Of a stretch of 64,000 nucleotides of DNA, positions 1-64,000 are shown piece by piece (position 1 is the first letter of the stretch; every line of letters begins with the position of its first letter). This stretch comes from Carnobacterium alterfunditum DSM 5972 (GTDB taxonomy: Bacteria > Bacillota > Bacilli > Lactobacillales > Carnobacteriaceae): assembly GCF_000744115.1 (NCBI RefSeq), contig NZ_JQLG01000004.1, positions 868,001-932,000 of the forward strand, given 5' to 3'. Both the position numbers and the translations under genes were made by a program. The notes beneath the pieces were generated by a model, which was not told where the DNA came from, did not search any database, and saw only the letters and a list, made by a program, of their open reading frames with translations.

Positions 1-1170
1 GACTTGTTGGGTTGTGCCCAGACTGGTACTGGTAAGACAGCTGCCTTTGCCTTACCCATTCTTCAAAATATTATGGAAGAAAAAACAGTTGGAAAAGGTG
101 CCATCAAAGCCTTAATCCTTGCTCCTACCCGTGAACTTGCCATACAAATCGGTGAAAGTTTCCAAATATACGCTAAATACCTTCCATTGAATATCCAAGT
201 AATTTTTGGTGGCGTTTCCCAGAATCCTCAGACAGCCACGCTGAAACGCGGAACGGATATCCTAGTCGCGACGCCAGGCAGACTATTGGACCTTATCAGA
301 CAAGGATTTGTCAAGCTGAACCAGGTTGATTTCTTCGTCTTGGATGAAGCCGATATGATGTTGGATATGGGGATGCTACGTGATGTACGCCATATTATCC
401 GCGAATTGCCTAAGAAACGTCAGAGCATGTTCTTTTCAGCAACGATGCCGAAAGAAATCGAAAAACTTGCAGGAACCATTTTATCAAACCCGGTAAAAGT
501 GGTGGTCAATCCGGTTTCATCAACTGTTGAAGTCATCCAACAGAGCGTTTATCACGTAGCCAAGACCGACAAAACTAACCTACTTATCTATCTTTTGAAG
601 AATAAGCAGGTTGAGCGCTCTCTAGTCTTCTCCAGAACCAAGCATGGCGCCAACAAAATCGTCAAAAAACTTTTGCAAGCGGGTTTCTCCGCCGAAGCGA
701 TTCACGGCAACAAGTCCCAGAATGCGCGTCAGCAAGCTTTAGAAAACTTCAAGACCATGAAAACTAGCGTTCTCGTAGCGACAGATATCGCAGCCCGTGG
801 TATCGATGTGCCTGAGCTTTCGCAAGTTATCCAATTTGACTTGCCTGAAGTTCCAGAAACCTACGTTCACCGTATCGGCCGTACAGGACGCGCAGGGCTA
901 AGCGGAAAAGCTATCTCTTTCTGTGATGAAACAGAATCAGACTTGTTGCGCGACATTGAAAAACTTAGTAAGAGGAAAGTTCCAGTCATAAAAGACCATC
1001 CTTATCTGTTGAAAGAAGGCACTCAAGCACCAACACAGCAGGCGAGAAAAACAGTTTCCACGCGTAATAATGGAACACAATCAAAAAAGAAACAAGGTCG
1101 AAGAGGCGGTCAAAAAGCTGCACAAAGGCCTCGTGTACAAACGCAAAAAACACGTAAAGTAACTGGTTGA
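1..1170 (+). CDS. DEAD-box ATP-dependent RNA helicase, 5'-truncated by window edge
   Basis: RNA helicase acting in ribosome assembly or mRNA turnover. The frame is open from base 1, so the N-terminus with the Q motif lies outside the window. Counting from the first codon, Walker A AQTGTGKT is at 6-13, PTRELA at 42-47, DEAD at 115-118, SAT at 146-148, and ARGID and HRIGRTGR lie near 270-295, so both RecA-like domains are complete from motif I on. The tail is Lys/Arg/Gln-rich and low in complexity, as in CshA/CshB-type helicases, where it helps bind RNA. It converges on the transketolase gene and shares a hairpin terminator with it. The family call is certain; the exact paralogue is not. Confidence 0.95.
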   Translation, partial: DLLGCAQTGTGKTAAFALPILQNIMEEKTVGKGAIKALILAPTRELAIQIGESFQIYAKYLPLNIQVIFGGVSQNPQTATLKRGTDILVATPGRLLDLIRQGFVKLNQVDFFVLDEADMMLDMGMLRDVRHIIRELPKKRQSMFFSATMPKEIEKLAGTILSNPVKVVVNPVSSTVEVIQQSVYHVAKTDKTNLLIYLLKNKQVERSLVFSRTKHGANKIVKKLLQAGFSAEAIHGNKSQNARQQALENFKTMKTSVLVATDIAARGIDVPELSQVIQFDLPEVPETYVHRIGRTGRAGLSGKAISFCDETESDLLRDIEKLSKRKVPVIKDHPYLLKEGTQAPTQQARKTVSTRNNGTQSKKKQGRRGGQKAAQRPRVQTQKTRKVTG

Positions 1171-1253
1171 AAAAGCCACCCACTTGTACATCGGTAATGA
1201 CTTAGTTGAAGTAGAGGAAATCATCAATTTACAATCAAAGAACATACAAATAA

Positions 1254-1300
1254 AATACACTCCCACTACTGAACCATTTGTTCAGTAGTGGGAGTGTATT
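1254..1300. terminator. Bidirectional hairpin terminator between helicase and tkt
   Basis: Perfect 21-bp inverted repeat (arms 1254-1274 and 1280-1300, loop of five) in the gap between two convergent genes. The 80 bases between the helicase stop and this hairpin hold no supported gene. Confidence 0.8.
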
Positions 1301-1392
1301 TATTTGGAAAGTTTTTTTCTCCAGCTTCTTAATTTGTCTATGGAATCATATTTTTGGCGATCAAATTTTAACTGAATCAGTTGTCGATCGGT

Positions 1393-3432
1393 TTATTCAT
1401 CATTCGCATCCCCTAATGGTAATTCACTGTTTAAAGAATTGAAAGCTTTAACTATTTTCTCAATAGTGAACCCATAATTTTCAATAATTGTTTCACCAGG
1501 AGCACTTGCTCCAAAGGTGTCGATTCCGTATGCCAGACCGTCTAAACCAACATAACGTTCCCAGCCGAATGTAGCACCCATCTCGATTGACATTCTGGTA
1601 CGCACTTCAGAAGGAAGAACGCTTTCTTTATAAACGTCTTCTTGTTTTTCGAATAAATCAAAGCTTGGCATTGAAACAACGGAAACATCTTTTCCCTGTT
1701 TTTTAAGTTCTTCTTGAGCCTTTAAAGCCAAATGAACTTCTGAACCAGTCGCAATCAAAATCCCTTCAGGTTTTTTGCCTTCTTGAGAAGACAATATATA
1801 AGCTCCCTTTTGAACAGAAGATTGTGCCAATTTCTCTGTATTCTGCAATATTGGCAAGTTTTGACGTGTTAATACTAAAACAGTTGGATGATCATTAGAA
1901 GTCAATGCTAATTTCCAAGCAGCTACTACTTCATTTCCATCAGCTGGACGGATAACCGATAAGTTCGGCATGCCTCTCAAACTAGACAACTGTTCAACCG
2001 GCTCATGAGTTGGCCCATCTTCTCCTACAGCCACTGAATCATGTGTAAAGACATACGTTACTGGCAAGTTAGAAATGGCTGCAAGACGAATAGCTGCTCT
2101 CAAGTAGTCTGTAAAGACAAAGAATGTCCCAACATAGGTTTTTGATCCCCCATGCAGAGCAATACCATTTGCCGCTGCCGTCATTGCAAATTCTCGCACG
2201 CCATACCAGATATTACGTCCTTCGTATTGACCAGGCTGAAAGTCTTTTTCTCCGTCAATCATTGTATTATTAGACGAGGATAAATCAGCTGATCCACCCC
2301 ACAAATTAGGAACATTTTTAGCAATCATATTTAATATTTGACTGCTTGTTTTCCGAGAAGCAGCTGATTGATCTGATACATTAAAAATTGGTAGTTCACT
2401 ATCCCAGCCAACTGGCAGTTTACCAGATAATGCTAATTCAAATTGGTTTGCTAGATTTATATGTTCTTTTTGGTATTTCCCTAAAGTTTCTTCCCATTCT
2501 TTTTCGGCTTTTTCACCTGTTTCTTGCATAGTTTGTTGGAAACGTTCAGCAACTTCAGCTGGAACAAAGAAATCTTTGTATTCCCAACCATAAGCTTTCT
2601 TAGCAGCTTTGATTCCTTCGGTTCCTAGTGGGGCTCCATGAACTTTATTCGTCCCTTCATCTGGAGCACCAAAACCAATAACTGTTTTTACTTCAATTAA
2701 TGTAGGTTGGCGAGTATTTTTTTTTGCTTTTTCAATAGCCTGATTGATTTCATCCAAATTATTGCCATCTTTAACTAGAATATGTTCCCAATCATAAGCC
2801 TCGAATCGTTTGCCTACATTCTCTGTGAAAGCTTTAGAAGTAGGTCCATCTAAAGAGATATCATTTGAATCATATAAGACAATCAGCTTGCTAAGTTTCA
2901 AATGGCCAGCCAAACTAGCCGACTCTGCAGAAACACCTTCCATCAAGTCTCCATCACCGCAAAGTGCGTAGGTATAATGATCAATAACTTTATGACCTGG
3001 TTTATTGTATGTTGCTGCAAGATGAGCTTCTGCCATTGCCATTCCGACACTATTTGCAATTCCTTGGCCAAGAGGACCAGTTGTAGCTTCCACTCCGTCG
3101 GTATTGTGAACTTCTGGGTGGCCAGGTGTCTTACTTCCCCATTGACGGAATTGTTTCAGGTCATTTATTGATACATTATAACCTGACAAATGCAGCATGC
3201 TGTAAAGAAGCATAGAACCGTGGCCAGCCGATAAAACAAAACGATCACGGTCAGCCCATTGTGAATTTTTAGGATTCGCTTTTAAATGCTTAGTCCATAA
3301 TACATATGTCATAGGAGCTGCACCCATAGGCAAACCGGGATGTCCAGAATTAGCCTTTTGAATTGCTTCTATACTCAATGTACGAATTGTATCTATTGCT
3401 AGTTGATCTGTTTTATCGAACAAATTAATCAT
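1393..3432 (-). CDS. tkt: Transketolase
   Basis: Thiamine-diphosphate enzyme of the non-oxidative pentose phosphate pathway that moves two-carbon units between ketoses and aldoses in the cytosol. At 679 residues it is full length. The GDGDLMEG diphosphate/Mg motif is at 159-166, followed by the Asn-containing strand near 189. The pyrimidine domain has [12 protein letters not shown], and the C-terminal domain is complete. The start is preceded by an AAAGGA ribosome site. It lies last in an operon with a Ula-type PTS, which suggests the transported sugar is fed into the pentose phosphate pathway. A hairpin (3499-3524) and an upstream IS insertion may separate its expression from the PTS genes, so it may be a second, pathway-specific transketolase rather than the housekeeping one. 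Confidence 0.95.
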
Positions 3433-3498
3433 CCTTTCGTTTCCTAAATCTCATAATTTCCACAAACTAATTGCTAATAAAAAGAAACACAGCGTAAA

Positions 3499-3524
3499 AT
3501 GAAGCGAAATAAATATCGCTTCAT
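3499..3524 (-). terminator. Intra-operon hairpin between ulaA and tkt
   Basis: A 9-bp inverted repeat (ATGAAGCGA / TCGCTTCAT) with an eight-base loop, followed on the minus strand by TTTTAC. It has only a short U-tract, so it is more likely a partial terminator or mRNA-stability element than a full stop. Confidence 0.45.
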
Positions 3525-4842
3525 CCTACTTTATTTTCCTAAAGTATAATCTTACTTATTTTAGTTTACTTCAACAGTTTTTTTTCTTTCTTTGCTCGTT
3601 AAAGTTAGCCCAATCATGATGGCTAAAACAGCAAATATTCCAGCGACTACAAGCGTTTTCCCTCCCATTTTTCCTAGTACTCCTAAGAATAAACCTGAAA
3701 TTGCAAAGTCAGTATCAGAGAAAGTAGATCCTGCAAAACCTAAATCTCCTAGCACAGGGAGTAATAACATAGGTAAGAAACTAATTAGCATACCTTGAAT
3801 GAATGAACCTAGTACAGCACCTCTCAAGCCTCCTGAAGCATTTCCTATTACACCTGCTGTTGCGCCACAGAAGAAATGAGGAACTACACCTGGCAAAATG
3901 ATAACTCCACCTGTAAAGATCATAATGATCATACTTAATATACCACCAAGGAAACTTGAAAAGAATCCAATCAATACTGCGTTGGGCGCATAAGGAAAAA
4001 TGACTGGGCAATCCAATGCTGGTTTAGCATTTGGAACTAATTTTTCTGAGATTCCTTTAAATGCAGGTACTATTTCTGCTAATATCAAGCGAACACCAGC
4101 TAGGATAACGAAAACTCCTGCAGCAAATGATCCTGCTTGTTGTAAAGCAAAAATTATATGATTTGTACCACCACTCAAGTTCTCACGAATATAAGCCCCA
4201 CCTGTAAATATAGCAACAATCACATAAATAAAAGCCATAGTAATAGCAATACTAACTGTAGAATCTCTTAAGAATCCTAATCCTTTAGGAAAGTTAATAT
4301 CTTCAGTAGATTTTTCTTTATTACCGAACACTTTTCCAACATAACCGCTTAATGCATATCCTACTGCACCAAAGTGTCCTAAAGCTACATTATCATTACC
4401 TGTCAGTTGTCGCATAAATGGCTGTACGATTGCTGGAGATAGTGTCATTACTATACCAACGACTAAACCGCCTAATAAAATTAATGGTCCTGAAGTGAAA
4501 CCCATTACTGATAAGATTACTGCAACCATACAAGATAAATATAACGTAATATGTCCTGTTAAGAATATATACTTGAACTTTGTAAAACGTGCAATTACAA
4601 TATTGGAAATCATTCCTGTCAACATAATTAGCGCTGTTACTGTTCCATATTTAGTTAAAGCTAACGCAACAATGGCTTCATTATTAGGAATGATCCCTTG
4701 CATATTAAAAGCTACCTGGAACATCTCTCCGAACGGTGCTAGTGCTGATTCAACTACTCCAGCTCCTGCTGTTAGAACTAAAAACCCTACAAAAGTTTTA
4801 ACTGCACCTTTAACAACATCTGCTGTACTTTTCTTTTGCAAT

Positions 4843-5894
4843 GACGGTTTGTCAAATTAAGTGCAACACCTTTTCCATAAACGCTTCGTATGGTGTTTTC
4901 CAGTCCAGGCATTTTCTGGGCCGATTATTAATCAAGGAAAGAGCTTCTTCAACTTCCTCTGTGAGAATGGTATCAAAATTCGTTCGTTTTGGGAAAAACT
5001 CCCTGAAAAGGCCATTACTATTTTCATTACTTCCTCTCTGCCAAGCAGCGTACGCATCAGCGAAGTACATTGGAATGTTCAACTCTGATTCAATCACGGT
5101 ATAACAGGCAAATTCTTTTCCTCTATCCGTTGTAAAGCTTTGAAAGGCTTCTCGTGGATAAAGAGCATGAAGAGTTCGAATGGCTCGCTCCATTGACTTT
5201 GCGGAACGATCCGGTATAAGAATGGCTTTATACCAACGGGTTTGACGTTCTACAAAGGTGGCAACACAGCCCTTCGCTTGACCACGACCTGAGACAACAG
5301 TATCCAACTCCCAATGACCAAAAGTCGTGCGTTTTCTGATTTCTTTTGGCCGTTTGGAAATCGGTGTGCCGACAACAAATCGACCTCTTGTTTCCTTTGG
5401 TTTTTGACGCTTCCCTTTCTGACGCAAGACCGTCAAAGGCACGTCAAGCAAACCGGCATAAATCCAGCGGTAAATGGTTTTGAAGGTCAAGGATCCTTGA
5501 AGTAAACGGCCACTAATTTGTTCTGGAGACCACGTTTGATCCAACTTTTCTTGGATAACTATTTTTAGCGAGGCTGTTAGTTTAGAATGAGCCCCGCAGG
5601 CAGCTTTCCTTTGATTATAAGATGTTTGAGCTTTTTCCGCTTGGTAGTTTGGGTTTCGTTGGCATTCTCTAGAAACGGACGAGGGAGAGCGATTTAGCTT
5701 TTTCGCAATTGTACGAATGGACATCTTAAGTTCAAGATAGACTTCTATTTTGGAACGTTCGGTTATGGTAAAATGAGTGTAGCTCATGACAACTCCTCCA
5801 ATCGAATGGTAGTGTGGTAACTTCATTCTATACGAGGACGTCATGGGTTTCTTTTATTTCGTCTTGGGTGTTGCACTTAATATTACAATTCATC
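4843..5894 (-). mobile_element. IS30-family insertion sequence, 1,052 bp
   Basis: Bounded by imperfect inverted repeats of about 28 bp, whose inner 15 bases (ATTAAGTGCAACACC) are identical at both ends. It is flanked by a direct repeat CAAT (4839-4842 and 5895-5898). It carries one transposase gene in the same orientation as the host operon. The intact target duplication and open transposase indicate a recent insertion. Confidence 0.92.
4852..5787 (-). CDS. IS30-family transposase
   Basis: DDE transposase of about 311 residues. An N-terminal helix-turn-helix begins SYTHFTITERSKIEVYL, and the C-terminal integrase core includes FTTDRGKEFA and the NENSNGLFREFFPK block that is diagnostic of IS30. 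The ATG at 5787 is chosen because GGAGGAG lies just upstream; the longer reading frame (from 5844) would begin inside the terminal region without a ribosome site. It is a different IS30 type from the copy near 17 kb. Confidence 0.93.
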   Translation of the reverse strand: MSYTHFTITERSKIEVYLELKMSIRTIAKKLNRSPSSVSRECQRNPNYQAEKAQTSYNQRKAACGAHSKLTASLKIVIQEKLDQTWSPEQISGRLLQGSLTFKTIYRWIYAGLLDVPLTVLRQKGKRQKPKETRGRFVVGTPISKRPKEIRKRTTFGHWELDTVVSGRGQAKGCVATFVERQTRWYKAILIPDRSAKSMERAIRTLHALYPREAFQSFTTDRGKEFACYTVIESELNIPMYFADAYAAWQRGSNENSNGLFREFFPKRTNFDTILTEEVEEALSLINNRPRKCLDWKTPYEAFMEKVLHLI

Positions 5895-6012
5895 CAATAC
5901 TAAACCTAATATAGCAATCAAAGCAACCAACAAAGCAGGTGTACTAGCTATATCTATAATTAACTTAAGTGCTCCATCCATATTAAACACTCCCTTTTCT
6001 TATTAATTCAAG

Positions 6013-6303
6013 TTAAATCAAGCCTTTATCCTTACAAGCTTGTTTTACCTTCTCACGTAATTCATTCATATCAATGATACTCTTAAGAACTCTTACATCT
6101 CCTAGATCTTTAGCAGCATCTTCTAAATCTGCTCCCACAAACCAGACGTCTGCAAGACCGAAAGCAGTAGATCCCATATCGTAATGTTCTACCTCTACTT
6201 GTGAGCTATCAATCTTTAACTCTTTTAATACAGTTTCAATATTCATTTCCAACATAAAACTAGAACCCAGTCCTGAACCACATGCTGTAGCAAATTTAAT
6301 CAT
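6013..6303 (-). CDS. ulaB: PTS EIIB, ascorbate/lactose type (UlaB-like)
   Basis: Cytosolic EIIB that passes phosphate from an EIIA histidine to sugar bound by EIIC. It has 96 residues, the normal length. The active Cys8 sits in the P-loop-like ATACGSGLGSS near the N-terminus (residues 6-16). It lies one base after the regulator gene stop and 31 bases before the ulaA start, so the three are co-transcribed. No free-standing EIIA gene is present; the EIIA domain of the neighbouring regulator may fill that role (inference). With ulaA broken, EIIB has no obvious membrane partner here. Confidence 0.9.
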   Translation of the reverse strand: MIKFATACGSGLGSSFMLEMNIETVLKELKIDSSQVEVEHYDMGSTAFGLADVWFVGADLEDAAKDLGDVRVLKSIIDMNELREKVKQACKDKGLI

Positions 6304-6304
6304 T

Positions 6305-8356
6305 TTAATTTACCTCCTGTTTTTCTTTTATTATTGTTAAAACTTCTTGTTTTGTTTTTGCTGCTTTTAACGCTTTTAATCTGTCCCCATCACTAAGAAT
6401 TTTTGTTAATTGTGACAAAGCTTTTAAATGAGACTTATTATCTATTGCTGCTAACGTGATAATCATATCCACTGCATGGTTTGGTTCATCTAGCAAGCAT
6501 ACTGATCTATCTAACTTTAAGAATGTCATCCCTAATTGGTTTACACCAGTTTCAGGACGAGCATGCGGGATAGCAATTCCTTGTCCCAAATCTATATATG
6601 CTCCATGTTCGCGAATACTATCAATAATCGCGTCGGTATAACTTTCCTCAATATATTTTTTCTTTATTAACGGTCTACTGCTCAATTTAATTGCTGACTC
6701 CCAAGAGAGACCTTCAGCTGAACTAAACTGAATCATATCTTCTGTAATTAGATCTTCTAACATTGGCAATTCATCCCTTTCCTGTTCATGCTGAGTTATT
6801 ATTCTTTTCGATAAATCTTTATACAATTTTTCTTCGTCAATTAAAATAGCATGTTTTTTAATTATTTTCATCAGATCCTGCACATTAAATGTTGACAAGC
6901 CAGTAAGCTTGAAATCATTCATCACATTTTGCAAGAGATAATTTTTAGTTGTTTGATTCATGATTGGTTTTACAATATATAATTTTTTATCTGTTCGAAT
7001 ATAAACGGTTGAAAAAATCATATCGTAGGATTCCTCAGATAAATTTTTCAATTCGTTTACAGAATGCTCACCTAACCAATGAATTTGAGGAAACAACTGT
7101 TTCAATTCTGATATTAAGATCAATGAAGAACTAATACCATTTGGGCAAATAACTATAGCATGATAAGTTTTAGTTTTTTTTATTTCTCGTTTAAACTGTC
7201 CGCCAAAATGGATAGTAAAGTACGCAATTTCTTCATCTGGTATTTCTTCCATTTTCAGCATTTTTTGAAGTGGCACCAGTGCTTGTTTTACAAAAACAAA
7301 TAGTTCTTTATGTTCTCTTTTTATTTGATTAACCATAGAGTTTTCTAATTTCATTCCAAATAACAAACGATAAAAAGTAGGAACAACATGCATATATAGT
7401 GATTCTCGTAGTGCTTCCTTATCTTCAAACTCTATCATAGCTACTTGTTCCATTGTATTAATAATATCTTCTGTTAATTGATAAAATTTTTCATCTTTAT
7501 AAAGAGAAGTATTTCCTTCGGCTATTCCTAAAAGTAATCTTGTTATAAATCCGACCTCATCTTCAGAGTAAGGAAGATGAAAAAATTGTGATAAAATTTT
7601 GCTACTGATTTGATTCATGCTACTATTTTGCAAAACTTCTTTTTCTTCTTGTGTAAAAGAAGACTTCACTCTTTTTTGTCTTAAATAAATAAAATAAATT
7701 AGCCCTACGACATCTCTTAATCGATCCTCTACTAATTTTATTTGCAACTCTCCAGCTAGATTTTCAATCATCTTCTGTAGTTGATCTAATTTAAGTTCTT
7801 CGTTCCAACTTTTTGCTATATAATTTAAAGCCCACGGACCTATAGCCGTTTGTAATATAGAAGATATACAATAGGCAGCCATCCTTCGTTTGTCTAATTC
7901 TTCACCTTCTAAATAATATCCATTACTTCGTGTATACTTTAAATAAATATTATATTGACTGCATTTTGTTCTAAGTTTATTTATATCACTTAGTGTTGTA
8001 TTTTTGCTTACTTGAAGTAATTCTTGGTAGTGATAATTAGAGATATTTTCTTTTCTAATAAAAGTATATAAGTAAATCAGATGCTGTCGTTCATCCTCCT
8101 GTAGAAAAATTTGACTATTCTTTAATTTAGCTTGTATTTCTATTTTTTGGATAATCAAACTTTCAGGTACTTGGTACTCTCCATCTTTGATAGCTATTTT
8201 TAAAAACCCTAATTTTTCCAGTGTATCATTTAACTCATGAATGTCACTCTCCAAACTTTTAACTGATTGATTAAGAAAAACACTTAATTTCCATATATCT
8301 AAATGAGGCATCTGAATCATATGATTCAGTAAGGCTAATAACCGGTTATCAAACAT
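6305..8356 (-). CDS. BglG/MtlR-type PTS-regulated transcriptional regulator with EIIB- and EIIA-like domains
   Basis: Regulator of the downstream PTS operon, with activity set by PTS phosphorylation. The order seen is N-terminal helix-turn-helix segments (about 1-150), two PTS regulation domains (about 170-390), an EIIB-like domain with the VICPNGISSS loop, and a C-terminal EIIA of the mannitol/fructose/ascorbate class with phospho-His598 in IAIPHARPE. The 683-residue length fits this family. A ribosome site GGAGG precedes the start. As the operon's first gene it is probably autoregulated and lies beside a cre-like site. The EIIA domain could also phosphorylate UlaB, since no other EIIA gene is nearby. 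Confidence 0.88.
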   Translation of the reverse strand: MFDNRLLALLNHMIQMPHLDIWKLSVFLNQSVKSLESDIHELNDTLEKLGFLKIAIKDGEYQVPESLIIQKIEIQAKLKNSQIFLQEDERQHLIYLYTFIRKENISNYHYQELLQVSKNTTLSDINKLRTKCSQYNIYLKYTRSNGYYLEGEELDKRRMAAYCISSILQTAIGPWALNYIAKSWNEELKLDQLQKMIENLAGELQIKLVEDRLRDVVGLIYFIYLRQKRVKSSFTQEEKEVLQNSSMNQISSKILSQFFHLPYSEDEVGFITRLLLGIAEGNTSLYKDEKFYQLTEDIINTMEQVAMIEFEDKEALRESLYMHVVPTFYRLLFGMKLENSMVNQIKREHKELFVFVKQALVPLQKMLKMEEIPDEEIAYFTIHFGGQFKREIKKTKTYHAIVICPNGISSSLILISELKQLFPQIHWLGEHSVNELKNLSEESYDMIFSTVYIRTDKKLYIVKPIMNQTTKNYLLQNVMNDFKLTGLSTFNVQDLMKIIKKHAILIDEEKLYKDLSKRIITQHEQERDELPMLEDLITEDMIQFSSAEGLSWESAIKLSSRPLIKKKYIEESYTDAIIDSIREHGAYIDLGQGIAIPHARPETGVNQLGMTFLKLDRSVCLLDEPNHAVDMIITLAAIDNKSHLKALSQLTKILSDGDRLKALKAAKTKQEVLTIIKEKQEVN

Positions 8357-8386
8357 ACTTTACCTCCTTACAAATTAACTATACTA

Positions 8387-8400
8387 TGAAAACGTTCTCT
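8387..8400. promoter_or_regulatory. Candidate CcpA (cre) site upstream of the PTS operon
   Basis: TGAAAACGTTCTCT matches 13 of 14 positions of the cre consensus TGWNANCGNTNWCA and lies 30 bases upstream of the regulator start. A TATAAT-like -10 lies just beyond it on the minus strand. This fits carbon catabolite repression of a sugar operon. Confidence 0.5.
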
Positions 8401-8518
8401 TTATTATAATAATTCAGTCCAGTTTTATTAAATTTCTTCAGAGCTTATTGGGCTGAAGTAAAATAAACCTGGAATTTTATACTAAACCAATAAGGGTGTT
8501 TAAAAAACCTTGTCCTTT

Positions 8519-8563
8519 AAAATGACGAACCATAAGAATTTAATTTCTAGGATCCGTCATTTT
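8519..8563. terminator. Hairpin in the gap before the first IS1380 copy
   Basis: AAAATGACG and CGTCATTTT arms with a partly paired interior. The 8401-8600 gap otherwise holds no gene. The hairpin serves no evident gene, so it may be a remnant. Confidence 0.35.
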
Positions 8564-8600
8564 AGTAGTTTAAGTTCTTTCAATAATATATTCGTTATAG

Positions 8601-10269
8601 CCTGAATAATTCATACTTTTTCTAAAACGCTCTGGAAAAGCTGTTATAACGCTAGTTTGAGTTAATTTTCTCAGCACCCTTTGGGTGTGCAAAAAGAACC
8701 CCAATCTGCTATGGTTAAAGCGACTAAACATAACCAAAGAAAGGGGTTCTCTCTATGGCAACTTTACATGAAAATCGTTTGCTTTTCAATTCAAACATTA
8801 CGGTATCTCACTCTGGGGGTAATTTATCCTCAGATTCCGGATTGATATTAGTTAAGGAATTCATGCACACCATTAATTTCTCTAACATTTTGAAACAAAC
8901 CCTCACTATTAACGATGATCGACTTTACTATAACCATGCTAATCATTCAATTATTGAACAAATCCTTTTTCAATTGATTGCTGGATATCAAACGGATTCT
9001 TCGGCTGACGTTTTATCAAAAGATCCCATTTTCCAGAGTCTATTAGCTAAAGAGCAACTCGCTTCACAACCGTCTATTTCTCGTTTATGGGATCGGTTAA
9101 GTCAAGAAAACATTTCCCAATTACAAGAAGTCAATCAAATCCTGATTGATAAAGTACGTACTGCTCGTAATACAACTGAAATGATTTTTGATCTAGACTC
9201 AACACATTCGGATACCTTTGGCAATCAGGAGAAGTCGAATTATAATGCCCATTACCAAACGAATGGCTATCATCCACTTGTTGCCTTTGAAGGTCTGACT
9301 GGCGACTTTTTGAAAGCAGAACTTCGTTCTGGTAATGTGTACACATCCAATGGTGTTGCAGATTTTGTCCGACCACTTTTTGACCATTACCAAGAAACCG
9401 TACCTGTAAGTTCTATTCTAGTGCGTGCAGATAGTGGTTTTGCAACTCCTGAATTATATGAACTGTGTGAAAAACGTCAAAATTTTTATATTGTTCGATT
9501 GAAATCGAATCGCAACTTAGGAAAAATCGCTGAGCAATTTGTATCTATAAATGACCAGCAGGATTGGGATAAAAAAGAAGTTCACTACGCTTCTACACTC
9601 TATCAAGCTAAGAGCTGGACACATCCACGAAGAATTTGTATTAAATCTACGCGCGAAGCAACCGAATTGATTGCTCGACATGAATTTATCATAACCAATT
9701 TATCAGAGAACCTTTCTGCAGAAGCGGTCTTTCAAACCTATTCTAAAAGAGGCACCATGGAAAATTACATTAAAGAGGCCAAAAATGGATTTTATTTCGA
9801 TAAAACCAACAGTCCTCGTTTTTTAGAAAATCATGCACGTATGATGGTGAGTGTACTAGCTTACAACATCGTCAATTTTATGCGTACTCTTTGTTTTACG
9901 AAAGAAACCAAAGGTTTTCAAGTTTCAACTATTCGTTTGCTCTTATTTAAAGTAGCGGGTAAACTTGTTCATTCTGGACGAAAAACCTTTTTAAAACTCA
10001 GTTCCTATCACGTTTACCATGAACTCTTCCATAAAATCTTGCGGAATATTCAGCATTTCAAATGGCAGTAGCACTCACACCTAATGGAATAGTTTAAAAA
10101 AAAAGGCTAATTTCAAGGGGTTAGTATGCCTAAAAATCTTAATTTTCTGACAAAAAAATGAGTGACTTGGAAATTTGAAGTAAAATAAGTAAACCTAACA
10201 AACTAATGACCTGAAAGAAGTGAAAAATGCACCAATTATTATTTTTTTTAAAAGTATGAATCATTCAGG
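8601..10269 (+). mobile_element. IS1380-family insertion sequence, copy 1 (1,669 bp)
   Basis: Terminal inverted repeats begin CCTGAATAATTCATACTTTT on the left and CCTGAATGATTCATACTTTT on the right. It is flanked by a 5-bp direct repeat TATAG (8596-8600, 10270-10274). It carries one intact transposase gene and is nearly identical to the copy at 12789-14457. Confidence 0.93.
8755..10071 (+). CDS. IS1380-family transposase (copy 1)
   Basis: DDE transposase, 438 residues, of the IS4/IS1380 superfamily. The first catalytic Asp lies in MIFDLDSTHSDTFG, a second in LVRADSGFA, and the Glu lies in RGTMENYIKEAKNGF (the YREK-like block). The ATG follows an AAAGGGG ribosome site. The translation is identical to the copy at 12943, although silent base differences exist, so the two copies are close but not brand new. 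Confidence 0.93.
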   Translation: MATLHENRLLFNSNITVSHSGGNLSSDSGLILVKEFMHTINFSNILKQTLTINDDRLYYNHANHSIIEQILFQLIAGYQTDSSADVLSKDPIFQSLLAKEQLASQPSISRLWDRLSQENISQLQEVNQILIDKVRTARNTTEMIFDLDSTHSDTFGNQEKSNYNAHYQTNGYHPLVAFEGLTGDFLKAELRSGNVYTSNGVADFVRPLFDHYQETVPVSSILVRADSGFATPELYELCEKRQNFYIVRLKSNRNLGKIAEQFVSINDQQDWDKKEVHYASTLYQAKSWTHPRRICIKSTREATELIARHEFIITNLSENLSAEAVFQTYSKRGTMENYIKEAKNGFYFDKTNSPRFLENHARMMVSVLAYNIVNFMRTLCFTKETKGFQVSTIRLLLFKVAGKLVHSGRKTFLKLSSYHVYHELFHKILRNIQHFKWQ

Positions 10270-10581
10270 TATAGTATAACATTTTAAGTTTTATTAAATA
10301 AAACTTACTATCATTTATATTTTCAATCACCCCAGCAATGGAATAAAAACATCGACATATTAAATTATTTAAAGTAATATATTTAGAATCTTATTAAATT
10401 AAGGGCTCTTTTAAGAGGAAAAAAGCTTTTTTAGAAGAAACCTTAAGATTGAAACGTGAACAAGGTTTCACTGTTCCTTAAGCCTTAGATGTTCACCTCC
10501 TACTCGTCATAGTTAATAACGAATAGAAAGTGAAAAGTGTTTCCTAAGAATAAAAATCACACTTACAAGTTTCCCTTTAAA

Positions 10582-10610
10582 ACATGAAATTGCTTAAAAT
10601 CGTGTATCAA
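10582..10610. repeat. Dispersed palindromic repeat, copy 1
   Basis: Member of the family ACATGAAATT...TCATGTATC, in the 10275-10678 gap upstream of the ASCH gene. That gap otherwise shows only AT-rich sequence and a weak hairpin near 10405-10435. Confidence 0.7.
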
Positions 10611-10678
10611 ATAGTAATCGTATCTTGAAATTTGAATAGAATAACTCATAATTGAAAATAGCCAAGGGGGAAATTTTT

Positions 10679-11119
10679 ATGAAAAGAAAACAAATGTGGG
10701 ATAAGTTTATAAAACAACATTCAGAATATAAGAATAGCCGTTACAGTGCGTGGAGTTATGGAGCACTTGTTGATCAACTAGCAGAATTGACTGTAAAAAA
10801 TATCAAAACGGCTACAGCTTCTGCTTATGAATTATACGCAGTAGATAACGATCCATTGCCACAAGTAAATGATTTTAATATTATTTTAGGTAGCAATGAT
10901 GAAGCTGTTTGCATAACTAAAACAACCAAAGTTTCGATTGTTCCGTTTCTCGAAGTTTCTGAAGAGCACGCTTTTAAAGAAGGAGAGGGAGATAGATCAT
11001 TAGATACATGGAGAAAAGAACATACTGAGTTATTTACACAATGGTATGAAGAAGTACATCTTGAGATTCATGATAATATACCAGTTGTTTGCGAAGAATT
11101 TAAAGTAGTTTATAAATAG
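10679..11119 (+). CDS. ASCH-domain protein
   Basis: Predicted RNA-binding protein of 146 residues with an ASCH fold, related to the PUA domain. ASCH proteins are thought to bind RNA or modified nucleosides; some are amidohydrolases for acetylcytidine. The recognisable core is YAVDNDPLPQVNDF followed by CITKTTKVSIVPF and a FKEGEGDRSLDTWRKEH loop. The ATG at 10679 is chosen over an upstream in-frame start because AAGGGGG lies seven bases before it. It is a lone gene flanked by copies of a dispersed repeat. Cellular role unknown. Confidence 0.8.
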   Translation: MKRKQMWDKFIKQHSEYKNSRYSAWSYGALVDQLAELTVKNIKTATASAYELYAVDNDPLPQVNDFNIILGSNDEAVCITKTTKVSIVPFLEVSEEHAFKEGEGDRSLDTWRKEHTELFTQWYEEVHLEIHDNIPVVCEEFKVVYK

Positions 11120-11132
11120 ATATTTTTCATGG

Positions 11133-11182
11133 ATACATGAAATTACATAGAATAGTGTATCTGGAACCTCGTTAAATCAAAG
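11133..11182. repeat. Dispersed palindromic repeat, copy 2
   Basis: ATACATGAAATT...GTGTATCTGGAACCTCGTTAAAT just after the ASCH gene. This copy and copy 3 (16039) are extended by a further 100 bases of shared sequence. Confidence 0.75.
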
Positions 11183-11205
11183 TTATTTTTAGACGATATC
11201 CTAAT

Positions 11206-11430
11206 CTACAAAACACCATAATATAATAAAAATCCTTGAATCGATACAAATAAAAATAAAGCTATATTAAGCCAGCCATTTAAATAGAGTCGTTTTGTTA
11301 TAGGTAATAATAAAAAGAAAGGTATTCCTTTGAAAACAATAGTCTTTAAAAGGTTGATGAGGTTATATGTAAGTAAAATAATCATCATTATTATTACAGT
11401 AATGATGTTTAGTTTGAACACGAATGACAA
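11206..11430 (-). CDS. Small hydrophobic protein, unknown function
   Basis: A 74-residue protein with two or three predicted membrane helices (about 8-30, 33-46 and 52-72). It starts at TTG with no clear ribosome site, so it may be a truncated gene. Its last 25 residues (NGWLNIALFLFVSIQGFLL onward) recur, degenerate, at 16100-16195, showing that this gene type was once present twice. Not recognised. Confidence 0.45.
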   Translation of the reverse strand: MSFVFKLNIITVIIMMIILLTYNLINLLKTIVFKGIPFFLLLPITKRLYLNGWLNIALFLFVSIQGFLLYYGVL

Positions 11431-11453
11431 CTTTGCTAAATTGGATATTTAAA

Positions 11454-11488
11454 AGAAAAAAAAGACTAGATAGCTAGTCTTTTTTAGT
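11454..11488. terminator. Bidirectional terminator
   Basis: AAAAAAGACTAG and CTAGTCTTTTTT arms with a T-run on both strands. It ends the minus-strand MFS gene. Confidence 0.8.
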
Positions 11489-11521
11489 ATATATACATGA
11501 TATTTAATGAATAATCGATAA

Positions 11522-12712
11522 TTACCTGATTAATTTTGGTGGTCTTACCACTAAGGTTAATATGAAACCCCCGACAGCGAGCATACTTGCGATAAAGAAA
11601 GCATGAGTATCCTGGCTCGTTAACCCCAGAATAAACGGTCCCGCTAAAGAGGCCACACCATAAGCCTGATAAATCAAGCCATAGTTCGATCCGAAATAAA
11701 ACGAACCAAAATAATCACTTGTGATGGCCGGGAACGTGGCTAGAAATCCGCCGAAACTGCTGACTATCAGTGCAAGGATCAAAAAATACACAATAGCGTT
11801 ATGTGTCCAGAAGCTGAGCGTCAGCATTGAAAAGGCTGTGATGAGGAACAACAAACTAAACACTTTCAGTCTTCCGAAAATATCGGATACAGCCCCCCAT
11901 CCGATTCGGCCGGATGCATTGGCTACAGCGGCGACCGCTACAGAGTATCCTGCAATTTGAGGCGTGAGACCAACAACTTCCCGCGCGATATCCTGTGCTA
12001 GTCCAATGACGATAAGACCGCTTAAACTGCCTAAAAAATAAATGATACATAAAAGATAAAATGTTCTTGTTTTTAACATCAAAGTCGGTTTAAAGTCGAT
12101 TTCGTTTACCAGAATTGTCGTTCTTCCTTCTGATTGTTGAGGAACACTGAGCATTTGAGCACCGATCAATCCGACGACAGCGTAAACAAATGCCTGTACG
12201 AGAAAGGTTTGAGATACACCAATTGTCTGAATCAGATAACTCAAAACAAAGTTGAAAACGAAGCCACCTAATCCGAATGCACCGATAATGATGCCGGTGA
12301 TCATCCCTTTCTTTTTAGGATACCATTTAAGCGACGTAGATAACGGACAGACATATACCATTCCGACACCTATCCCTCCCAACACGCTATAGCCTAAATA
12401 CAGCATCGGGAGCGAACGTGCCATCGAGGCGACGATTAATCCCGAACTAAAGAAAAGTATCCCGATCGTTGCGACTTTTCTGGGACCGATTTTATCCTGC
12501 AGGCGACCAGAAAAAATTGTAACAAATGCAAAGATAAAGATAATTAATGAATAGGCCGTGTAAACTTCCGTACGTTCCCAACCGTAAGCATCGATTAAAG
12601 GCTGATTAAACAGGCTCCAAGTGTAAACACCTCCGATACAGAGCTGCATTAAAACACCACCCAACAGCGCCTGCCATCGTTTTGTCTCAATAGATTTTTC
12701 TCGCATTCCCAT
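11522..12712 (-). CDS. MFS transporter, oxalate/formate antiporter (OFA) type
   Basis: Inner-membrane carrier of 396 residues with twelve predicted helices. The N-terminal QLCIGGVYTWSLFNQPL and the SGRLQDKIGPRKVATIG loop between helices 2 and 3 are typical of OxlT-like MFS proteins, which exchange organic acids. The substrate cannot be read from sequence; several Firmicute members are annotated only as OFA family. An AGGGGAGAT ribosome site precedes the start, and either of the first two Met (1 or 3) is possible. GC content looks higher than its neighbours, consistent with transfer. It stands alone between IS-rich stretches, with its upstream region invaded by IS1380 copy 2. Confidence 0.85.
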   Translation of the reverse strand: MGMREKSIETKRWQALLGGVLMQLCIGGVYTWSLFNQPLIDAYGWERTEVYTAYSLIIFIFAFVTIFSGRLQDKIGPRKVATIGILFFSSGLIVASMARSLPMLYLGYSVLGGIGVGMVYVCPLSTSLKWYPKKKGMITGIIIGAFGLGGFVFNFVLSYLIQTIGVSQTFLVQAFVYAVVGLIGAQMLSVPQQSEGRTTILVNEIDFKPTLMLKTRTFYLLCIIYFLGSLSGLIVIGLAQDIAREVVGLTPQIAGYSVAVAAVANASGRIGWGAVSDIFGRLKVFSLLFLITAFSMLTLSFWTHNAIVYFLILALIVSSFGGFLATFPAITSDYFGSFYFGSNYGLIYQAYGVASLAGPFILGLTSQDTHAFFIASMLAVGGFILTLVVRPPKLIR

Positions 12713-12788
12713 CTCCCCTTTTTTAGAAGTATAAAGAAAGAAGCCCTAAAAATAAAGAGGATTGAAGAAATTTAAATAATAACATTAA

Positions 12789-14457
12789 CCTGAATAATTC
12801 ATACTTTTTCTAAAACGCTCTGGAAAAACTGTTCTAACGCTAGTTTGAGTTAATTTTCTCAGCACCCTTTGGGTGTGCAAAAAGAACCCCAATCTGCTAT
12901 GGTTAAAGCGACTAAACCTAACCAAAGAAAGGGGTTCTCTCTATGGCAACTTTACATGAAAATCGTTTGCTTTTCAATTCAAACATTACGGTATCTCACT
13001 CTGGGGGTAATTTATCCTCAGATTCCGGATTGATATTAGTTAAGGAATTCATGCACACCATTAATTTCTCTAACATTTTGAAACAAACCCTCACTATTAA
13101 CGATGATCGACTTTACTATAACCATGCTAATCATTCAATTATTGAACAAATCCTTTTTCAATTGATTGCTGGATATCAAACGGATTCTTCGGCTGACGTT
13201 TTATCAAAAGATCCCATTTTCCAGAGTCTATTAGCTAAAGAGCAACTCGCTTCACAACCGTCTATTTCTCGTTTATGGGATCGGTTAAGTCAAGAAAACA
13301 TTTCCCAATTACAAGAAGTCAATCAAATCCTGATTGATAAAGTTCGTACTGCTCGTAATACAACTGAAATGATTTTTGATCTAGACTCAACACATTCGGA
13401 TACCTTTGGCAATCAGGAGAAGTCGAATTATAATGCCCATTACCAAACGAATGGCTATCATCCACTTGTTGCCTTTGAAGGTCTGACTGGCGACTTTTTG
13501 AAAGCAGAACTTCGTTCTGGTAATGTGTACACATCCAATGGTGTTGCAGATTTTGTCCGACCACTTTTTGACCATTACCAAGAAACCGTACCTGTAAGTT
13601 CCATTCTAGTGCGTGCAGATAGTGGTTTTGCAACTCCTGAATTATATGAACTGTGTGAAAAACGTCAAAATTTTTATATTGTTCGATTGAAATCGAATCG
13701 CAACTTAGGAAAAATCGCTGAGCAATTTGTATCTATAAATGATCAGCAGGATTGGGATAAAAAAGAAGTTCACTACGCTTCTACACTCTATCAAGCGAAG
13801 AGCTGGACACATCCACGAAGAATTTGTATTAAATCTACGCGCGAAGCAACCGAATTGATTGCTCGACATGAATTTATCATAACCAATTTATCAGAGAACC
13901 TTTCTGCAGAAGCGGTCTTTCAAACCTATTCTAAAAGAGGCACCATGGAAAATTATATTAAAGAGGCCAAAAATGGATTTTATTTCGATAAAACCAACAG
14001 TCCTCGTTTTTTAGAAAATCATGCACGTATGATGGTGAGTGTACTAGCTTACAACATCGTCAATTTTATGCGTACTCTTTGTTTTACGAAAGAAACCAAA
14101 GGTTTTCAAGTTTCAACTATTCGTTTGCTCTTATTTAAAGTAGCGGGTAAACTTGTTCATTCTGGACGAAAAACCTTTTTAAAACTCAGTTCCTATCACG
14201 TTTACCATGAACTTTTCCATAAAATTTTGCGGAATATTCAGCATTTCAAATGGCAGTAACACTCACACCTAATGGAATAGTTTAAAAAAAAAGGCTAATT
14301 TCAAGGGGTTAGTATGCCTAAAAATCTTAATTTTCTGACAAAAAAATGAGTGACTTGGAAATTTGAAGTAAAATAAGTAAACCTAACAAACTAATGACCT
14401 GAAAGAAGTGAAAAATGCACCAATTATTATTTTTTTTAAAAGTATGAATCATTCAGG
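12789..14457 (+). mobile_element. IS1380-family insertion sequence, copy 2 (1,669 bp)
   Basis: Same ends as copy 1, flanked by its own 5-bp direct repeat ATTAA (12784-12788, 14458-14462). Because the target repeats differ from those of copy 1, the two copies inserted separately rather than as one composite transposon. Confidence 0.93.
12943..14259 (+). CDS. IS1380-family transposase (copy 2)
   Basis: 438 residues, same protein as at 8755 with only silent differences seen (for example GTT for GTA in codon ~126). Catalytic blocks MIFDLDSTHSD, LVRADSGFA and GTMENYIKEAK are all intact. Confidence 0.93.
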   Translation: MATLHENRLLFNSNITVSHSGGNLSSDSGLILVKEFMHTINFSNILKQTLTINDDRLYYNHANHSIIEQILFQLIAGYQTDSSADVLSKDPIFQSLLAKEQLASQPSISRLWDRLSQENISQLQEVNQILIDKVRTARNTTEMIFDLDSTHSDTFGNQEKSNYNAHYQTNGYHPLVAFEGLTGDFLKAELRSGNVYTSNGVADFVRPLFDHYQETVPVSSILVRADSGFATPELYELCEKRQNFYIVRLKSNRNLGKIAEQFVSINDQQDWDKKEVHYASTLYQAKSWTHPRRICIKSTREATELIARHEFIITNLSENLSAEAVFQTYSKRGTMENYIKEAKNGFYFDKTNSPRFLENHARMMVSVLAYNIVNFMRTLCFTKETKGFQVSTIRLLLFKVAGKLVHSGRKTFLKLSSYHVYHELFHKILRNIQHFKWQ

Positions 14458-14499
14458 ATTAATTAATGATATTATTTAAATAAATTAGGTGAAATAATT

Positions 14500-14826
14500 T
14501 TGTTTACAACAATACTAGGTGTGGGATCTTATTTTGTACCTTTACTAAACAACGGAATTATTAAATCAGAAATAGTTGCAGAAGCTGCTCAGAGTAAATA
14601 TACTCATAATCATGGGGCGTATACTTTTTATAAGATAACCAGTTACATGTCATACTCGGCTGCAAAAAAATGGTACCACAAGGTAAACAGATTAAAGGTA
14701 TATCCAATTTATTAGCAATTGCTGGTGGTATCTATAAAAAATTGGGCTGGTGGATTGATAAAAGTATAGCTAAAATTGGTATTTTCAGGATATCCATAGA
14801 GATAACATACATCAATAAATATAGCT
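14500..14826 (+). pseudogene. Frameshifted small secreted / bacteriocin-like peptide gene
   Basis: TTG start seven bases after an AGGTGA ribosome site. The first frame gives 71 residues: a hydrophobic N-terminus, then VAEAAQSKYTHNHGAYTFYK (signal-cleavage-like VAEAA) and a stop at 14715. At an A7 run (about 14664-14670), one extra A would continue into a second frame reading AKKMVPQGKQIKG, then ISNLLAIAGGIYKKLGWW, a Gly-rich cationic amphipathic segment. A short leader plus such a tail resembles small secreted bacteriocins, but no known family was recognised. The 3' end is unclear and runs toward the convergent exporter gene. IS1380 copy 2 lies 42 bases upstream and may have removed the native promoter. 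Confidence 0.45.
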
Positions 14827-15933
14827 TTAGATTTCAATACCTAAGACTAAAATGGTATAACCTACAATTAAGGCAATTATAAAACCCAGTGCTGTAACGA
14901 TTAACGCAGCTTTTTTGTTAGACGCTAGTAATGGAAAAATTCCATCTCCACTGGTTGCAATGCCTGCTGCAATTAAAGCCGCTACTGGAAAATTTTGGAT
15001 AGTTATAAAGGCAACCGCAACAGAAATCATCCCGCCACACCCTGGTGTAGCTCCTATGAGGGCAGCAATGATTACCACAACGAAAGCTGATGAAGTCATC
15101 CACGCATCAAAAGTCTCTGGTCCTACTAAAATATCAATGACATAATTAGCAATTAATAGTCCAGCAAATACATAAACAATGACAGTAGAAATGTCTAATA
15201 CGGCATGCAATAAAGTTGTTTTCATATTGTTGTCGCAAGAACACTCACTTCCTTTGTAATTAAACTTATACACAAGATAATAAATAATTGAAAAAATTGT
15301 AAATAAAATGGCTACCCAAACTGATAAGTCATCATAACCTGTAATACCACCACCCCATAAAGCCATTATTGATCCAGGTAGCAAAAAAGCACTAAAAGTT
15401 AGAATGAAATAAAATCCGACATACTCAACAACTACATATGGTATTGTTGTTGCTTTACTTGCGGGGTAATTTTTTTTGACACTTTTATTTTGGAACTCAT
15501 ACACGTTGGCATTTATTCCAAGCATATCAACTAGATAACCAACAATAATAGCAACAATAGCGCCTACCAAAGTGACTATTAGAAATGCTTTTAGATTTGC
15601 GGCAACACTCGCTTCGTCAGAAGCCCCAAGTAATACAAATGATCCTTCTCCTAATGTTGCTATAAATGCAGCAAATAATCCACCAAATGATATTTTTTTA
15701 TTCTTATATAACGATGAAACCACAATTGTTGCGCCGCACCCTGGTATTATCCCTAACACTGCTCCGATTATAGGATGAGCCCAACTCGGTCCTATTTGAT
15801 TATTTCCTGAAAGTTTCCCTCTTGACGCGTAAGTAATTAAGGAAACACCGATAATTGAGATAGAAATATAACCACCTATAACACCGGTAGCTTCAAGGTT
15901 TTCCAGTATGAAGCTCCATAAATTAAAATCCAT
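14827..15933 (-). CDS. Putative 10-TM heavy-metal exporter (ArsP_2-like / putative manganese transporter)
   Basis: Polytopic membrane protein of 368 residues, about ten helices in two homologous halves. Each half has a Pro-Gly-Cys-Gly signature: GIIPGCGATIVVSSLY in the first and GATPGCGGMISVAVAF in the second, the hallmark of the putative metal-exporter family. The ATG at 15933 (MDFNLWSF) is chosen because AAAGGA lies upstream; the longer frame from 16008 would translate through the operator. The promoter contains a perfect Fur-family box, supporting a metal substrate. Which metal (Mn, Fe or other) is inference. Confidence 0.75.
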   Translation of the reverse strand: MDFNLWSFILENLEATGVIGGYISISIIGVSLITYASRGKLSGNNQIGPSWAHPIIGAVLGIIPGCGATIVVSSLYKNKKISFGGLFAAFIATLGEGSFVLLGASDEASVAANLKAFLIVTLVGAIVAIIVGYLVDMLGINANVYEFQNKSVKKNYPASKATTIPYVVVEYVGFYFILTFSAFLLPGSIMALWGGGITGYDDLSVWVAILFTIFSIIYYLVYKFNYKGSECSCDNNMKTTLLHAVLDISTVIVYVFAGLLIANYVIDILVGPETFDAWMTSSAFVVVIIAALIGATPGCGGMISVAVAFITIQNFPVAALIAAGIATSGDGIFPLLASNKKAALIVTALGFIIALIVGYTILVLGIEI

Positions 15934-15986
15934 AAAATGTTTCGTCCTTTCATTTTTTGTTGGTAACTGATTCAAAAAAATATATA

Positions 15987-16001
15987 TAATAATGATTATT
16001 A
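15987..16001. promoter_or_regulatory. Fur/PerR/Zur-type 7-1-7 operator
   Basis: TAATAATGATTATTA is a perfect 7-1-7 inverted repeat and matches 12 or more of the 14 specified positions of the Fur-family box TGATAATNATTATCA. It sits between a TTGACA -35 and a TATATA -10 on the minus strand, the position expected for repression of the exporter gene. Confidence 0.7.
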
Positions 16002-16038
16002 TTGTCAATTAAAACTAATCTGTAAATTTTTTAAATCA

Positions 16039-16090
16039 ATACATGAAATTAGATACAATAGTGTATCTGGAACCTCGTTAAATCAAAGTT
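16039..16090. repeat. Dispersed palindromic repeat, copy 3
   Basis: ATACATGAAATTAGATACAA followed by TAGTGTATCTGGAACCTCGT; nearly the same as copy 2. Confidence 0.75.
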
Positions 16091-16099
16091 TTTTTAGAC

Positions 16100-16195
16100 G
16101 ATATTTTAATCTACAAAATACTATAATATAATAAAAATCCTTGAATCGATACAAATAAAAAAAATAAAAATGAAGCTATATTAAACCAGCCATTT
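16100..16195 (-). pseudogene. 3' remnant of the small hydrophobic gene seen at 11206-11430
   Basis: The minus strand reads NGWFNIASFLF, then FLFVSIQGFLLYYSIL and a stop, matching the end of the 74-residue protein. With copy 3 of the repeat it forms a ~155-bp block duplicated from 11133-11280. The rest of the gene is absent; the DUF3953-like gene abuts it. Confidence 0.7.
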
Positions 16196-16382
16196 AATTT
16201 GTCGTTTTTTGAAATGATTCTATCTCTTTTAATAATGCAGATAAACTTAGAAGTAACATCATAAAGTGTATTGTTTCATTAGTATTATTTGTAACGAATC
16301 CATAAACCGCGAATATAATAATAAGTACTGCTAAAATAGAATTTAGTTTTTTTAACATAAGGCGACATTCTTTCTTTGCCAC
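16194..16382 (-). CDS. Small two-helix membrane protein, DUF3953-like
   Basis: 62 residues with two membrane helices separated by a short polar loop (VTNNTNETIHF) and a charged C-terminus (KEIESFQKTTN). The layout and MLKKLNSILAVLIIIFAVYG opening fit DUF3953. The GTG at 16382 has an AGAGGG site five bases upstream; the internal ATG (16358) is the start suggested by family length. Function unknown. Confidence 0.55.
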   Translation of the reverse strand: MAKKECRLMLKKLNSILAVLIIIFAVYGFVTNNTNETIHFMMLLLSLSALLKEIESFQKTTN

Positions 16383-16552
16383 TGTGTCCCTCTTAATAGC
16401 TTAACAAACATGGTTATATAAAAGAAAGCTTATTAAGTAAACAAGAAATTCTTGATTCTATTTAATATATTTATTTATAGAGTTTTTTATTCTTCTAGTT
16501 TCTCTTTGGAATTCCAATAAGGTATGACTTACTCTTTTTTCAATCAAAGTAA

Positions 16553-16584
16553 AAAATCCCCTTTGCCTTTTTGGTAGGGGATTT
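16553..16584. terminator. Hairpin terminator
   Basis: AAATCCCCT and AGGGGATTT arms with flanking A and T runs, in the 16383-16635 gap, which holds no gene. Confidence 0.65.
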
Positions 16585-16635
16585 GTTTACGCTATATTAA
16601 AATTTTCAGCAGGACACTATTTTTAAAATTCTGAT

Positions 16636-17687
16636 TTATCAAATTAAGCTAGACAAAATATCTTCACTCATGTAACTCAAAAATACTTCCAATGGCGTTT
16701 GATACTTCAATGATTTTCTTGGAATATTATTTCTCTTGTCTGCAACAGAGGAAACAAACGATTGGTCGACTTGATTAAAATCCATTTCTTTTGGCAAGCC
16801 ATCTTTTCGGAGGAGACCGTTAGAATTTTCGTTTAAAGCGCGTTGTGAAGGTGTTCCAGGATCCGCAAAATAAATGGCGCTATCGTGGCGGTTGCATAAT
16901 GATTTCCAGTTAGAAAATTCTTTTCCACAATCAAACGTGATAGAGCGGAATAAGTTTCTTGGAATGACTTGAAACCAATGATTCATAGCTGTTTCAATGT
17001 CTCTGGCCTTACGTCCATCAGATTTCAAGGTAATAATGACTTTCGACAGACGTTCCACTAACGTTATAATGGCACTTTTATGCTGGACACCTACAATGGT
17101 GTCGCCTTCTATATGGCCAAATTCTTTAGTGAATTGAGGGTAATCTTTCACTCTTTCTGCGATATTCCGCTTGAAAGCTTGTTTTCTTCGACGTTCTTTA
17201 TGACCATTTGGCTTTCTTTTCCTCTTCATTGGGAGTGTGGTTTCATCAAAGATTTTTTCTTTGAATTGGCGGTAAAGGGTACGAACAGAACACTTAATGG
17301 ACTCTTCCGCCCGACCAATAATGACATCAGGAGTCCAACCTTGAGCGACTTTATCTTTAATGTAGGCCTGTTGTTTCTTTGGGAGAACGATTCTGTGACG
17401 CCCGCAACGCCTTTTATTTTCCTTGTACTGTTGGTAATACTCAAGGGCTGTATGGCCTTCTTTTAAGAAGTTGATGACGGTATAAATGGGTGTACGGGTT
17501 CGGTTTAAATAGATGGCTATTTTGGCAACTGAGATATTTTTGTGGTAATAAGATTCTATCATCACTAGCTCATCCGTGGTAAGATGTGTGTAGGTCATTC
17601 GTGATCACTCCTATGTCTTCTTTTGTCGGAAATACATTTTGAGTGTACCACGAATGGCTTTTTTATTTGTCTAGCTTAATTTTACAA
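16636..17687 (-). mobile_element. IS30-family insertion sequence, second type (about 1,052 bp)
   Basis: Inverted ends share AAATTAAGCTAGACAAA; outer bases are approximate and no clean target duplication could be assigned. It interrupts the small membrane gene at 17688-17893. Confidence 0.82.
16639..17598 (-). CDS. IS30-family transposase, second type
   Basis: 319 residues: N-terminal helix-turn-helix (MTYTHLTTDELVMIESYYHK), then an integrase core with FGHIEGDTIVG, SITFDCGKEFSNW and the IS30 block NENSNGLLRKDGLPK. Catalytic acidic residues are in place. An AGGAGTGATCACG ribosome region precedes the ATG. Only distantly similar to the IS30-family transposase at 4852. Confidence 0.92.
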   Translation of the reverse strand: MTYTHLTTDELVMIESYYHKNISVAKIAIYLNRTRTPIYTVINFLKEGHTALEYYQQYKENKRRCGRHRIVLPKKQQAYIKDKVAQGWTPDVIIGRAEESIKCSVRTLYRQFKEKIFDETTLPMKRKRKPNGHKERRRKQAFKRNIAERVKDYPQFTKEFGHIEGDTIVGVQHKSAIITLVERLSKVIITLKSDGRKARDIETAMNHWFQVIPRNLFRSITFDCGKEFSNWKSLCNRHDSAIYFADPGTPSQRALNENSNGLLRKDGLPKEMDFNQVDQSFVSSVADKRNNIPRKSLKYQTPLEVFLSYMSEDILSSLI

Positions 17688-17893
17688 TCGGCGTTTTTAG
17701 ATGGTAATGAAAAAATACCTAATATAATACTTACGAATACAATAATATATAGTTCTTTGTAAGTAATACTAATGTTTGAATTGTTTCTTACAAAGAAATA
17801 GTTATATAAAATTAAAAGAAGAAAAAAATTTGCCATAAGGTTCGAAGTTTTTTTAAAAAAAATTTGTATAACATTAAAGTAACTTTGCTTCAT
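17688..17893 (-). pseudogene. Small membrane protein gene, 3' end cut by IS30
   Basis: Starts at 17893 with a GAGGGTGG ribosome site and encodes about 69 residues with two hydrophobic helices (about 19-36 and 46-61), ending IFSLPSKNAD at the IS edge. The last residues of the open frame come from the IS. Little or nothing of the original C-terminus can be found on the far side, so the loss may be only a few residues. Function unknown. Confidence 0.5.
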
Positions 17894-18013
17894 ATATAAC
17901 CACCCTCTTAACTATAGAAAAACTTACTTTGTCTCTAGTATTATCTCTTATTTTAATAGAAAAGTAACGCACCCTTTGATTTACAACTAGCAACCATTGG
18001 TTTACATTTATCA

Positions 18014-18053
18014 AAGAAGGACTCTATTATTTAAAAGCAATAGAGTCCTTCTT
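18014..18053. terminator. Strong hairpin terminator
   Basis: AAGAAGGACTCTATT and AATAGAGTCCTTCTT, a perfect 15-bp stem. First of three hairpins in 150 bases; no gene lies between them. Confidence 0.7.
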
Positions 18054-18062
18054 ACATTAAAC

Positions 18063-18086
18063 AAACGATTCTACATAGAATCGTTT
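18063..18086. terminator. Short perfect hairpin
   Basis: AAACGATTCTA / TAGAATCGTTT with a two-base centre. Too tight to be a normal terminator loop; could equally be an operator-like palindrome. Confidence 0.4.
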
Positions 18087-18118
18087 ATCCATAAACTAAT
18101 TAAATTAAAGGCTTATAC

Positions 18119-18163
18119 AAAAAGGGAAACAGCTGCTAAAATCAAGCGACTGTTTCCCTTTTT
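18119..18163. terminator. Terminator of the DinJ/YafQ module
   Basis: AAAAAGGGAAACAG and CTGTTTCCCTTTTT arms, 17 bases after the toxin stop on the minus strand. Confidence 0.8.
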
Positions 18164-18179
18164 ATTGCGCAGATAAAAA

Positions 18180-18470
18180 CTAAAAAACATCCGAATGCGT
18201 CCCCGTTCGGATAAAAGAGACAAGCTTTTGAGAAGGGTAAAATTTATAGATCAATAGCCAATCGCTATTGCGTCCAGAAATATGACACTCCCAACAATCG
18301 AGATAATCTTTTGTCGGCTCTAAGATATGAGCACGGTATTCTTCTTCCAGTAAGGGCACTTCTTCAACGATCATTTGTATAACCGTTTTGAGTTTTTCAA
18401 GATTAGCATTTCGTTTCTTTAGTCGTTTCAGGTCTTTTTTGAATTTGGTTGTCTGCTTCATTTCTAACAT
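18180..18470 (-). CDS. yafQ: YafQ-family mRNA interferase toxin
   Basis: Type II toxin of the RelE superfamily that cleaves mRNA on the ribosome. 96 residues, family length. Features seen: KKDLKRLKKRNANLEKL helix, EYRAHILEPTKDYLDCWECH (YafQ-like substrate-binding stretch) and the C-terminal catalytic LVSFIRTGTHSDVF with the conserved His-Ser-Asp-X-Phe ending. It starts five bases after the antitoxin gene stop, so the two are translated together. The antitoxin gene lies upstream, the usual order. Confidence 0.9.
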   Translation of the reverse strand: MLEMKQTTKFKKDLKRLKKRNANLEKLKTVIQMIVEEVPLLEEEYRAHILEPTKDYLDCWECHISGRNSDWLLIYKFYPSQKLVSFIRTGTHSDVF

Positions 18471-18475
18471 ACCAA

Positions 18476-18763
18476 CTAATCTCCTAAAGCATCTTTAAAA
18501 AGATCGTCAACAGAAGTGTAGCTTTTTCCAGTTCCATTTTTGACCATTTCGTCCGATTCCTTAATTGCTGCAAGGGTTTCGGTATTGAATTTTGCTTGTT
18601 TTGGTTGAAATGGCAGACCGTTTTCTGCGATTACTTGCCTGAAAAAGACGTTAATAGCGGTGCTCGTGTCCATACCTAGGTTATTTAAAACGGCTACGGC
18701 CTGACTTTTAACGGTTTCGTCAATACGAACTTGTACGACCGCTTTTTTTTGTTTTGTTTCCAC
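18476..18763 (-). CDS. dinJ: DinJ/RelB-family antitoxin
   Basis: 95-residue ribbon-helix-helix antitoxin. The N-terminus AVVQVRIDETVKSQAVAVL gives the DNA-binding strand, followed by LGMDTSTAINVFFRQVIAENGLPF, the RelB/DinJ signature. The C-terminal tail is acidic and neutralises the toxin. AGGAGG precedes the start. It probably represses its own promoter through repeated GTGCAATT-like motifs just upstream. Confidence 0.9.
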   Translation of the reverse strand: METKQKKAVVQVRIDETVKSQAVAVLNNLGMDTSTAINVFFRQVIAENGLPFQPKQAKFNTETLAAIKESDEMVKNGTGKSYTSVDDLFKDALGD

Positions 18764-18797
18764 TTAAATCGCCTCCTTATTAATCTTAATTATACGC

Positions 18798-18834
18798 TAG
18801 TGTAATGCAATTGTAAATACATTGTAGTGCAATT
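18798..18834. promoter_or_regulatory. Probable operator of the dinJ-yafQ promoter
   Basis: TAGTGTAATGCAATT and TTGTAGTGCAATT repeat within 37 bases directly upstream of the antitoxin gene, a spacing typical of sites for autorepressing RHH antitoxins. Confidence 0.45.
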
Positions 18835-18846
18835 TGTTTTATGTGA

Positions 18847-18894
18847 ATACATGAAATTGCTTAAAAAGGGTATGAAGAAACTTGTTAAATAAAG
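18847..18894. repeat. Dispersed palindromic repeat, copy 4
   Basis: ATACATGAAATTGCTTAAAA followed by a degenerate right arm and AAGAAACTTGTTAAAT. The 18900-19100 gap otherwise shows no gene. Confidence 0.65.
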
Positions 18895-19106
18895 AGTTTT
18901 CTTTTTATAGTACAGGAAATAAATTTAAGTGCAGCTAGCGATATGTGACACTTTTCCAATGAAAAAATGATCATCAAATACAGATAGTATCTGTTCGTAT
19001 TTTTTTAAAAAGGAATAATCCTGCTACTTATAACAAACTCAGTTTTTGTAAATTGAAAATTATCTAACAATTTATTAGACTAATGAAATGTACTATTGTA
19101 ATAATA

Positions 19107-19238
19107 TTAAGAATTTTTTTTAATATACAGCTTTAGTGCTTTTATAGCTAGAATCAAAGTGTATACAGCAAGCAATGATAGGGTGAAGACAAAAGCCATT
19201 TGAATTAACGGTAATATATAAAACATTGCTGAATTCAC
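19107..19238 (-). CDS. Small single-helix membrane protein (43 aa)
   Basis: GTG start eight bases after a perfect AAGGAGG site. The protein begins MNSAMFYILPLIQ and has one long hydrophobic helix (about 5-32) and a basic end (KALKLYIKKNS). The strong ribosome site and clean helix argue it is real. Such peptides can be type I toxins or small transporter subunits; nothing here decides. It stands alone, with no antisense RNA visible. Confidence 0.6.
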   Translation of the reverse strand: MNSAMFYILPLIQMAFVFTLSLLAVYTLILAIKALKLYIKKNS

Positions 19239-19340
19239 AAATAGAACCTCCTTATCTTTTAATTAAAATACCATAGGTAAAACAAGTATTCTAGCTGAAT
19301 TCACTCAATTTTTATTGTGACAAACTTACCTTCATTTTAG

Positions 19341-19420
19341 GATACTTTATTTTAGATAGAATCATGTATCCTAAAATAAGAGTTCTAACACTTTTCATTA
19401 AAGTGTTAGAACTCTTATTT
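19341..19420. repeat. Dispersed palindromic repeat, copy 5, joined to a terminator hairpin
   Basis: The right half TAGAATCATGTATC is followed by arms AAATAAGAGTTCTAACAC and GTGTTAGAACTCTTATTT (19374-19420). The same repeat-plus-hairpin unit occurs at 30020 and 35037, each time next to relE-like sequence. Confidence 0.7.
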
Positions 19421-19422
19421 CA

Positions 19423-19597
19423 TTAGTTTATACGATTTCCAGCTATATTATAGACGGTTTCTTTATCTCTTTTTCCAATAAAAACGACTTGGATCACTTC
19501 AAATTTCCCTTGTTCTTTTCTGAAAATAATGCAAAGTCTTATTTTTTTATTTTTCAGTTTATTATACTGAGCTAAAGCGCCGTTTAACACGTTGGCA
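19423..19597 (-). pseudogene. relE toxin remnant (C-terminal part only)
   Basis: The minus strand reads KLKNKKIRLCIIFRKEQGKF, then EVIQVVFIGKRDKETVYNIA and GNRIN stop, clearly homologous to the C-terminal half of the intact RelE at 30093-30383. The N-terminal half and any antitoxin gene are missing. Confidence 0.8.
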
Positions 19598-19643
19598 ACA
19601 AATTAAATTTCTTAATTTGACAAATCAGAGCAACAAAGTTAGT

Positions 19644-20627
19644 TTATTTATTATATTTCTTTTTAAATTGACTAACCGTTTGACCTGTCCAACTTCTAAA
19701 AGCCCTATTAAAAACATTGGCATCTGAGTAACCAACCAAAAAGGCAACTTCATCGGTTGACATAGACTCATTTTTCAAATAATTTCGTGCTACCAATTCT
19801 CTGGTATGATTTAATTGTTTGATGAATGTAGTCTTTTCTACAGCAAGTCTCCGTTGAAGCGTCCTTGGGCTTACTCCTAAATCTGTTGCGACATCGTCTA
19901 CTGTATAGGCACCACCCGGAATTAATTCTATTAATTTATTTCTAACCTTAGCAGCATACGAATCATCCGATTCTAACTCGTCTATTCGTTTCTTCAACTC
20001 TGGTTCCAGATACTGCCACATTGTATTATTCGCGGTAAGGAACGGCTCTTGCATATCAGCTAGATCAAACGAAAGCTCATTCTTTTCACCAATATGTGGT
20101 TTGACTCCAAAATATTGTTCAAATTCATCACCGTACTCATATAGCGAAGATACTTTTTTAGGTACAATATTCATCCCTGTAGCTTTTCTAAGAATCGCTA
20201 CTATAAGAACTTGTTCGCTTAACACCGTAAATCTGGGAATGGGTGTATGGTAATCATCAAACACGAACGCTAACTCAAGTGTACGGCTATGCTTGACGAT
20301 AGTTAGTGCAAAAGGACCCATCAGTTGCTTATACGTCGCTAATCGTTCAATGCATTTCATACCGTTTCTGGCACACATCGCTGCAAATAAAGGCGGGACA
20401 AATAAAACTAGTTCTTCAACATTACTAAGCTTCAAAATATGTTCGTTAGTCGTTACTGTTTCCATGCTATTCATAAATGAAACATATTGTTCTTTATTAA
20501 TACTGATACCTTCATCATCAATATTTTCGTATGGAATACCCGCTTTTTTAAAAATACGCTCACCATTGACACCGATACTATCTAGAAAATTTTTATAAGA
20601 TTGATCTACCAGAAAAAAACTCCCCAT
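19644..20627 (-). CDS. AraC-family transcriptional regulator
   Basis: 327 residues: an N-terminal arabinose-binding-like domain (about 15-200, class found in OruR/AraC_binding_2-type regulators) and a C-terminal double helix-turn-helix with VATDLGVSPRTLQRRLA and the second-helix block DEVAFLVGYSDANVFNRAFR, then WTGQTVSQFKKKY. It lies 20 bases downstream of the SDR gene in the same direction, so the two likely form an operon, the regulator controlling the dehydrogenase. Ligand unknown. Confidence 0.88.
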   Translation of the reverse strand: MGSFFLVDQSYKNFLDSIGVNGERIFKKAGIPYENIDDEGISINKEQYVSFMNSMETVTTNEHILKLSNVEELVLFVPPLFAAMCARNGMKCIERLATYKQLMGPFALTIVKHSRTLELAFVFDDYHTPIPRFTVLSEQVLIVAILRKATGMNIVPKKVSSLYEYGDEFEQYFGVKPHIGEKNELSFDLADMQEPFLTANNTMWQYLEPELKKRIDELESDDSYAAKVRNKLIELIPGGAYTVDDVATDLGVSPRTLQRRLAVEKTTFIKQLNHTRELVARNYLKNESMSTDEVAFLVGYSDANVFNRAFRSWTGQTVSQFKKKYNK

Positions 20628-20647
20628 TACTTCACCTACTCTTATAA

Positions 20648-21466
20648 TTACATTTGTGATTTAATAATTTTATCAAAAACTTTATCTGACACCAGTTTTC
20701 GAATGAAAATAGCTGGCTTAGCACCCATACCAACGAGATATCTAGTTTTTGGCTTTTTAACTGTTGCTGCCTTGACAATTGCTTCTGATACCACTCTAGG
20801 ATCAGACAGTTGTGTGCCGCTATAGTTTTTGCGCATTTTATCTGCCGTTTCTTTTGCACTCGTTTCATATACACTATTTTTGGATGTTTTTATCAGATTA
20901 TCGGCTGAAATAATACCCCAATCAGTTTTAACACCACCGGGTTCAATAACTACAACATCTATGCCAAACTGTGCAGTTTCTAATCTCATACTGTCGCTTA
21001 AACCTTCTACAGCAAATTTAGTGGCATGATACCATCCGCCAAAAGGAGTATAAATCTTACCTCCAATGGATGAAATATTAATAATTCTACCAAATTTATT
21101 TTTCCTCATATGTGGCAAGGCTAACTGACTCATTCGTGCAAGACCAAACACGTTTACTTCTAATTGTCGTCGAGCTTCTTCCATTGGGACATCTTCTAAT
21201 GCACCGTATGACCCATAGCCTGCATTATTAACAAGAATATCCAAACGTCCTTCATTATTAATTATCGTTTCTATACTTTTAACCATCAATTCTTCACTCG
21301 TGACGTCTAATTCTATAATGTGTATTCCTTTATCCTCAAGACTCTTAAGCTTGTCCATTCTTCTAGCGGCTCCATAAACAGTAAATCCCGCATTGTATAA
21401 ATCAATCGCTGCTGCATAACCGATACCACTACTAGCGCCCGTTACTAATGCTACTTTTTTACTCAT
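20648..21466 (-). CDS. Short-chain dehydrogenase/reductase (SDR)
   Basis: NAD(P)-dependent oxidoreductase, 272 residues. The Rossmann motif GASSGIG is at 10-16, NNAG at 80-83, catalytic Ser133, and Tyr146-x3-Lys150 in WYHATKFAVEG. Arg35 and Arg36 after the second strand suggest NADP preference. This is a classical SDR; substrate not deducible. A GGAGG-type ribosome site precedes the ATG. Transcribed with the downstream AraC-type regulator. The 21467-21808 gap holds no supported gene, only a short peptide-like stretch (see findings). Confidence 0.9.
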   Translation of the reverse strand: MSKKVALVTGASSGIGYAAAIDLYNAGFTVYGAARRMDKLKSLEDKGIHIIELDVTSEELMVKSIETIINNEGRLDILVNNAGYGSYGALEDVPMEEARRQLEVNVFGLARMSQLALPHMRKNKFGRIINISSIGGKIYTPFGGWYHATKFAVEGLSDSMRLETAQFGIDVVVIEPGGVKTDWGIISADNLIKTSKNSVYETSAKETADKMRKNYSGTQLSDPRVVSEAIVKAATVKKPKTRYLVGMGAKPAIFIRKLVSDKVFDKIIKSQM

Positions 21467-21808
21467 TCTTGCACCTCCATAATTATTTGCTCACGAAGCA
21501 ATCAAAACGATTTAACCATCCGAGCTATGATTTAACTATACAGTATTGATCGTTTCATTTTAATTGCAATACATGACACAAAACGAGCAATTCACGCCAC
21601 TAAAAGTATTTTCAAGTTACCTTGATGAGCAAGTATTGTCTAACTTAATTTAGAAACTTATTAGAAGAGGGTTCAATATGTGACAAACAGTAAGTTACTA
21701 TCTATCTATAAGTCAATTTTCAGAAATATATAGCATAAGTAAAAATGAGGCACGGAGAAAATTTAAAAAAGCAGATTAGAAAACTAGCAATAAAAACATA
21801 TTAAGTTT

Positions 21809-21845
21809 AGCAGTGTAGACACCACTAAGGTGGGATCTATACTGC
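21809..21845. terminator. Terminator downstream of pdxR
   Basis: AGCAGTGTAGAC... and ...TCTATACTGCT form a long stem with a CCAC/GTGG inner helix; a second overlapping hairpin TGCTCACTTCA/TGAAGTGAGCA (21843-21879) covers the pdxR stop. Confidence 0.65.
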
Positions 21846-21863
21846 TCACTTCAGATTAAACAT

Positions 21864-23258
21864 TTACTTGAAGTGAGCAAAACTGAGTCGGAATCCATTC
21901 TTTTTGTCCCCAAATTTTTGTACTTCCAAAACAATAATATTTTTTTTCAGTAACTCTTGTAGAATATTGTCTACTTCTGCTTTTGTTTTTTTCGGAAAAA
22001 GGCAATATAAGTGGAATCCACCTTTAGCCGGTTGAAATTCTATATCTTCTCCAAATTCTATTCTTAACCATTTCTCCATAAGGCGGGCTCTTTCTGCTAA
22101 CTTATTTTTGATCTTTTTTTGGTGCTCATCCACCTCGATTCGTAAATAATGATCGGCCATAAACTGAGATAGAAAACTGAGCTCTGAATCAATTTGAATT
22201 CGAATATCTGCCAGTTCCTTCAATACCGTCTTGGGACCGACCATCCAACCAATTCGCAGATGATTTCCTGCTAATTTGGATAAAGTGCCTAAATAAATAA
22301 CCTGTTGTTGTTGATCCATCTTTTTCAAGGGACTATTATCGACTGACTGATCAAAAGACAATGCGCCATATGCGTCATCTTCTACAATGGGAATCCGTTT
22401 CATCAGGCAATAATCAAGAATGTCCGCTTTCCGTTTAGAACTCATCACAAATCCGGTTGGATTTTGAAAAATGGGATTCAGGAAAATCATTTTTAAAGGA
22501 TAGTTTATGGACGCTTCTTGCAATCCTTTAATTGTCATACCTTCCGTATCCATAGAAATAGGTATAATACGAAGGCCTGCTGCTTGAAATAAGCGGAGAG
22601 AATAAAAATGAGAAGGAGCTTCGATACCAACTGCATCTCCTGGTTTTAATAGCCCTTGTGAAATAAGAAATAATGCGTTTTGGGTCCCAGAAGTAATCAT
22701 AATTTCTTCTATCGGAACTTCCATTTGATACGTTTTTTTGAGATACAACTGGACACTTTCTCTTAAAGAATGCATTTCACTATTTAAGGGACTCTGTTTT
22801 TTTTCTTGCTGGATTAATTCTTTCCAAGATAAACTTGGTGACTGAAGTTCCGGCAATAAATCCGCAGGTAAGTTACCATTTGATAAGTCAATGACTTTGT
22901 CCTGTTCCTGCTCCCTAAATCTGGCAATAGCCTGTTGATAGTCACTCTTTTTTTTAAAACTATCAGTAGTGAGTGAAGTACCCCAGTTGATCAAAGGTTT
23001 TGTTTGTAATCCCCATTTGTCTGGGTTCACATAGGTCCCACTCCCTTTTTTTCTTGTCAGTACTCCTTGGGCTGTCAATTCCTCCATTGCTCGGATGACA
23101 GTGGATCGATTCACTTTTAGATATTCAGCTAATTTTCTTTCCGCAGGCAAACGGATTCCAGGCTTTAATTCACCAGACTTAATTTTTTCTTCCGTCAGCA
23201 ACATGATTTTTTGATATAATGGCATGCTATGATCTCGACTAATACTCCATTTGTTCAT
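21864..23258 (-). CDS. pdxR: MocR-type PLP-sensing regulator of pyridoxal phosphate synthesis (PdxR)
   Basis: 464 residues: N-terminal GntR winged helix (MPLYQKIMLLTEEKIKSG, RLPAERKLAEYLKVNRST) fused to a fold-type I aminotransferase-like domain. The PLP lysine is in LGTLSKLAGNHLRIGW, and the pocket SGTQNALF and NPTGFVMS blocks are present. MocR/PdxR proteins sense PLP and control pdxST. The gene is divergent from pdxS with repeated AATTGGATG motifs between them, exactly the arrangement known for PdxR. No enzymatic role is expected. Confidence 0.92.
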   Translation of the reverse strand: MNKWSISRDHSMPLYQKIMLLTEEKIKSGELKPGIRLPAERKLAEYLKVNRSTVIRAMEELTAQGVLTRKKGSGTYVNPDKWGLQTKPLINWGTSLTTDSFKKKSDYQQAIARFREQEQDKVIDLSNGNLPADLLPELQSPSLSWKELIQQEKKQSPLNSEMHSLRESVQLYLKKTYQMEVPIEEIMITSGTQNALFLISQGLLKPGDAVGIEAPSHFYSLRLFQAAGLRIIPISMDTEGMTIKGLQEASINYPLKMIFLNPIFQNPTGFVMSSKRKADILDYCLMKRIPIVEDDAYGALSFDQSVDNSPLKKMDQQQQVIYLGTLSKLAGNHLRIGWMVGPKTVLKELADIRIQIDSELSFLSQFMADHYLRIEVDEHQKKIKNKLAERARLMEKWLRIEFGEDIEFQPAKGGFHLYCLFPKKTKAEVDNILQELLKKNIIVLEVQKFGDKKNGFRLSFAHFK

Positions 23259-23299
23259 GATATTTCCTCTTTCTTAGATATTTATTTTATTGTATCACG

Positions 23300-23332
23300 A
23301 ATTGGATGGTAAATTTGTAATCCAATTGGATG
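23300..23332. promoter_or_regulatory. Probable PdxR operator
   Basis: AATTGGATG occurs at 23300-23308 and 23324-23332 as a direct repeat 24 bases apart, the second overlapping the perfect palindrome TCCAATTGGA (23321-23330). It lies between the divergent pdxR and pdxS promoters; repeats of this kind are bound by MocR-type regulators. Confidence 0.65.
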
Positions 23333-23404
23333 TAGTCTACCGGTTTTTTCTTGCGTATACTTTCAATCAGTACTAGCGCAGTAGAAATAAGAGGAGGAAT
23401 TAAT

Positions 23405-24295
23405 ATGAATAAAAATATTATTGCCAGCACAAGAGTCAAACGTGGAATGGCTCAAATGCAAAAAGGCGGTGTCATTATGGACGTGGTAAATGCTGAACAA
23501 GCTAAAATTGCAGAAGCAGCAGGAGCCGTCGCGGTCATGGCTTTAGAACGCGTACCTTCTGACATACGAAAAGAAGGTGGAGTTGCCCGTATGGCAAATC
23601 CTGCTATTATTGAAGAAGTAATGAATGCCGTTAGTATTCCTGTAATGGCTAAGGCACGTATTGGACATATTTCTGAAGCACGTATTTTGGAAGCTATGGG
23701 AGTAGATTACATTGACGAAAGTGAAGTCTTGACTCCAGCAGATGACGCCTTTCACTTACTGAAATCCGAGTATGTAGTGCCATTTGTCTGCGGCTGCCGA
23801 GACCTAGGTGAAGCTTTAAGGCGCATTGGAGAAGGAGCATCGATGCTTCGAACTAAAGGGGAACCTGGAACCGGAAATATAGTAGAGGCTGTTCGTCACA
23901 TGCGCAAAGTAAATAGTCAAATACGTGAACTTTCTACTAAGACATATGATGAGTTGATGACTTTTGCTAAAGAGATAGGAGCTCCTTATGAATTAGTAAA
24001 GGAAATAAAACAACTTGGAAAATTGCCAGTTGTAAATTTTGCTGCTGGTGGAGTGGCTACACCAGCTGATGCAGCCTTAATGATGAGTCTTGGAGCAGAT
24101 GGTGTGTTTGTCGGTTCTGGTATTTTTAAATCCGAATCACCAGAAAAATTCGCTCATGCCATTGTTCAAGCAACTACGAACTACGAAGACTACGAATTGC
24201 TAGCTAAGCTTTCTAAAGGTTTGGGTGAACCAATGAAAGGAATAGAAATCAGTCAATTACTTCAATCTGAACGGATGCAGGAAAGAGGTTGGTAA
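23405..24295 (+). CDS. pdxS: Pyridoxal 5'-phosphate synthase, lyase subunit PdxS
   Basis: Synthase subunit of the ribose 5-phosphate-dependent PLP pathway; it condenses ribose 5-phosphate, glyceraldehyde 3-phosphate and ammonia. 296 residues in a TIM barrel. The imine-forming Lys83 is in MAKARIGH, and the second lysine loop reads [23 protein letters not shown] 23405 follows GAGGAGG; the longer frame upstream lacks a ribosome site. It ends two bases before pdxT, and the two proteins form a 12+12 complex. Confidence 0.97.
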
Positions 24296-24297
24296 GC

Positions 24298-24870
24298 ATG
24301 TCAAAAACTATAGGAGTTCTCGATCTGCAAGGTGCCGTTACGGAACACCTTATTGCCTTAAAAAATTTAGGCGTAAATGCAGTATCTGTCAAGAATACTA
24401 AGGACTTTGATGCTCTAGATGGCCTAATTATTCCAGGCGGAGAATCAACAGCAATTGGTCGATTGATTCGAGAAAAAGAGTTGGAGAATCGTCTGCGTTC
24501 TTTTCATAAAGAAAAAAAAGCTATTTTTGGAACATGTGCAGGTCTTATACTCTGCAGCACGGACGAAAGTCATACCACGGACGATTTGCGCCTGGGTTTT
24601 ATTGATATGGAAGTAGAACGGAATGGTTTTGGAAGACAAGTAGACAGCTTTGAAACTTCTCTCCGTTTTTCAGGTATCGATCAAGAAGTCGAAGCGGTGT
24701 TTATCCGTGCTCCTTACATTCAATCTGTCGGACCAAATGTAAAAGTTCTGGCTTCTGTCAATCAAAAAATTGTAGCTGCAGAGCAAGAAAACGTACTGGT
24801 GACTGCTTATCACCCTGAACTAACTGAGGATTATGCTGTCTTGAACTATTTTTTAAATAAGATTCGTTAA
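24298..24870 (+). CDS. pdxT: Pyridoxal 5'-phosphate synthase, glutaminase subunit PdxT
   Basis: Class I glutamine amidotransferase that channels ammonia to PdxS. 190 residues. Nucleophile Cys80 in FGTCAGLIL, oxyanion motif PGGEST at 46-51, and the His172/Glu174 pair in YHPELTED near the C-terminus complete the triad. ATG 24298 follows AAAGAGG within the end of pdxS. Coupled expression with pdxS, ended by the hairpin at 24930. Confidence 0.97.
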   Translation: MSKTIGVLDLQGAVTEHLIALKNLGVNAVSVKNTKDFDALDGLIIPGGESTAIGRLIREKELENRLRSFHKEKKAIFGTCAGLILCSTDESHTTDDLRLGFIDMEVERNGFGRQVDSFETSLRFSGIDQEVEAVFIRAPYIQSVGPNVKVLASVNQKIVAAEQENVLVTAYHPELTEDYAVLNYFLNKIR

Positions 24871-24896
24871 TCAATCTACTTAATATAAAGACCTAA

Positions 24897-24929
24897 TACA
24901 TGAATTTAGATTGAATCATGTATTGAAAT
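24897..24929. repeat. Dispersed palindromic repeat, copy 6
   Basis: ATACATGAATTTAGATTGAA then TCATGTATTGAAAT, placed between the pdxT stop and its terminator. Confidence 0.75.
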
Positions 24930-24968
24930 AAAAAAAGTAACCGTTAAAATTATACGGTTACTTTTTTT
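24930..24968. terminator. Terminator of pdxST
   Basis: AAAAAAAGTAACCGT and ACGGTTACTTTTTTT arms with a T-run. Confidence 0.85.
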
Positions 24969-25208
24969 ATTTTTGGTTATCCACTATTTCTTGTAGCAAT
25001 CCATTGTCATCGTTACTATCAAGTGAATTAATTTTTTCGCTTTCCATTTCAACTCTGCCAGTTGTAGTACTAGTATTATTTGCAGCAGTATAGGTTACTG
25101 TTACTTTAAATTGATAACGTTCGGGTCTGTCTTCATCTTGTACAACACTAATTTCATTAGTAGCTATGCTATAGTTTGCATGATCTGCTTCAACTGAATA
25201 ATTGAGTC
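24967..25208 (-). pseudogene. 3' fragment of a secreted or lipoprotein-like gene
   Basis: The minus strand is open for about 79 codons ending VDNQK stop, with text such as NYSVEADHANYSIATNE and RYQFKVTVTYTAANNTST, a beta-rich, Asn/Thr-rich extracellular style. There is no start codon or ribosome site: an in-frame stop lies just upstream, at the GNAT gene end. A 5' deletion has joined it to that gene. Family not recognised. Confidence 0.5.
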
Positions 25209-25640
25209 CTACACTAACTCTTTATTCAAAGTTACACACGGTACTCCGTCTTCATAATAGACGTCAGACTCTTTGGTGTAACCTAGTTTTTCATAAAACC
25301 CAACGGCACTTAGTTCACCATGTATGACGGACGTCGTACACCCCAGTTTTTTACCCAAAGCTTCCAATTCTTTAACGACTACTTCTCCCAATCCTTTTTT
25401 ACGATATTCCTTGAGAACGGCAATTCTTCCGGGCCGGATAGTATCTGAGTCGATTTGCTTATACCGTCCGGTTGCCACAGGTCTCTCTCCATCATAAATG
25501 ACGACATAAATCGTCTCGTCATGATCCTCTAAATCAAATTCTTCTTTGAGCGGAATACCTCGTTCCATGACAAATACCTGCATGCGAACATATAAAGCAG
25601 CAGCTCGATTCCATTTTTCTTTCCCAATGTGTGTTTTCAT
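25209..25640 (-). CDS. GNAT-family N-acetyltransferase
   Basis: 143 residues, cytosolic acyl-CoA-dependent acyltransferase fold. The acetyl-CoA pyrophosphate loop is RIAVLKEYRKKGLGEVVVKE (V/I-x-x-x-x-R-K-x-G-L-G), followed by ALGKKLGCTTSVIHGELSA and the C-terminal YEKLGYTKESDVYYEDGV. This ElaA/YjcF-like subclass often acts on small amines or proteins; the substrate is unknown. A GAGGGAC ribosome region precedes the start. Monocistronic. Confidence 0.85.
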   Translation of the reverse strand: MKTHIGKEKWNRAAALYVRMQVFVMERGIPLKEEFDLEDHDETIYVVIYDGERPVATGRYKQIDSDTIRPGRIAVLKEYRKKGLGEVVVKELEALGKKLGCTTSVIHGELSAVGFYEKLGYTKESDVYYEDGVPCVTLNKELV

Positions 25641-25676
25641 TGTCAGTCCCTCTTTTCTTAAAAATATTTTTCTGGA

Positions 25677-25723
25677 ATTAGGATGTGTTTGAAAACTAAT
25701 AACTATTCTGATTTTTGGGCTAA
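25677..25723. mobile_element. Degenerate end of an IS5/IS427-type element
   Basis: TTAGGATGTGTTTGAAAACT followed by TTCTGATTTTTGG parallels the transposase-proximal end of the 855-bp elements at 59-61 kb. No transposase remains. The rest of the 25641-25979 gap has no supported gene. Confidence 0.5.
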
Positions 25724-25892
25724 CTGAGAAAGGTAGGATTGATTAAAATAGATATCGAACAACAAGAGCGACCTAATGAATCATGGAGTTAAATAAAATT
25801 ATCTTCTATTGTGAAGTTACTCGAATTAGCGCTCGTTGCGGCTACCCAAATGAAAAAAGCAGTAAACGTAAATTAAAATAAACCTTATAGTT

Positions 25893-25938
25893 AGCGATCC
25901 CCAAAAAATTAGAGTGAATTCTAAACTTTGGAGGTCGC
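25893..25938. terminator. Hairpin terminator of the TetR gene
   Basis: GCGATCCCCAAA and TTTGGAGGTCGC arms with a T-run on the plus strand; an AT-rich centre contains TTAGAGTGAATTCTAA. A similar design recurs at 40414-40459. Confidence 0.6.
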
Positions 25939-25979
25939 TTTTTTTAATTCTTTACATAGGGTCCATTTCAGTTCTTCTA

Positions 25980-26540
25980 TTAATTGAATTTTTTTAAAGT
26001 CTGTTCATAGAGTTCAATAATTTCTTCACGACTAATTTGCTGTTTTTTCTCCTTATACCAAAAGACGGATTGAATCGTGATACCCATAATGATCTGTGCT
26101 TTATAACTAAGCTCCATGGGTAATTCTTGGTCACTAGAACCTTTCTTTATCTGGTTACCTAACATGCTCTTCCCATACTCGCGCACACTTTCAAGTTCAA
26201 AAATGATATTGGCATTCATTTGAATACTGAAAATGAGATATAGAAGATTATCAAATTGATCCAATAGCTGTTCAAAAACAATAATAAAAAAGTTATCTTT
26301 TTCTTCATTTGAGTTTTTGACAGCAAAATCAAATATTTCATTCATTTTATGTTTAATAAAAAAGGTTATAAAATCATATTTATCCAAGAAATGATTGTAG
26401 AAAGTTGGTCGTCGAACCATAGCAGCATCACATATTTCTGTTACTGAAATATTTTCAAATTCTTTTTCATGTAATAAGCTTTCAAATGCTTCTATAAGTG
26501 CCTTATGCGTTTTTTGAACCCTTAAATCTAACTTTTGCAT
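25980..26540 (-). CDS. TetR/AcrR-family repressor
   Basis: 186 residues. The N-terminal helix-turn-helix reads KALIEAFESLLHEKEFENIS, then VTEICDAAMVRRPTFYNHF and LDKYDFITFF, typical of the AcrR/DhaS-like group. ATG 26540 has AAGGAGG seven bases upstream. It is divergent from a three-gene ABC exporter, with TGTAAA...TTTACA palindromes between, so it very likely represses that operon. Inducer unknown. Confidence 0.88.
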   Translation of the reverse strand: MQKLDLRVQKTHKALIEAFESLLHEKEFENISVTEICDAAMVRRPTFYNHFLDKYDFITFFIKHKMNEIFDFAVKNSNEEKDNFFIIVFEQLLDQFDNLLYLIFSIQMNANIIFELESVREYGKSMLGNQIKKGSSDQELPMELSYKAQIIMGITIQSVFWYKEKKQQISREEIIELYEQTLKKFN

Positions 26541-26681
26541 ATAATGCCTCCTTTTTAGAGAAAAAATTATCAATTATCGTAAAAATGTAAATTATTTATC
26601 AGATACTGAAATTATGTATCTTGTTCTCCTTTGTACGACTAGTATAATAAATATTATAACATTTGTAAATAAAGAAACAAA

Positions 26682-26697
26682 TGTAAATTATTTTACA
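26682..26697. promoter_or_regulatory. Probable TetR operator upstream of the ABC operon
   Basis: TGTAAATTATTTTACA has 6-bp arms around a four-base centre, with a near copy TGTAAATTATTTATCA at 26587-26602 beside the regulator start. Both sit in the divergent promoter region. Confidence 0.55.
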
Positions 26698-26727
26698 ATC
26701 GACATTTAAGAGAAAGGTGGAAATACG

Positions 26728-27666
26728 ATGTCAGTTATTGAAGTAAAACATGTAACCAAAGACTATGGGTATGGACGTGGAATATTTGATGTTTCCTTTG
26801 AGATAGCAGAAGGAGAAGTCTTCGGATTTCTAGGGCCCAACGGTGCTGGAAAGACCACTACTATTCGTCACTTGATGGGATTTTCCAAAGCTCAAGAAGG
26901 TGAATTATATATTAATGGTAAGGATTGTTGGAAATCAGCTGATATCATTAAACGCGATGTTGGTTATTTACCTGGAGAGATGGCTTTTCCCAAAGGAATG
27001 ACCGGAAATAATTTTATTCAGTTCATGGCTGAAGAAAGACAAATCATCGATATGTCTAGAACAGATTATCTTAAGGAACTTTTTGAATTGGATACATCAA
27101 TGGAAATTAAAGAAATGAGTCTTGGATCTAGACGAAAGTTGGCATTGGTGACAGCTTTTATGCATGATCCCAAAGTGTTAATTCTAGATGAACCAACCTC
27201 AGGCTTAGACCCCATTATGCAAGAGCGTTTCATCCAATTTATCTTAGCTGAGAAAAAAAAAGGTAAGACTATTCTACTCTCTAGCCACATCTTCAGCGAA
27301 GTGGATGCAACTTGTGACCGTATTGCCATTATAAAAGAAGGGGAAGTGGTTTCAACCATTGAAGCTGCTAAGTTGAAAAACAGTACGAATAAAGCTTTCA
27401 AAATTGAATTCGCAACGAATAAAGATTATCAACAGTTTCTGTCTCTTACGCAATTTAAAATTCCAGTTGAGCGACCTGATCAGAATCAAGTTAAGTTAAA
27501 TCTGACGGATGAGACCATGCAGAATTTATTTATTGAACTAAGTAATGTGAACATTAATTTTATTTCAGAAATCAAATTTACACTTGAAGATTATTTCATG
27601 GATTTTTATGACCGTAAGAAGTCTGTAGCAGCTGGAGAGGAGAACTTAGAACATGCCATACATTGA
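26728..27666 (+). CDS. ABC transporter ATP-binding protein (first of two)
   Basis: 312 residues, CcmA/drug-exporter type. Walker A GPNGAGKTT near 39-47, signature-like MSLGSRRKLALV, Walker B VLILDEPTSGLDP and the His switch LLSSHIF. An AGAAAGGTGG site precedes the ATG. Its end overlaps the start of the second ATPase by 14 bases, and the two are paralogues that probably form a heterodimer with the permease at 28548. The C-terminal accessory domain (after about 220) differs between the two. Confidence 0.92.
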   Translation: MSVIEVKHVTKDYGYGRGIFDVSFEIAEGEVFGFLGPNGAGKTTTIRHLMGFSKAQEGELYINGKDCWKSADIIKRDVGYLPGEMAFPKGMTGNNFIQFMAEERQIIDMSRTDYLKELFELDTSMEIKEMSLGSRRKLALVTAFMHDPKVLILDEPTSGLDPIMQERFIQFILAEKKKGKTILLSSHIFSEVDATCDRIAIIKEGEVVSTIEAAKLKNSTNKAFKIEFATNKDYQQFLSLTQFKIPVERPDQNQVKLNLTDETMQNLFIELSNVNINFISEIKFTLEDYFMDFYDRKKSVAAGEENLEHAIH

Positions 27667-28546
27667 TATTAAGCACCTGACTAAGGACTATGGAAACGGA
27701 CGTGGCATTTTTGATATGTCTTTAGCAGTTGAAAAAGGTGAAATATATGGTTTTGTTGGCATCAATGGTGCAGGAAAAACCACGACTATTCGACATATGA
27801 TGGGATTTTTAACTCCAGATGAAGGAACAGTCACCATTAATGGGCTTGATGCTACTAAAAGTAGTGCAGAAGTTAAACGATATGTATCTTATATACCTGG
27901 TGAAATTAATTTTCCCGGTAACTCTACAGGGGAAGACTTTTTAAAGGATCAACTCTATTTATCAGGTCGTGGAGATTGGACACATGCCGTTAAGATTAGT
28001 GACCAGTTTCAATTAGATGTGACAGCTAATGTACGTTCTATGAGTAAAGGGATGAAGCAGAAAACAGCAATTGTATCAGCCTTTGCCTCTGATGCCGATA
28101 TCTTGATCATGGATGAGCCAACGACGGGCTTAGACCCTTTGATGCGAGATATCTTCATTGAACTACTGAAAGATGAAAAAGCAAAAGGTAAAACCATTTT
28201 TATGTCTAGTCATATTTTCCAAGAATTGGAAGAAATCTGTGACCGAGTCGCAATTATTCGTGATGGTACGATTATTGATGTCATTGATATGAGGGATATT
28301 CGCTACAACAAGACTAAAACTTATAAAATGGAGTTTAAATCATTTGAAGATTTCGATCATTTTCGCAGCCTAGGTTACAACTTGAATCGAATTAAGTTGG
28401 AAGATTTACAATTAAATATTACGATTCATGATAAAGATATCAACCATTTAATTCAAGATTTAAAACACTTTGATTTAGTCTATTTCAAGGAAATCAAAGC
28501 TACATTCGAAGCCTATATTACTCAAATATTTAAGGAGGAAAAATAA
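27653..28546 (+). CDS. ABC transporter ATP-binding protein (second of two)
   Basis: 297 residues. Walker A GINGAGKTT, signature RSMSKGMKQKTAIVSAF, Walker B ILIMDEPTTGLDP and switch FMSSHIF are all present. It resembles the preceding gene over its whole nucleotide-binding domain (same IDIKHLTKDYGNGRGIFDMS-type opening), suggesting tandem duplication. One base separates its stop from the permease start. Confidence 0.92.
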   Translation: MPYIDIKHLTKDYGNGRGIFDMSLAVEKGEIYGFVGINGAGKTTTIRHMMGFLTPDEGTVTINGLDATKSSAEVKRYVSYIPGEINFPGNSTGEDFLKDQLYLSGRGDWTHAVKISDQFQLDVTANVRSMSKGMKQKTAIVSAFASDADILIMDEPTTGLDPLMRDIFIELLKDEKAKGKTIFMSSHIFQELEEICDRVAIIRDGTIIDVIDMRDIRYNKTKTYKMEFKSFEDFDHFRSLGYNLNRIKLEDLQLNITIHDKDINHLIQDLKHFDLVYFKEIKATFEAYITQIFKEEK

Positions 28547-28547
28547 A

Positions 28548-29999
28548 ATGTTCTCAAAACCAGTTTTTAAACAAAGTGTTCAAGCTAATTGGAAGTTATG
28601 GGCTATTGTCACCGTGGTTGCGTCACTGATTCTATCCACTTTTATGGTTACTTTTGATGCAGAAGGCTTCGCCACAATAGCATCTGCTGCTGAGGGAACA
28701 AGATTTTCTAATTTGTTATCGACGATGACTAGTCTGTTGGGAAGTCTAGAAAACTTCTATAAACTGATTGCCGTTATATTGGGAATCGTCTATGTAGTGT
28801 TTACTGCGAATAATCTAGTGGTGAATGAAGTAGATTCTGGCTCAATGGCTTACACCTTGTCCACGCCGATTAAACGGTCTAGTGTTATTTTTACTAAATC
28901 AATCTATTTAATCTTTTCCATTGTTCTAATGTATAGTATTATTGGGAATGCCGGTCTAGGTGCCGCTCAATTTCAATATCAAAATGTGACCGGCTATCCA
29001 ATCACAGATGATGTACGAGCAGCCGCTGAGGCATTAAATCAAGATGAAGGCTATGTATCAGAGCGCTTATATTTAATTCTAGAAAACGATCATGCCATGA
29101 AGGAAGCAGCCACTGCGAGAGATATGGATACTGAATCTTACCCACTTTATTTGGAGGGTCTCATTAATGAACGTTCATATCAAGAAACAGCGGACATTAT
29201 TACGGATGAACGTTGGGATATCTATAAAGACGACGAGGACATGGAAGATGAGGATATTGAAATCACAGCGAAGGAATTGACTGACGATCCAGCTATGATT
29301 CTATCAAGTAATGATGCCCTTGTCGCAGGAGCCAAAGTAAAAGGAATGTCAGTGAATGTATTCCAACAATTTGTTAATGATGAAATAACTACGCTTGAAA
29401 AGGAAATTGAATTGCCTAATAAAGGCGAAATTGTTAATGAAAAGGATACAGAAATCTTATTACAATTAGTGATTGAAGCTTCATCCAAAGCATTGAATAT
29501 GGAGAGCGATCAAGTTGCTGAAAATATTTCCTTAATTAAAAATCCTGTGGCGATAGAAGCTGCAACAGAAGCAACGGACTTAACGGAGCAACAAATAATA
29601 ACTATGTCCAATCAGGCCATGATCGCATCTGTAAGATCTGTCGATGAGGCTCTAGATTTCGATACAGAAGCCTACTTCTGGTTAAGTGCAGGACTCTTAT
29701 TGTTAATATTGGCCTTAAGTTCAATTTCCTTCTTTGCATCAACCTTATTTAACCGCACAGGCTTGGCTTTAGCTATTGGTGGAGGTATTCCATTTGCTTT
29801 CTTCCTCATTGCCATGATTCAACAATTGATGGATACTGCAGGAATTCTTGAATATATAACTATAACGAGTTTATTTGATACTGAGGCAATTCTAACAGGT
29901 GGAGATTTCGGTTGGGGCTTAGTCGCTTTAGGAGCTATTACCTTCGTCTTGTACGCTGCATCGAATGTTATCTTTACTAAAAAGGATTTACCTCTATAA
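28548..29999 (+). CDS. ABC transporter permease
   Basis: 483 residues. A membrane helix near 15-35, others near 70-135, then a large charged extracytoplasmic or cytoplasmic insert (about 150-370, rich in Asp, Glu and Ala) and three or four C-terminal helices, as in large ABC-2 exporter permeases. The acidic insert holds DDEDMEDEDIE. AAGGAGG precedes the ATG. With the two ATPases it forms an exporter under TetR control, probably for a toxic compound. Confidence 0.85.
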   Translation: MFSKPVFKQSVQANWKLWAIVTVVASLILSTFMVTFDAEGFATIASAAEGTRFSNLLSTMTSLLGSLENFYKLIAVILGIVYVVFTANNLVVNEVDSGSMAYTLSTPIKRSSVIFTKSIYLIFSIVLMYSIIGNAGLGAAQFQYQNVTGYPITDDVRAAAEALNQDEGYVSERLYLILENDHAMKEAATARDMDTESYPLYLEGLINERSYQETADIITDERWDIYKDDEDMEDEDIEITAKELTDDPAMILSSNDALVAGAKVKGMSVNVFQQFVNDEITTLEKEIELPNKGEIVNEKDTEILLQLVIEASSKALNMESDQVAENISLIKNPVAIEAATEATDLTEQQIITMSNQAMIASVRSVDEALDFDTEAYFWLSAGLLLLILALSSISFFASTLFNRTGLALAIGGGIPFAFFLIAMIQQLMDTAGILEYITITSLFDTEAILTGGDFGWGLVALGAITFVLYAASNVIFTKKDLPL

Positions 30000-30019
30000 A
30001 GAATTATTTTTGTACAAAT

Positions 30020-30090
30020 CATACTTTATAATCATGTATTGCAAAATAAGAGCTCTAACACTTTTTATTAGAGTGGTAGAGCTCTTATTT
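30020..30090. repeat. Dispersed palindromic repeat, copy 7, joined to a terminator
   Basis: TAATCATGTATTGC followed by the hairpin AAATAAGAGCTCTAACAC / GTGGTAGAGCTCTTATTT (30044-30090), which ends the ABC operon and the convergent relBE. Confidence 0.75.
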
Positions 30091-30092
30091 AA

Positions 30093-30383
30093 TTAATTTA
30101 TACGATTTCCAGCGATTTTATAGCCGGTTTTGTTATCCCTTTTTCCAATAACAACTACTTGAATCACTTCAAATTTACCTTGTATTTCTCTAAAAATAAC
30201 ACGAAGGCCCATTTTTTTGTTTTTCAGTTTATTACATTGAGTTAAAGCGCCATGTAATGGTTGACCAGCGTCCATGCCACGTACTTTAATACGATTAAGG
30301 GCTTTATCGACAAAAATCTTTTGGCTTCCGTCAAGCTTATCATAATCATCTCTTGAGTATTCTGTCCATTCAATTTGGTACAA
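30093..30383 (-). CDS. RelE/ParE-superfamily toxin
   Basis: 96 residues. MYQIEWTEYSRDDYDKL opening, a two-helix segment SQKIFVDKALNRIKVRG, then LKNKKMGLRVIFREIQGKF and FEVIQVVVIGKRDNK, the RelE beta-sheet core with basic catalytic residues. A probable ribosome-dependent mRNA interferase. It starts three bases after the antitoxin gene stop. Decayed relatives lie at 19423 and 35117. Confidence 0.87.
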   Translation of the reverse strand: MYQIEWTEYSRDDYDKLDGSQKIFVDKALNRIKVRGMDAGQPLHGALTQCNKLKNKKMGLRVIFREIQGKFEVIQVVVIGKRDNKTGYKIAGNRIN

Positions 30384-30386
30384 CGC

Positions 30387-30707
30387 TTACTCCCACCCAT
30401 CTTCTTCGTCGATAGTAGGCACTTCATTTGCTATTGATCCACGGAATTCACTATCAGAAAAAGTAGCTACTTTTTCATTTAGTAATCTTTTTTCAGCGAT
30501 TAAATCAGCAATTTGATCATATAAACTGTCAACTTCTTTATTTAATGTTTCATATTGTTTTTGTGTTAACATAACTCCGGCTACTTTTTCTCGATTAAAG
30601 ATATAAACCCCAGCAGCTTCTTTATCAGCTTTTTGAAAAACCTCCATAGGAGACCTTTTTACTTCGGAAATAGAAGACGTTGGAATATCTAATATTTTCA
30701 TGGCCAT
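30387..30707 (-). CDS. Phd/YefM- or RelB-type antitoxin
   Basis: 106 residues. The N-terminal segment ILDIPTSSISEVKRSPMEVF, then AGVYIFNREKVAGVMLTQKQYE, is the Phd/YefM DNA-binding fold. The tail SEFRGSIANEVPTIDEEDGWE is acidic and toxin-binding. GGAGAGGAT precedes the start. A dimer probably represses its own promoter. The same C-terminal motif appears in the remnant at 35220-35330, tying those loci together. Confidence 0.87.
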   Translation of the reverse strand: MAMKILDIPTSSISEVKRSPMEVFQKADKEAAGVYIFNREKVAGVMLTQKQYETLNKEVDSLYDQIADLIAEKRLLNEKVATFSDSEFRGSIANEVPTIDEEDGWE

Positions 30708-30831
30708 ATAAATCCTCTCCTTTACTTAAACCTATTTTAAGCCTTTTAAAAAACTTTTTAAAGTCTTTTTGCTCCTTTCTAAACATTTAATGATAAAAAA
30801 ACAAATAAAAGAGGTTCACCTATGCTTGAAA

Positions 30832-32308
30832 TGGACCCTGTGTCAAGGACATTTTAAAAAAGAGACCTCATGAAACACTCAATAAAAGCTGCTCCCTGTA
30901 ATGAACAGGGGGCAGTTTTTTCAGATTCCATTGTCCACGTTCATTGTTGTAATAGTCCATATAATCAGTCACAATTGCTCGAAGTTCTTCCAAATTCCCA
31001 CAATCTTTATACTCTATTTCATCTTTCAAATGTCCAAAGAACGACTCTTGTGGAGCGTTATCCCAACAGTTCCCTCTTCTGGACATGGATTGCCCTAACT
31101 GATTATCAGCCAATTTCTTATGGAATTTAGGGCTGGTGTAATGGACTCCCTGATCTGAATGGATAAAGGCATCTTTATGTAGCGTTGTGCTATGGGCACT
31201 CATTAATAAATCAACCGTTGTTAATGAAAGATCAAGTTTTAAACTGTCAGACACATAGTGAGCTAGAATTTCTTTCGTTGTTCCATCTTTTACAGTTGAT
31301 AAATAACCTATAAACCCGCCGGTTCCAGGTAAATAAGTGATATCTGTTAATAAAACTTTATGGGCTATTCCTTGATCAAACTGACGTTTCAACTTGTTCT
31401 CAACAGTGCTGTGTTCTTTGGTGGCTTTTGCCATTCTTTTATAGGGGTTTGCTTTACGAATAGGACAGAAGATATTAAATTTCCTCATCAGGCGCTGTAC
31501 TTTTTTACGATTGACGGTAATGCCCAGAACGTTTAGGAAGTACATTACGATACTTCGAGAACCTTTCTCGTAACCACGGTAGTTATAAGCTTCTTCAATT
31601 TGAGTTCTCCAGACTTGATCTTCCTCATCACGTGCATTTCTACTGTCTAAACTTTTAACATAATTGTAGTAACCTGAACGAGAAACACCCAACGCTTTAC
31701 AGGCATCTATGAGGGTTCCTGTATAGGAACCCTTGGTTTTCATTTCATGGATCCTTGAAAAGATTCTGCTAATCTTTTCGCTGTTTTCTGGCCTCCTTTC
31801 GCTCCATTCTGATTTTTTTAACAAGTCATTTTCTTGTCCTAATAATAGGATTTTGGCCTGTAACTTTTCAATTTGTTGTTCAAGTGTTAATGGTGTTTTT
31901 CGAGGTCTGCCTGAACAATCTTGTCGTGTATCTTTCAATGCCAAAACACCATTATCACGGTATCTTTTTCGCCATTTACCAGCGAATGATCTTATCCTAC
32001 TTTTACCAATCATTTCCGGATCAAATCCAGCTTCAATAAATAGTTGCTTAGCCGTTTTTGAACCCAATGATTCTGAAACAAAGTAGCGTTTAAACTCATC
32101 GGAATAAGTAATACTTTTCTCCGATACATTTTTAACGTATGGGTTTGCTTTTAAAATTTGAATTTGTTCTGGTGTAAATGTTAATTTTGACATTTATCCG
32201 CTCCTTTCTGCACGAAGTGCAAGTATTAACCTATTCTTCTTTATATCAGTATACAAAAATAGACCCTATAGAGAGCACCTTTTTTTGGTGTCCATTCTAT
32301 AGGGTCCA
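30832..32308 (-). mobile_element. IS3-family insertion sequence (about 1,477 bp)
   Basis: Ends begin TGGACCCTGTGTCAAGGACA and TGGACCCTATAGAATGGACA as inverted repeats. The three bases outside are AAA and TTT, so a target duplication could not be resolved. It sits just upstream of the relBE promoter. Confidence 0.85.
30868..32193 (-). CDS. IS3-family transposase, single-frame
   Basis: 441 residues. An N-terminal helix-turn-helix (YSDEFKRYFVSESLGSKTAK) with a leucine-zipper-like QQIEKLQAKILLLGQENDLL is fused in frame to the integrase domain: LTDITYLPG (D), FIHSDQGVHYTSPKFH (D) and RRGNCWDNAPQESFFGHLKDE (E), giving the DDE set. Most IS3 elements need a -1 frameshift to join OrfA and OrfB; here the fusion is already one frame. 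A GGAGCGGAT site precedes the ATG. Confidence 0.9.
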   Translation of the reverse strand: MSKLTFTPEQIQILKANPYVKNVSEKSITYSDEFKRYFVSESLGSKTAKQLFIEAGFDPEMIGKSRIRSFAGKWRKRYRDNGVLALKDTRQDCSGRPRKTPLTLEQQIEKLQAKILLLGQENDLLKKSEWSERRPENSEKISRIFSRIHEMKTKGSYTGTLIDACKALGVSRSGYYNYVKSLDSRNARDEEDQVWRTQIEEAYNYRGYEKGSRSIVMYFLNVLGITVNRKKVQRLMRKFNIFCPIRKANPYKRMAKATKEHSTVENKLKRQFDQGIAHKVLLTDITYLPGTGGFIGYLSTVKDGTTKEILAHYVSDSLKLDLSLTTVDLLMSAHSTTLHKDAFIHSDQGVHYTSPKFHKKLADNQLGQSMSRRGNCWDNAPQESFFGHLKDEIEYKDCGNLEELRAIVTDYMDYYNNERGQWNLKKLPPVHYREQLLLSVS

Positions 32309-32344
32309 TTTTAGCTGACGTGTTCCTCTTTTATTTAGATAACG

Positions 32345-32505
32345 TTAATTTAGTTGAGTTTTTAGGGCAACAATTGCACTTTCAATAATTTATTGTTGAG
32401 TAGCCAGAATTAGAAATTCCGTTTCTAGACACTCTTTTATTTCTTCAACAAGTACTAAAATAGCGCTATTAATTGGCAAATATACGTCTGCTGATGGCAT
32501 GATTT
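32345..32505 (-). pseudogene. Decayed antitoxin-like fragment A
   Basis: The minus strand reads MPSADVYLPINSAILVLVEE, then IKECLETEFLILATQQ and a stop, and continues after it with IIESAIVALKTQLN. The same sequence, more decayed, precedes the antitoxin tail at 35230-35440, so this is the N-terminal part of an alternative antitoxin. Confidence 0.5.
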
Positions 32506-32570
32506 TCACATCCTGTTTGTTATAAATAATAACGAGTAAGAAGTGGGAAATGTTACTTAGACTTCTCTCA

Positions 32571-32612
32571 ATACATGAAATTGCTTAAAAGTATGTATCG
32601 AGAAACTTAATT
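32571..32612. repeat. Dispersed palindromic repeat, copy 8
   Basis: ATACATGAAATTGCTTAAAA then GTATGTATCGAGAAACTTAA. Confidence 0.75.
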
Positions 32613-32670
32613 TACCGATGTTGTAGGTACGTCATTTCCGGCTATTCTACAAGCAAATATAATTTAGTAT

Positions 32671-32862
32671 TCAAGTCTTTTTGAGTATATATTTTTCAAT
32701 TACTTTGGAATAAATAATGATAACAAATAATATATAGATTGTTTTACCAATAGTTCCTTCGAGATCAAATGCTACAAAAAACATTGGTAAAGAACCAACA
32801 ACGTAACCCCATAATATAGTGGGAGCATTTAAAAAATTCCATAGTCTTTTTATCACATTCAC
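32671..32862 (-). CDS. Small membrane protein, unknown function
   Basis: 63 residues from a GTG start with AGGAGGGG six bases upstream. Two predicted helices (about 15-30 and 38-56) and a basic C-terminus (IEKYILKKT). Not recognised. Flanked by repeat copies 8 and 9; monocistronic. Confidence 0.5.
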   Translation of the reverse strand: MNVIKRLWNFLNAPTILWGYVVGSLPMFFVAFDLEGTIGKTIYILFVIIIYSKVIEKYILKKT

Positions 32863-32950
32863 TTAACCCCTCCTGAATAAAAAAAAGATATTAATTTGAT
32901 AATAACAAAAAAAGTGAGCATTTCCATGGTCTTTAAAGCTTATACTAAGA

Positions 32951-32993
32951 ACACATGAACTTACATAAAAACATGTATCCAGAACCTTAATAG
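32951..32993. repeat. Dispersed palindromic repeat, copy 9
   Basis: ACACATGAACTTACATAAAA then ACATGTATCCAGAACCTTAA. Confidence 0.7.
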
Positions 32994-33089
32994 AACAACA
33001 TTCTTTTTTTATCTATTACTCATTTTTATAAGTAGTTTGCGATCCTAAAAAGCTGCTGTGCTTACAATAGCACTGCTAGTAATAGTTAT

Positions 33090-33114
33090 TTAAAATTATA
33101 TGAATTATTCAGGA
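33090..33114. mobile_element. Solitary IS1380-type end
   Basis: The minus strand reads CCTGAATAATTCATA, an exact 15-base match to the left terminal repeat of the IS1380 copies, with no transposase attached. The 32994-33351 gap otherwise holds only a TATAAT (33241-33246) for the next gene. Confidence 0.5.
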
Positions 33115-33351
33115 CAATAAGATAAGATTTTTACCTAAAAAATAAATTTATGATGTTATGAATTACAGCAACGATTGATGCCAACTCACAGCCCTCACCT
33201 TTTATTATGGTTATAGTTTTTTAGAAATATTCTCTAATGGTATAATATGTTTAAGAGTTACATCGGGTTGGTAAAATAGTATAAACTTTAATTCAGAGCT
33301 TGCATTTCAATAATAATGGGCCATTAAATAGAGCAAAGGAGGAATAAATCA

Positions 33352-33739
33352 TGTTTGATTTTATAGGCACATATTGGCCATTACTATTCTTGGCTTTGTT
33401 AATACTTATTGCAATTGTACTTCGAAAAAAAACACATTTTTTTATTGGGCGGCAAGAATTGTAGCAATATTAGATATTATATTCTTAGTATGGGAGTCAT
33501 TAAAGAAGGAAAGCTATAAACTTAATAATTTCTTTTCAGATAATATTCTGACGAGTATCCCTTTGTTGATTATACTGATAGTAGCCTGGAAATACGAACT
33601 TGCCGGTGCAATAGGATTTTTTCTAACAGGAGTATTTTTTCTTGTCTATTTTGAATGGGGAGATTTCCCAATTGGAATTGTTCCACTTTTTGTTGGGGTT
33701 TTATTCGCTATAAGTTGGTTTAAAAACCGGAAAAAATAA
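33352..33739 (+). pseudogene. Small multi-helix membrane protein gene with an A-run frameshift
   Basis: ATG 33352 follows AAAGGAGGAAT and encodes MFDFIGTYWPLLFLALLIL then IAIVLRKK, stopping at 33464. In the next frame the sequence continues as NTFFYWAARIVAILDIIFLV, then three more helices, to 33739. The two join at CGAAAAAAAAC (33422-33431) if one A is added, giving about 129 residues with four or five helices, broadly like DUF7670 proteins. Either a disrupted gene or phase-variable or slippage-rescued expression. Confidence 0.6.
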
Positions 33740-33905
33740 GTTGGAATTTGAATATTATCTTATGAAGATATTACGGTAAACATATAATGTTTTTCGTGGT
33801 AAAAAATATATAAAAACAAACTATAATTTGCTTTTACGACATTTAACATGAGAAAGTACATCATCAGAAGTTTTCTCCCTTAGGCTAGCTCTTCTACCGC
33901 AACAC

Positions 33906-33955
33906 AAAAATAGTTTCATTCATTCATCAGTTTTCTAATGAATGAAACTATTTTT
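33906..33955. terminator. Bidirectional terminator
   Basis: AAAAATAGTTTCATTCATT and AATGAATGAAACTATTTTT arms, between convergent genes. Confidence 0.85.
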
Positions 33956-34004
33956 ATGTTTTTATCTAGTAACGTCCTATCTTCTTTTTGCCACGTTTAC
34001 TTGT

Positions 34005-34499
34005 TTAATAAGCTCCTGATGAATAAGTTACTTCGTAGCTATGACTATAAATCTCAAATACAATACCAAATGGATCTTCTACATAACACATTTTATAAGG
34101 TTTTTCATTCGGATAATACTCTCTAATTGGCATTCTTTGTTTGCCACCATGAGCTACGATTCTTTCAACCATGCCTTCTACATCTGGGTCTTGAACACTA
34201 AAATGGAATACTCCAGTTTTCCAGTATTCAAAATTATTTGCTGGGCTCTCACTATTTGGAAATCCAAAGACCTCTACACCGATTCCATCTGATGTTACCA
34301 TGTGAGCAATCCGTAAATTTCCCCAACCTTCCCCAAAAACATCTATACACATCTGTCCAATAGCTGTTTCACTTTCTTCCACTACATCAGACGGCAGCAT
34401 AACAATATACCAGCCCATAACCTCTTTATAAAAATTTATAGCTTTATCTACATCCGGAACGGATAGTCCAATATGTGAAAATGCTCTTGGATACATCAT
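34005..34499 (-). CDS. VOC-family (glyoxalase/dioxygenase fold) protein
   Basis: 164 residues. Two beta-alpha-beta-beta-beta modules: FSHIGLSVPDVDKAINFYKE (metal-ligand His near 9) and FHFSVQDPDVEGMVERIVAH (second His), ending in MCYVEDPFGIVFEIYSHSYE with a Glu ligand. Probably a lactoylglutathione lyase-like metalloenzyme or dioxygenase; substrate unknown. Divergent from an HxlR regulator, which often controls such redox or electrophile-response genes. Confidence 0.85.
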   Translation of the reverse strand: MMYPRAFSHIGLSVPDVDKAINFYKEVMGWYIVMLPSDVVEESETAIGQMCIDVFGEGWGNLRIAHMVTSDGIGVEVFGFPNSESPANNFEYWKTGVFHFSVQDPDVEGMVERIVAHGGKQRMPIREYYPNEKPYKMCYVEDPFGIVFEIYSHSYEVTYSSGAY

Positions 34500-34661
34500 C
34501 TAATCTCTCCTACCTGTACAACAAATTTATGGTATTATTATGCTGTATCTTTTTCCTTTAACATCAACTATTGTAAATCGAATCTTTTATGAGAACAATA
34601 CGGCACAATTTTGTGGGGGAGTTACTAAAAGGATACTAATGGATTAGTCCAGGAGGCTGAA

Positions 34662-34997
34662 ATGGGAAAAATTAAAACTAGCTATATCTGTTCTTTGGGA
34701 CTTACCATAGATTTGATAGGTGGAAAATGGAAATTAGTCATTCTTTGGTATTTAATAGACAACACAAAAAGATTTACCGAACTTAGACGTTTAATACCGA
34801 CGATCACACAAAAAATACTTACAGAACAGTTAAGAGAATTAGAAGTTAGTCATATTATTTCTAGAAAAGTGTATCCAACTGTACCTCCTAAAGTAGAATA
34901 CTCACTTACTTCTTATGGTGAGAGTCTGATTCCAATCATAAATAGTCTATGTGACTGGACTGAGTCTTATGCGGAAGAAAATAATATCACTTTATAA
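34662..34997 (+). CDS. HxlR-family transcriptional regulator
   Basis: 111 residues, winged helix. IDLIGGKWKLVILWYLIDNT is the family-defining segment, then RFTELRRLIPTITQKILTEQ and EYSLTSYGESLIPIINSLCD. Cys9 near the N-terminus is the position of the redox Cys in many HxlR proteins. AGGAGGC precedes the ATG. Likely controls the divergent VOC gene across the 34500-34661 promoter region. Confidence 0.88.
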   Translation: MGKIKTSYICSLGLTIDLIGGKWKLVILWYLIDNTKRFTELRRLIPTITQKILTEQLRELEVSHIISRKVYPTVPPKVEYSLTSYGESLIPIINSLCDWTESYAEENNITL

Positions 34998-35036
34998 ACA
35001 GATTTTTTAATCAGGAATCTTATTTCATTAAAAGTA

Positions 35037-35115
35037 ATACATGAAATTGTATAGAATCATGTATCGCAAAATAAGAGCTCTAACACTTTTCATTAGAGTG
35101 TTAGAGCTCTTATTT
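35037..35115. repeat. Dispersed palindromic repeat, copy 10, joined to a terminator
   Basis: ATACATGAAATTGTATAGAA then TCATGTATCGC and the hairpin AAATAAGAGCTCTAACAC / GTGTTAGAGCTCTTATTT (35069-35115). Confidence 0.8.
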
Positions 35116-35116
35116 A

Positions 35117-35440
35117 ATTAGTTTATACGATTAAGAACCTTATCAACAAAAATATTTTGGCTTCCATCAAGCTTATCGTAATCATCTCTTGAGTATTCTG
35201 TCCATTCAATTTGGTACAAATTTTACCCCCACCCATCTTCTTTATCGATAGCTAGTACTTCATCTGCTATTGATCCACATACTTCACTATCAGAAAAAGT
35301 TGCTACATTTTTATTTAGTTGGATTTTTAGGGCGATAATTGCATTTTCATTAATATTTTGTTGAATGATTTGAATTAGAAATTACGTGTCTAGACACTCT
35401 TTTATTTCTTAAACAAGTACTAAAATAGAGATTTTAATTA
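35117..35440 (-). pseudogene. Decayed toxin-antitoxin module
   Basis: 35120-35222 (minus) retains the start of a relE-like gene (MYQIEWTEYSRDD-type reading with an internal deletion). 35223-35330 retains the antitoxin tail KNVATFSDSEVCGSIADEVL. 35330-35440 matches fragment A at 32345. Stops and deletions interrupt both genes. Truncated by the IS5-type remnant. Confidence 0.7.
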
Positions 35441-35770
35441 GGGTGTGTCTTAAAACTGACTCCTAAGATGGTTCCTGGTACAATAAAAGGCAGTGATATC
35501 ATTGGCAATCGTGCTTACGGCTCTTTAGGTTTTCGAACTTATGTGAGTGATCACGATGCGATCTACACCATTACATTAAAGAAAAATACAAAAGAACCTT
35601 GGGATATCGATTGGTGGATGTATAAAGAACGTCTTTTAGTTAAGTGTTTTTTTTATGATTAAAGCATTTCCGTCATATCGTGACACGTTAGGATGATCTT
35701 GTAAAGTCCTACTTAGCCTTTGTATATAACGGCTATTTTTCTCTTGACGAAATAGTTTTAAGACACGCCC
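35441..35770 (+). mobile_element. Internally deleted IS5/IS427-type element (330 bp)
   Basis: Ends GGGTGTGTCTTAAAACTGAC and (inverted) GGGCGTGTCTTAAAACTATT are both present and flanked by TA. The interior keeps only the C-terminal third of the transposase (IIGNRAYGSLGFRTYVSDHD, WWMYKERLLVKCFF) and a frameshift near 35650. About 525 bp are missing compared with the 855-bp copies, and its divergence from them shows it is older. Confidence 0.8.
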
Positions 35771-35889
35771 TAGTACATATACGTCTAATAATTTATTAAA
35801 TTTTACCTTTTCCTATTTATGTATTTCATAATTTTTGATCCATTTTCACTATTTCTATGTGGTACCACATTTATTTTGTCTCGCATATA

Positions 35890-35928
35890 AAAAGGCTCTA
35901 CCTAATAGAACTATTAGATAGAGCCTTT
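35890..35928. terminator. Hairpin terminator
   Basis: AAAGGCTCTACCTAATA and TATTAGATAGAGCCTTT arms. It ends the pseudogene transcript. Confidence 0.75.
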
Positions 35929-35977
35929 AGTACTAGAATAGTCTTAAATAATTGTACGAATAATCTTTCTCTATCCT

Positions 35978-36382
35978 CTATTCTTGTGATAATTCATCTT
36001 CTGTTTTTGGCCATTTCCCCACCATCTGTTTGTAGATATTCCAAAATGTAAACTGTTGTCTTTTCAACAGAATATATGGTGGCAGTCACACCTTCCATGT
36101 GGCTTGTCTCTAAAGTTACTTCTGTTCATTCACTTAAATGTTCTTCTTGATTGCACGCCTCTGGTATTTCTTCTTTTAATACCCATTGTCGTCCATATTA
36201 TTATCCATATCTCCTGGTTCATTCATCATTTGAGAATCGGAACTATTTTCAGCGGCTGGAATACTGGATTGTCCACTTGTATCATCGGACTCCTGATTTT
36301 CATTATCTTGAGGTGAGCAAGCTGCTAGCAGAGTTAAAGAGGATAAGGTTATCATCCCAGTAACGATTTTCTTTTTATTCAT
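35978..36382 (-). pseudogene. YdhK-like DUF1541 lipoprotein, frameshifted
   Basis: Starts at 36382 with an AAGGAAGG site. MNKKKIVTGMITLSSLTLLA then AC gives a lipobox (LLAAC, Cys22), and an acidic Ser/Asn/Asp-rich linker follows until a stop at 36176. The rest survives in other frames: LKEEIPEACNQEEHLSEW, then SHMEGVTATIYSVEKTTVYI, LEYLQTDGGEMAKNRRW, matching the DUF1541 core (HMEGM...TVY...GGEKVKNHKW). At least two lesions separate the parts. Confidence 0.75.
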
Positions 36383-36612
36383 AATATACCTTCCTTTCTT
36401 TATTTGCTGTTTGCGTTTGTGAAATTATACTTAGAGTTTAACTTTTTTATACCGAAAAATCAAAGAATCAACTTTATAAAAAGAATTCATTCAAACTAAT
36501 TTTATTTTTGATAAAAATTAAGAAAGCAAATAGCTAGATTGGAAAACATCTTACGAAGCGTTTATGGAAAAGCTGTTGCATCTAATACTGTAATTCATCC
36601 TTTAAAAAAATA

Positions 36613-36656
36613 ATACATGAAATTGGATACAGACATGTATCAAGAAACTTGCTAAT
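36613..36656. repeat. Dispersed palindromic repeat, copy 11
   Basis: ATACATGAAATTGGATACAG then ACATGTATCAAGAAACTTGC. The rest of the 36383-36861 gap holds only the feo promoter. Confidence 0.8.
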
Positions 36657-36826
36657 CCAAGGTTCTATTTTTATATTCGCGTAAAAAATGAGGAATATAA
36701 AAATAAAACGAGAACGGTTTCATATGATTTGATGCGTAATAGTAGATCAAACAACCAAAAATGAATGTGTTTTATAAAAAAAAAGATATTGTGCCCTCGA
36801 TGATTAAGGCGTACAATTAAATAAAG

Positions 36827-36841
36827 TTAGGTATGCCTTAA
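36827..36841. promoter_or_regulatory. DtxR/MntR-family operator upstream of feoA
   Basis: TTAGGTATGCCTTAA is an imperfect palindrome close to the DtxR-family core TTAGGNNNNCCTAA. A related half-site TTAAGGCGTAC lies 22 bases upstream. This predicts iron or manganese repression of feoAB. Confidence 0.6.
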
Positions 36842-36861
36842 CAATAAAAGGAGTTTTTTTA

Positions 36862-37107
36862 ATGGAGTTGTCAAAGTTAGATAAAGATGATCTGGTAGTA
36901 GTGACCGAAATTGCTCATCCTGATGCACAAATGCAACAACGATTAATGGATTTAGGTTTTTATCCAGGTGGAACAGTCAAATTGGTATTGGTTAGTCCTA
37001 AGAAAGATCCGAAAGCTTTTGAAGTAAGAGGAACGGTTATCGCAATCCGTAATGAAGATGCCAAATATATAAAAGTAGCACTAAAGGAGAAAAATGATGT
37101 CAGATGA
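36862..37107 (+). CDS. feoA: Ferrous iron transport protein A
   Basis: 81-residue SH3-like accessory protein of the Feo ferrous-iron importer, thought to assist FeoB. The core MQQRLMDLGFYPGGTVKLVL and the closing RGTVIAIRNEDAKYIKVAL are typical. AAAGGAG precedes the ATG. Its last 14 bases overlap feoB, indicating coupled translation. Confidence 0.93.
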   Translation: MELSKLDKDDLVVVTEIAHPDAQMQQRLMDLGFYPGGTVKLVLVSPKKDPKAFEVRGTVIAIRNEDAKYIKVALKEKNDVR

Positions 37108-38995
37108 ATTTGTGTTGCACAACGAAAAAAATGGTCATGTTATTTCGTTAGCAGGAAATCCTAATGTTGGAAAAAGTACGGTTTTTAACCAATTAACCGG
37201 TTTAAAACAACATACAGGTAATTGGCCTGGTAAAACAGTTGGTATTGCAGAAGGAACGAGTCAACACAAAAATACCTATTATTGTTTAGTAGATCTACCA
37301 GGGACCTATTCTCTCTCCTCTAATTCTGAAGAAGAAGAAGTTGCACAAGATTTTATCCAATCTGATTTATCCGAAGCAACTATTTGTGTTTGTGATGCTA
37401 CCTCATTAGAACGCAACCTGAATTTAGTGCTGCAGATCATGCAAATGTCGGATAAAGTAGTGGTTTGTGTTAACTTAATCGATGAAGCACGTAAAAAAGG
37501 AATAGAAATTAACATAGAAAAATTGCAGTCATTATTAGGTGTCCCTGTTATTGCTACAGCAGCACGCCAAAATGAGGGATTAGACAGCTTGATGTCTGCT
37601 TTAGATAAAGTAGTCTCTGAAGAAATTAAAATGAATCCATATATGAAAAAAGCCTTAGTTAGTTTAAAGGAAAATCAAGAAGAGAATACAAAGGCCTTGT
37701 TAGATCGAGCTACAGTCATAGCTAATGATGTGATTAGTTTCACAAAAAAAGACCATAATCGCCGTGATCGTAAGTTAGATAAGATTTTAACGCAAAAATT
37801 AACCGGTATTCCAATTATGATCTTATTGTTAGTGGTTGTTTTTTGGTTAACGATACAAGGAGCTAATGCACCATCAAATGCTTTAGCAAATATGTTCGGC
37901 ACAATAGGTGTTTATTTGAATCAATTTGCTGTTTCTATTAATATGCCTGAGTGGTTAAGAGGGGCATTAATGGATGGAATTTATAATGTTCTCTCAACAG
38001 TTATTTCAGTGATGCTGCCCCCAATGGCTATTTTCTTTCCATTATTTACTTTATTAGAAGATTTTGGTTATTTACCGCGTGTCGCATTTAACTTAGACAA
38101 ATATTTTGCAAATGCCGGAGCATGTGGCAAGCAAGCATTAACGATGTGTATGGGATTTGGTTGTAATGCAGCAGGTATAACAGGAACCAGAATCATCAAT
38201 TCTCCTAGAGAAAAATTGATTGCTATTGTAACAAATAATTTTGTTCCATGTAATGGACGCTTTCCTATTTTGATTTCAATTATTACTATGTTTTTTGTCG
38301 GAAGCTCAATAAGTTTGGGGAGTAGTTTACTTTCAGCTGTTATTCTAGCAAGTACCGTCATATTAGGTGTATTAACGACTTTTTGGACTTCTCAATTACT
38401 CTCTAAAACTATTTTAAAAGGCGTTCCTTCTTCATTCACCTTAGAATTACCACCTTATCGTAAACCGCAATTTGGATCAGTTATTGTTCGCTCTATTTTT
38501 GACAAAGCATTATTTGTTTTATCGCGTGCAATTATCGTTGCTGCACCAGCAGGTTTAGTTATTTGGGTAATGGCCAATGTGATGATCGGTGATTCTAGTA
38601 TATTAACTTTGGTAACAACCGCAATTGATCCGTTTGCTCGTTTAATGGGCTTGGATGGAACAATACTGATGGCTTTTATCCTAGGTTTTCCTGCTAATGA
38701 AATTGTTATCCCAATTATGGTCATGGGTTATTTAAGTAAAGCAACGCTTTTTGAGTTCGACTCACTAGATCAATTTAAAACGCTTTTGTTAGATAACGGT
38801 TGGACTTGGTTAACCGCCGTGAATACTATTTTATTTACACTTTACCACTGGCCTTGTTCTACAACTTTATTGACGATATACAAAGAAACGAAAAGTGCTA
38901 AATGGACATGGATATCTTTCTTAGTGCCTACCGTAATGGGGATTGCAACAACTATGATTATTACCTTTTTAGCCCATCTTTTTCATTTAGTTTAA
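37094..38995 (+). CDS. feoB: Ferrous iron transport protein B
   Basis: Inner-membrane Fe(II) transporter with a cytosolic GTPase. G1 GNPNVGKST at 21-29, G3 DLPGTYSLSS, G4 region NLIDEARKKG, then the FeoB helical spacer and two Gate domains, with Cys-containing CMGFGCNAAGITG and VPCNGRFPI pore motifs and about nine helices. 633 residues is near the short end for the family. Either of two consecutive ATG codons (37094, 37097) may start it; AAGGAG lies upstream. No FeoC follows. Confidence 0.95.
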   Translation: MMSDEFVLHNEKNGHVISLAGNPNVGKSTVFNQLTGLKQHTGNWPGKTVGIAEGTSQHKNTYYCLVDLPGTYSLSSNSEEEEVAQDFIQSDLSEATICVCDATSLERNLNLVLQIMQMSDKVVVCVNLIDEARKKGIEINIEKLQSLLGVPVIATAARQNEGLDSLMSALDKVVSEEIKMNPYMKKALVSLKENQEENTKALLDRATVIANDVISFTKKDHNRRDRKLDKILTQKLTGIPIMILLLVVVFWLTIQGANAPSNALANMFGTIGVYLNQFAVSINMPEWLRGALMDGIYNVLSTVISVMLPPMAIFFPLFTLLEDFGYLPRVAFNLDKYFANAGACGKQALTMCMGFGCNAAGITGTRIINSPREKLIAIVTNNFVPCNGRFPILISIITMFFVGSSISLGSSLLSAVILASTVILGVLTTFWTSQLLSKTILKGVPSSFTLELPPYRKPQFGSVIVRSIFDKALFVLSRAIIVAAPAGLVIWVMANVMIGDSSILTLVTTAIDPFARLMGLDGTILMAFILGFPANEIVIPIMVMGYLSKATLFEFDSLDQFKTLLLDNGWTWLTAVNTILFTLYHWPCSTTLLTIYKETKSAKWTWISFLVPTVMGIATTMIITFLAHLFHLV

Positions 38996-39015
38996 AATAA
39001 AAGAATTAAGCAGGT

Positions 39016-39046
39016 TAAAAACATGTGTCAGGAATCCTATTACAAT
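39016..39046. repeat. Dispersed palindromic repeat, copy 12 (right half)
   Basis: TAAAAACATGTGTCAGGAATCCT matches the right arm and tail of the family and merges into the feoB terminator. Confidence 0.45.
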
Positions 39047-39060
39047 AGGGTTCTTTTTTT
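39032..39060 (+). terminator. Terminator of feoAB
   Basis: GAATCCTATT / AATAGGGTTC stem followed by seven T. The 39061-39335 stretch has no supported gene. Confidence 0.85.
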
Positions 39061-39335
39061 ATATCGGTCTTTAGCACATAATTGTGTGGCATAACAAACA
39101 AAAATGAGTCTCATTGCTATGACTATTTAGATTTATTTTTATAATTCGTATAAGAAAACCAACAGCCTAATCAAACGAACAAACTAAAATATATATAATC
39201 TACACCATTTGAAAATCCTTTAGCACTTCTTAATACATATGTTAGTAGTGCTAATATCAGTATTACTCAAATTTGCTTCTTCATTCTCATTTTGATGCTG
39301 CATGTCCTTATGGGTACTCCATTGTACTATTTTTT

Positions 39336-39512
39336 TTATTTTACTTTCCGTTTGATTCTTTTCATAATTTCATATTTCAAGAACCAAGAAACTGCAATTA
39401 AAGTTACCAAACCAAGTAGTTGAATTTCGAATGTTGCTTTTAACCATAGTTTAGCAGTTATTAAAATGATAAATAGTAAAAGACCAATTAAAGTTCCTGT
39501 TTCTTTTTTCAT
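39336..39512 (-). CDS. Small two-helix membrane protein (58 aa)
   Basis: ATG 39512 follows GGAGGGTATGT. Begins MKKETGTLIGLLLFIILITA, a second helix LLGLVTLIAVSWFLKY, and a basic end MKRIKRKVK. Function unknown; the coherent helices and ribosome site support it as real. Confidence 0.6.
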   Translation of the reverse strand: MKKETGTLIGLLLFIILITAKLWLKATFEIQLLGLVTLIAVSWFLKYEIMKRIKRKVK

Positions 39513-39861
39513 ACATACCCTCCAAAGTGGCCATTATGTTTTTTTAAAAGCCTTTTATTTTTTAAATTTATTGTTTTTATAGCACCTAAATTAATCGATT
39601 TTTAATAATATTGATTGATTTAAGTACCCCACCTAGCAAGGGATCTATCACAAAAAAATGTACTAAATAAATGGTTTAAGTAGAGAATCTTAAGTCAATT
39701 TCATTATATAACAAAATCAGGAATTCAATTGCACAAAGGATTTTTATTTTCTGCAAAAAAGTTCAAAAATATTAATTTTCCTGTTTCTCATGTGACTTAA
39801 CGGGCAAAGATAACGTTTTCATGATACAATGAAATTATCACATTAAGAGGAGGTTATTTTT

Positions 39862-40302
39862 ATGGCAAAAGAAACATTTCGTGCAGTAGCTCAATCAATG
39901 GGTGGAATGAAAGTTTCATGTACATCAAGGAATTTTGAATTTATTTTAGATGAACCAAAAAATTTAGGCGGATCAAATGAAGGAATGAATCCGGTAGAAG
40001 CTTTATTATCCTCTCTTGGGGCATGTAAAGTTATTGTAGCTCAGTCTTTCGCTAAAGCGCATGGCATAAATTTAAACGATATCCGTGTAGAAATAGATGG
40101 AGTATTAGATCCTGATGGTTTTATGGGGAAAAATAAAGCAGCTAAAATAGGCTATTCTGCAATCGTTTCTAAATTTTATATTAAAGCTGATAATACTGAT
40201 GAAGAAATTTCAGATTTTATCGCTTTTATCGATCGTACTTGTCCAGTAGCTGATACTATTAAAAATGCACCTAAGACTGAATCAGAAATCCATAAATTAT
40301 AA
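39862..40302 (+). CDS. OsmC-family protein
   Basis: 146 residues. Peroxide-reductase fold with the two redox cysteines, Cys55 in SSLGACKVIVAQ and Cys127 in DRTCPVADTI. Members reduce organic hydroperoxides or act on other thiol-reactive compounds. AGAGGAGG precedes the ATG. A second OsmC gene lies at 58006 and a decayed copy of this gene's 5' region at 41765. Confidence 0.9.
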   Translation: MAKETFRAVAQSMGGMKVSCTSRNFEFILDEPKNLGGSNEGMNPVEALLSSLGACKVIVAQSFAKAHGINLNDIRVEIDGVLDPDGFMGKNKAAKIGYSAIVSKFYIKADNTDEEISDFIAFIDRTCPVADTIKNAPKTESEIHKL

Positions 40303-40338
40303 ACTATGAATTAAAAAAAATTCCTTTCATCTTATATT

Positions 40339-40383
40339 GCACCCTAGAAATTAGAAAAAAACTAATTTTTGGAGTGTTTTTTT
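40339..40383 (+). terminator. Terminator of the OsmC gene
   Basis: CACCCTAGAAATTAG / CTAATTTTTGGAGTG stem and a T7 run. Confidence 0.75.
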
Positions 40384-40413
40384 AGTTGTGTATCTACAAT
40401 ACTATTAAAAAAT

Positions 40414-40459
40414 AGCTACCCAAAAAATTTAGATTTCACTCTAACTTTTGGGGTAGCTA
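40414..40459. terminator. Terminator of the SPFH operon
   Basis: AGCTACCCAAAA / TTTTGGGGTAGCT stem between convergent genes; same style as 25893-25938. Confidence 0.65.
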
Positions 40460-40494
40460 CTTTTAGAAACTCTTCGGCACTCTTTTTTAAATGG

Positions 40495-41343
40495 TTATTC
40501 TTTTTTCTCTGTCTCTTGTTCTGGAACATTAATTATGGCTGAAGTACCTTCTCCTTTAACCAATGGTTCTTTTCCGTCCCATTTTTCGATGTACTCTTTT
40601 TGCAACAATTCAGGAGAAATAGATTGTTGTAACACTTCGTTTGCTTTAGCTTCACCTTCTGCTTGAATAATACCAGCAGCGGCTTCACCTTCTGCAACGA
40701 TCCGTTTTTGTTCAGAGTCTAATTTGGCATTCTCGATTTGTGTTTTCTTTAATTCATTTTCTTGAGAAGCCTTAACACGTGCATCGATGCTTTTTTGTGT
40801 TTCAGCATCTGCTTCAGGAGTACCCAGTGTTACATCTGTGATGATAAACCCCATATCTTTCACTTCTTCAGCAAACTTATCTGTTATCGCTTGAGAAGCC
40901 TCACCGGATTTAGAACCATAAATATCAAGAACGGTGTAACTACTCACAACATCGCGAGAGGATTTGTAAAGTTTGTTATACAAGTAACCCTCTTGAATAT
41001 CTTCTACATTTTGAGAGCCTAACTCTTTAAAGATATTTAGAACTTTTTTCTTGTCTACCTGCATTTGGTAACGCACAGACATTTTCAATTTCTTTCCGTC
41101 TGTTGTACTTACGGATACACTATTTTTCATTGTTTGAACACGTATTGGGTACTCAGTTGTTTTCTCCATCAAACCAATTAGGTGCCAACCGGCGCTAAGG
41201 ACTTCCTTGCTCCCACCTGAAGGGGAATAAACAACAGCTACTTTACCTTCGTCAACTTTTTCTACAAATAATAAAAATCCAAACACCAATACAATTGCTA
41301 AAATAAGACTAATAACTAAATTTTTAATTGCTTTATAACTCAT
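40495..41343 (-). CDS. SPFH/Band 7 (prohibitin/HflC-like) membrane protein
   Basis: About 282 residues. One N-terminal helix (NLVISLILAIVLVFGFLLFV), the SPFH domain (about 30-190: GKVAVVYSPSGG, RVQTMKNSVSVSTTDGKKL), a charged coiled coil (ARVKASQENELKKTQIENAK) and an AAAGIIQAEGEAKANEVLQQ stretch. Such proteins scaffold membrane microdomains or regulate FtsH-like proteases. The start could be 41355 or 41343; the latter (MSYKAIK) has the better upstream purines. Overlaps the small gene at 41333. Confidence 0.88.
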   Translation of the reverse strand: MSYKAIKNLVISLILAIVLVFGFLLFVEKVDEGKVAVVYSPSGGSKEVLSAGWHLIGLMEKTTEYPIRVQTMKNSVSVSTTDGKKLKMSVRYQMQVDKKKVLNIFKELGSQNVEDIQEGYLYNKLYKSSRDVVSSYTVLDIYGSKSGEASQAITDKFAEEVKDMGFIITDVTLGTPEADAETQKSIDARVKASQENELKKTQIENAKLDSEQKRIVAEGEAAAGIIQAEGEAKANEVLQQSISPELLQKEYIEKWDGKEPLVKGEGTSAIINVPEQETEKKE

Positions 41344-41494
41344 CTTTCTCTTCATCCTTTTCTTGTTTCAAATTTTGTTTCTCTGCTACATGTTCGATGT
41401 TCTCTACTACTGAAAATAATTTATTCAATAAAGGCAGGATGATTAAAAAAACGATAACCACAGCAATGATTACGAATACCGCCATTCTTAACAT
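41333..41494 (-). CDS. Small membrane-anchored protein co-transcribed with the SPFH gene (53 aa)
   Basis: ATG 41494, preceded by AAAGGAG about eleven bases upstream. MLRMAVFVIIAVVIVFLIIL is one helix, then a charged tail with NIEHVAEKQNLKQEKDEEKD. Its stop overlaps the SPFH start, so translation is coupled. Possibly an accessory subunit of the SPFH assembly (inference from position only). Confidence 0.6.
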   Translation of the reverse strand: MLRMAVFVIIAVVIVFLIILPLLNKLFSVVENIEHVAEKQNLKQEKDEEKDEL

Positions 41495-41569
41495 AATGAC
41501 TACCGCGCTCCTTTCATTTAGTACTTCTATCTAACTAAGTATATACGCTTGATGAAAAACACCAATAAA

Positions 41570-41695
41570 ATGGGTTCTCACAATGGCAACCTTACATGAA
41601 AATCGCTTACTTTTCAATTCAAATATTATAGTAACCCACTCTGATGATGATTCATCCTCAGATTCCAAGCTGATATTAATAAAAGAATTTATTTA
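41570..41695 (+). mobile_element. Decayed 5' fragment of an IS1380-type element
   Basis: Matches the start of the IS1380 transposase gene: ATGGCAACCTTACATGAAAA, then AATTCAAATATTATAGTAAC and further similarity to about codon 35, with substitutions; everything downstream is gone. Confidence 0.75.
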
Positions 41696-41764
41696 ACCTG
41701 TTATATATTACATGTTTTTTGTTTAGTACATCATATTTCATTTTCAAAAAATACTACTTCAATT

Positions 41765-41900
41765 ATAAATTTTTCTGTTTCTCCGGTTAACGACCCAGAA
41801 AAAACAACGTTTTCATAATACAATGAAGCTATTAAATTAATAAGAAGTTATTTTTATGGCCTACGAAACATTTCGTGCAGTAGCTAAGTCGATCTGATAC
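41765..41900 (+). pseudogene. Duplicate of the OsmC 5' region, decayed
   Basis: CAACGTTTTCATAATACAAT and ATGGCCTACGAAACATTTCG parallel the promoter and first ~14 codons of the gene at 39862, then diverge. The next bases encode SDTKEYLPGELTGGVSTVVK then GDAYRVY and a stop, the tail of an unrelated unrecognised gene. Confidence 0.65.
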
Positions 41901-42074
41901 GAAAGAATATTTACCTGGAGAACTAACAGGTGGTGTGAGTACTGTTGTAAAAGGAGATGCATATAGAGTTTATTAGCATTTATTTTTGCACATATTAGAT
42001 CAATCCTTATGCTTCAAAAAATACAATTCAATTAGTAGTAGCTACAATTTAGATTGTCCTTATTTGAAAAAAGA

Positions 42075-42352
42075 GTGCTCCCAAATAATTGGCTCTTCGT
42101 CAAATGGTATGGATACTTCAAAATAAAATTTCTTCTGGAATGGACGGGTTTGCTTGTGGAGCCATTGGACCGCTTGTAAGCCTGTAGTTTTACAGACTTT
42201 CAAGCTTCAAACAAAACATAATCGCTAAAGCGCCAACGTTTTGTAATTCTCATTGAATCTTACACATGGCTACAAGCAACCCTATTCCTCCAGAAATTTT
42301 GGGTAAGTAATTCGATTAAATCTATCAACACTAAAAATTATAGAACCAAATA
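42075..42352 (-). repeat. Structured repeat element A (about 250-280 bp, inverted with respect to B)
   Basis: On the minus strand, TTCTATAATTTTTAGTGTTG leads to AAATTTCTGGAGGAATAGGG and TTGCTTGTAGCC. After about 110 divergent bases comes GGCTCCACAAGCAAACCCG, then CCAGAAGAAATTT. The two conserved ends are complementary, and the middle has a strong hairpin (GCTTG, AAG, CTGTA pairing). Matches element B at 43641. Could be a MITE, a structured RNA or remnants of a coding sequence. The wider 41900-42587 gap has no supported gene. Confidence 0.6.
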
Positions 42353-42587
42353 ATTTTTGAAGTACTCTTTCTTAGTTTATAGGAATATTTATAAACTTGC
42401 TGATTCCTTATTCATTTTATCAGGACATCCTATATTTAGTACTAACAAATTCTATTTCCCGTTTTTACTGCGCTGAGTATGGTAAAATCAAAGCACTATT
42501 ATTGGTTAAAAAACAGCTTTTATTTGGTAGAAAAATCAAGAAAATCAGTAGATTTATAAAACACTTTATTTAAAGGAGGAAAACAAA

Positions 42588-42935
42588 ATGAAAGCTGCAA
42601 AAATCGTTGCATGGATTTGCTTGCTGGCTATGACAGCCGGATTGGTTAATGCATTCGTAAATGGGGATTTTTTGGTTGACGGTGGAACATTACTCGAAAA
42701 TCCATGGGGAATCATGTCTATGATCGATCTATACGTAGGATTCACCCTATTTTCAATATGGATCGTCTACCGGGAAAAAACTATGTGGAAAACCATCATC
42801 TGGGTTGTCACAATGATGATATTTGGTTTTTTCATAGGCAGTATTTATGTTTTAAAAGCACTGTATGAGTCAAAAGGAGACTGGTCAGTCGCTTTCCATG
42901 GCGTACAGAGGAGTGTTAGTGATGGAGAAAATTAA
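42588..42935 (+). CDS. DUF1475-like membrane protein
   Basis: 115 residues, three or four helices. NPWGIMSMIDLYVGFTLFSI and WIVYREK are the recognisable stretch, fitting DUF1475 (a helix carrying Asp then Trp-x-x-Tyr-Arg-Glu). AAAGGAGG precedes the ATG. Overlaps the next gene by 14 bases, so the two are translationally coupled. Function unknown. Confidence 0.6.
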   Translation: MKAAKIVAWICLLAMTAGLVNAFVNGDFLVDGGTLLENPWGIMSMIDLYVGFTLFSIWIVYREKTMWKTIIWVVTMMIFGFFIGSIYVLKALYESKGDWSVAFHGVQRSVSDGEN

Positions 42936-43590
42936 AGAGTGGCTAGAACAACTTTCACTTGTATTTGAGAAAAAAACAATCGATGCTCTCTTCCCCCCGT
43001 TGATATTTTTTCTAGCTAATCAGTTCCTGTCTCTTGAGCTTGCTAGTGGGGTAACCCTGCTTTACCTGCTTCTCGTCATCCTATATAGAATAATTAAAGG
43101 TCATACAAAAAAATACGTTCTAGTTGGCGTAGGAGGTGTCTTGCTTTCTATTGGATTTAGTTTATTGTCTGGAGATGCAATCAATTATTATCTTCCAGGT
43201 TTAATTACAACAAGCCTGATTGTCATCGCATGCGTTGTGTCTCTTGTTATTCGCCGCCCAATGGCCGCTTTGTTGAGTCATTTAACCAGAGGATGGCCAA
43301 TCGAATGGTACTTGCGAGACGATATTCGTCCTGCTTATCGAAACGTCACGATAATGTGGGCTGCTTATTTTATGCTCCGACTAAGCATACAAGTTCCGCT
43401 ATTTTTAATGGGCGAATTCGCGATTTATTTTTATATCAATTCTATTTTGGGTTGGCCGATGACTATAATTCTCCTTATTTCCACTTATGTATTAGGAATT
43501 AAAGGTCTGAGAAAATTATCAGGTCCAAGCGTTGAAGAATTTTTAAACGGAAAAAAACCTCCTTTTGAAGGCCAGAAAAAAGGGTTTTAA
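42922..43590 (+). CDS. DUF3159-like membrane protein
   Basis: 222 residues, about six helices. LFPPLIFFLANQFLSLELAS, a conserved RGWPIEWYLRDDIRPAYRNV loop, and a C-terminal VEEFLNGKKPPFEGQKKG tail resemble DUF3159 proteins. ATG 42922 lies inside the end of the upstream gene; a longer frame from 42865 would overlap it fully and lacks support. Partner of the DUF1475-like protein; role unknown. Confidence 0.65.
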   Translation: MEKIKEWLEQLSLVFEKKTIDALFPPLIFFLANQFLSLELASGVTLLYLLLVILYRIIKGHTKKYVLVGVGGVLLSIGFSLLSGDAINYYLPGLITTSLIVIACVVSLVIRRPMAALLSHLTRGWPIEWYLRDDIRPAYRNVTIMWAAYFMLRLSIQVPLFLMGEFAIYFYINSILGWPMTIILLISTYVLGIKGLRKLSGPSVEEFLNGKKPPFEGQKKGF

Positions 43591-43605
43591 CATAGCCTCC
43601 ATATT

Positions 43606-43638
43606 AAAAGCACGTATCTCAAGCGATACGTGCTTTTT
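43606..43638. terminator. Terminator after the two-gene membrane operon
   Basis: AAAAGCACGTATC / GATACGTGCTTTTT. A near copy occurs at 43902. Confidence 0.85.
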
Positions 43639-43640
43639 CA

Positions 43641-43895
43641 AGGTCTATAATTTTTGGTGTTAATAGATCAGTTGATCACTTACTTGAAATTTCTGGCGGA
43701 ATAGGGTTGCTTGTAGCCTAAAATGAAGCACTGTGGGCAAATATCGCCCAAGTGTATCATGTTTGTAAGCTGCTAAAGCAGCAACAACCATGACAACTTC
43801 CTTTTAGGCTTCAAGCTTTCCCATGGCCACACAAGCAAATCCGTTTTTCCAGAAGAAATTTCTTTTGAAACACCAATACTATTTGACGCAGAACC
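43641..43895 (+). repeat. Structured repeat element B
   Basis: Begins TCTATAATTTTTGGTGTT, then AAATTTCTGGCGGAATAGGG, TTGCTTGTAGCC, and ends GGCCACACAAGCAAATCCG, CCAGAAGAAATTT. Inner pairings: GCCTAAAATGAAG with CTTCCTTTTAGGC, CACTGTGGGC with GCCCAAGTG, TCATGTTTGT with ACAACCATGA, GCTGC with GCAGC. Together they give a branched fold. Flanked by two copies of the same terminator. Confidence 0.6.
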
Positions 43896-43901
43896 TATAT
43901 T

Positions 43902-43936
43902 AAAAGCACGTATCTTAAGAGATACGTGCTTTTTTT
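43902..43936. terminator. Second copy of the terminator, upstream side of DUF2177 gene end
   Basis: AAAAGCACGTATC / GATACGTGCTTTTTTT; shares its flank ATATTAAAAGCACGTATC with the copy at 43606, a direct repeat bracketing element B. Confidence 0.85.
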
Positions 43937-43952
43937 GATTGCATTTTTTTAT

Positions 43953-44351
43953 TTAAAGCATAGCAGAAAAATAATAACTAATAATTGATACGAGTCCGCC
44001 TAAAGTTGTACCCCAAGTCAAATCGATAATAGTAATTTTTAATGGCCATTTATCGAGCGTTGCTAAATTGGTCAAATCATAAGTTGCGTAAGTAATAAAA
44101 CCAAAGAACATCCCTCTTAGCAGTGCTTCAAGTATGCTTTCTGACAATAAAGCTGGGTCAATAACAAAGAATACTAATCCAAGGACAAAAATCAAATAAA
44201 ATATGATAGCTGCTATCCAATTAGGTTTATCTTTCATAATAAAGCCAATTTGATCTTTATATAACTTATTGGCAATTAGAGCTAACCAAACTATATCAAT
44301 TAAGAAAAATACGGCAAGCGTGATCATGTAAATAATAACATATTCCATCAT
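43953..44351 (-). CDS. DUF2177 membrane protein
   Basis: 132 residues, four helices: an opening IYMITLAVFFLIDIVWLALI, a central GMFFGFITYATYDLTNLATL and LKITIIDLTWGTTLGGLVSI. This Asp-x-x-Trp plus YDLTN signature defines DUF2177. GGAGG upstream. It starts 11 bases after the DegV fusion gene stop and is probably co-transcribed with it. Function unknown. Confidence 0.8.
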   Translation of the reverse strand: MMEYVIIYMITLAVFFLIDIVWLALIANKLYKDQIGFIMKDKPNWIAAIIFYLIFVLGLVFFVIDPALLSESILEALLRGMFFGFITYATYDLTNLATLDKWPLKITIIDLTWGTTLGGLVSIISYYFSAML

Positions 44352-44362
44352 TAGACAACCTC

Positions 44363-46138
44363 CTATTTAGTAATGTACGCCACTGCAACGGCACCAACAC
44401 CAGCACCTAATGCGATCACTCCGGAACTATTCGTAATGTATTCTGGTTCTTTATTTAATGTATTATTCAGTGCATCAGCAAATTCTTTCCCTAACTGAGG
44501 ATCATCTACATATGTAACAGCGTAGTGTTCGATCCCTTTTGTTTCGTTGATATGTTTCATGTGTTTCAGGATTTTTTTAAGTGCTCTGTTGGGGTCAAAA
44601 GCAATCTTAAAAATCTTACCTTCACCCTTTTCATCCAAGGTGATGATCGGTTTTAACCCTACTTTCTTGGCGATCCCACCTGCGCGCACACTTAGTCTCC
44701 CTGAAGCGATCATATTATCCAGCGTATTGATTTTAACCAAGATTTTAGACTGGTTAATCGATTGTGCTGCAGCTGACAAAATCTCATCAACTGATTTATC
44801 AGCTCTTAAGTTCTCAATCGCTTGCCAAACGATTAATCCTTCCGCAACGGAATTTTGTTTCGTATCTATGATATGGATTGCTTGCTTGTTCTCATTGAAC
44901 TTTTCAGCAGCTTTTGAAAAAACATTATAGGTCCCGCTTAATGCTTGTGCAACGGAGAAAACCACAACATTCTCATAATAAGACAATAAATAATGATAAG
45001 TATTTTCGATACTCTTGATTGTTGGTTGTGATGAAGTTGGGTGGATATTTTTTGCCTTAGCTATATCAAAAAGTTTTTCATTAGTAACTGTTAACTTATC
45101 GATATACGATTCCTCTCCGACCAACAGCGATATATGGACCACATGAACTTGTGCGTCATCAATCAACTCTTTTGGTAAGTCTGCGATCGAATCAGTCATA
45201 ATAACAGTCTTGTATTTTCGATTGTGGATTCGGTCATACTGTTGAACCATATCATCGACCTTCTGTTCAATGATCTTTCCATGCCCTGAAAGACGTTCAA
45301 ACAATTCGGCTGGATCATTAGTATGGATGTGTAATCTAGTTTTCTTTTTCCCTTTAACTTGAACGATCGAATCACCAATATCAGATATAAGACCTTTTAA
45401 ATCAGCAACATCTGACCCCTGCTCAATTAAAGCTTCAGTACAATACCGATAACGATAGTCACCATTATCATGATCATGCTGTTCGATTGCTGGAATAATT
45501 TCTTCTATTTCTGTGATTTCCTTTGAAATCAAACGCCCTTGAATGCCATCTAAAAAGCCTTTGATAAAGTACGCAAATCCTTTAGCCCCTGAATCAACGA
45601 CAAATGATTTCTTTAGAACTTTTAACTGATCAGTTGTGTTTTCAACTGCATCCTCCACCTTTTTTAAAGCTGTTTCAAGTAGTGTATCAAAGGTTTCATG
45701 ACTACTTAGTTCTTTGCTTAATGCATCATAAAAGACGGTCATGGTGGTTAGCATTGTCCCTTCAACAGGATTTTCTACTGCTTGATAGGCATATTCCATC
45801 CCGTTTTTACTTGCCAAAACAAAAGCTTCTTTTGTAATGACTTTTTCTGCCGTTATCCCTTCGCTAAATCCTTGAAAGTATTGGGCAAAAATCAAACCCG
45901 AATTCCCTCTTGCTCCAATAATAGCTGAATCTGCAATAGACTCTAAGGTTGTCTTGGTATTTTCTTTTAATTCTGAATGGTAAACGATGCTGTTCATAGT
46001 AGAGAAGAGATTACTTCCTGTATCCCCATCAGCCACTGGAAAGACATTAATATTATTTAAGAATAATCGGTTGTTCATGACCTCTTTTGCACCATTGATC
46101 AAGCTGTTATATAATTCGTCGTGTGTTATTGTATCCAT
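44363..46138 (-). CDS. DAK2-DegV fusion protein (fatty-acid kinase-like)
   Basis: 591 residues joining two halves of the fatty-acid kinase system. The N-terminal DAK2/FakA-like nucleotide domain (about 1-200) has NVFPVADGDTGSN and GARGNSGLIFAQYFQG. A linker domain with a phospho-sugar-kinase-like RYRYCTEALIEQGSD follows. The C-terminal DegV/FakB-like lipid-binding domain (about 310-591) starts MTDSIADLPKELI and contains HPTSSQPTI. FakA normally phosphorylates fatty acids bound by separate FakB proteins; here carrier and kinase are one chain. Inference: it handles exogenous fatty acids or a related acyl ligand. Confidence 0.85.
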   Translation of the reverse strand: MDTITHDELYNSLINGAKEVMNNRLFLNNINVFPVADGDTGSNLFSTMNSIVYHSELKENTKTTLESIADSAIIGARGNSGLIFAQYFQGFSEGITAEKVITKEAFVLASKNGMEYAYQAVENPVEGTMLTTMTVFYDALSKELSSHETFDTLLETALKKVEDAVENTTDQLKVLKKSFVVDSGAKGFAYFIKGFLDGIQGRLISKEITEIEEIIPAIEQHDHDNGDYRYRYCTEALIEQGSDVADLKGLISDIGDSIVQVKGKKKTRLHIHTNDPAELFERLSGHGKIIEQKVDDMVQQYDRIHNRKYKTVIMTDSIADLPKELIDDAQVHVVHISLLVGEESYIDKLTVTNEKLFDIAKAKNIHPTSSQPTIKSIENTYHYLLSYYENVVVFSVAQALSGTYNVFSKAAEKFNENKQAIHIIDTKQNSVAEGLIVWQAIENLRADKSVDEILSAAAQSINQSKILVKINTLDNMIASGRLSVRAGGIAKKVGLKPIITLDEKGEGKIFKIAFDPNRALKKILKHMKHINETKGIEHYAVTYVDDPQLGKEFADALNNTLNKEPEYITNSSGVIALGAGVGAVAVAYITK

Positions 46139-46346
46139 ATTTGTCCCCTATCTTTTTGTTACAGTCAGATCAGTCAATTACACTTTGATATACGTTGCGT
46201 CCATACAATAATTTGAAATCACTTTTTGCTTACCCTGTTGCTTTAACTAAGAGTTGATTCCCTATACTATAAGCAACTAAATAGCTCTATTAAGAAATTT
46301 GTATAGGTCTAACTATCTGACGAACGTAACAAAATGGTTAAATGAG

Positions 46347-46381
46347 TTTAGTGTACATATCTACATAAATTGTACACTAAA
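46347..46381. promoter_or_regulatory. Perfect 11-bp inverted repeat upstream of the DAK2-DegV gene
   Basis: TTTAGTGTACA / TGTACACTAAA with a 13-base centre. The spacing suits a regulator dimer or an mRNA leader hairpin. Confidence 0.5.
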
Positions 46382-46382
46382 A

Positions 46383-46419
46383 TGTATAAGTCTGTCATTA
46401 AAACTGACTGATTTATACA
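46383..46419. promoter_or_regulatory. Second inverted repeat abutting the first
   Basis: TGTATAAGTCTGTCA and TGACTGATTTATACA pair at 13 of 15 positions around TTAAAAC. Together with 46347-46381 it fills most of the promoter region of the DAK2-DegV operon. Confidence 0.5.
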
Positions 46420-46497
46420 GTTAAAAAATCAAATTGGTTTAATTTGGTTATGTGGCTCTTTTTTAAATAGACACAAAAATTAATTATCATAAAAAAC

Positions 46498-46544
46498 CAT
46501 GTGTGAGGAGTAACTACTACCTTCCCCACACACAGCTTCATAAA
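46498..46544. terminator. Weak hairpin after the DUF1295 gene
   Basis: GTGTGAGG...CCCCACAC stem with mismatches, on the downstream side of the DUF1295 gene. The 46139-46585 gap has no gene. Confidence 0.4.
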
Positions 46545-46585
46545 CTTCATTTAGTAAACTATTTTTAACGCTCAGCTATACTACA

Positions 46586-47461
46586 TTATTTTTTAGTGAA
46601 AGGAAAAAGCATTGGAACTCTTTTGGTATAGTCTTCCCATCCATCGTATTTCTCCATATTCTTCTCTAGCAATGGAGTTGATACTTTGATCAATACGGTA
46701 CTCATTAAAATAGGTGAGATCACTAATAACATATAATAAAACGGGTTGATAGAATTAGTAAAGAACAATGTAATACCACTAGCATATAATCCGATCCAAA
46801 TTATGATCTCGCCAAAATAGTTTGGATGGCGTGTGATTGACCACAATCCCGATTGTAGAAGGGAATGTGTTTTTTTATTGATGTGTCGTCTTAGTTGTTC
46901 ATCACCAACTACTTCAAAGAACAGTCCTACTAGTGAAATGAACAATGCCGCATACACGAAATAGCGGTGAGCTGAATCAAAACTAAATTCGTTGTATTTG
47001 ATTACCACATAGCTTGCAGATCCAACGATAAAGTTAATAATGCCTTGGATCATGAACACTCTGAAAAAGGCGATGATGACTACTTGATCACCCCACTCTT
47101 CGCGCCACTGTGCATATCTGAAATCTTCGGGTTTGCCATAATTTCTTTTTAATAACCGGAATGATAACCTAAGACCCCACACACTAATAAATCCAACAAT
47201 AGCATATGATAAAACTGTGGGCTCCTCAGTGACAAATAATGTGAGCCAACTTCCCACAACGAAGCCCATTCCCCAACCGATATCGACAATTGAATTGTTT
47301 TTAATCACTGTTGCGATAATAAAGATGATCGTAAAATAAACAAAAGTAAAAATTAATGGAACAAGTAGTCCGTCCAAACCTATATTCGTGAATCCTTGTG
47401 TTGCTATTGCTAATGTTGCTAAAAGTAATAGCGTATAAATTAAAATTCTTTTCTTATCCAT
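46586..47461 (-). CDS. DUF1295 / steroid 5-alpha-reductase-like membrane protein
   Basis: 291 residues, about seven helices. The C-terminal SITRHPNYFGEIIIWIGLY is the hallmark of DUF1295 and isoprenylcysteine methyltransferase-like proteins, preceded by an RRHINKKTHSLLQSGLW loop. Members are thought to be NADPH-dependent lipid reductases or methyltransferases. GAAAGAGGTGG precedes the ATG. Stands alone, though oriented with the ABC-SGNH operon upstream. Confidence 0.8.
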   Translation of the reverse strand: MDKKRILIYTLLLLATLAIATQGFTNIGLDGLLVPLIFTFVYFTIIFIIATVIKNNSIVDIGWGMGFVVGSWLTLFVTEEPTVLSYAIVGFISVWGLRLSFRLLKRNYGKPEDFRYAQWREEWGDQVVIIAFFRVFMIQGIINFIVGSASYVVIKYNEFSFDSAHRYFVYAALFISLVGLFFEVVGDEQLRRHINKKTHSLLQSGLWSITRHPNYFGEIIIWIGLYASGITLFFTNSINPFYYMLLVISPILMSTVLIKVSTPLLEKNMEKYDGWEDYTKRVPMLFPFTKK

Positions 47462-47619
47462 ATTCCACCTCTTTCAAATTTTTATCCATCGTGCTATACC
47501 AAAAAAAACAAAATAATTTAGCTAGTCCCATCCATATGGGATATTAGTTTCATTATACACTAATATATAATAAGTAATCGAGACAAATCTTTAAACTTAG
47601 TCCCAAATTTATCCTCCTT

Positions 47620-48426
47620 TTAATTAGAACGATTTCTATTTAGGATTTTAGATCCAATAAAGTAAATAATTACACCTGATATAGCTGATAAGTAGATAAT
47701 TAAATTGTTGAAACTTGCGCCCCCAAAGAAAAACAGTAAAAGAACCGTCGCGCTATACAAAATTTGACTTGCTAATTGTTTAGATCTATTTACTTTGTTG
47801 CCTCTATCATCTTCGGTTTCATCTTTTGATAAAAACCAAAACGTTATAAGAGAGAGACCTATTAAAACGATTAAAAATAAGGATACAGTATTTGAATAAT
47901 CTATCCTATTGAATGATAAATAGTTTATAAAAAAACGATCTACTGCAATAACTCCTATACTGATCGCACCAGCTATCAATGCTTCTCTCGTTTTTGCTCC
48001 AGCTTTTACGCTAAAGACCATGGCTAAAATAAAGACCATTAAGTATATACTGTTTCCGTTATTTAAAGATAGGTAGGTAGTAAGTCCTAGCACTGAAAAT
48101 ATATCAAACGTGGTCAACTCTTTTCCTGTAATCCCATTTACGATCCTCATAAGTACAAGTATCCAAACAACCACTAAGAGCTGAACATTTTCATAATAAA
48201 ACACATTTAGAAATGAAAATGCAGCAGCTAGAAATGCTGCATACTCATGTTTTGGATCAAGTTCTCTAACGAGCGCCCACGTTAAAAACACCCCAAAACC
48301 GATATAAACACCTGATAGAACATTTCTGGTCAACATCCATCCGATAGCAGCTGTTAATACTGATGATAGTGCTATCATCTGATTTGTTTTATAACTAAAA
48401 TCCATATTTCTTCCTAATGTAAACAT
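47620..48426 (-). CDS. Polytopic membrane protein, last gene of the ABC-SGNH operon
   Basis: 268 residues, about eight helices and a short charged loop (LSKDETEDDRGNKVNRSK). ATG 48426 (MFTLGRNMDF) is chosen because AAGGAG lies eight bases upstream; the longer frame starts within the gap. It follows the hydrolase gene by 66 bases in the same direction. No family recognised. It may work with the hydrolase or exporter on the cell envelope. Confidence 0.6.
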   Translation of the reverse strand: MFTLGRNMDFSYKTNQMIALSSVLTAAIGWMLTRNVLSGVYIGFGVFLTWALVRELDPKHEYAAFLAAAFSFLNVFYYENVQLLVVVWILVLMRIVNGITGKELTTFDIFSVLGLTTYLSLNNGNSIYLMVFILAMVFSVKAGAKTREALIAGAISIGVIAVDRFFINYLSFNRIDYSNTVSLFLIVLIGLSLITFWFLSKDETEDDRGNKVNRSKQLASQILYSATVLLLFFFGGASFNNLIIYLSAISGVIIYFIGSKILNRNRSN

Positions 48427-48492
48427 ACATCCACTCCTTAATGAATACATTATACCCTAACTTTAGATAATTAATAAACCATTGCCTCGGCT

Positions 48493-49281
48493 CTATTTTA
48501 AAATCCGATCCAGTTCTTCTGCTATTACTTGATACCCTGAACCATTTGGATGAAATTCATCTGGAGAGAGATATTCGGTTAAATGGTATTTAAACAATTC
48601 ATAAGTCGGTACATAGGCAAATTTAACATCTGAATCGATGATTAAACGCGTTTCATAGTTCCATTCTAAAAGTAATCTAGTTTTTTCTGGTTCCTCTTTG
48701 CTGTATGGATCGTATAAACCGATCAACGCTAGCTGTGCATCTGGATTAATGGTTCTGATCTCTTTTATAATAAGCGCTAGATTTTCTTTGTAGTTTTTGA
48801 GTGCTTCTTCAAACGCAAGTGTTAAAGAGACACTGTCTTCATACTCTAAGCGGTTTAAATCGTTTCCTCCAATTGAAATAATGATCAAATTTGCCTTTGA
48901 AATACTAGCTTTATTCTCGGCACTTTTAATCAAATTTACGAGTTCATTACTTTCGTAGCTTGGTACTGAAATATTCGTGATAGTTCTTTTATTCCCATCT
49001 TCCTCATCAATCAAATCGAGATATCTTTTTCCGATACCTAAATTTTCTTCATCCCCTACTCCAAATCCGATCGAGTCGCCAAGGATGAGTATTTCAGAAG
49101 CATCCTCTGAGATACTCTCTCCTTCTTCTGGTTTAAGGGTTGAGCTTTCAAACTGTTGTTCTGTAGGAACACTCTCTTCACTCTTACTTACAACTATAGA
49201 GGCAATAAAACCTGTTATAAATACAATCGATAATACTATTGAAATCACTAATAACAGTGGCCATATGACTTTTTTATACAT
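48493..49281 (-). CDS. Membrane-anchored SGNH/GDSL hydrolase
   Basis: 262 residues. An uncleaved-looking signal anchor (about 7-31), a Ser/Glu-rich linker to ~60, then an extracellular esterase domain. Block I LILGDSIGFGVG (Ser70), block III IISIGGNDL, block V SPDEFHPNGSGYQ (Asp241, His244) give the catalytic triad. Probably acts on wall or lipid esters or acylated polymers outside the cell. Placed between an ABC permease (23 bases upstream) and a membrane protein. Confidence 0.85.
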   Translation of the reverse strand: MYKKVIWPLLLVISIVLSIVFITGFIASIVVSKSEESVPTEQQFESSTLKPEEGESISEDASEILILGDSIGFGVGDEENLGIGKRYLDLIDEEDGNKRTITNISVPSYESNELVNLIKSAENKASISKANLIIISIGGNDLNRLEYEDSVSLTLAFEEALKNYKENLALIIKEIRTINPDAQLALIGLYDPYSKEEPEKTRLLLEWNYETRLIIDSDVKFAYVPTYELFKYHLTEYLSPDEFHPNGSGYQVIAEELDRILK

Positions 49282-49304
49282 AGCTATGCTCCTTAATAGT
49301 CGAT

Positions 49305-50306
49305 TTAAACTAAGACATCTTTGCGATTAAAGACTGTAAAACTTATTACCAATGATAATACCGCCCAAGCACTTAATGTAAGAATCGAAAAGTTTAAACT
49401 CATTCCTTCAATCGGCTGATAGGACCCCGTTAAATAGCGAGTAAGATCTAAATTTGTCACAAAAAAATACTTGACTAATTTCCATTCAGATAAGAAAAAC
49501 TGTAAAAATTGTCCACCAATTAAAGCTGCCATCAATATACCTATAGCTGACGAGCTATTATCAACTAGCACTGAGATCATCAGCGTTATCGAGGCTATCA
49601 CGATAGACACAAACCACAACAACGAATATATCAATAAAGTGTATTGAAATCGGGAGATCAATATCGTTGAAGTTGAATTCAATTCACCCTCAACTAAACT
49701 AAACCCGGTTACTATAGGTTCACTAAATCCCCATTGTTGAAAAAACAAATAGGATACTAAAGTAGCTAGGACAGCAATAATGAACACTAGAATCGTAGTC
49801 ATAATTATGAGTGCTACATACTTACTCAATAATATTTTCCATCTGGGTACTGCTCTCGTGAGTAAAATTTTAATGGTTTTTTTAGAGAATTCATTTGAAA
49901 CTAAATCTGCAGCTAAAATCACAATAAGCAGCGGTATAAATAACGTGATCCCTTGTTCGACAAATTGAACATTAAATTTAGACGCTGTAGGCGTTATAGG
50001 GTTGATATCATTCTCAATAAAATAATTCAATTGCTGAATTTCTCGATCGATCGATGCTCTGACTTCCTTTGGTATGAATTCATTATTACTCCGTTCTTCA
50101 AGATCATCGAGTCGTTGGGTAGTCAAGGCTTTCCAATCGTATGCTACACCACCAGATTCCGCTTCAAATTTTTTTATATTATTATCATAAGAATATTTTT
50201 GTCCATATGAAAGCAAACTCACAAAAATTAGAAGTAACATAACGATCAGGAGCATTTTTTTCTTTAATAAAATTTTTATTATCTCATTTTGTGTTAACGA
50301 AATCAT
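49305..50306 (-). CDS. ABC-2 type permease (bacitracin/lantibiotic-export-like)
   Basis: 333 residues: a helix near 15-35, an extracellular segment to ~110, then five more helices including ITLFIPLLIVILAADLVSNE and FSKKTIKILLTRAVPRWKIL, the permease coupling region of the BcrB/SpaE-like ABC-2 family. It follows the ATPase gene by 12 bases. Substrate unknown; relatives give self-protection or antibiotic resistance. Confidence 0.82.
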   Translation of the reverse strand: MISLTQNEIIKILLKKKMLLIVMLLLIFVSLLSYGQKYSYDNNIKKFEAESGGVAYDWKALTTQRLDDLEERSNNEFIPKEVRASIDREIQQLNYFIENDINPITPTASKFNVQFVEQGITLFIPLLIVILAADLVSNEFSKKTIKILLTRAVPRWKILLSKYVALIIMTTILVFIIAVLATLVSYLFFQQWGFSEPIVTGFSLVEGELNSTSTILISRFQYTLLIYSLLWFVSIVIASITLMISVLVDNSSSAIGILMAALIGGQFLQFFLSEWKLVKYFFVTNLDLTRYLTGSYQPIEGMSLNFSILTLSAWAVLSLVISFTVFNRKDVLV

Positions 50307-50318
50307 GCTATCACACCT

Positions 50319-51233
50319 TTATCCGATTTTATGTTTATCTGTAAGGGTTAAAAATAAATCTTCTAACGTTCTCTTTTTATTTTCAACATATTTGATTTCT
50401 ATCCCCGAATTGAATAAAGCTTTATTTATTTCCGAAAGCCTTTCTACGCTAGCTAATGCTGTTACATTTTTTGCATCAATAGCTGACTCGATAGCAAACT
50501 TATTTTTAAGGACGGATTGAGTCTTTTTGGGATCATCTACTGTCCAAACAACTTCACCCGTAGCTAAAACTTCATCGATTGCTGCATTTCTAATAATGCT
50601 TCCGTCATCTATGATACTGACTCGATCACACATCAATTGAACTTCACTAATTAGATGCGAAGAAATCAACACTGAAATACCCTTTTCTTTAGCCAATTTT
50701 TTTACGATTTCTCTAAACTCATGTATGCCTTGAGGATCAAGTCCGTTTGTAGGCTCATCCAAAATCAACAGTTTCGGTTTGTGGATCAGTGCCTGAGCTA
50801 ACCCGATTCTTTGTTTCATTCCCATTGAATAAACCTCAACTTTATCATGGATCCGATTTCCCATACCGACTAACTCTACAGCTTCATCGATATCTTTTTT
50901 AGTGACCCCTGTTGACATACTACCTAATATTTCAAGATTCCTATACCCGCTCATATAATCATAAAGATCAGGACCTTCAATAATACAACCTACATTAGAC
51001 ATTGCTTTTATATAATCTTTTTTGATGGAATACCCACAGATTTTTATATCTCCGGAAGTCGGCTTTGATAAGCCTACGATCATCCTTAAAGTTGTTGTTT
51101 TTCCAGATCCATTGGGTCCTAAAAAACCTAATATTTCCCCCTGTTTGATATCAAAACTGACATCTTTTATAATTAGCTTTTTCTTGATTCGTTTTGTTAT
51201 ATTTGAAACTTTCAATACCGATGTCTCCATAAT
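50319..51233 (-). CDS. ABC ATP-binding protein, BcrA type
   Basis: 304 residues. Walker A GPNGSGKTT, Q-loop, signature VYSMGMKQRIGLAQAL, Walker B LLILDEPTNGLDPQG, and the H-loop LISSHLISEVQ. The C-terminal accessory domain (IEIKYVENKKRTLEDLFLTL) is as in BcrA/lantibiotic immunity ATPases. ATG 51233 has AAGAGG upstream; the frame extended to 51278 lacks one. First gene of a four-gene operon whose leader holds competing hairpins. Confidence 0.9.
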   Translation of the reverse strand: MMETSVLKVSNITKRIKKKLIIKDVSFDIKQGEILGFLGPNGSGKTTTLRMIVGLSKPTSGDIKICGYSIKKDYIKAMSNVGCIIEGPDLYDYMSGYRNLEILGSMSTGVTKKDIDEAVELVGMGNRIHDKVEVYSMGMKQRIGLAQALIHKPKLLILDEPTNGLDPQGIHEFREIVKKLAKEKGISVLISSHLISEVQLMCDRVSIIDDGSIIRNAAIDEVLATGEVVWTVDDPKKTQSVLKNKFAIESAIDAKNVTALASVERLSEINKALFNSGIEIKYVENKKRTLEDLFLTLTDKHKIG

Positions 51234-51288
51234 AAACCTCTTTTCAAAGATTGTTTTATCCCAGTGAGTTTTCGTCAATTTCTTTTTA

Positions 51289-51376
51289 GATCAGACTACT
51301 TCGTCGCTTTTCTTTCACTGTTTGGATGCAATACGACATCCTGAAAACAGTTGGATTTTCTGATCAAATAAGCGAC
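51289..51376 (-). promoter_or_regulatory. Structured leader of the ABC-SGNH operon
   Basis: Central hairpin ACTGTTTGGATG / CATCCTGAAAACAGT (51317-51351). Outside it, GATCAG (51289) can pair with CTGATC (51360) and GTCGCTT (51303) with AAGCGAC (51370), but the two cannot nest, so they are alternative or pseudoknotted. No known riboswitch class recognised. Confidence 0.45.
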
Positions 51377-51418
51377 CGCTATTCTTCACCTACGTTAGTT
51401 GATTTAAAATCAAATAAA

Positions 51419-51461
51419 GTAGTAGTATAGATTCCATCCTTATGGTTTCTATACTACTACT
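51419..51461. terminator. Terminator of the dha operon
   Basis: AGTAGTAGTATAGA / TCTATACTACTACT perfect 14-bp stem. The 51462-51586 stretch has no gene. Confidence 0.8.
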
Positions 51462-51586
51462 CTTACTACAATTTGTATCTTTTTAAGTCTGGTATCTTAA
51501 AAAATCGACTTTTATGCTTCGAATATTTGTTGCTGAAATTTAATAATTTTTTTTACCCATTCTAGCAATGGATTCATACTAATTTT

Positions 51587-51961
51587 TCACTTATCGATGT
51601 GTAATTCTTTTAATTGCTGTTCAACGGCCTCTTGGGTTACACCAGCTTGTAAGAGCGCTGCTGCAGTATAAGCCCCTTCAACTATCGGCACATCGTAAAT
51701 AGTGATTGATTTATCACTAAGCTCTTTCACCATATCCAAATTCATCTTGGCACTGCCTAAATCATAAAAGGCAAGTAAATTGTCCGATGGATGTTTGTTG
51801 ACGACTTCAAGAATACTATCAAAACTTGTCCCGATTTCAGTTTCAGATAGGCCTCCAATCACTTTGATATCAACATCGCTAGCGACTTCTTGAAGTAATC
51901 GGTCGATTCCTTTTGCAATCTCATACACGTGGGAGATTATAATAATACCGGTTTTGGTCAT
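51587..51961 (-). CDS. dhaM: PTS-dependent dihydroxyacetone kinase, phosphotransferase subunit DhaM
   Basis: 124-residue EIIA-Man-like domain that carries phosphate from HPr to DhaL-bound ADP. Phospho-acceptor His11 in IIIISHVYEIAKGI, then LAFYDLGSAKMNLDMVKEL and EGAYTAAALLQAG, both typical. Single-domain form as in Lactococcus. Start overlaps the dhaL stop by four bases. Confidence 0.93.
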   Translation of the reverse strand: MTKTGIIIISHVYEIAKGIDRLLQEVASDVDIKVIGGLSETEIGTSFDSILEVVNKHPSDNLLAFYDLGSAKMNLDMVKELSDKSITIYDVPIVEGAYTAAALLQAGVTQEAVEQQLKELHIDK

Positions 51962-52542
51962 TGTTCAGCCTCCGCTTCTAGCATAGCGTGAAATAGTAAG
52001 GCTGAGGAATAAGCACCTGGATCGATATGTCCAATGGAGCGTTCGCCTACATATGAAGCACGCCCTTTTTTAGCTTTTAATGGTTTCGTTGCTTCAACGG
52101 CCTCATCAATAACTTCATCCCTTAGTTGCTCGTTTTCTGTTGCCTGAACAACGGGTGCCCAAACATCGATCATCGTCTTATCGCCAACTTCGGCTTTTCC
52201 ACGTTTTTGGATGCTTTCTAATCCACCCTGTAGTACTTTGCCCCATGATGATCCATCTCCTTGATATGTTTTCAGCATACCCATAAAAGCTGAACCATAT
52301 AGTGGACCTGATGCGCCCCCAACTTTGCTTAATAAAGTAGTCGTAACCAGCTTTAACAGCTCTTCGAGTGAATCAGGAGATTGCGTGTCGATTGCTTTGA
52401 CAACATGAGCCATGCCTCGTGACATATTATTGCCATGATCGCTATCCCCAATCGGTGTGTCCAGCTGCGTGAGATAATCTTTTTCTTGTTGGATCTTCTC
52501 GTTAAATAATTCCATCCAACGAATTCCTGTTTGTATATCCAT
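51958..52542 (-). CDS. dhaL: Dihydroxyacetone kinase, ADP-binding subunit DhaL
   Basis: 194 residues, eight-helix barrel holding Mg-ADP that is rephosphorylated in place by DhaM. Ligands Asp33, Asp35 region in IGDSDHGNNMSRGM; also GGASGPLYGSAFMGM and the C-terminal GRASYVGERSIGHIDPGAYS. Translational overlap with dhaM. Confidence 0.95.
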   Translation of the reverse strand: MDIQTGIRWMELFNEKIQQEKDYLTQLDTPIGDSDHGNNMSRGMAHVVKAIDTQSPDSLEELLKLVTTTLLSKVGGASGPLYGSAFMGMLKTYQGDGSSWGKVLQGGLESIQKRGKAEVGDKTMIDVWAPVVQATENEQLRDEVIDEAVEATKPLKAKKGRASYVGERSIGHIDPGAYSSALLFHAMLEAEAEQ

Positions 52543-52587
52543 TATGGGTTTGGCCCCTTTCGTATAACCTATAATCTGTCAACGTGC

Positions 52588-53577
52588 TTACCAGCTTATA
52601 GTTGTAACTGGTGCGTTTAATGCTTCAATATAAAAATCATTTTCTAAATAGAGTAAAGTCAATGACAATCCTTGCATTTCAAGTGACGTCATATAGTTAC
52701 CTATTTTGTAATAGTCCACTGATAATTTACGTTCGTCCATAAGCTGCTGTACATCATTTGTAAAAACATATTGTTCCATTAATGGCGTTCCACCTAGTCC
52801 GTTAACGATTACCGCAAATCGATCTGATGGTTTAACATCAAATTCGTTGACTAATTTTGTCAATAACTCATTTGCAAGGTTGTGAGATGTTTGCAATTTT
52901 TCCCTGCGATAGCCAGGTTCACCGTGGATCCCTACTCCGTATTCAATCTCGTCTTCAGCTAAAACAAAGCTTGGTTGAGTGCTTCCTGGTGTAGTTACTC
53001 CAGTCAGTGCGAGCCCGATGGATTTGATATTCGGAATTAAGTTGTCAGCTAATTCTTTGATTTCTGTGATTGACTTTCCTTGTTGTGCTGCGTAGCCTAC
53101 TATTTTGTGAACGAGAATCGTTCCAGCTACTCCCCGTTTTCCTTGAGTATACAAGCTGTCTTCAACAGCAATATCATCATCTACAACCACACTTGCGACT
53201 TCTATTCCTTCCATTTCAGCCAATTCTTGAGCCATTTCAAAATTCATGATATCTCCAGAATAATTCTTGATTATCATGAAGACACCGGCACCTTCATTGG
53301 CTGCCTTAATGGCTTCTAAAATTTGATCTGGCGTTGGGGAAGTAAACACTGCTCCGCAGACAGCAGCAGATAACATACCTTCGCCGACAAATCCAGCATG
53401 AGCGGGTTCATGTCCGCTCCCGCCTCCAGAAATAATAGCTACTTTTCCTGATTTTTCTGTTTTACGTTGGATGATGCCAGTCTCTGGTATTCTTTGGATC
53501 AACTCAGAATGGCCTATGATCATGCCTTGTAACATTTCGTCAACTATATTACTCGGGTCGTTTACAATTTTTTTCAT
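52588..53577 (-). CDS. dhaK: Dihydroxyacetone kinase, substrate-binding subunit DhaK
   Basis: 329 residues. Binds dihydroxyacetone covalently as a hemiaminal to His218 in GVGIHGEPGYRR; the substrate loop GGGSGHEPAHAGFVGEGML (51-69) is intact. The product is dihydroxyacetone phosphate for glycolysis. Spaced 45 bases from dhaL and 37 from gldA, all one operon. Confidence 0.96.
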   Translation of the reverse strand: MKKIVNDPSNIVDEMLQGMIIGHSELIQRIPETGIIQRKTEKSGKVAIISGGGSGHEPAHAGFVGEGMLSAAVCGAVFTSPTPDQILEAIKAANEGAGVFMIIKNYSGDIMNFEMAQELAEMEGIEVASVVVDDDIAVEDSLYTQGKRGVAGTILVHKIVGYAAQQGKSITEIKELADNLIPNIKSIGLALTGVTTPGSTQPSFVLAEDEIEYGVGIHGEPGYRREKLQTSHNLANELLTKLVNEFDVKPSDRFAVIVNGLGGTPLMEQYVFTNDVQQLMDERKLSVDYYKIGNYMTSLEMQGLSLTLLYLENDFYIEALNAPVTTISW

Positions 53578-53614
53578 CAGTTCCCATCCTTTAATCTATA
53601 GTTTATTAAATAGT

Positions 53615-54754
53615 TTATTTTACTGATTTACGTTTCTTGTAGTCTCGTCCGATTGCATCAGCTGCAATGATAGCTTGAGCTACACTTTCAGGTGTTACTT
53701 CAAAAGGCATAGCATGAATAGATTCTTCAGGGATGCACGCTTTTTCAGCTACTTTAAGGATTTCTTCATACTTCACTTCTACTACATCCAAATCTGCTAA
53801 TGATACAGGTAGTCCAACAGATAAATTGAAGTCTAATAAAGCTTCAACTTCATCATTTGGTGCATTCTCAAGAATAAGTTGAACAAATGTTGTAAATGCT
53901 ACTTGCTCTCCATGGAAGTAATTATGAGGACCATCTAGAACTGTCAAGCCGTTATAAATGGCATGTGCTGCAGCTAGTCCGCCTGATTCAAATCCAAGAC
54001 CAGATAATAATGTATTTGCTTCAATGATATTCTCTAAAGCTGGTGTAACAACATTATTGTCACATGCAATCTTTGCATTATAGCCATTTTCAATCACTGT
54101 TTCGTAACAAGCTCTAGCTAATGTGATGGATGCAATCGTACCTTTAGCAGGTGCTGTATCTCCTGTGTGGTATCCATTCGGTAAGCCAGCGTTTACATTT
54201 GAATTTGATCGACGAGTCGCACGTGCTTCATAATAAGTAGCTAGTGCATCTCCCATGCCGGAAATTAAGAATCGAGCTGGTGCTTGAGCAATTACCGTAG
54301 TATCCATTAATACTACGCTAGGGCTTTGGATAAAATAAGCATATTCATCAAAATGATGATCTTTCGTATATAACACTGCTGAGTGGCTAGTTGGTGCATC
54401 TGTAGCTGCAATCGTTGGGCAGACAATTAGATTATGACCATTAGCAACTGTTTTAGATGTATCAATTGCTTTTCCACCACCTACTCCAACAATGATATCT
54501 GTTCCTTTTTCTTTCGCTAATTTTTTAAGACGATTTACTTCTTCGCGTGTCGCTTCTCCACCAAAATCTGCAAGGTGTAAGGTTATGCCAAAACGTTCAG
54601 CTGTTTTGTCCAACTTGTCTTGAACCCGTTCGATATCGCCTGGATTCCCGATAACTAATGCAGATTCACCAAAGGATTTAATATAAAAACCTAAATTTAA
54701 TAACTCGTTTTCTCCTTGGACATATTTTGTTGGACTAATAAATGCTTTTCTCAT
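53615..54754 (-). CDS. gldA: Glycerol dehydrogenase
   Basis: 379 residues, NAD-dependent, Zn-containing iron-type ADH fold; oxidises glycerol to dihydroxyacetone, the substrate of DhaK. NAD loop GVGGGKAIDTSKTVA, ligands in GDALATYYEARA (Asp), AAHAIYNGLT (His) and GPHNYFHGEQVAF (His), plus TDAPTSHSAVLYT. ATG 54754 (MRKAFISPTKY) has AGGAGG upstream; a longer frame to 54826 is not supported. First gene of the gldA-dhaKLM operon. Confidence 0.95.
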   Translation of the reverse strand: MRKAFISPTKYVQGENELLNLGFYIKSFGESALVIGNPGDIERVQDKLDKTAERFGITLHLADFGGEATREEVNRLKKLAKEKGTDIIVGVGGGKAIDTSKTVANGHNLIVCPTIAATDAPTSHSAVLYTKDHHFDEYAYFIQSPSVVLMDTTVIAQAPARFLISGMGDALATYYEARATRRSNSNVNAGLPNGYHTGDTAPAKGTIASITLARACYETVIENGYNAKIACDNNVVTPALENIIEANTLLSGLGFESGGLAAAHAIYNGLTVLDGPHNYFHGEQVAFTTFVQLILENAPNDEVEALLDFNLSVGLPVSLADLDVVEVKYEEILKVAEKACIPEESIHAMPFEVTPESVAQAIIAADAIGRDYKKRKSVK

Positions 54755-54857
54755 TTCTATTCCTCCTATTTTTAAAATATTTGATTTATAAAATGATCTA
54801 ACAAACAACTTAATAAACTGATGCATGACTTCCTTTAGGACTGAACAAAGCTTAACA

Positions 54858-54871
54858 AGTAAGCGTTACCA
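54858..54871. promoter_or_regulatory. Weak cre-like site in the dha promoter
   Basis: The minus strand TGGTAACGCTTACT matches 12 of 14 cre positions. Confidence 0.35.
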
Positions 54872-54878
54872 TTTCAAC

Positions 54879-54900
54879 AGACAAAAGATTATCTTTGTCC
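54879..54900. promoter_or_regulatory. Probable DhaS operator
   Basis: AGACAAAAGATTATCTTTGTCC resembles the described Lactococcus DhaS palindrome (GGACACAT, six bases, ATTTGTCC) with the same six-base gap. It lies between the divergent gldA and dhaS genes. Confidence 0.6.
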
Positions 54901-54982
54901 GCTTCAATTACTTTTGAGTATGAAGTATAATGAAAAGTAATTGAATGTGGTAGCTAATAAGTTGTCGAAGGAGTCACAAAAA

Positions 54983-55525
54983 ATGAACCAACAAAACGCA
55001 ACGAAGGAAATTATTTCTTGTTCTCTCAAACATCTAACCAGTGAAAAAGCTATTGATAAGATATCAATAACGGATATAATGGATCAGACTGATTACCGTC
55101 GCCAGACTTTTTATGATCATTTTGATGACAAATACGATTTAATTACTTGGATTTTCTCCCATGAAGTCTCTGAATTGATCCAATCGATCATGAATTGGGA
55201 AAAATGGGAAGAAGCATTGTTCCTTCTATTAGAGTATCTTGAAGCGAATAAAAAATATTATAAGAAGATATTTTCAAATATAAAGCTAGATTCCTTTAAA
55301 GATTATCTTATGTATTATATCAAACGAAGTATCCAAACCATCTCAGATGATTATTTTCAAGCGCACCTTGTTGCTGATAACAACCAACTTTTCATCAAAG
55401 CGACAACTGACTTTTACGCATATGGTTTGTCTGAGATGCTCTACTGCTGGGTACTTGAAGACTGCGAACCGGACAGCAAAAGTTATCATGAAGTGCTTGT
55501 TCAAGTGATCCACCACAAATGCTAA
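54983..55525 (+). CDS. dhaS: TetR-family activator of dihydroxyacetone kinase (DhaS-like)
   Basis: 180 residues. The N-terminal helix-turn-helix KISITDIMDQTDYRRQTFYD followed by HFDDKYDLITWIF is typical of the DhaS/AcrR subgroup. In Lactococcus, DhaS with DhaQ and dihydroxyacetone activates the dha operon; no dhaQ is visible here. ATG 54983 has AAGGAG upstream. Divergent from gldA-dhaKLM. Confidence 0.85.
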   Translation: MNQQNATKEIISCSLKHLTSEKAIDKISITDIMDQTDYRRQTFYDHFDDKYDLITWIFSHEVSELIQSIMNWEKWEEALFLLLEYLEANKKYYKKIFSNIKLDSFKDYLMYYIKRSIQTISDDYFQAHLVADNNQLFIKATTDFYAYGLSEMLYCWVLEDCEPDSKSYHEVLVQVIHHKC

Positions 55526-55612
55526 TCGTAAACGATTTTAGGTTAATTATAATTTCTAACAGTATTAAAATGACTGTTTTACCATGCAATCTATTTAAGG
55601 AGGTAATTGCTT

Positions 55613-57118
55613 ATGCCAGAATATATTTTAGCAATTGACCAAGGAACCACTACAACGCGTGCAATTATGATTGATCGCCAAGGAAATTACATCAGCACAG
55701 CAGCTCAAACTTTTGAACAGCAGATACCACAAACCGGCTGGGTCGAACAAGATCCAAATGCCATTTGGCAATCAGTCTGCGACGTGCTTCTTAAAGTTAC
55801 GAAACATTCCGGAGTCTCATTCCATCAGATCAAAGCACTAGGCATCACAAATCAACGCGAAACAACCATTGTATGGGATCGTAAAACTGGTCAACCAATC
55901 CATAACGCAATTGTCTGGAGTTCCAATCAGTCACTAGCTATTATTAATCAACTTAAACAAAAAAATGTTGAAGATTCCATTCACGAAAAGACTGGTTTAG
56001 TTTTGAGCCCTTATTTTTCTGCTAGTAAAATTCGTTGGATCCTAGATCATCATCCTGGCGCACAAGAACGAGCAGATCGTGGAGAGTTGGCCTTTGGCAC
56101 GGTTGATAGTTGGCTCATTTGGAACCTGACCAATGGTAAGTTACACTGTACCGATCACACGAATGCTTCACGGACGATGTTGTTCAATATCCATACACTA
56201 GAATGGGATGAACAGCTGTTAAGTCTGTTTAATATCCCTAAAAGTATGCTGCCGAAAGTTCATCCAAGCTCTCATATTTATGGAATAACCGATTTAGATC
56301 TTTTTGATGGTGCAAAGATCCCAATCGCCGGTGTTGCGGGAAACCAGCAGGCAGCGTTATTTGGTCAATTAGCTTTTCAACCTGGCCAAGTAAAAAGCAC
56401 TTATGGTCAAGGAACCTTCATCGTTATGAATACCGGCTCTGAACCAAAACTATCCGAACACAAATTGCTCACTACTATCGGATATTCGATCGACGAGAAA
56501 ATAACTTATGCTCTTGAAGGTTCGGCTCTTATTTCAGGTAGTGCCATTGAATGGTTGAAAGACAGCTTAAATTTATTTGAATCAATGGATGATTCAGAAT
56601 CGTTAGCCCTTGCAGCAGCGCCTAATTCAGGCGTTTATGTTATCCCCGCCTTTCGAGGAATTGGTGCGCCCTATTGGGATTCAAATGCACGAGGAGCTAT
56701 TCTCGGAATTGATGAATCTACCAGCCATCGGGAATTGGTTCGAGCAACTTTAGAATCGCTTGCTTATCAAGTCAGCGATATTATTGAGTTAATGGAATTA
56801 GATACTGGAATTATAGTAGATCTTCTTCACGTTGATGGTGGGGCTGCACAAAATAATCTGTTGATCCAATTTCAAGCAGATATTCTCGGAAAAACGGTTA
56901 AACGCATCGAACGATTGGAGACGACCGGACTAGGAGCTGCATATCTCGCTGGATTAGCTGTTGATTATTGGCGCGATCAAGATGAGTTAGCAGCTTTAGT
57001 TTCTGCGGATGAGCAATTTGAACCTCACATGACCATTGAAGAACGACAAGTTAAACTGCACGCTTGGCATAGTGCTATCAAAGCAATACGTTATTATGCT
57101 AAATTACTGCATGAGTAA
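55613..57118 (+). CDS. glpK: Glycerol kinase-like FGGY protein with Asp-to-Asn at the catalytic base
   Basis: 501 residues, full length. Like E. coli GlpK it has the ATP loop DQGTTTTRA (9-17), glycerol contacts Arg82 and Glu83 (NQRETT), Trp102 and Tyr134, and VDGGAAQNN near 405. But codon 244 (56342-56344) is AAC, giving AGNQQAALFG instead of the usual AGDQQAALFG; this Asp (E. coli 245) is the catalytic base. The segment after Trp102 (SSNQSLA) also lacks the usual arginines. Ribosome site AAGGAGG. Could be weakly active, inactive or regulatory; no glpF or glpD follows. Confidence 0.88.
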   Translation: MPEYILAIDQGTTTTRAIMIDRQGNYISTAAQTFEQQIPQTGWVEQDPNAIWQSVCDVLLKVTKHSGVSFHQIKALGITNQRETTIVWDRKTGQPIHNAIVWSSNQSLAIINQLKQKNVEDSIHEKTGLVLSPYFSASKIRWILDHHPGAQERADRGELAFGTVDSWLIWNLTNGKLHCTDHTNASRTMLFNIHTLEWDEQLLSLFNIPKSMLPKVHPSSHIYGITDLDLFDGAKIPIAGVAGNQQAALFGQLAFQPGQVKSTYGQGTFIVMNTGSEPKLSEHKLLTTIGYSIDEKITYALEGSALISGSAIEWLKDSLNLFESMDDSESLALAAAPNSGVYVIPAFRGIGAPYWDSNARGAILGIDESTSHRELVRATLESLAYQVSDIIELMELDTGIIVDLLHVDGGAAQNNLLIQFQADILGKTVKRIERLETTGLGAAYLAGLAVDYWRDQDELAALVSADEQFEPHMTIEERQVKLHAWHSAIKAIRYYAKLLHE

Positions 57119-57211
57119 TCATCGTGCGCTGACTAAAAAAAATTAAATGGATCATCTATCTATTTTTATCTATTTTTTATACATGATGATTCCCTAAAAA
57201 CGCAGTCTATC

Positions 57212-57264
57212 AAAGTGAGGAACATACTCGAATACTTAACGTATTCAAGTGTGTTCCTCACTTT
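57212..57264. terminator. Bidirectional terminator between glpK and the CGNR gene
   Basis: AAAGTGAGGAACATACTCGA pairs with TCAAGTGTGTTCCTCACTTT, a stem over 20 bp, with T-run. It overlaps the CGNR stop. Confidence 0.9.
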
Positions 57265-57811
57265 TTTTAGCATAATACTTGCGTACTTTTGTTCTATTGC
57301 CGCAAACTTCCATTGAACACCATTTTCGTCTTCCACTTGTATCAACGAATAATGCATAACAGGTATCAGATTTACATTTTTTGATTTTAGGAAACAGACC
57401 ATTATGGTGAGCCGTAAGCATATCGTAAGCAATAAGTGAAATCAGTCCATCAGTCCCACCTTTACTTGGTGTAGGTCTGAACGCTTTATCGAAAAACAGT
57501 GGTGCTTTCTCAGTATTTGATGCTAAATTTTCTAAAAATATTGATTTTGTTTCGGGTTCTAAAAAGAAAGCTCTACACTGCTCACGAAATAATTGGATTT
57601 TTTTTATATCAATTGGGGATTCGTTTATTTTCGCCACTTGTTCAGAATTCAATAAGCTTCTTTCTTTCATCAATGACAGCCACTCATCCATTAGGCCTTC
57701 TTCTTCAAGAAAATCGGTAAAAATATTGTTTCTTCCGTTGATCGTATTAAGTAAATTAATGAATAAATAGTCAGATAAATAAGAATATCTTGCCTCTAGT
57801 TTTTTGATCAT
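57245..57811 (-). CDS. CGNR zinc-finger regulator
   Basis: 188 residues: N-terminal ABATE-like ligand domain (1-135) and C-terminal zinc finger with Cys146, Cys151, Cys165 and Cys170 ending in CGNRTKVRKYY, the family signature. Members are stress- or ligand-responsive DNA-binding proteins. AAAGGAG precedes the ATG. Divergent from the OsmC-HAD gene pair, with a perfect palindrome between them. Confidence 0.88.
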   Translation of the reverse strand: MIKKLEARYSYLSDYLFINLLNTINGRNNIFTDFLEEEGLMDEWLSLMKERSLLNSEQVAKINESPIDIKKIQLFREQCRAFFLEPETKSIFLENLASNTEKAPLFFDKAFRPTPSKGGTDGLISLIAYDMLTAHHNGLFPKIKKCKSDTCYALFVDTSGRRKWCSMEVCGNRTKVRKYYAKKSEEHT

Positions 57812-57825
57812 TTAAAATTCTCCTT

Positions 57826-57860
57826 TAAATTGATTGGTTGATTGGTTGATTGATTGACTT
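57826..57860. repeat. Short tandem GATTGGTT repeat
   Basis: Four imperfect units of GATTGGTT in the CGNR promoter region. Confidence 0.6.
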
Positions 57861-57867
57861 TAATAAT

Positions 57868-57882
57868 ACCATACTGTATGGT
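57868..57882. promoter_or_regulatory. Palindromic operator between the CGNR and OsmC genes
   Basis: ACCATACTGTATGGT, perfect 7-1-7 inverted repeat, at the centre of a divergent pair; candidate site for the CGNR protein. Confidence 0.55.
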
Positions 57883-58005
57883 TAACACCTAACCACTTAG
57901 ATTAGTTTTAATGGTTAAAAAATAAAAAGGAGTTTCTCAACCAGAAAACAGACTAACTATTACACAATCAGATAGTGAGAAAAAAATGGAATAGGAGAGA
58001 TTCAA

Positions 58006-58443
58006 ATGGCTAAAAAAATTGAACGAATTACAGCAACTTCAAAAGGGATGCAAACAATAGCAGATTCTAAAGGACATCAGGTGATCATTGATGAGCCTAA
58101 ACAAATGGGTGGGAAAGATGAAGGCGCCAATCCACTAGGATCCTTTCTAGCTTCACTAGCAGGATGTGAGAACGCGATAGCTAACATGGTAGCTAAAGAA
58201 ATAGGTTTTGATCTTCAAGGTATAGAATTCGATATCAGAGCAGAAATGAATCCAGAAGGTATGATGGGCAATAAAGATGTTCGTCCCTACTTTCAATCAG
58301 TCAGCATAAATGCTCGCGTGAAAACAAGCGAATCTGAAGAACGTCTCACTGAATTACAACAAATCGTTGACTCAAGATGCCCAATATATACAGTATTAGA
58401 AGCTGCCAATGTCGAAATGACTCCAAATTGGGTAAAAGAATAA
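58006..58443 (+). CDS. OsmC-family protein (second)
   Basis: 145 residues. Cys54 in SLAGCENAIANM and Cys125 in DSRCPIYTVLE are the peroxidatic and resolving positions. Different paralogue from 39862, though both keep a Gly-Gly loop (MGGKDEGANPLGSFL). GGAGAG upstream. Likely organic-hydroperoxide defence; probably co-transcribed with the HAD gene 40 bases downstream. Confidence 0.9.
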   Translation: MAKKIERITATSKGMQTIADSKGHQVIIDEPKQMGGKDEGANPLGSFLASLAGCENAIANMVAKEIGFDLQGIEFDIRAEMNPEGMMGNKDVRPYFQSVSINARVKTSESEERLTELQQIVDSRCPIYTVLEAANVEMTPNWVKE

Positions 58444-58483
58444 AACTAAAGAGTTAGCACATACGCTAAAAGGAGCTGAAGAG

Positions 58484-59152
58484 ATGATAAAAACGGTATT
58501 ATTTGATATGAACGAAACGTTATTAGACTTAAGTGTCTTAAAAGAAAATTTCGGTAAATATTTTGAAGATAAATATGTTCTTAATTACTGGTTCGCTAAA
58601 CTTCTTCATTCGTCTACTGTTATAGGCGGTATGGGTGAATATACTGATTTTGGAAAACTTTCAGAAGCCGCGTTAGAAAGTGTCTTTTTAGAGAGCGACA
58701 AAGAACTAACTGATGAAATCAAAACAGATATTCTAGGATCGTTCAGGAATCTTCCTGCGTACGACGATGTATCTGACGCGCTAAAATTATTGAAGGATCA
58801 CAACGTCAAAGTTATTTCAGTAACCAATTCTTCTTATAAGATGGTTGAAGAACAGCTGAATAATTCTGGCCTGATTGATTTATTTGACTCTTATTATTCA
58901 GTAGATTCAGTAGAAAAATATAAACCCTTTAATGATATTTATCATTATGTCATCAATGAAGAAAAAATCAATGCCGCTGAAACAGTCATGGTTGCTACTC
59001 ATGATTGGGATTTATTCGGTGCTAAAAAAGCTGGACTTCATACAGCCTATATTAAACGCAAAGAAGATCAATACAATCCTTACTACTTGAAACCAGATAT
59101 GACAAACAGAAACTTAGTAGATTTAGCCCAAGAAATTGTGGATTTCAACTAG
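58484..59152 (+). CDS. HAD-superfamily hydrolase, haloacid dehalogenase type II-like
   Basis: 222 residues. Nucleophile Asp8 in VLFDMNETLLD (the Asn-Glu-Thr form typical of L-2-haloacid dehalogenases), motif II VTNSS, Lys in KYKPF and motif III THDWDLFGAKKAG. AAAGGAG precedes the ATG. The gene ends exactly at an IS junction: its TAG is made of target TA plus the first base of the IS; without the IS the stop would be TAA, so the protein is unchanged. Confidence 0.88.
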   Translation: MIKTVLFDMNETLLDLSVLKENFGKYFEDKYVLNYWFAKLLHSSTVIGGMGEYTDFGKLSEAALESVFLESDKELTDEIKTDILGSFRNLPAYDDVSDALKLLKDHNVKVISVTNSSYKMVEEQLNNSGLIDLFDSYYSVDSVEKYKPFNDIYHYVINEEKINAAETVMVATHDWDLFGAKKAGLHTAYIKRKEDQYNPYYLKPDMTNRNLVDLAQEIVDFN

Positions 59153-60006
59153 GTTGTGTCTTAAAACTATTTGGTTAAGAGAAAAATAGCTGCTATATAT
59201 ACAAAGGCTAAGTAGGACGTTGCGAGTTTATCATAACGTGTCGCGATATGACGGAAATGCTTTAACTTATTAAAGAAACACTCCACCAAATGACGTTCTT
59301 TATATAGCCACCAATCAACAGTCCAAGGTTCTTTTGTATTTTTCTTTGGTGGAATGGTATAAGTCGCATCGTGATTCGTCACATAAGTCCGAATGTCTAA
59401 AGAACCGTATGCACGATCGCCAATAACATTACTGCCTTGTATTTCAACGTGTTGAAGAACTTCAATAGCGAGAACACTATCATGGAGATTTCCACCTGAT
59501 AGCTGAAAATATAATGGATTTCCTAATCCGTCTACGATGACATGTATTTTTGTTGTGTGCCCACCACTGCTTTTACCGATATGTTGCGAGATGACAGAAT
59601 TTAGCCCCCTTTTTTTGCACCGGCACTCTGCTGATGCGCCGTTACAACGGTTGAATCGATACTCAAGTTTTCGTAATCTGCTTCATAATTCAACGTAATA
59701 AAAAGGGATTCAAGTAAACCAGTATCACGCCATAAACAAAAGCGGCTATAGACCGTTTTCCATGATCCGTAACGTTCTTTTGGCAGATCTCGCCAAGCAG
59801 CACCGCTTCTAGCAATCCATAAAACAGCATTGAACATTATACGATTGCTTTTAGGTGGTCTACCTGTGTGATATTCGGGAAACAGATTTTTGATTTGATT
59901 CCACTGCACATCAGTCAGCTCATAACGTTCAATACTCATCATGATCACTCCTGTTTTCTTTTATTATACCGAAAATCAGGATGGCAGTCAGTTTTCAGAC
60001 ACGCCC
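59152..60006 (-). mobile_element. IS5/IS427-type insertion sequence, copy 1 (855 bp)
   Basis: Ends GGTTGTGTCTTAAAACTA and (inverted) GGGCGTGTCTGAAAACTG, flanked by TA direct repeats (59150-59151 and 60007-60008). Direct repeat of the copy at 60055, apparently identical. Confidence 0.93.
59167..59948 (-). CDS. IS5-family transposase, two frames joined by predicted -1 frameshift (copy 1)
   Basis: Frame one (59948-59601) encodes 115 residues with RPPKSNRIMFNAVLWIARSG and AAWRDLPKERYG (DUF4096), and the first Asp in SIDSTVVTAHQQS. Frame two continues NSVISQHIGKSSGGHTTKIH through DRAYGSLDIRTYV to YIAAIFLLTK. The frames meet at GCAAAAAAAGGGGGC (A7G5 on the coding strand, 59605-59616), a classic slippage site. 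Both tandem copies share it, so it is programmed rather than a mutation. Confidence 0.88.
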
Positions 60007-60054
60007 TAATCGATCGCAGTACTTATCAAAAAAATATTTATCTAAAAGATATTA

Positions 60055-60909
60055 GGTTGTGTCTTAAAACTATTTGGTTAAGAGAAAAATAGCTGCTATA
60101 TATACAAAGGCTAAGTAGGACGTTGCGAGTTTATCATAACGTGTCGCGATATGACGGAAATGCTTTAACTTATTAAAGAAACACTCCACCAAATGACGTT
60201 CTTTATATAGCCACCAATCAACAGTCCAAGGTTCTTTTGTATTTTTCTTTGGTGGAATGGTATAAGTCGCATCGTGATTCGTCACATAAGTCCGAATGTC
60301 TAAAGAACCGTATGCACGATCGCCAATAACATTACTGCCTTGTATTTCAACGTGTTGAAGAACTTCAATAGCGAGAACACTATCATGGAGATTTCCACCT
60401 GATAGCTGAAAATATAATGGATTTCCTAATCCGTCTACGATGACATGTATTTTTGTTGTGTGCCCACCACTGCTTTTACCGATATGTTGCGAGATGACAG
60501 AATTTAGCCCCCTTTTTTTGCACCGGCACTCTGCTGATGCGCCGTTACAACGGTTGAATCGATACTCAAGTTTTCGTAATCTGCTTCATAATTCAACGTA
60601 ATAAAAAGGGATTCAAGTAAACCAGTATCACGCCATAAACAAAAGCGGCTATAGACCGTTTTCCATGATCCGTAACGTTCTTTTGGCAGATCTCGCCAAG
60701 CAGCACCGCTTCTAGCAATCCATAAAACAGCATTGAACATTATACGATTGCTTTTAGGTGGTCTACCTGTGTGATATTCGGGAAACAGATTTTTGATTTG
60801 ATTCCACTGCACATCAGTCAGCTCATAACGTTCAATACTCATCATGATCACTCCTGTTTTCTTTTATTATACCGAAAATCAGGATGGCAGTCAGTTTTCA
60901 GACACGCCC
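60055..60909 (-). mobile_element. IS5/IS427-type insertion sequence, copy 2 (855 bp)
   Basis: Same ends and orientation, flanked by TA (60053-60054, 60910-60911). Only 48 bases separate it from copy 1. Confidence 0.93.
60070..60851 (-). CDS. IS5-family transposase, two frames joined by predicted -1 frameshift (copy 2)
   Basis: Same protein as the copy at 59167; frame one 60851-60504, frame two ending at 60070, joined at the A7G5 run (60508-60519). Confidence 0.88.
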
Positions 60910-60926
60910 TAATTAAAATAATAAAA

Positions 60927-60960
60927 AAAGAAACCACTAATTTAAATTAGTGGTTTCTTT
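60927..60960. terminator. Terminator of the P-type ATPase gene
   Basis: AAAGAAACCACTAATTT / AAATTAGTGGTTTCTTT perfect 17-bp palindrome. Confidence 0.85.
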
Positions 60961-61036
60961 TACTGTATAAAATTCAGTAGCATCGTGTATTCTTTTTAAA
61001 ATAGCCCGAGTCTTATTTAATCAACGACTGCTCTGT

Positions 61037-63745
61037 CTAGCTAACTCTAATTTCTTTTTGCACGCTTACTTTTTGGTTATGCCTTATTTGAATACGTAGT
61101 CGAATAAATTTATCGATTTCAACTACAATCAATACAACGAGTCCACACAAGACTGAAATTAACCATTCTAGTCCCGTCATTGAACCAGTATGGAACGCTC
61201 CTTGCATAACTGGCACATATGTCAAAATCAATTGTAAGACTATCATGATCCCAATTATCAAGAATGCTTTAGGGTTCGTGAAAAAGGAACGAGAAAAAGC
61301 GAGTTTTGAGGTTCGGATATTAAAAAGATAGAAAATTTTACTGAACACGATAATATTGACCATCATCGTACTTGCGGTTACTTGATCAGCTCCCGTATAT
61401 ATCAACCATTCATAAGAAATAATGCTTATGATCGCCATTAAAATCGAAACATACGTCATTTGGAAAATATCTCTTTTATTCATAAGGCCTCTGCCCGTTT
61501 TTCTAGGAGGCTTTTCCATGATACCCTCTTCAGCCGGTTCAAAAATAAACGCAAACTGAATCGTAATTGCCGATACCATGTTGATCCAAAGCAATTGGGT
61601 AGCTTGCAATGGCATATCGCGTTGCATCAAAATCGTGATCGCAATGATCAGCCCTTCGGCAAACGATGTCGGCAGCAAGAAGAGTATACTCTTTTTGATA
61701 TTGTCATAGATACGACGTCCTTCTTTAATAGCGACAGACATAGTTGCAAAGTTATCATCCGCTAGAATCATATCTGCAGAGTCTTTGGCTACGTCGGTCC
61801 CTTTGATCCCCATGGCAACACCAATGTCTGCTTTTTTTAAGGCTGGAGCATCGTTTACTCCGTCTCCTGTCATGGCAGTTATTTTTTCACTTGCTTGAAG
61901 CGCAGAAATAATCTCCAATTTATTTTTAGGCGTGGTTCTGGCAAAGACTTGATAGTTTAGAGCAGCTATTTGCTGTTCTTCTTCTGACATCTTGTCCCAC
62001 TCTGGACCTGTAATAACGCTGATTTTATCGGCCAAACCTAACTTCTCACCAATAGTTTTGGCAGTAAGCGGATGGTCTCCAGTAATCATATTGACTTCCA
62101 CGCCTGCTTTTCGCATCTCTTTTAAAGAGCCAATAACCTCTTCACGTGGTGGGTCAATAATACCAGCTAAGCCTAGAAAAGTTATCCCCGAAAACAGCAG
62201 ATCATGAGTGATCTCATTCACTCCATCCGAAATCAATTGGTACCCAACTGCCACCACTCGTTTTCCTTGGAGAGAAAGATCTTCAACTTTTGAATCCCAC
62301 TTTACTTTATTAAATCGTGGATCCTGGGTAGTTGCCATTGGAAATAGCTTGTCGGGTGATCCTTTAATAAAGAGGATTTTTTGATTAGTCTCTGTATCCA
62401 AAACCAATTTCGCCATGTAACGGTAATCAGAGTCAAAAGGGATCATATCTAGTTCTTGATACTGGTTTTTATAGCCGTATTCATATATTTTATGATACAA
62501 CGTCAAGAATGAGCCATCTGTTGGTTCTCCATTCAATGACCAAGTATCACCTTCTTTTATAAGTGTTGTGTCATTAGCTTCGTATCCCGCATCTAAAAAG
62601 AGTGTTAAGTGTTGATTTAATTCAACACGATTTTTAAATTCTGTGATTTCCCCTTTAGGTTCATAACCATCACCCGTTACTTCATAATGGTGGTTATCAA
62701 TATAAATATCTTTAACCGTCATTTCATTTTTCGTTAACGTTCCGGTTTTGTCTGTCGCAATAATATCGACCGATCCCAAAGTTTCAACTGCGGGTAGTGA
62801 TTTAACAATGGTGTGTTTCTTTTTCGCCATGTCACTTACACCCATAGCCAAAATTACAGAGGTGGTCGCTGGAAGTCCTTCTGGTATAGAGCCTACGATC
62901 ATTGTTACTACTGCTAAAGAAAGGATGGACAAGGAATGGGTTTCTAAGAGCATTCCGATGATAAAGAGGACAATTGCCGCACCGATCACGACATAAGATA
63001 CCCCTTTTCCTAGCCCGTCGATTTCTCGCATCAAAGGAGTTTTTCTTTCTTTTACCCCTTTAACTTCTAACGATATTTTTCCGATTTCTGTTTGTTCAGC
63101 TGTCGCGACTACAACACCTAGTCCACTCCCATTTGTCACAGAAGTCGAAGCAAAGGCGATGTTCGTTTGCTCTGCCAATGCAACATCATTATCTGCTAGT
63201 GTTTGGATTGTTTTCTCGACTGAATCTGCTTCTCCTGTAAGGGCAGATTCTTGAATGCGTAAGCTATCTATATCTATGATTCGTAGATCCGCTGGCACGC
63301 TATCCCCTGCTTCTAGAAAAACAACATCGCCTGACACTAACTCTTCTGCAGGAACATCTAATCTCTGCCCTTCACGGTAGACCGTTGCTTGGGTCGATAA
63401 CATACTTTTTATTTTTTCTAGCGCATCTGAGGCATTCACTTCTTGGTAATACCCAATCAAAGCGTTGACGATCACTACAAATCCAATAATAACCGCATCT
63501 GACACGTGTCCCATTACTAGCGTTAACAAAGCAGCAAAAATCAAGATGTATATGATCATATTATTGAATTGTCGAACAAAAAGTTTCCATTTGGGTGTTG
63601 TTTCGGTGACCAGTTGATTAAGGCCATCTGCTTCTAAACGCTTCTTTGCTTCTATTTGGCTTAATCCTGATTCAAAATCCTCTTGTGCATAATTTTTAGA
63701 TAAACTTGCAACAGTTTTTTGATAATTTTTTATATTTGGTTTCAT
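61037..63745 (-). CDS. Cation-transporting P-type ATPase (type II, Ca2+-like)
   Basis: 902 residues. N-terminal cation-ATPase domain (YAQEDFESGLSQIEAKKRLE), actuator with LTGEADSVEKT, PEGLPATTSVILAMGV in helix 4, phosphorylation site DKTGTLTKNEM, nucleotide-domain KGSPDKLF, hinge ITGDHPLTAKTIGEKLGLAD and GDGVNDAPALKKADIGVAMG, then six C-terminal helices. PEGLP in helix 4 and absence of Cys-Pro-x fit calcium or related P2 pumps; the ion is not certain. ATG 63745 follows GAGAGG; the extra upstream codons lack support. Bases 63788-64000 hold no gene. Confidence 0.92.
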   Translation of the reverse strand: MKPNIKNYQKTVASLSKNYAQEDFESGLSQIEAKKRLEADGLNQLVTETTPKWKLFVRQFNNMIIYILIFAALLTLVMGHVSDAVIIGFVVIVNALIGYYQEVNASDALEKIKSMLSTQATVYREGQRLDVPAEELVSGDVVFLEAGDSVPADLRIIDIDSLRIQESALTGEADSVEKTIQTLADNDVALAEQTNIAFASTSVTNGSGLGVVVATAEQTEIGKISLEVKGVKERKTPLMREIDGLGKGVSYVVIGAAIVLFIIGMLLETHSLSILSLAVVTMIVGSIPEGLPATTSVILAMGVSDMAKKKHTIVKSLPAVETLGSVDIIATDKTGTLTKNEMTVKDIYIDNHHYEVTGDGYEPKGEITEFKNRVELNQHLTLFLDAGYEANDTTLIKEGDTWSLNGEPTDGSFLTLYHKIYEYGYKNQYQELDMIPFDSDYRYMAKLVLDTETNQKILFIKGSPDKLFPMATTQDPRFNKVKWDSKVEDLSLQGKRVVAVGYQLISDGVNEITHDLLFSGITFLGLAGIIDPPREEVIGSLKEMRKAGVEVNMITGDHPLTAKTIGEKLGLADKISVITGPEWDKMSEEEQQIAALNYQVFARTTPKNKLEIISALQASEKITAMTGDGVNDAPALKKADIGVAMGIKGTDVAKDSADMILADDNFATMSVAIKEGRRIYDNIKKSILFLLPTSFAEGLIIAITILMQRDMPLQATQLLWINMVSAITIQFAFIFEPAEEGIMEKPPRKTGRGLMNKRDIFQMTYVSILMAIISIISYEWLIYTGADQVTASTMMVNIIVFSKIFYLFNIRTSKLAFSRSFFTNPKAFLIIGIMIVLQLILTYVPVMQGAFHTGSMTGLEWLISVLCGLVVLIVVEIDKFIRLRIQIRHNQKVSVQKEIRVS

Positions 63746-64000
63746 TTTCTTATATTCCTCTCTTATCTTCATTTTAAGTGCATGCAAAATAGCACCTCAT
63801 CTTTTGATGACGCACCTAGCTACTCTATTTGAAGAGATAAAATATAAAAAAACTTGTACAAATCACCCTCGTCATCATCTGACATTTAAAAACCACCCCC
63901 GCCATATTTACCTCTAGGTTAACATACCTCTCATCTATCTTCAAATATGCTCAATCTTATTCTCGCTGCTGGAATATCCTCGATTTTGACCAAATAACCG

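Follow-up and report, generated by a model that had tools for sequence, protein, structure and literature searches.

The window, by which we mean the whole stretch of 64,000 nucleotides analysed here, carries two short elements, A and B, that flank a two-gene DUF1475/DUF3159 pair in inverted orientation. Both are intergenic: A has a small minus-strand reading frame on one side and the pair on the other, and B lies between the pair and a convergent DUF2177 gene. The original prediction had seen there two inverted elements of about 250 bp with complementary ends, and this description holds. Inverted repeats, 44, 33, 25 and 20 nt long and 82-92% identical, link A to B, and the ends pair with each other within each copy, with folding z scores of -5.58 for A and -6.24 for B (for each copy, none of 200 shuffles folded as well). 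The duplicated terminator noticed around B was also found again, while the limits of the elements had been drawn too narrowly, the true ends lying further out, at 42091-42347 for A and at about 43642-43895 for B. The features are as follows.

42083..42090, no strand: target duplication of A, AAATAATT, 8 bp; present once in the empty site of the related genome G004
42091..42347, minus strand: putative MITE copy A, type 2, with module M2; 257 nt, limits from its ends and the perfect target duplication
42099..42179, minus strand: 3' arm of A (nhmmer)
42136..42289, minus strand: structured core of A, predicted stems P1-P4 (covariance model R1, 160.2 bits, E 6.3e-38; A is itself among the 50 sequences that built R1)
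42268..42340, minus strand: 5' arm of A (nhmmer)
42348..42355, no strand: target duplication of A, AAATAATT, 8 bp, second flank (flank reading and strict-rule set)
43606..43637, no strand: terminator-like hairpin, first copy, upstream of B (repeat comparison; a single copy in G004)
43642..43895, plus strand: putative MITE copy B, type 1, with module M1; about 254 nt, first base uncertain by one
43647..43718, plus strand: 5' arm of B (nhmmer)
43720..43797, plus strand: module M1 of B, two predicted hairpins (model R2, 108.6 bits; B is itself among the 23 sequences that built R2)
43806..43887, plus strand: 3' arm of B (nhmmer)
43902..43933, no strand: terminator-like hairpin, second copy, downstream of B (repeat comparison)

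In the plus-strand reading, the right end of A, GGCTCTTCGTC, begins at 42091 and its left end, ...TATAGAACC, finishes at 42347. Somewhat before A, the segment 41856-41897 reads MAYETFRAVAKSI followed by a stop; by eye it resembles the start of the 146-residue frame at 39862-40302 (MAKETFRAVAQS...) and looks like a gene remnant.

A family with exchangeable middles

A and B belong to a large family. In their own genome blastn returned 60 matches to A and 58 to B, fragments counted, and the covariance model R1, which describes the A type, has at least 80 places at E <=1e-3, all on contig C4, among which are fragments and type-1 copies caught via their arms. This number is a lower bound, since 150 of 1098 first-look candidates were scored; the same is true of the searches through the order, where 10 to 16 candidates per genome were scored under stricter filters, so that genomes may be missed. 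Pairing of arm profiles on the stretches around the matches gave 74 copies with both a 5' and a 3' arm, some of them standing head to tail (for example at loci L020, L029, L031, L033 and L036).

Both arms are common to all copies. Between them lies M2 (the case of A), M1 (the case of B) or a combination: L028 holds M2 and M1 together, L068 has M2 with a third module, M3, and L079 adds to these an M1 nested within M3. Among 108 paired copies from all loci, a few of them counted under two locus names, 62 have M2 only and 38 M1 only. M3 is itself structured (GACCCGAATCACTGG ... GTGGACGTCGGGTC and like forms) and often holds M1 (L068, L079, L098-L101, L113, L151-L153). The diverged yet still structured middles of the original prediction thus need rewording: there is structure, compensatory changes are seen in additional copies, and the two middles are unlike because A carries one module and B another. 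Alignments were made of 50 of the 53 eligible type-2 copies and of 28 of the 33 type-1 copies.

Searches of plasmid records gave no DNA match to B, to M3 with M1 or to M1, phage records gave none to A, and the exact M1 pattern occurs 0 times in viral contigs. The entries listed for open-access papers (PMC3733652, PMC10969869, PMC4133298, PMC2864571 and PMC9208149 among them) report no such family in Carnobacterium, and no open-access paper was found that combines 'Carnobacterium' with 'miniature inverted-repeat'.

Ends, target duplications and empty sites

The genome has 18 matches to the ISL3 transposase profile PF01610, and 16 of these span it in full. The resident insertion sequence (IS), as read in four fetched copies, is 1500 bp long and has a 439-aa open frame; the other three of these copies are 99.7-100% identical to the first over at least 1500 bp. 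Its left end is GGCTGTATAATTTTTGGTGTGG and its right end, on the reverse strand, GGCTCTACGTCAAATGGTGTGG, and the target duplication is 8 bp in all four copies read. Two nested insertions were seen: the ISL3 IS has entered a second copy of itself within its left end (L144, 1389-2888), and it has entered a MITE copy (L022, about 1728).

Set against this IS, A is identical at 17 of 19 positions at the left end and 22 of 24 at the right, and B at 15 of 15 and 15 of 18, with equal polarity throughout; the right end of B taken alone is a weak match (E 0.55). By these alignments A and B preserve the two unlike ends of the resident ISL3-family IS, in unchanged polarity. Past the ends, blastn between the IS and the inside of the elements gives chance-level matches only (E >=0.16).

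The flanks of 53 near-complete copies show the element ends as GGnTCTATAATTTTT ... GTAGAACC, with short direct repeats directly outside. A strict two-end rule bounds 16 of the 74 copies, leaving out 58, B included; identical 8-mers flank seven of the 16, six more agree at 7 of 8 positions and three fall below. Flanking 8-mers that agree at 7 or more positions are therefore seen in 13 of 16 copies, to be compared with 2.7% of shuffled pairs. In A and most of the strictly bounded copies the duplicated 8 bp are A/T-rich, as they are around the IS. The duplication of A, AAATAATT on the plus strand, is perfect on both flanks. At the flanks of B no 8-bp target duplication was found. It is the whole terminator-like hairpin that stands there twice (43601-43637 and 43897-43933), a duplication of about 37 nt, not 8; one may speculate that staggered cleavage through a hairpin in extruded form would leave a duplication of that length.

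The related genome G004 has the DUF1475/DUF3159 pair at 93% identity, in surroundings that align in blocks of 88.5% and 92.1%, and there the sites of A and B are both empty. Its A site shows a single AAATAATT, which lies in a predicted hairpin (-12.7 kcal/mol), across the loop and the inner stem, so that A is a clean 8-bp insertion; it interrupts a predicted hairpin, which need not be a terminator. The B site of G004 has one terminator-like hairpin (-18.9 kcal/mol). A further copy, L014, has its orthologous site empty in four of five relatives (L170-L173); in the fifth, G004 (L169), an element lies beyond the same terminator in the opposite orientation.

When genes are called mechanically, 53 of 72 copies have on their 3' side a gene that points toward them, and 39 of 74 have on their 5' side one that reads toward them, which fits a placement at the 3' ends of genes. 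Terminator-like hairpins stand beside many copies, as judged by eye on the flanks, without a count.

The sequence features by which a MITE is recognized are present: the elements are short and have no open frame, their ends are like those of an IS, their target duplication has the 8-bp length of that IS (B excepted), and orthologous sites are empty. By their ends and target duplications A and B look like gene-less miniature transposons, which was one of the options that the original prediction had listed.

The conserved fold and the module M1 across genomes

The core modelled by R1 is laid out as a closing stem P1, followed by P2/P3 and then P4. Its conserved letters are GYGAAUUA before P3 and UUUGAR after P3, both in the junction, GAG and GGCUC in P4, and CGGU past P4. 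In the alignment of 50 type-2 copies (A1, 45 pairs), 96.2% of cells are paired and 20 pairs have changed on both sides, with a covariation of 0.204 versus 0.097 in shuffled and at most 0.061 in slid controls. The alignment of 23 matches from 20 loci outside the genus (A6) has 94.1% of cells paired, double changes at 35 of 39 pairs and a covariation of 0.699 versus 0.181 shuffled and at most 0.098 slid; having been fitted to the model, it leans toward structure, and it counts in one spurious reverse match (L196:295). Compensatory changes, the mark of a structured RNA family, thus exceed shuffled and slid controls alike. The original prediction had named such changes across further copies as a test of itself, and it is in those copies that they are found.

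R1 has matches in at least 11 of 18 genomes of the taxonomic family. At the level of the order they occur in at least 27 of 295 genomes, across 15 of 74 genera, and at that of the class in at least 5 of 398, two of which lie outside the order and are marginal. G-U cells outnumber A-C cells by 83 to 24, and outside the genus by 19 to 12, a weak excess counted with the spurious reverse match L196:295 left out. The wobbles suggest that it is the plus strand of the element that folds, a suggestion that is weak outside the genus. The direction of the upstream gene makes no difference to the wobbles (G-U to A-C 23:11 versus 27:9).

Rfam 15 has no family at gathering score anywhere in the window. A permissive search of 42050-43950 gave 11 matches, all below gathering. 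None of them falls on A; B is touched by four, of which three lie at its 3' end and on the terminator that follows, and one, Atu_C9 (E 0.0038), at the terminator that precedes it; they were taken as chance. Of the 20 loci with a core outside the genus, 15 went through the permissive search, with 10 weak matches, none overlapping the core. A conserved structure with no Rfam family at gathering score agrees with the structured RNA that had been proposed as one option; judged from these alignments, the inside of the element is an RNA-like domain conserved by evolution, and not IS sequence.

The module M1 has a distribution of its own. Its model, R2, finds matches across the order in at least 37 of 295 genomes; in one genome (G167) eight copies of equal score lie on different contigs, and the three fetched are identical. 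Its contexts were read in 40 loci hand-picked among the R2 matches listed, all but L115 outside family f1; related operons among them are not independent. In these loci 62 M1 matches were placed (E <=1e-4), 28 by tRNA genes, seven before 5S rRNA and 27 elsewhere, sites inside the third module included; the 5S gene of L103 and the tRNA gene of L165 were identified by eye. Beside tRNA genes M1 is antisense to the tRNA in 28 of 28 cases, and in 24 of them no more than 5 nt separate the 3' ends of module and tRNA; beside 5S rRNA it stands in sense, directly before the gene, in 7 of 7. The tRNA operons with M1 include L103, L106, L107, L110, L111, L112, L114 and L117, and it precedes 5S rRNA in L102, L105, L106, L148 and L150; one spacer has M1 in L110 and L117 and is without it in L111 and L114.

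The covariation of M1, in an alignment fitted to its own model, is 0.366 versus 0.165 shuffled, and its number of pair types does not exceed that of the shuffles (210 of 500). Once six named rows and duplicate rows are dropped, the copies of tRNA operons have, read on the M1 strand, nine A-C wobbles versus one G-U in 17 rows, a small set of related copies; an A-C excess on the M1 strand means G-U on the tRNA strand. Copies by rRNA genes have one of each and the others none. Rfam, run on 30 of the 40 loci, found only rRNA and tRNA families.

In other genomes the link between core and ISL3 ends is uneven. Two loci, L195 and L196, from two other genera, have core copies with GGTTCT ends and perfect 8-bp target duplications (TATCTTTC and AGGAGTTG, respectively); the right end is loosely ISL3-like in L196 and ISL3-like in L185 and L186. 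Several core copies of family f4 (L178-L183, L187, L189) show, by eye, no evident ISL3 ends. Genomes G001 and G004 have at least 86 core matches each, G013 at least 24 and G008 at least 7, all without any PF01610 match; in G002 (at least 11) and G009 (at least 51) the PF01610 matches are partial only. Conversely, G010, G014, G015 and G016 have PF01610 matches, and no core match was found in them. With copies lacking transposase and transposase lacking copies, element and transposase pair poorly outside the source genome.

Explanations and known systems

We read A and B as non-autonomous miniature elements of ISL3 type with a conserved fold inside, M1 standing in its stead in B, and give this reading a probability of roughly 0.85. 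The transposase of the resident IS would bind the element ends and would move the elements in trans, the target presumably being A/T-rich DNA, often (as judged by eye) hairpins or T-runs after genes.

A free-standing family of structured RNA genes, a regulator or something ribozyme-like, for which ISL3 ends would be a late vehicle in some Carnobacteriaceae, is the most serious competitor, possible though rather improbable. The spread of the core through 15 genera of the order speaks for it, as do loop letters kept while the stems change, several f4 copies without evident ISL3 ends and the many carrier genomes without transposase; against it, the many dispersed copies, some in tandem, and the empty sites are what a repeat shows. 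A palindromic repeat of the BOX or EFAR kind, spreading by itself and resembling ISL3 ends by chance, has a very small probability: its modular mosaic build recalls both, yet ends identical to the IS at 15 of 15 and 22 of 24 positions, in equal polarity, and an 8-bp target duplication equal in length to that of the IS would be much to ask of chance.

The two remaining readings fall to direct evidence. That A and B bound a composite mobile unit carrying DUF1475/DUF3159, as the original prediction had envisaged, was suggested by their inverted placement around the pair, which was not found in G001, G002, G003 and G005; it is ruled out by the G004 locus, where pair and neighbours are present with both sites empty, so that the pair is not cargo, and A, besides, carries its own target duplication. 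Still less probable is a decayed protein gene, to which the codon-like conservation at the 3' end of A had pointed. Short codon-like runs do occur in the 3' arm, but all six frames are closed in each of 56 copies (225-255 nt), stops summed over these copies number 253-292 per plus frame, and the arms differ by one-base length changes; a decayed gene was rejected.

The ISL3-type miniature element remains our preferred reading, and it bears on how such elements are seen. MITEs usually pass for remnants of an IS; here the cargo is a fold whose loop letters have persisted as many lineages changed its stems, which calls for a function and offers many natural copies on which to test one. We would tentatively propose, at clearly less than even odds, that the fold is selected as part of the element, most likely as a folded transcript at gene 3' ends that would make insertions tolerable. 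With a little more assurance, still short of even odds, we would propose that a Lactobacillales RNA family outside Rfam is the cargo of ISL3-type miniature transposons and has been invaded by the 75-nt M1, which would enter at the feet of stable RNAs (tRNA 3' ends and the 5S rRNA 5' end included) and be maintained as RNA from either strand, depending on which one is transcribed. The exchangeable middle, together with M1 beside tRNA and 5S genes, suggests that small structured modules traffic between repeats and stable RNA operons.

Among known systems, Rfam 15 families resemble the core in having a conserved, covarying fold, none of them reaching gathering score in the window. The ISL3 family is marked by ends starting with GG and by 8-bp duplications. 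The A/B family has GG-starting ends, 8-bp duplications and ends like those of the resident copy; unlike an ISL3 IS it is without transposase, and it has only about 20 nt per end in common with it. In the BOX elements of Streptococcus pneumoniae outer modules pair around exchangeable middles, a build that A and B match by description, not by sequence. EFAR repeats assemble their modules variably and target hairpins, and in both respects the likeness is again one of description and not of sequence. These repeats of Enterococcus faecalis are named as MITEs in one source (PMC3733652); in distinction from them, the A/B family shows 8-bp target duplications and an IS with like ends. Finally, IS-derived MITEs of bacteria, according to a review (PMC10969869), are short, gene-less and intergenic, with terminal inverted repeats, target duplications, stable stem-loops and an IS with like ends. 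All the features so described are common to the A/B family, which differs in what it has inside, a fold shared across genera, with its loop letters and compensatory changes, and a middle that can be exchanged among M2, M1 and M3.
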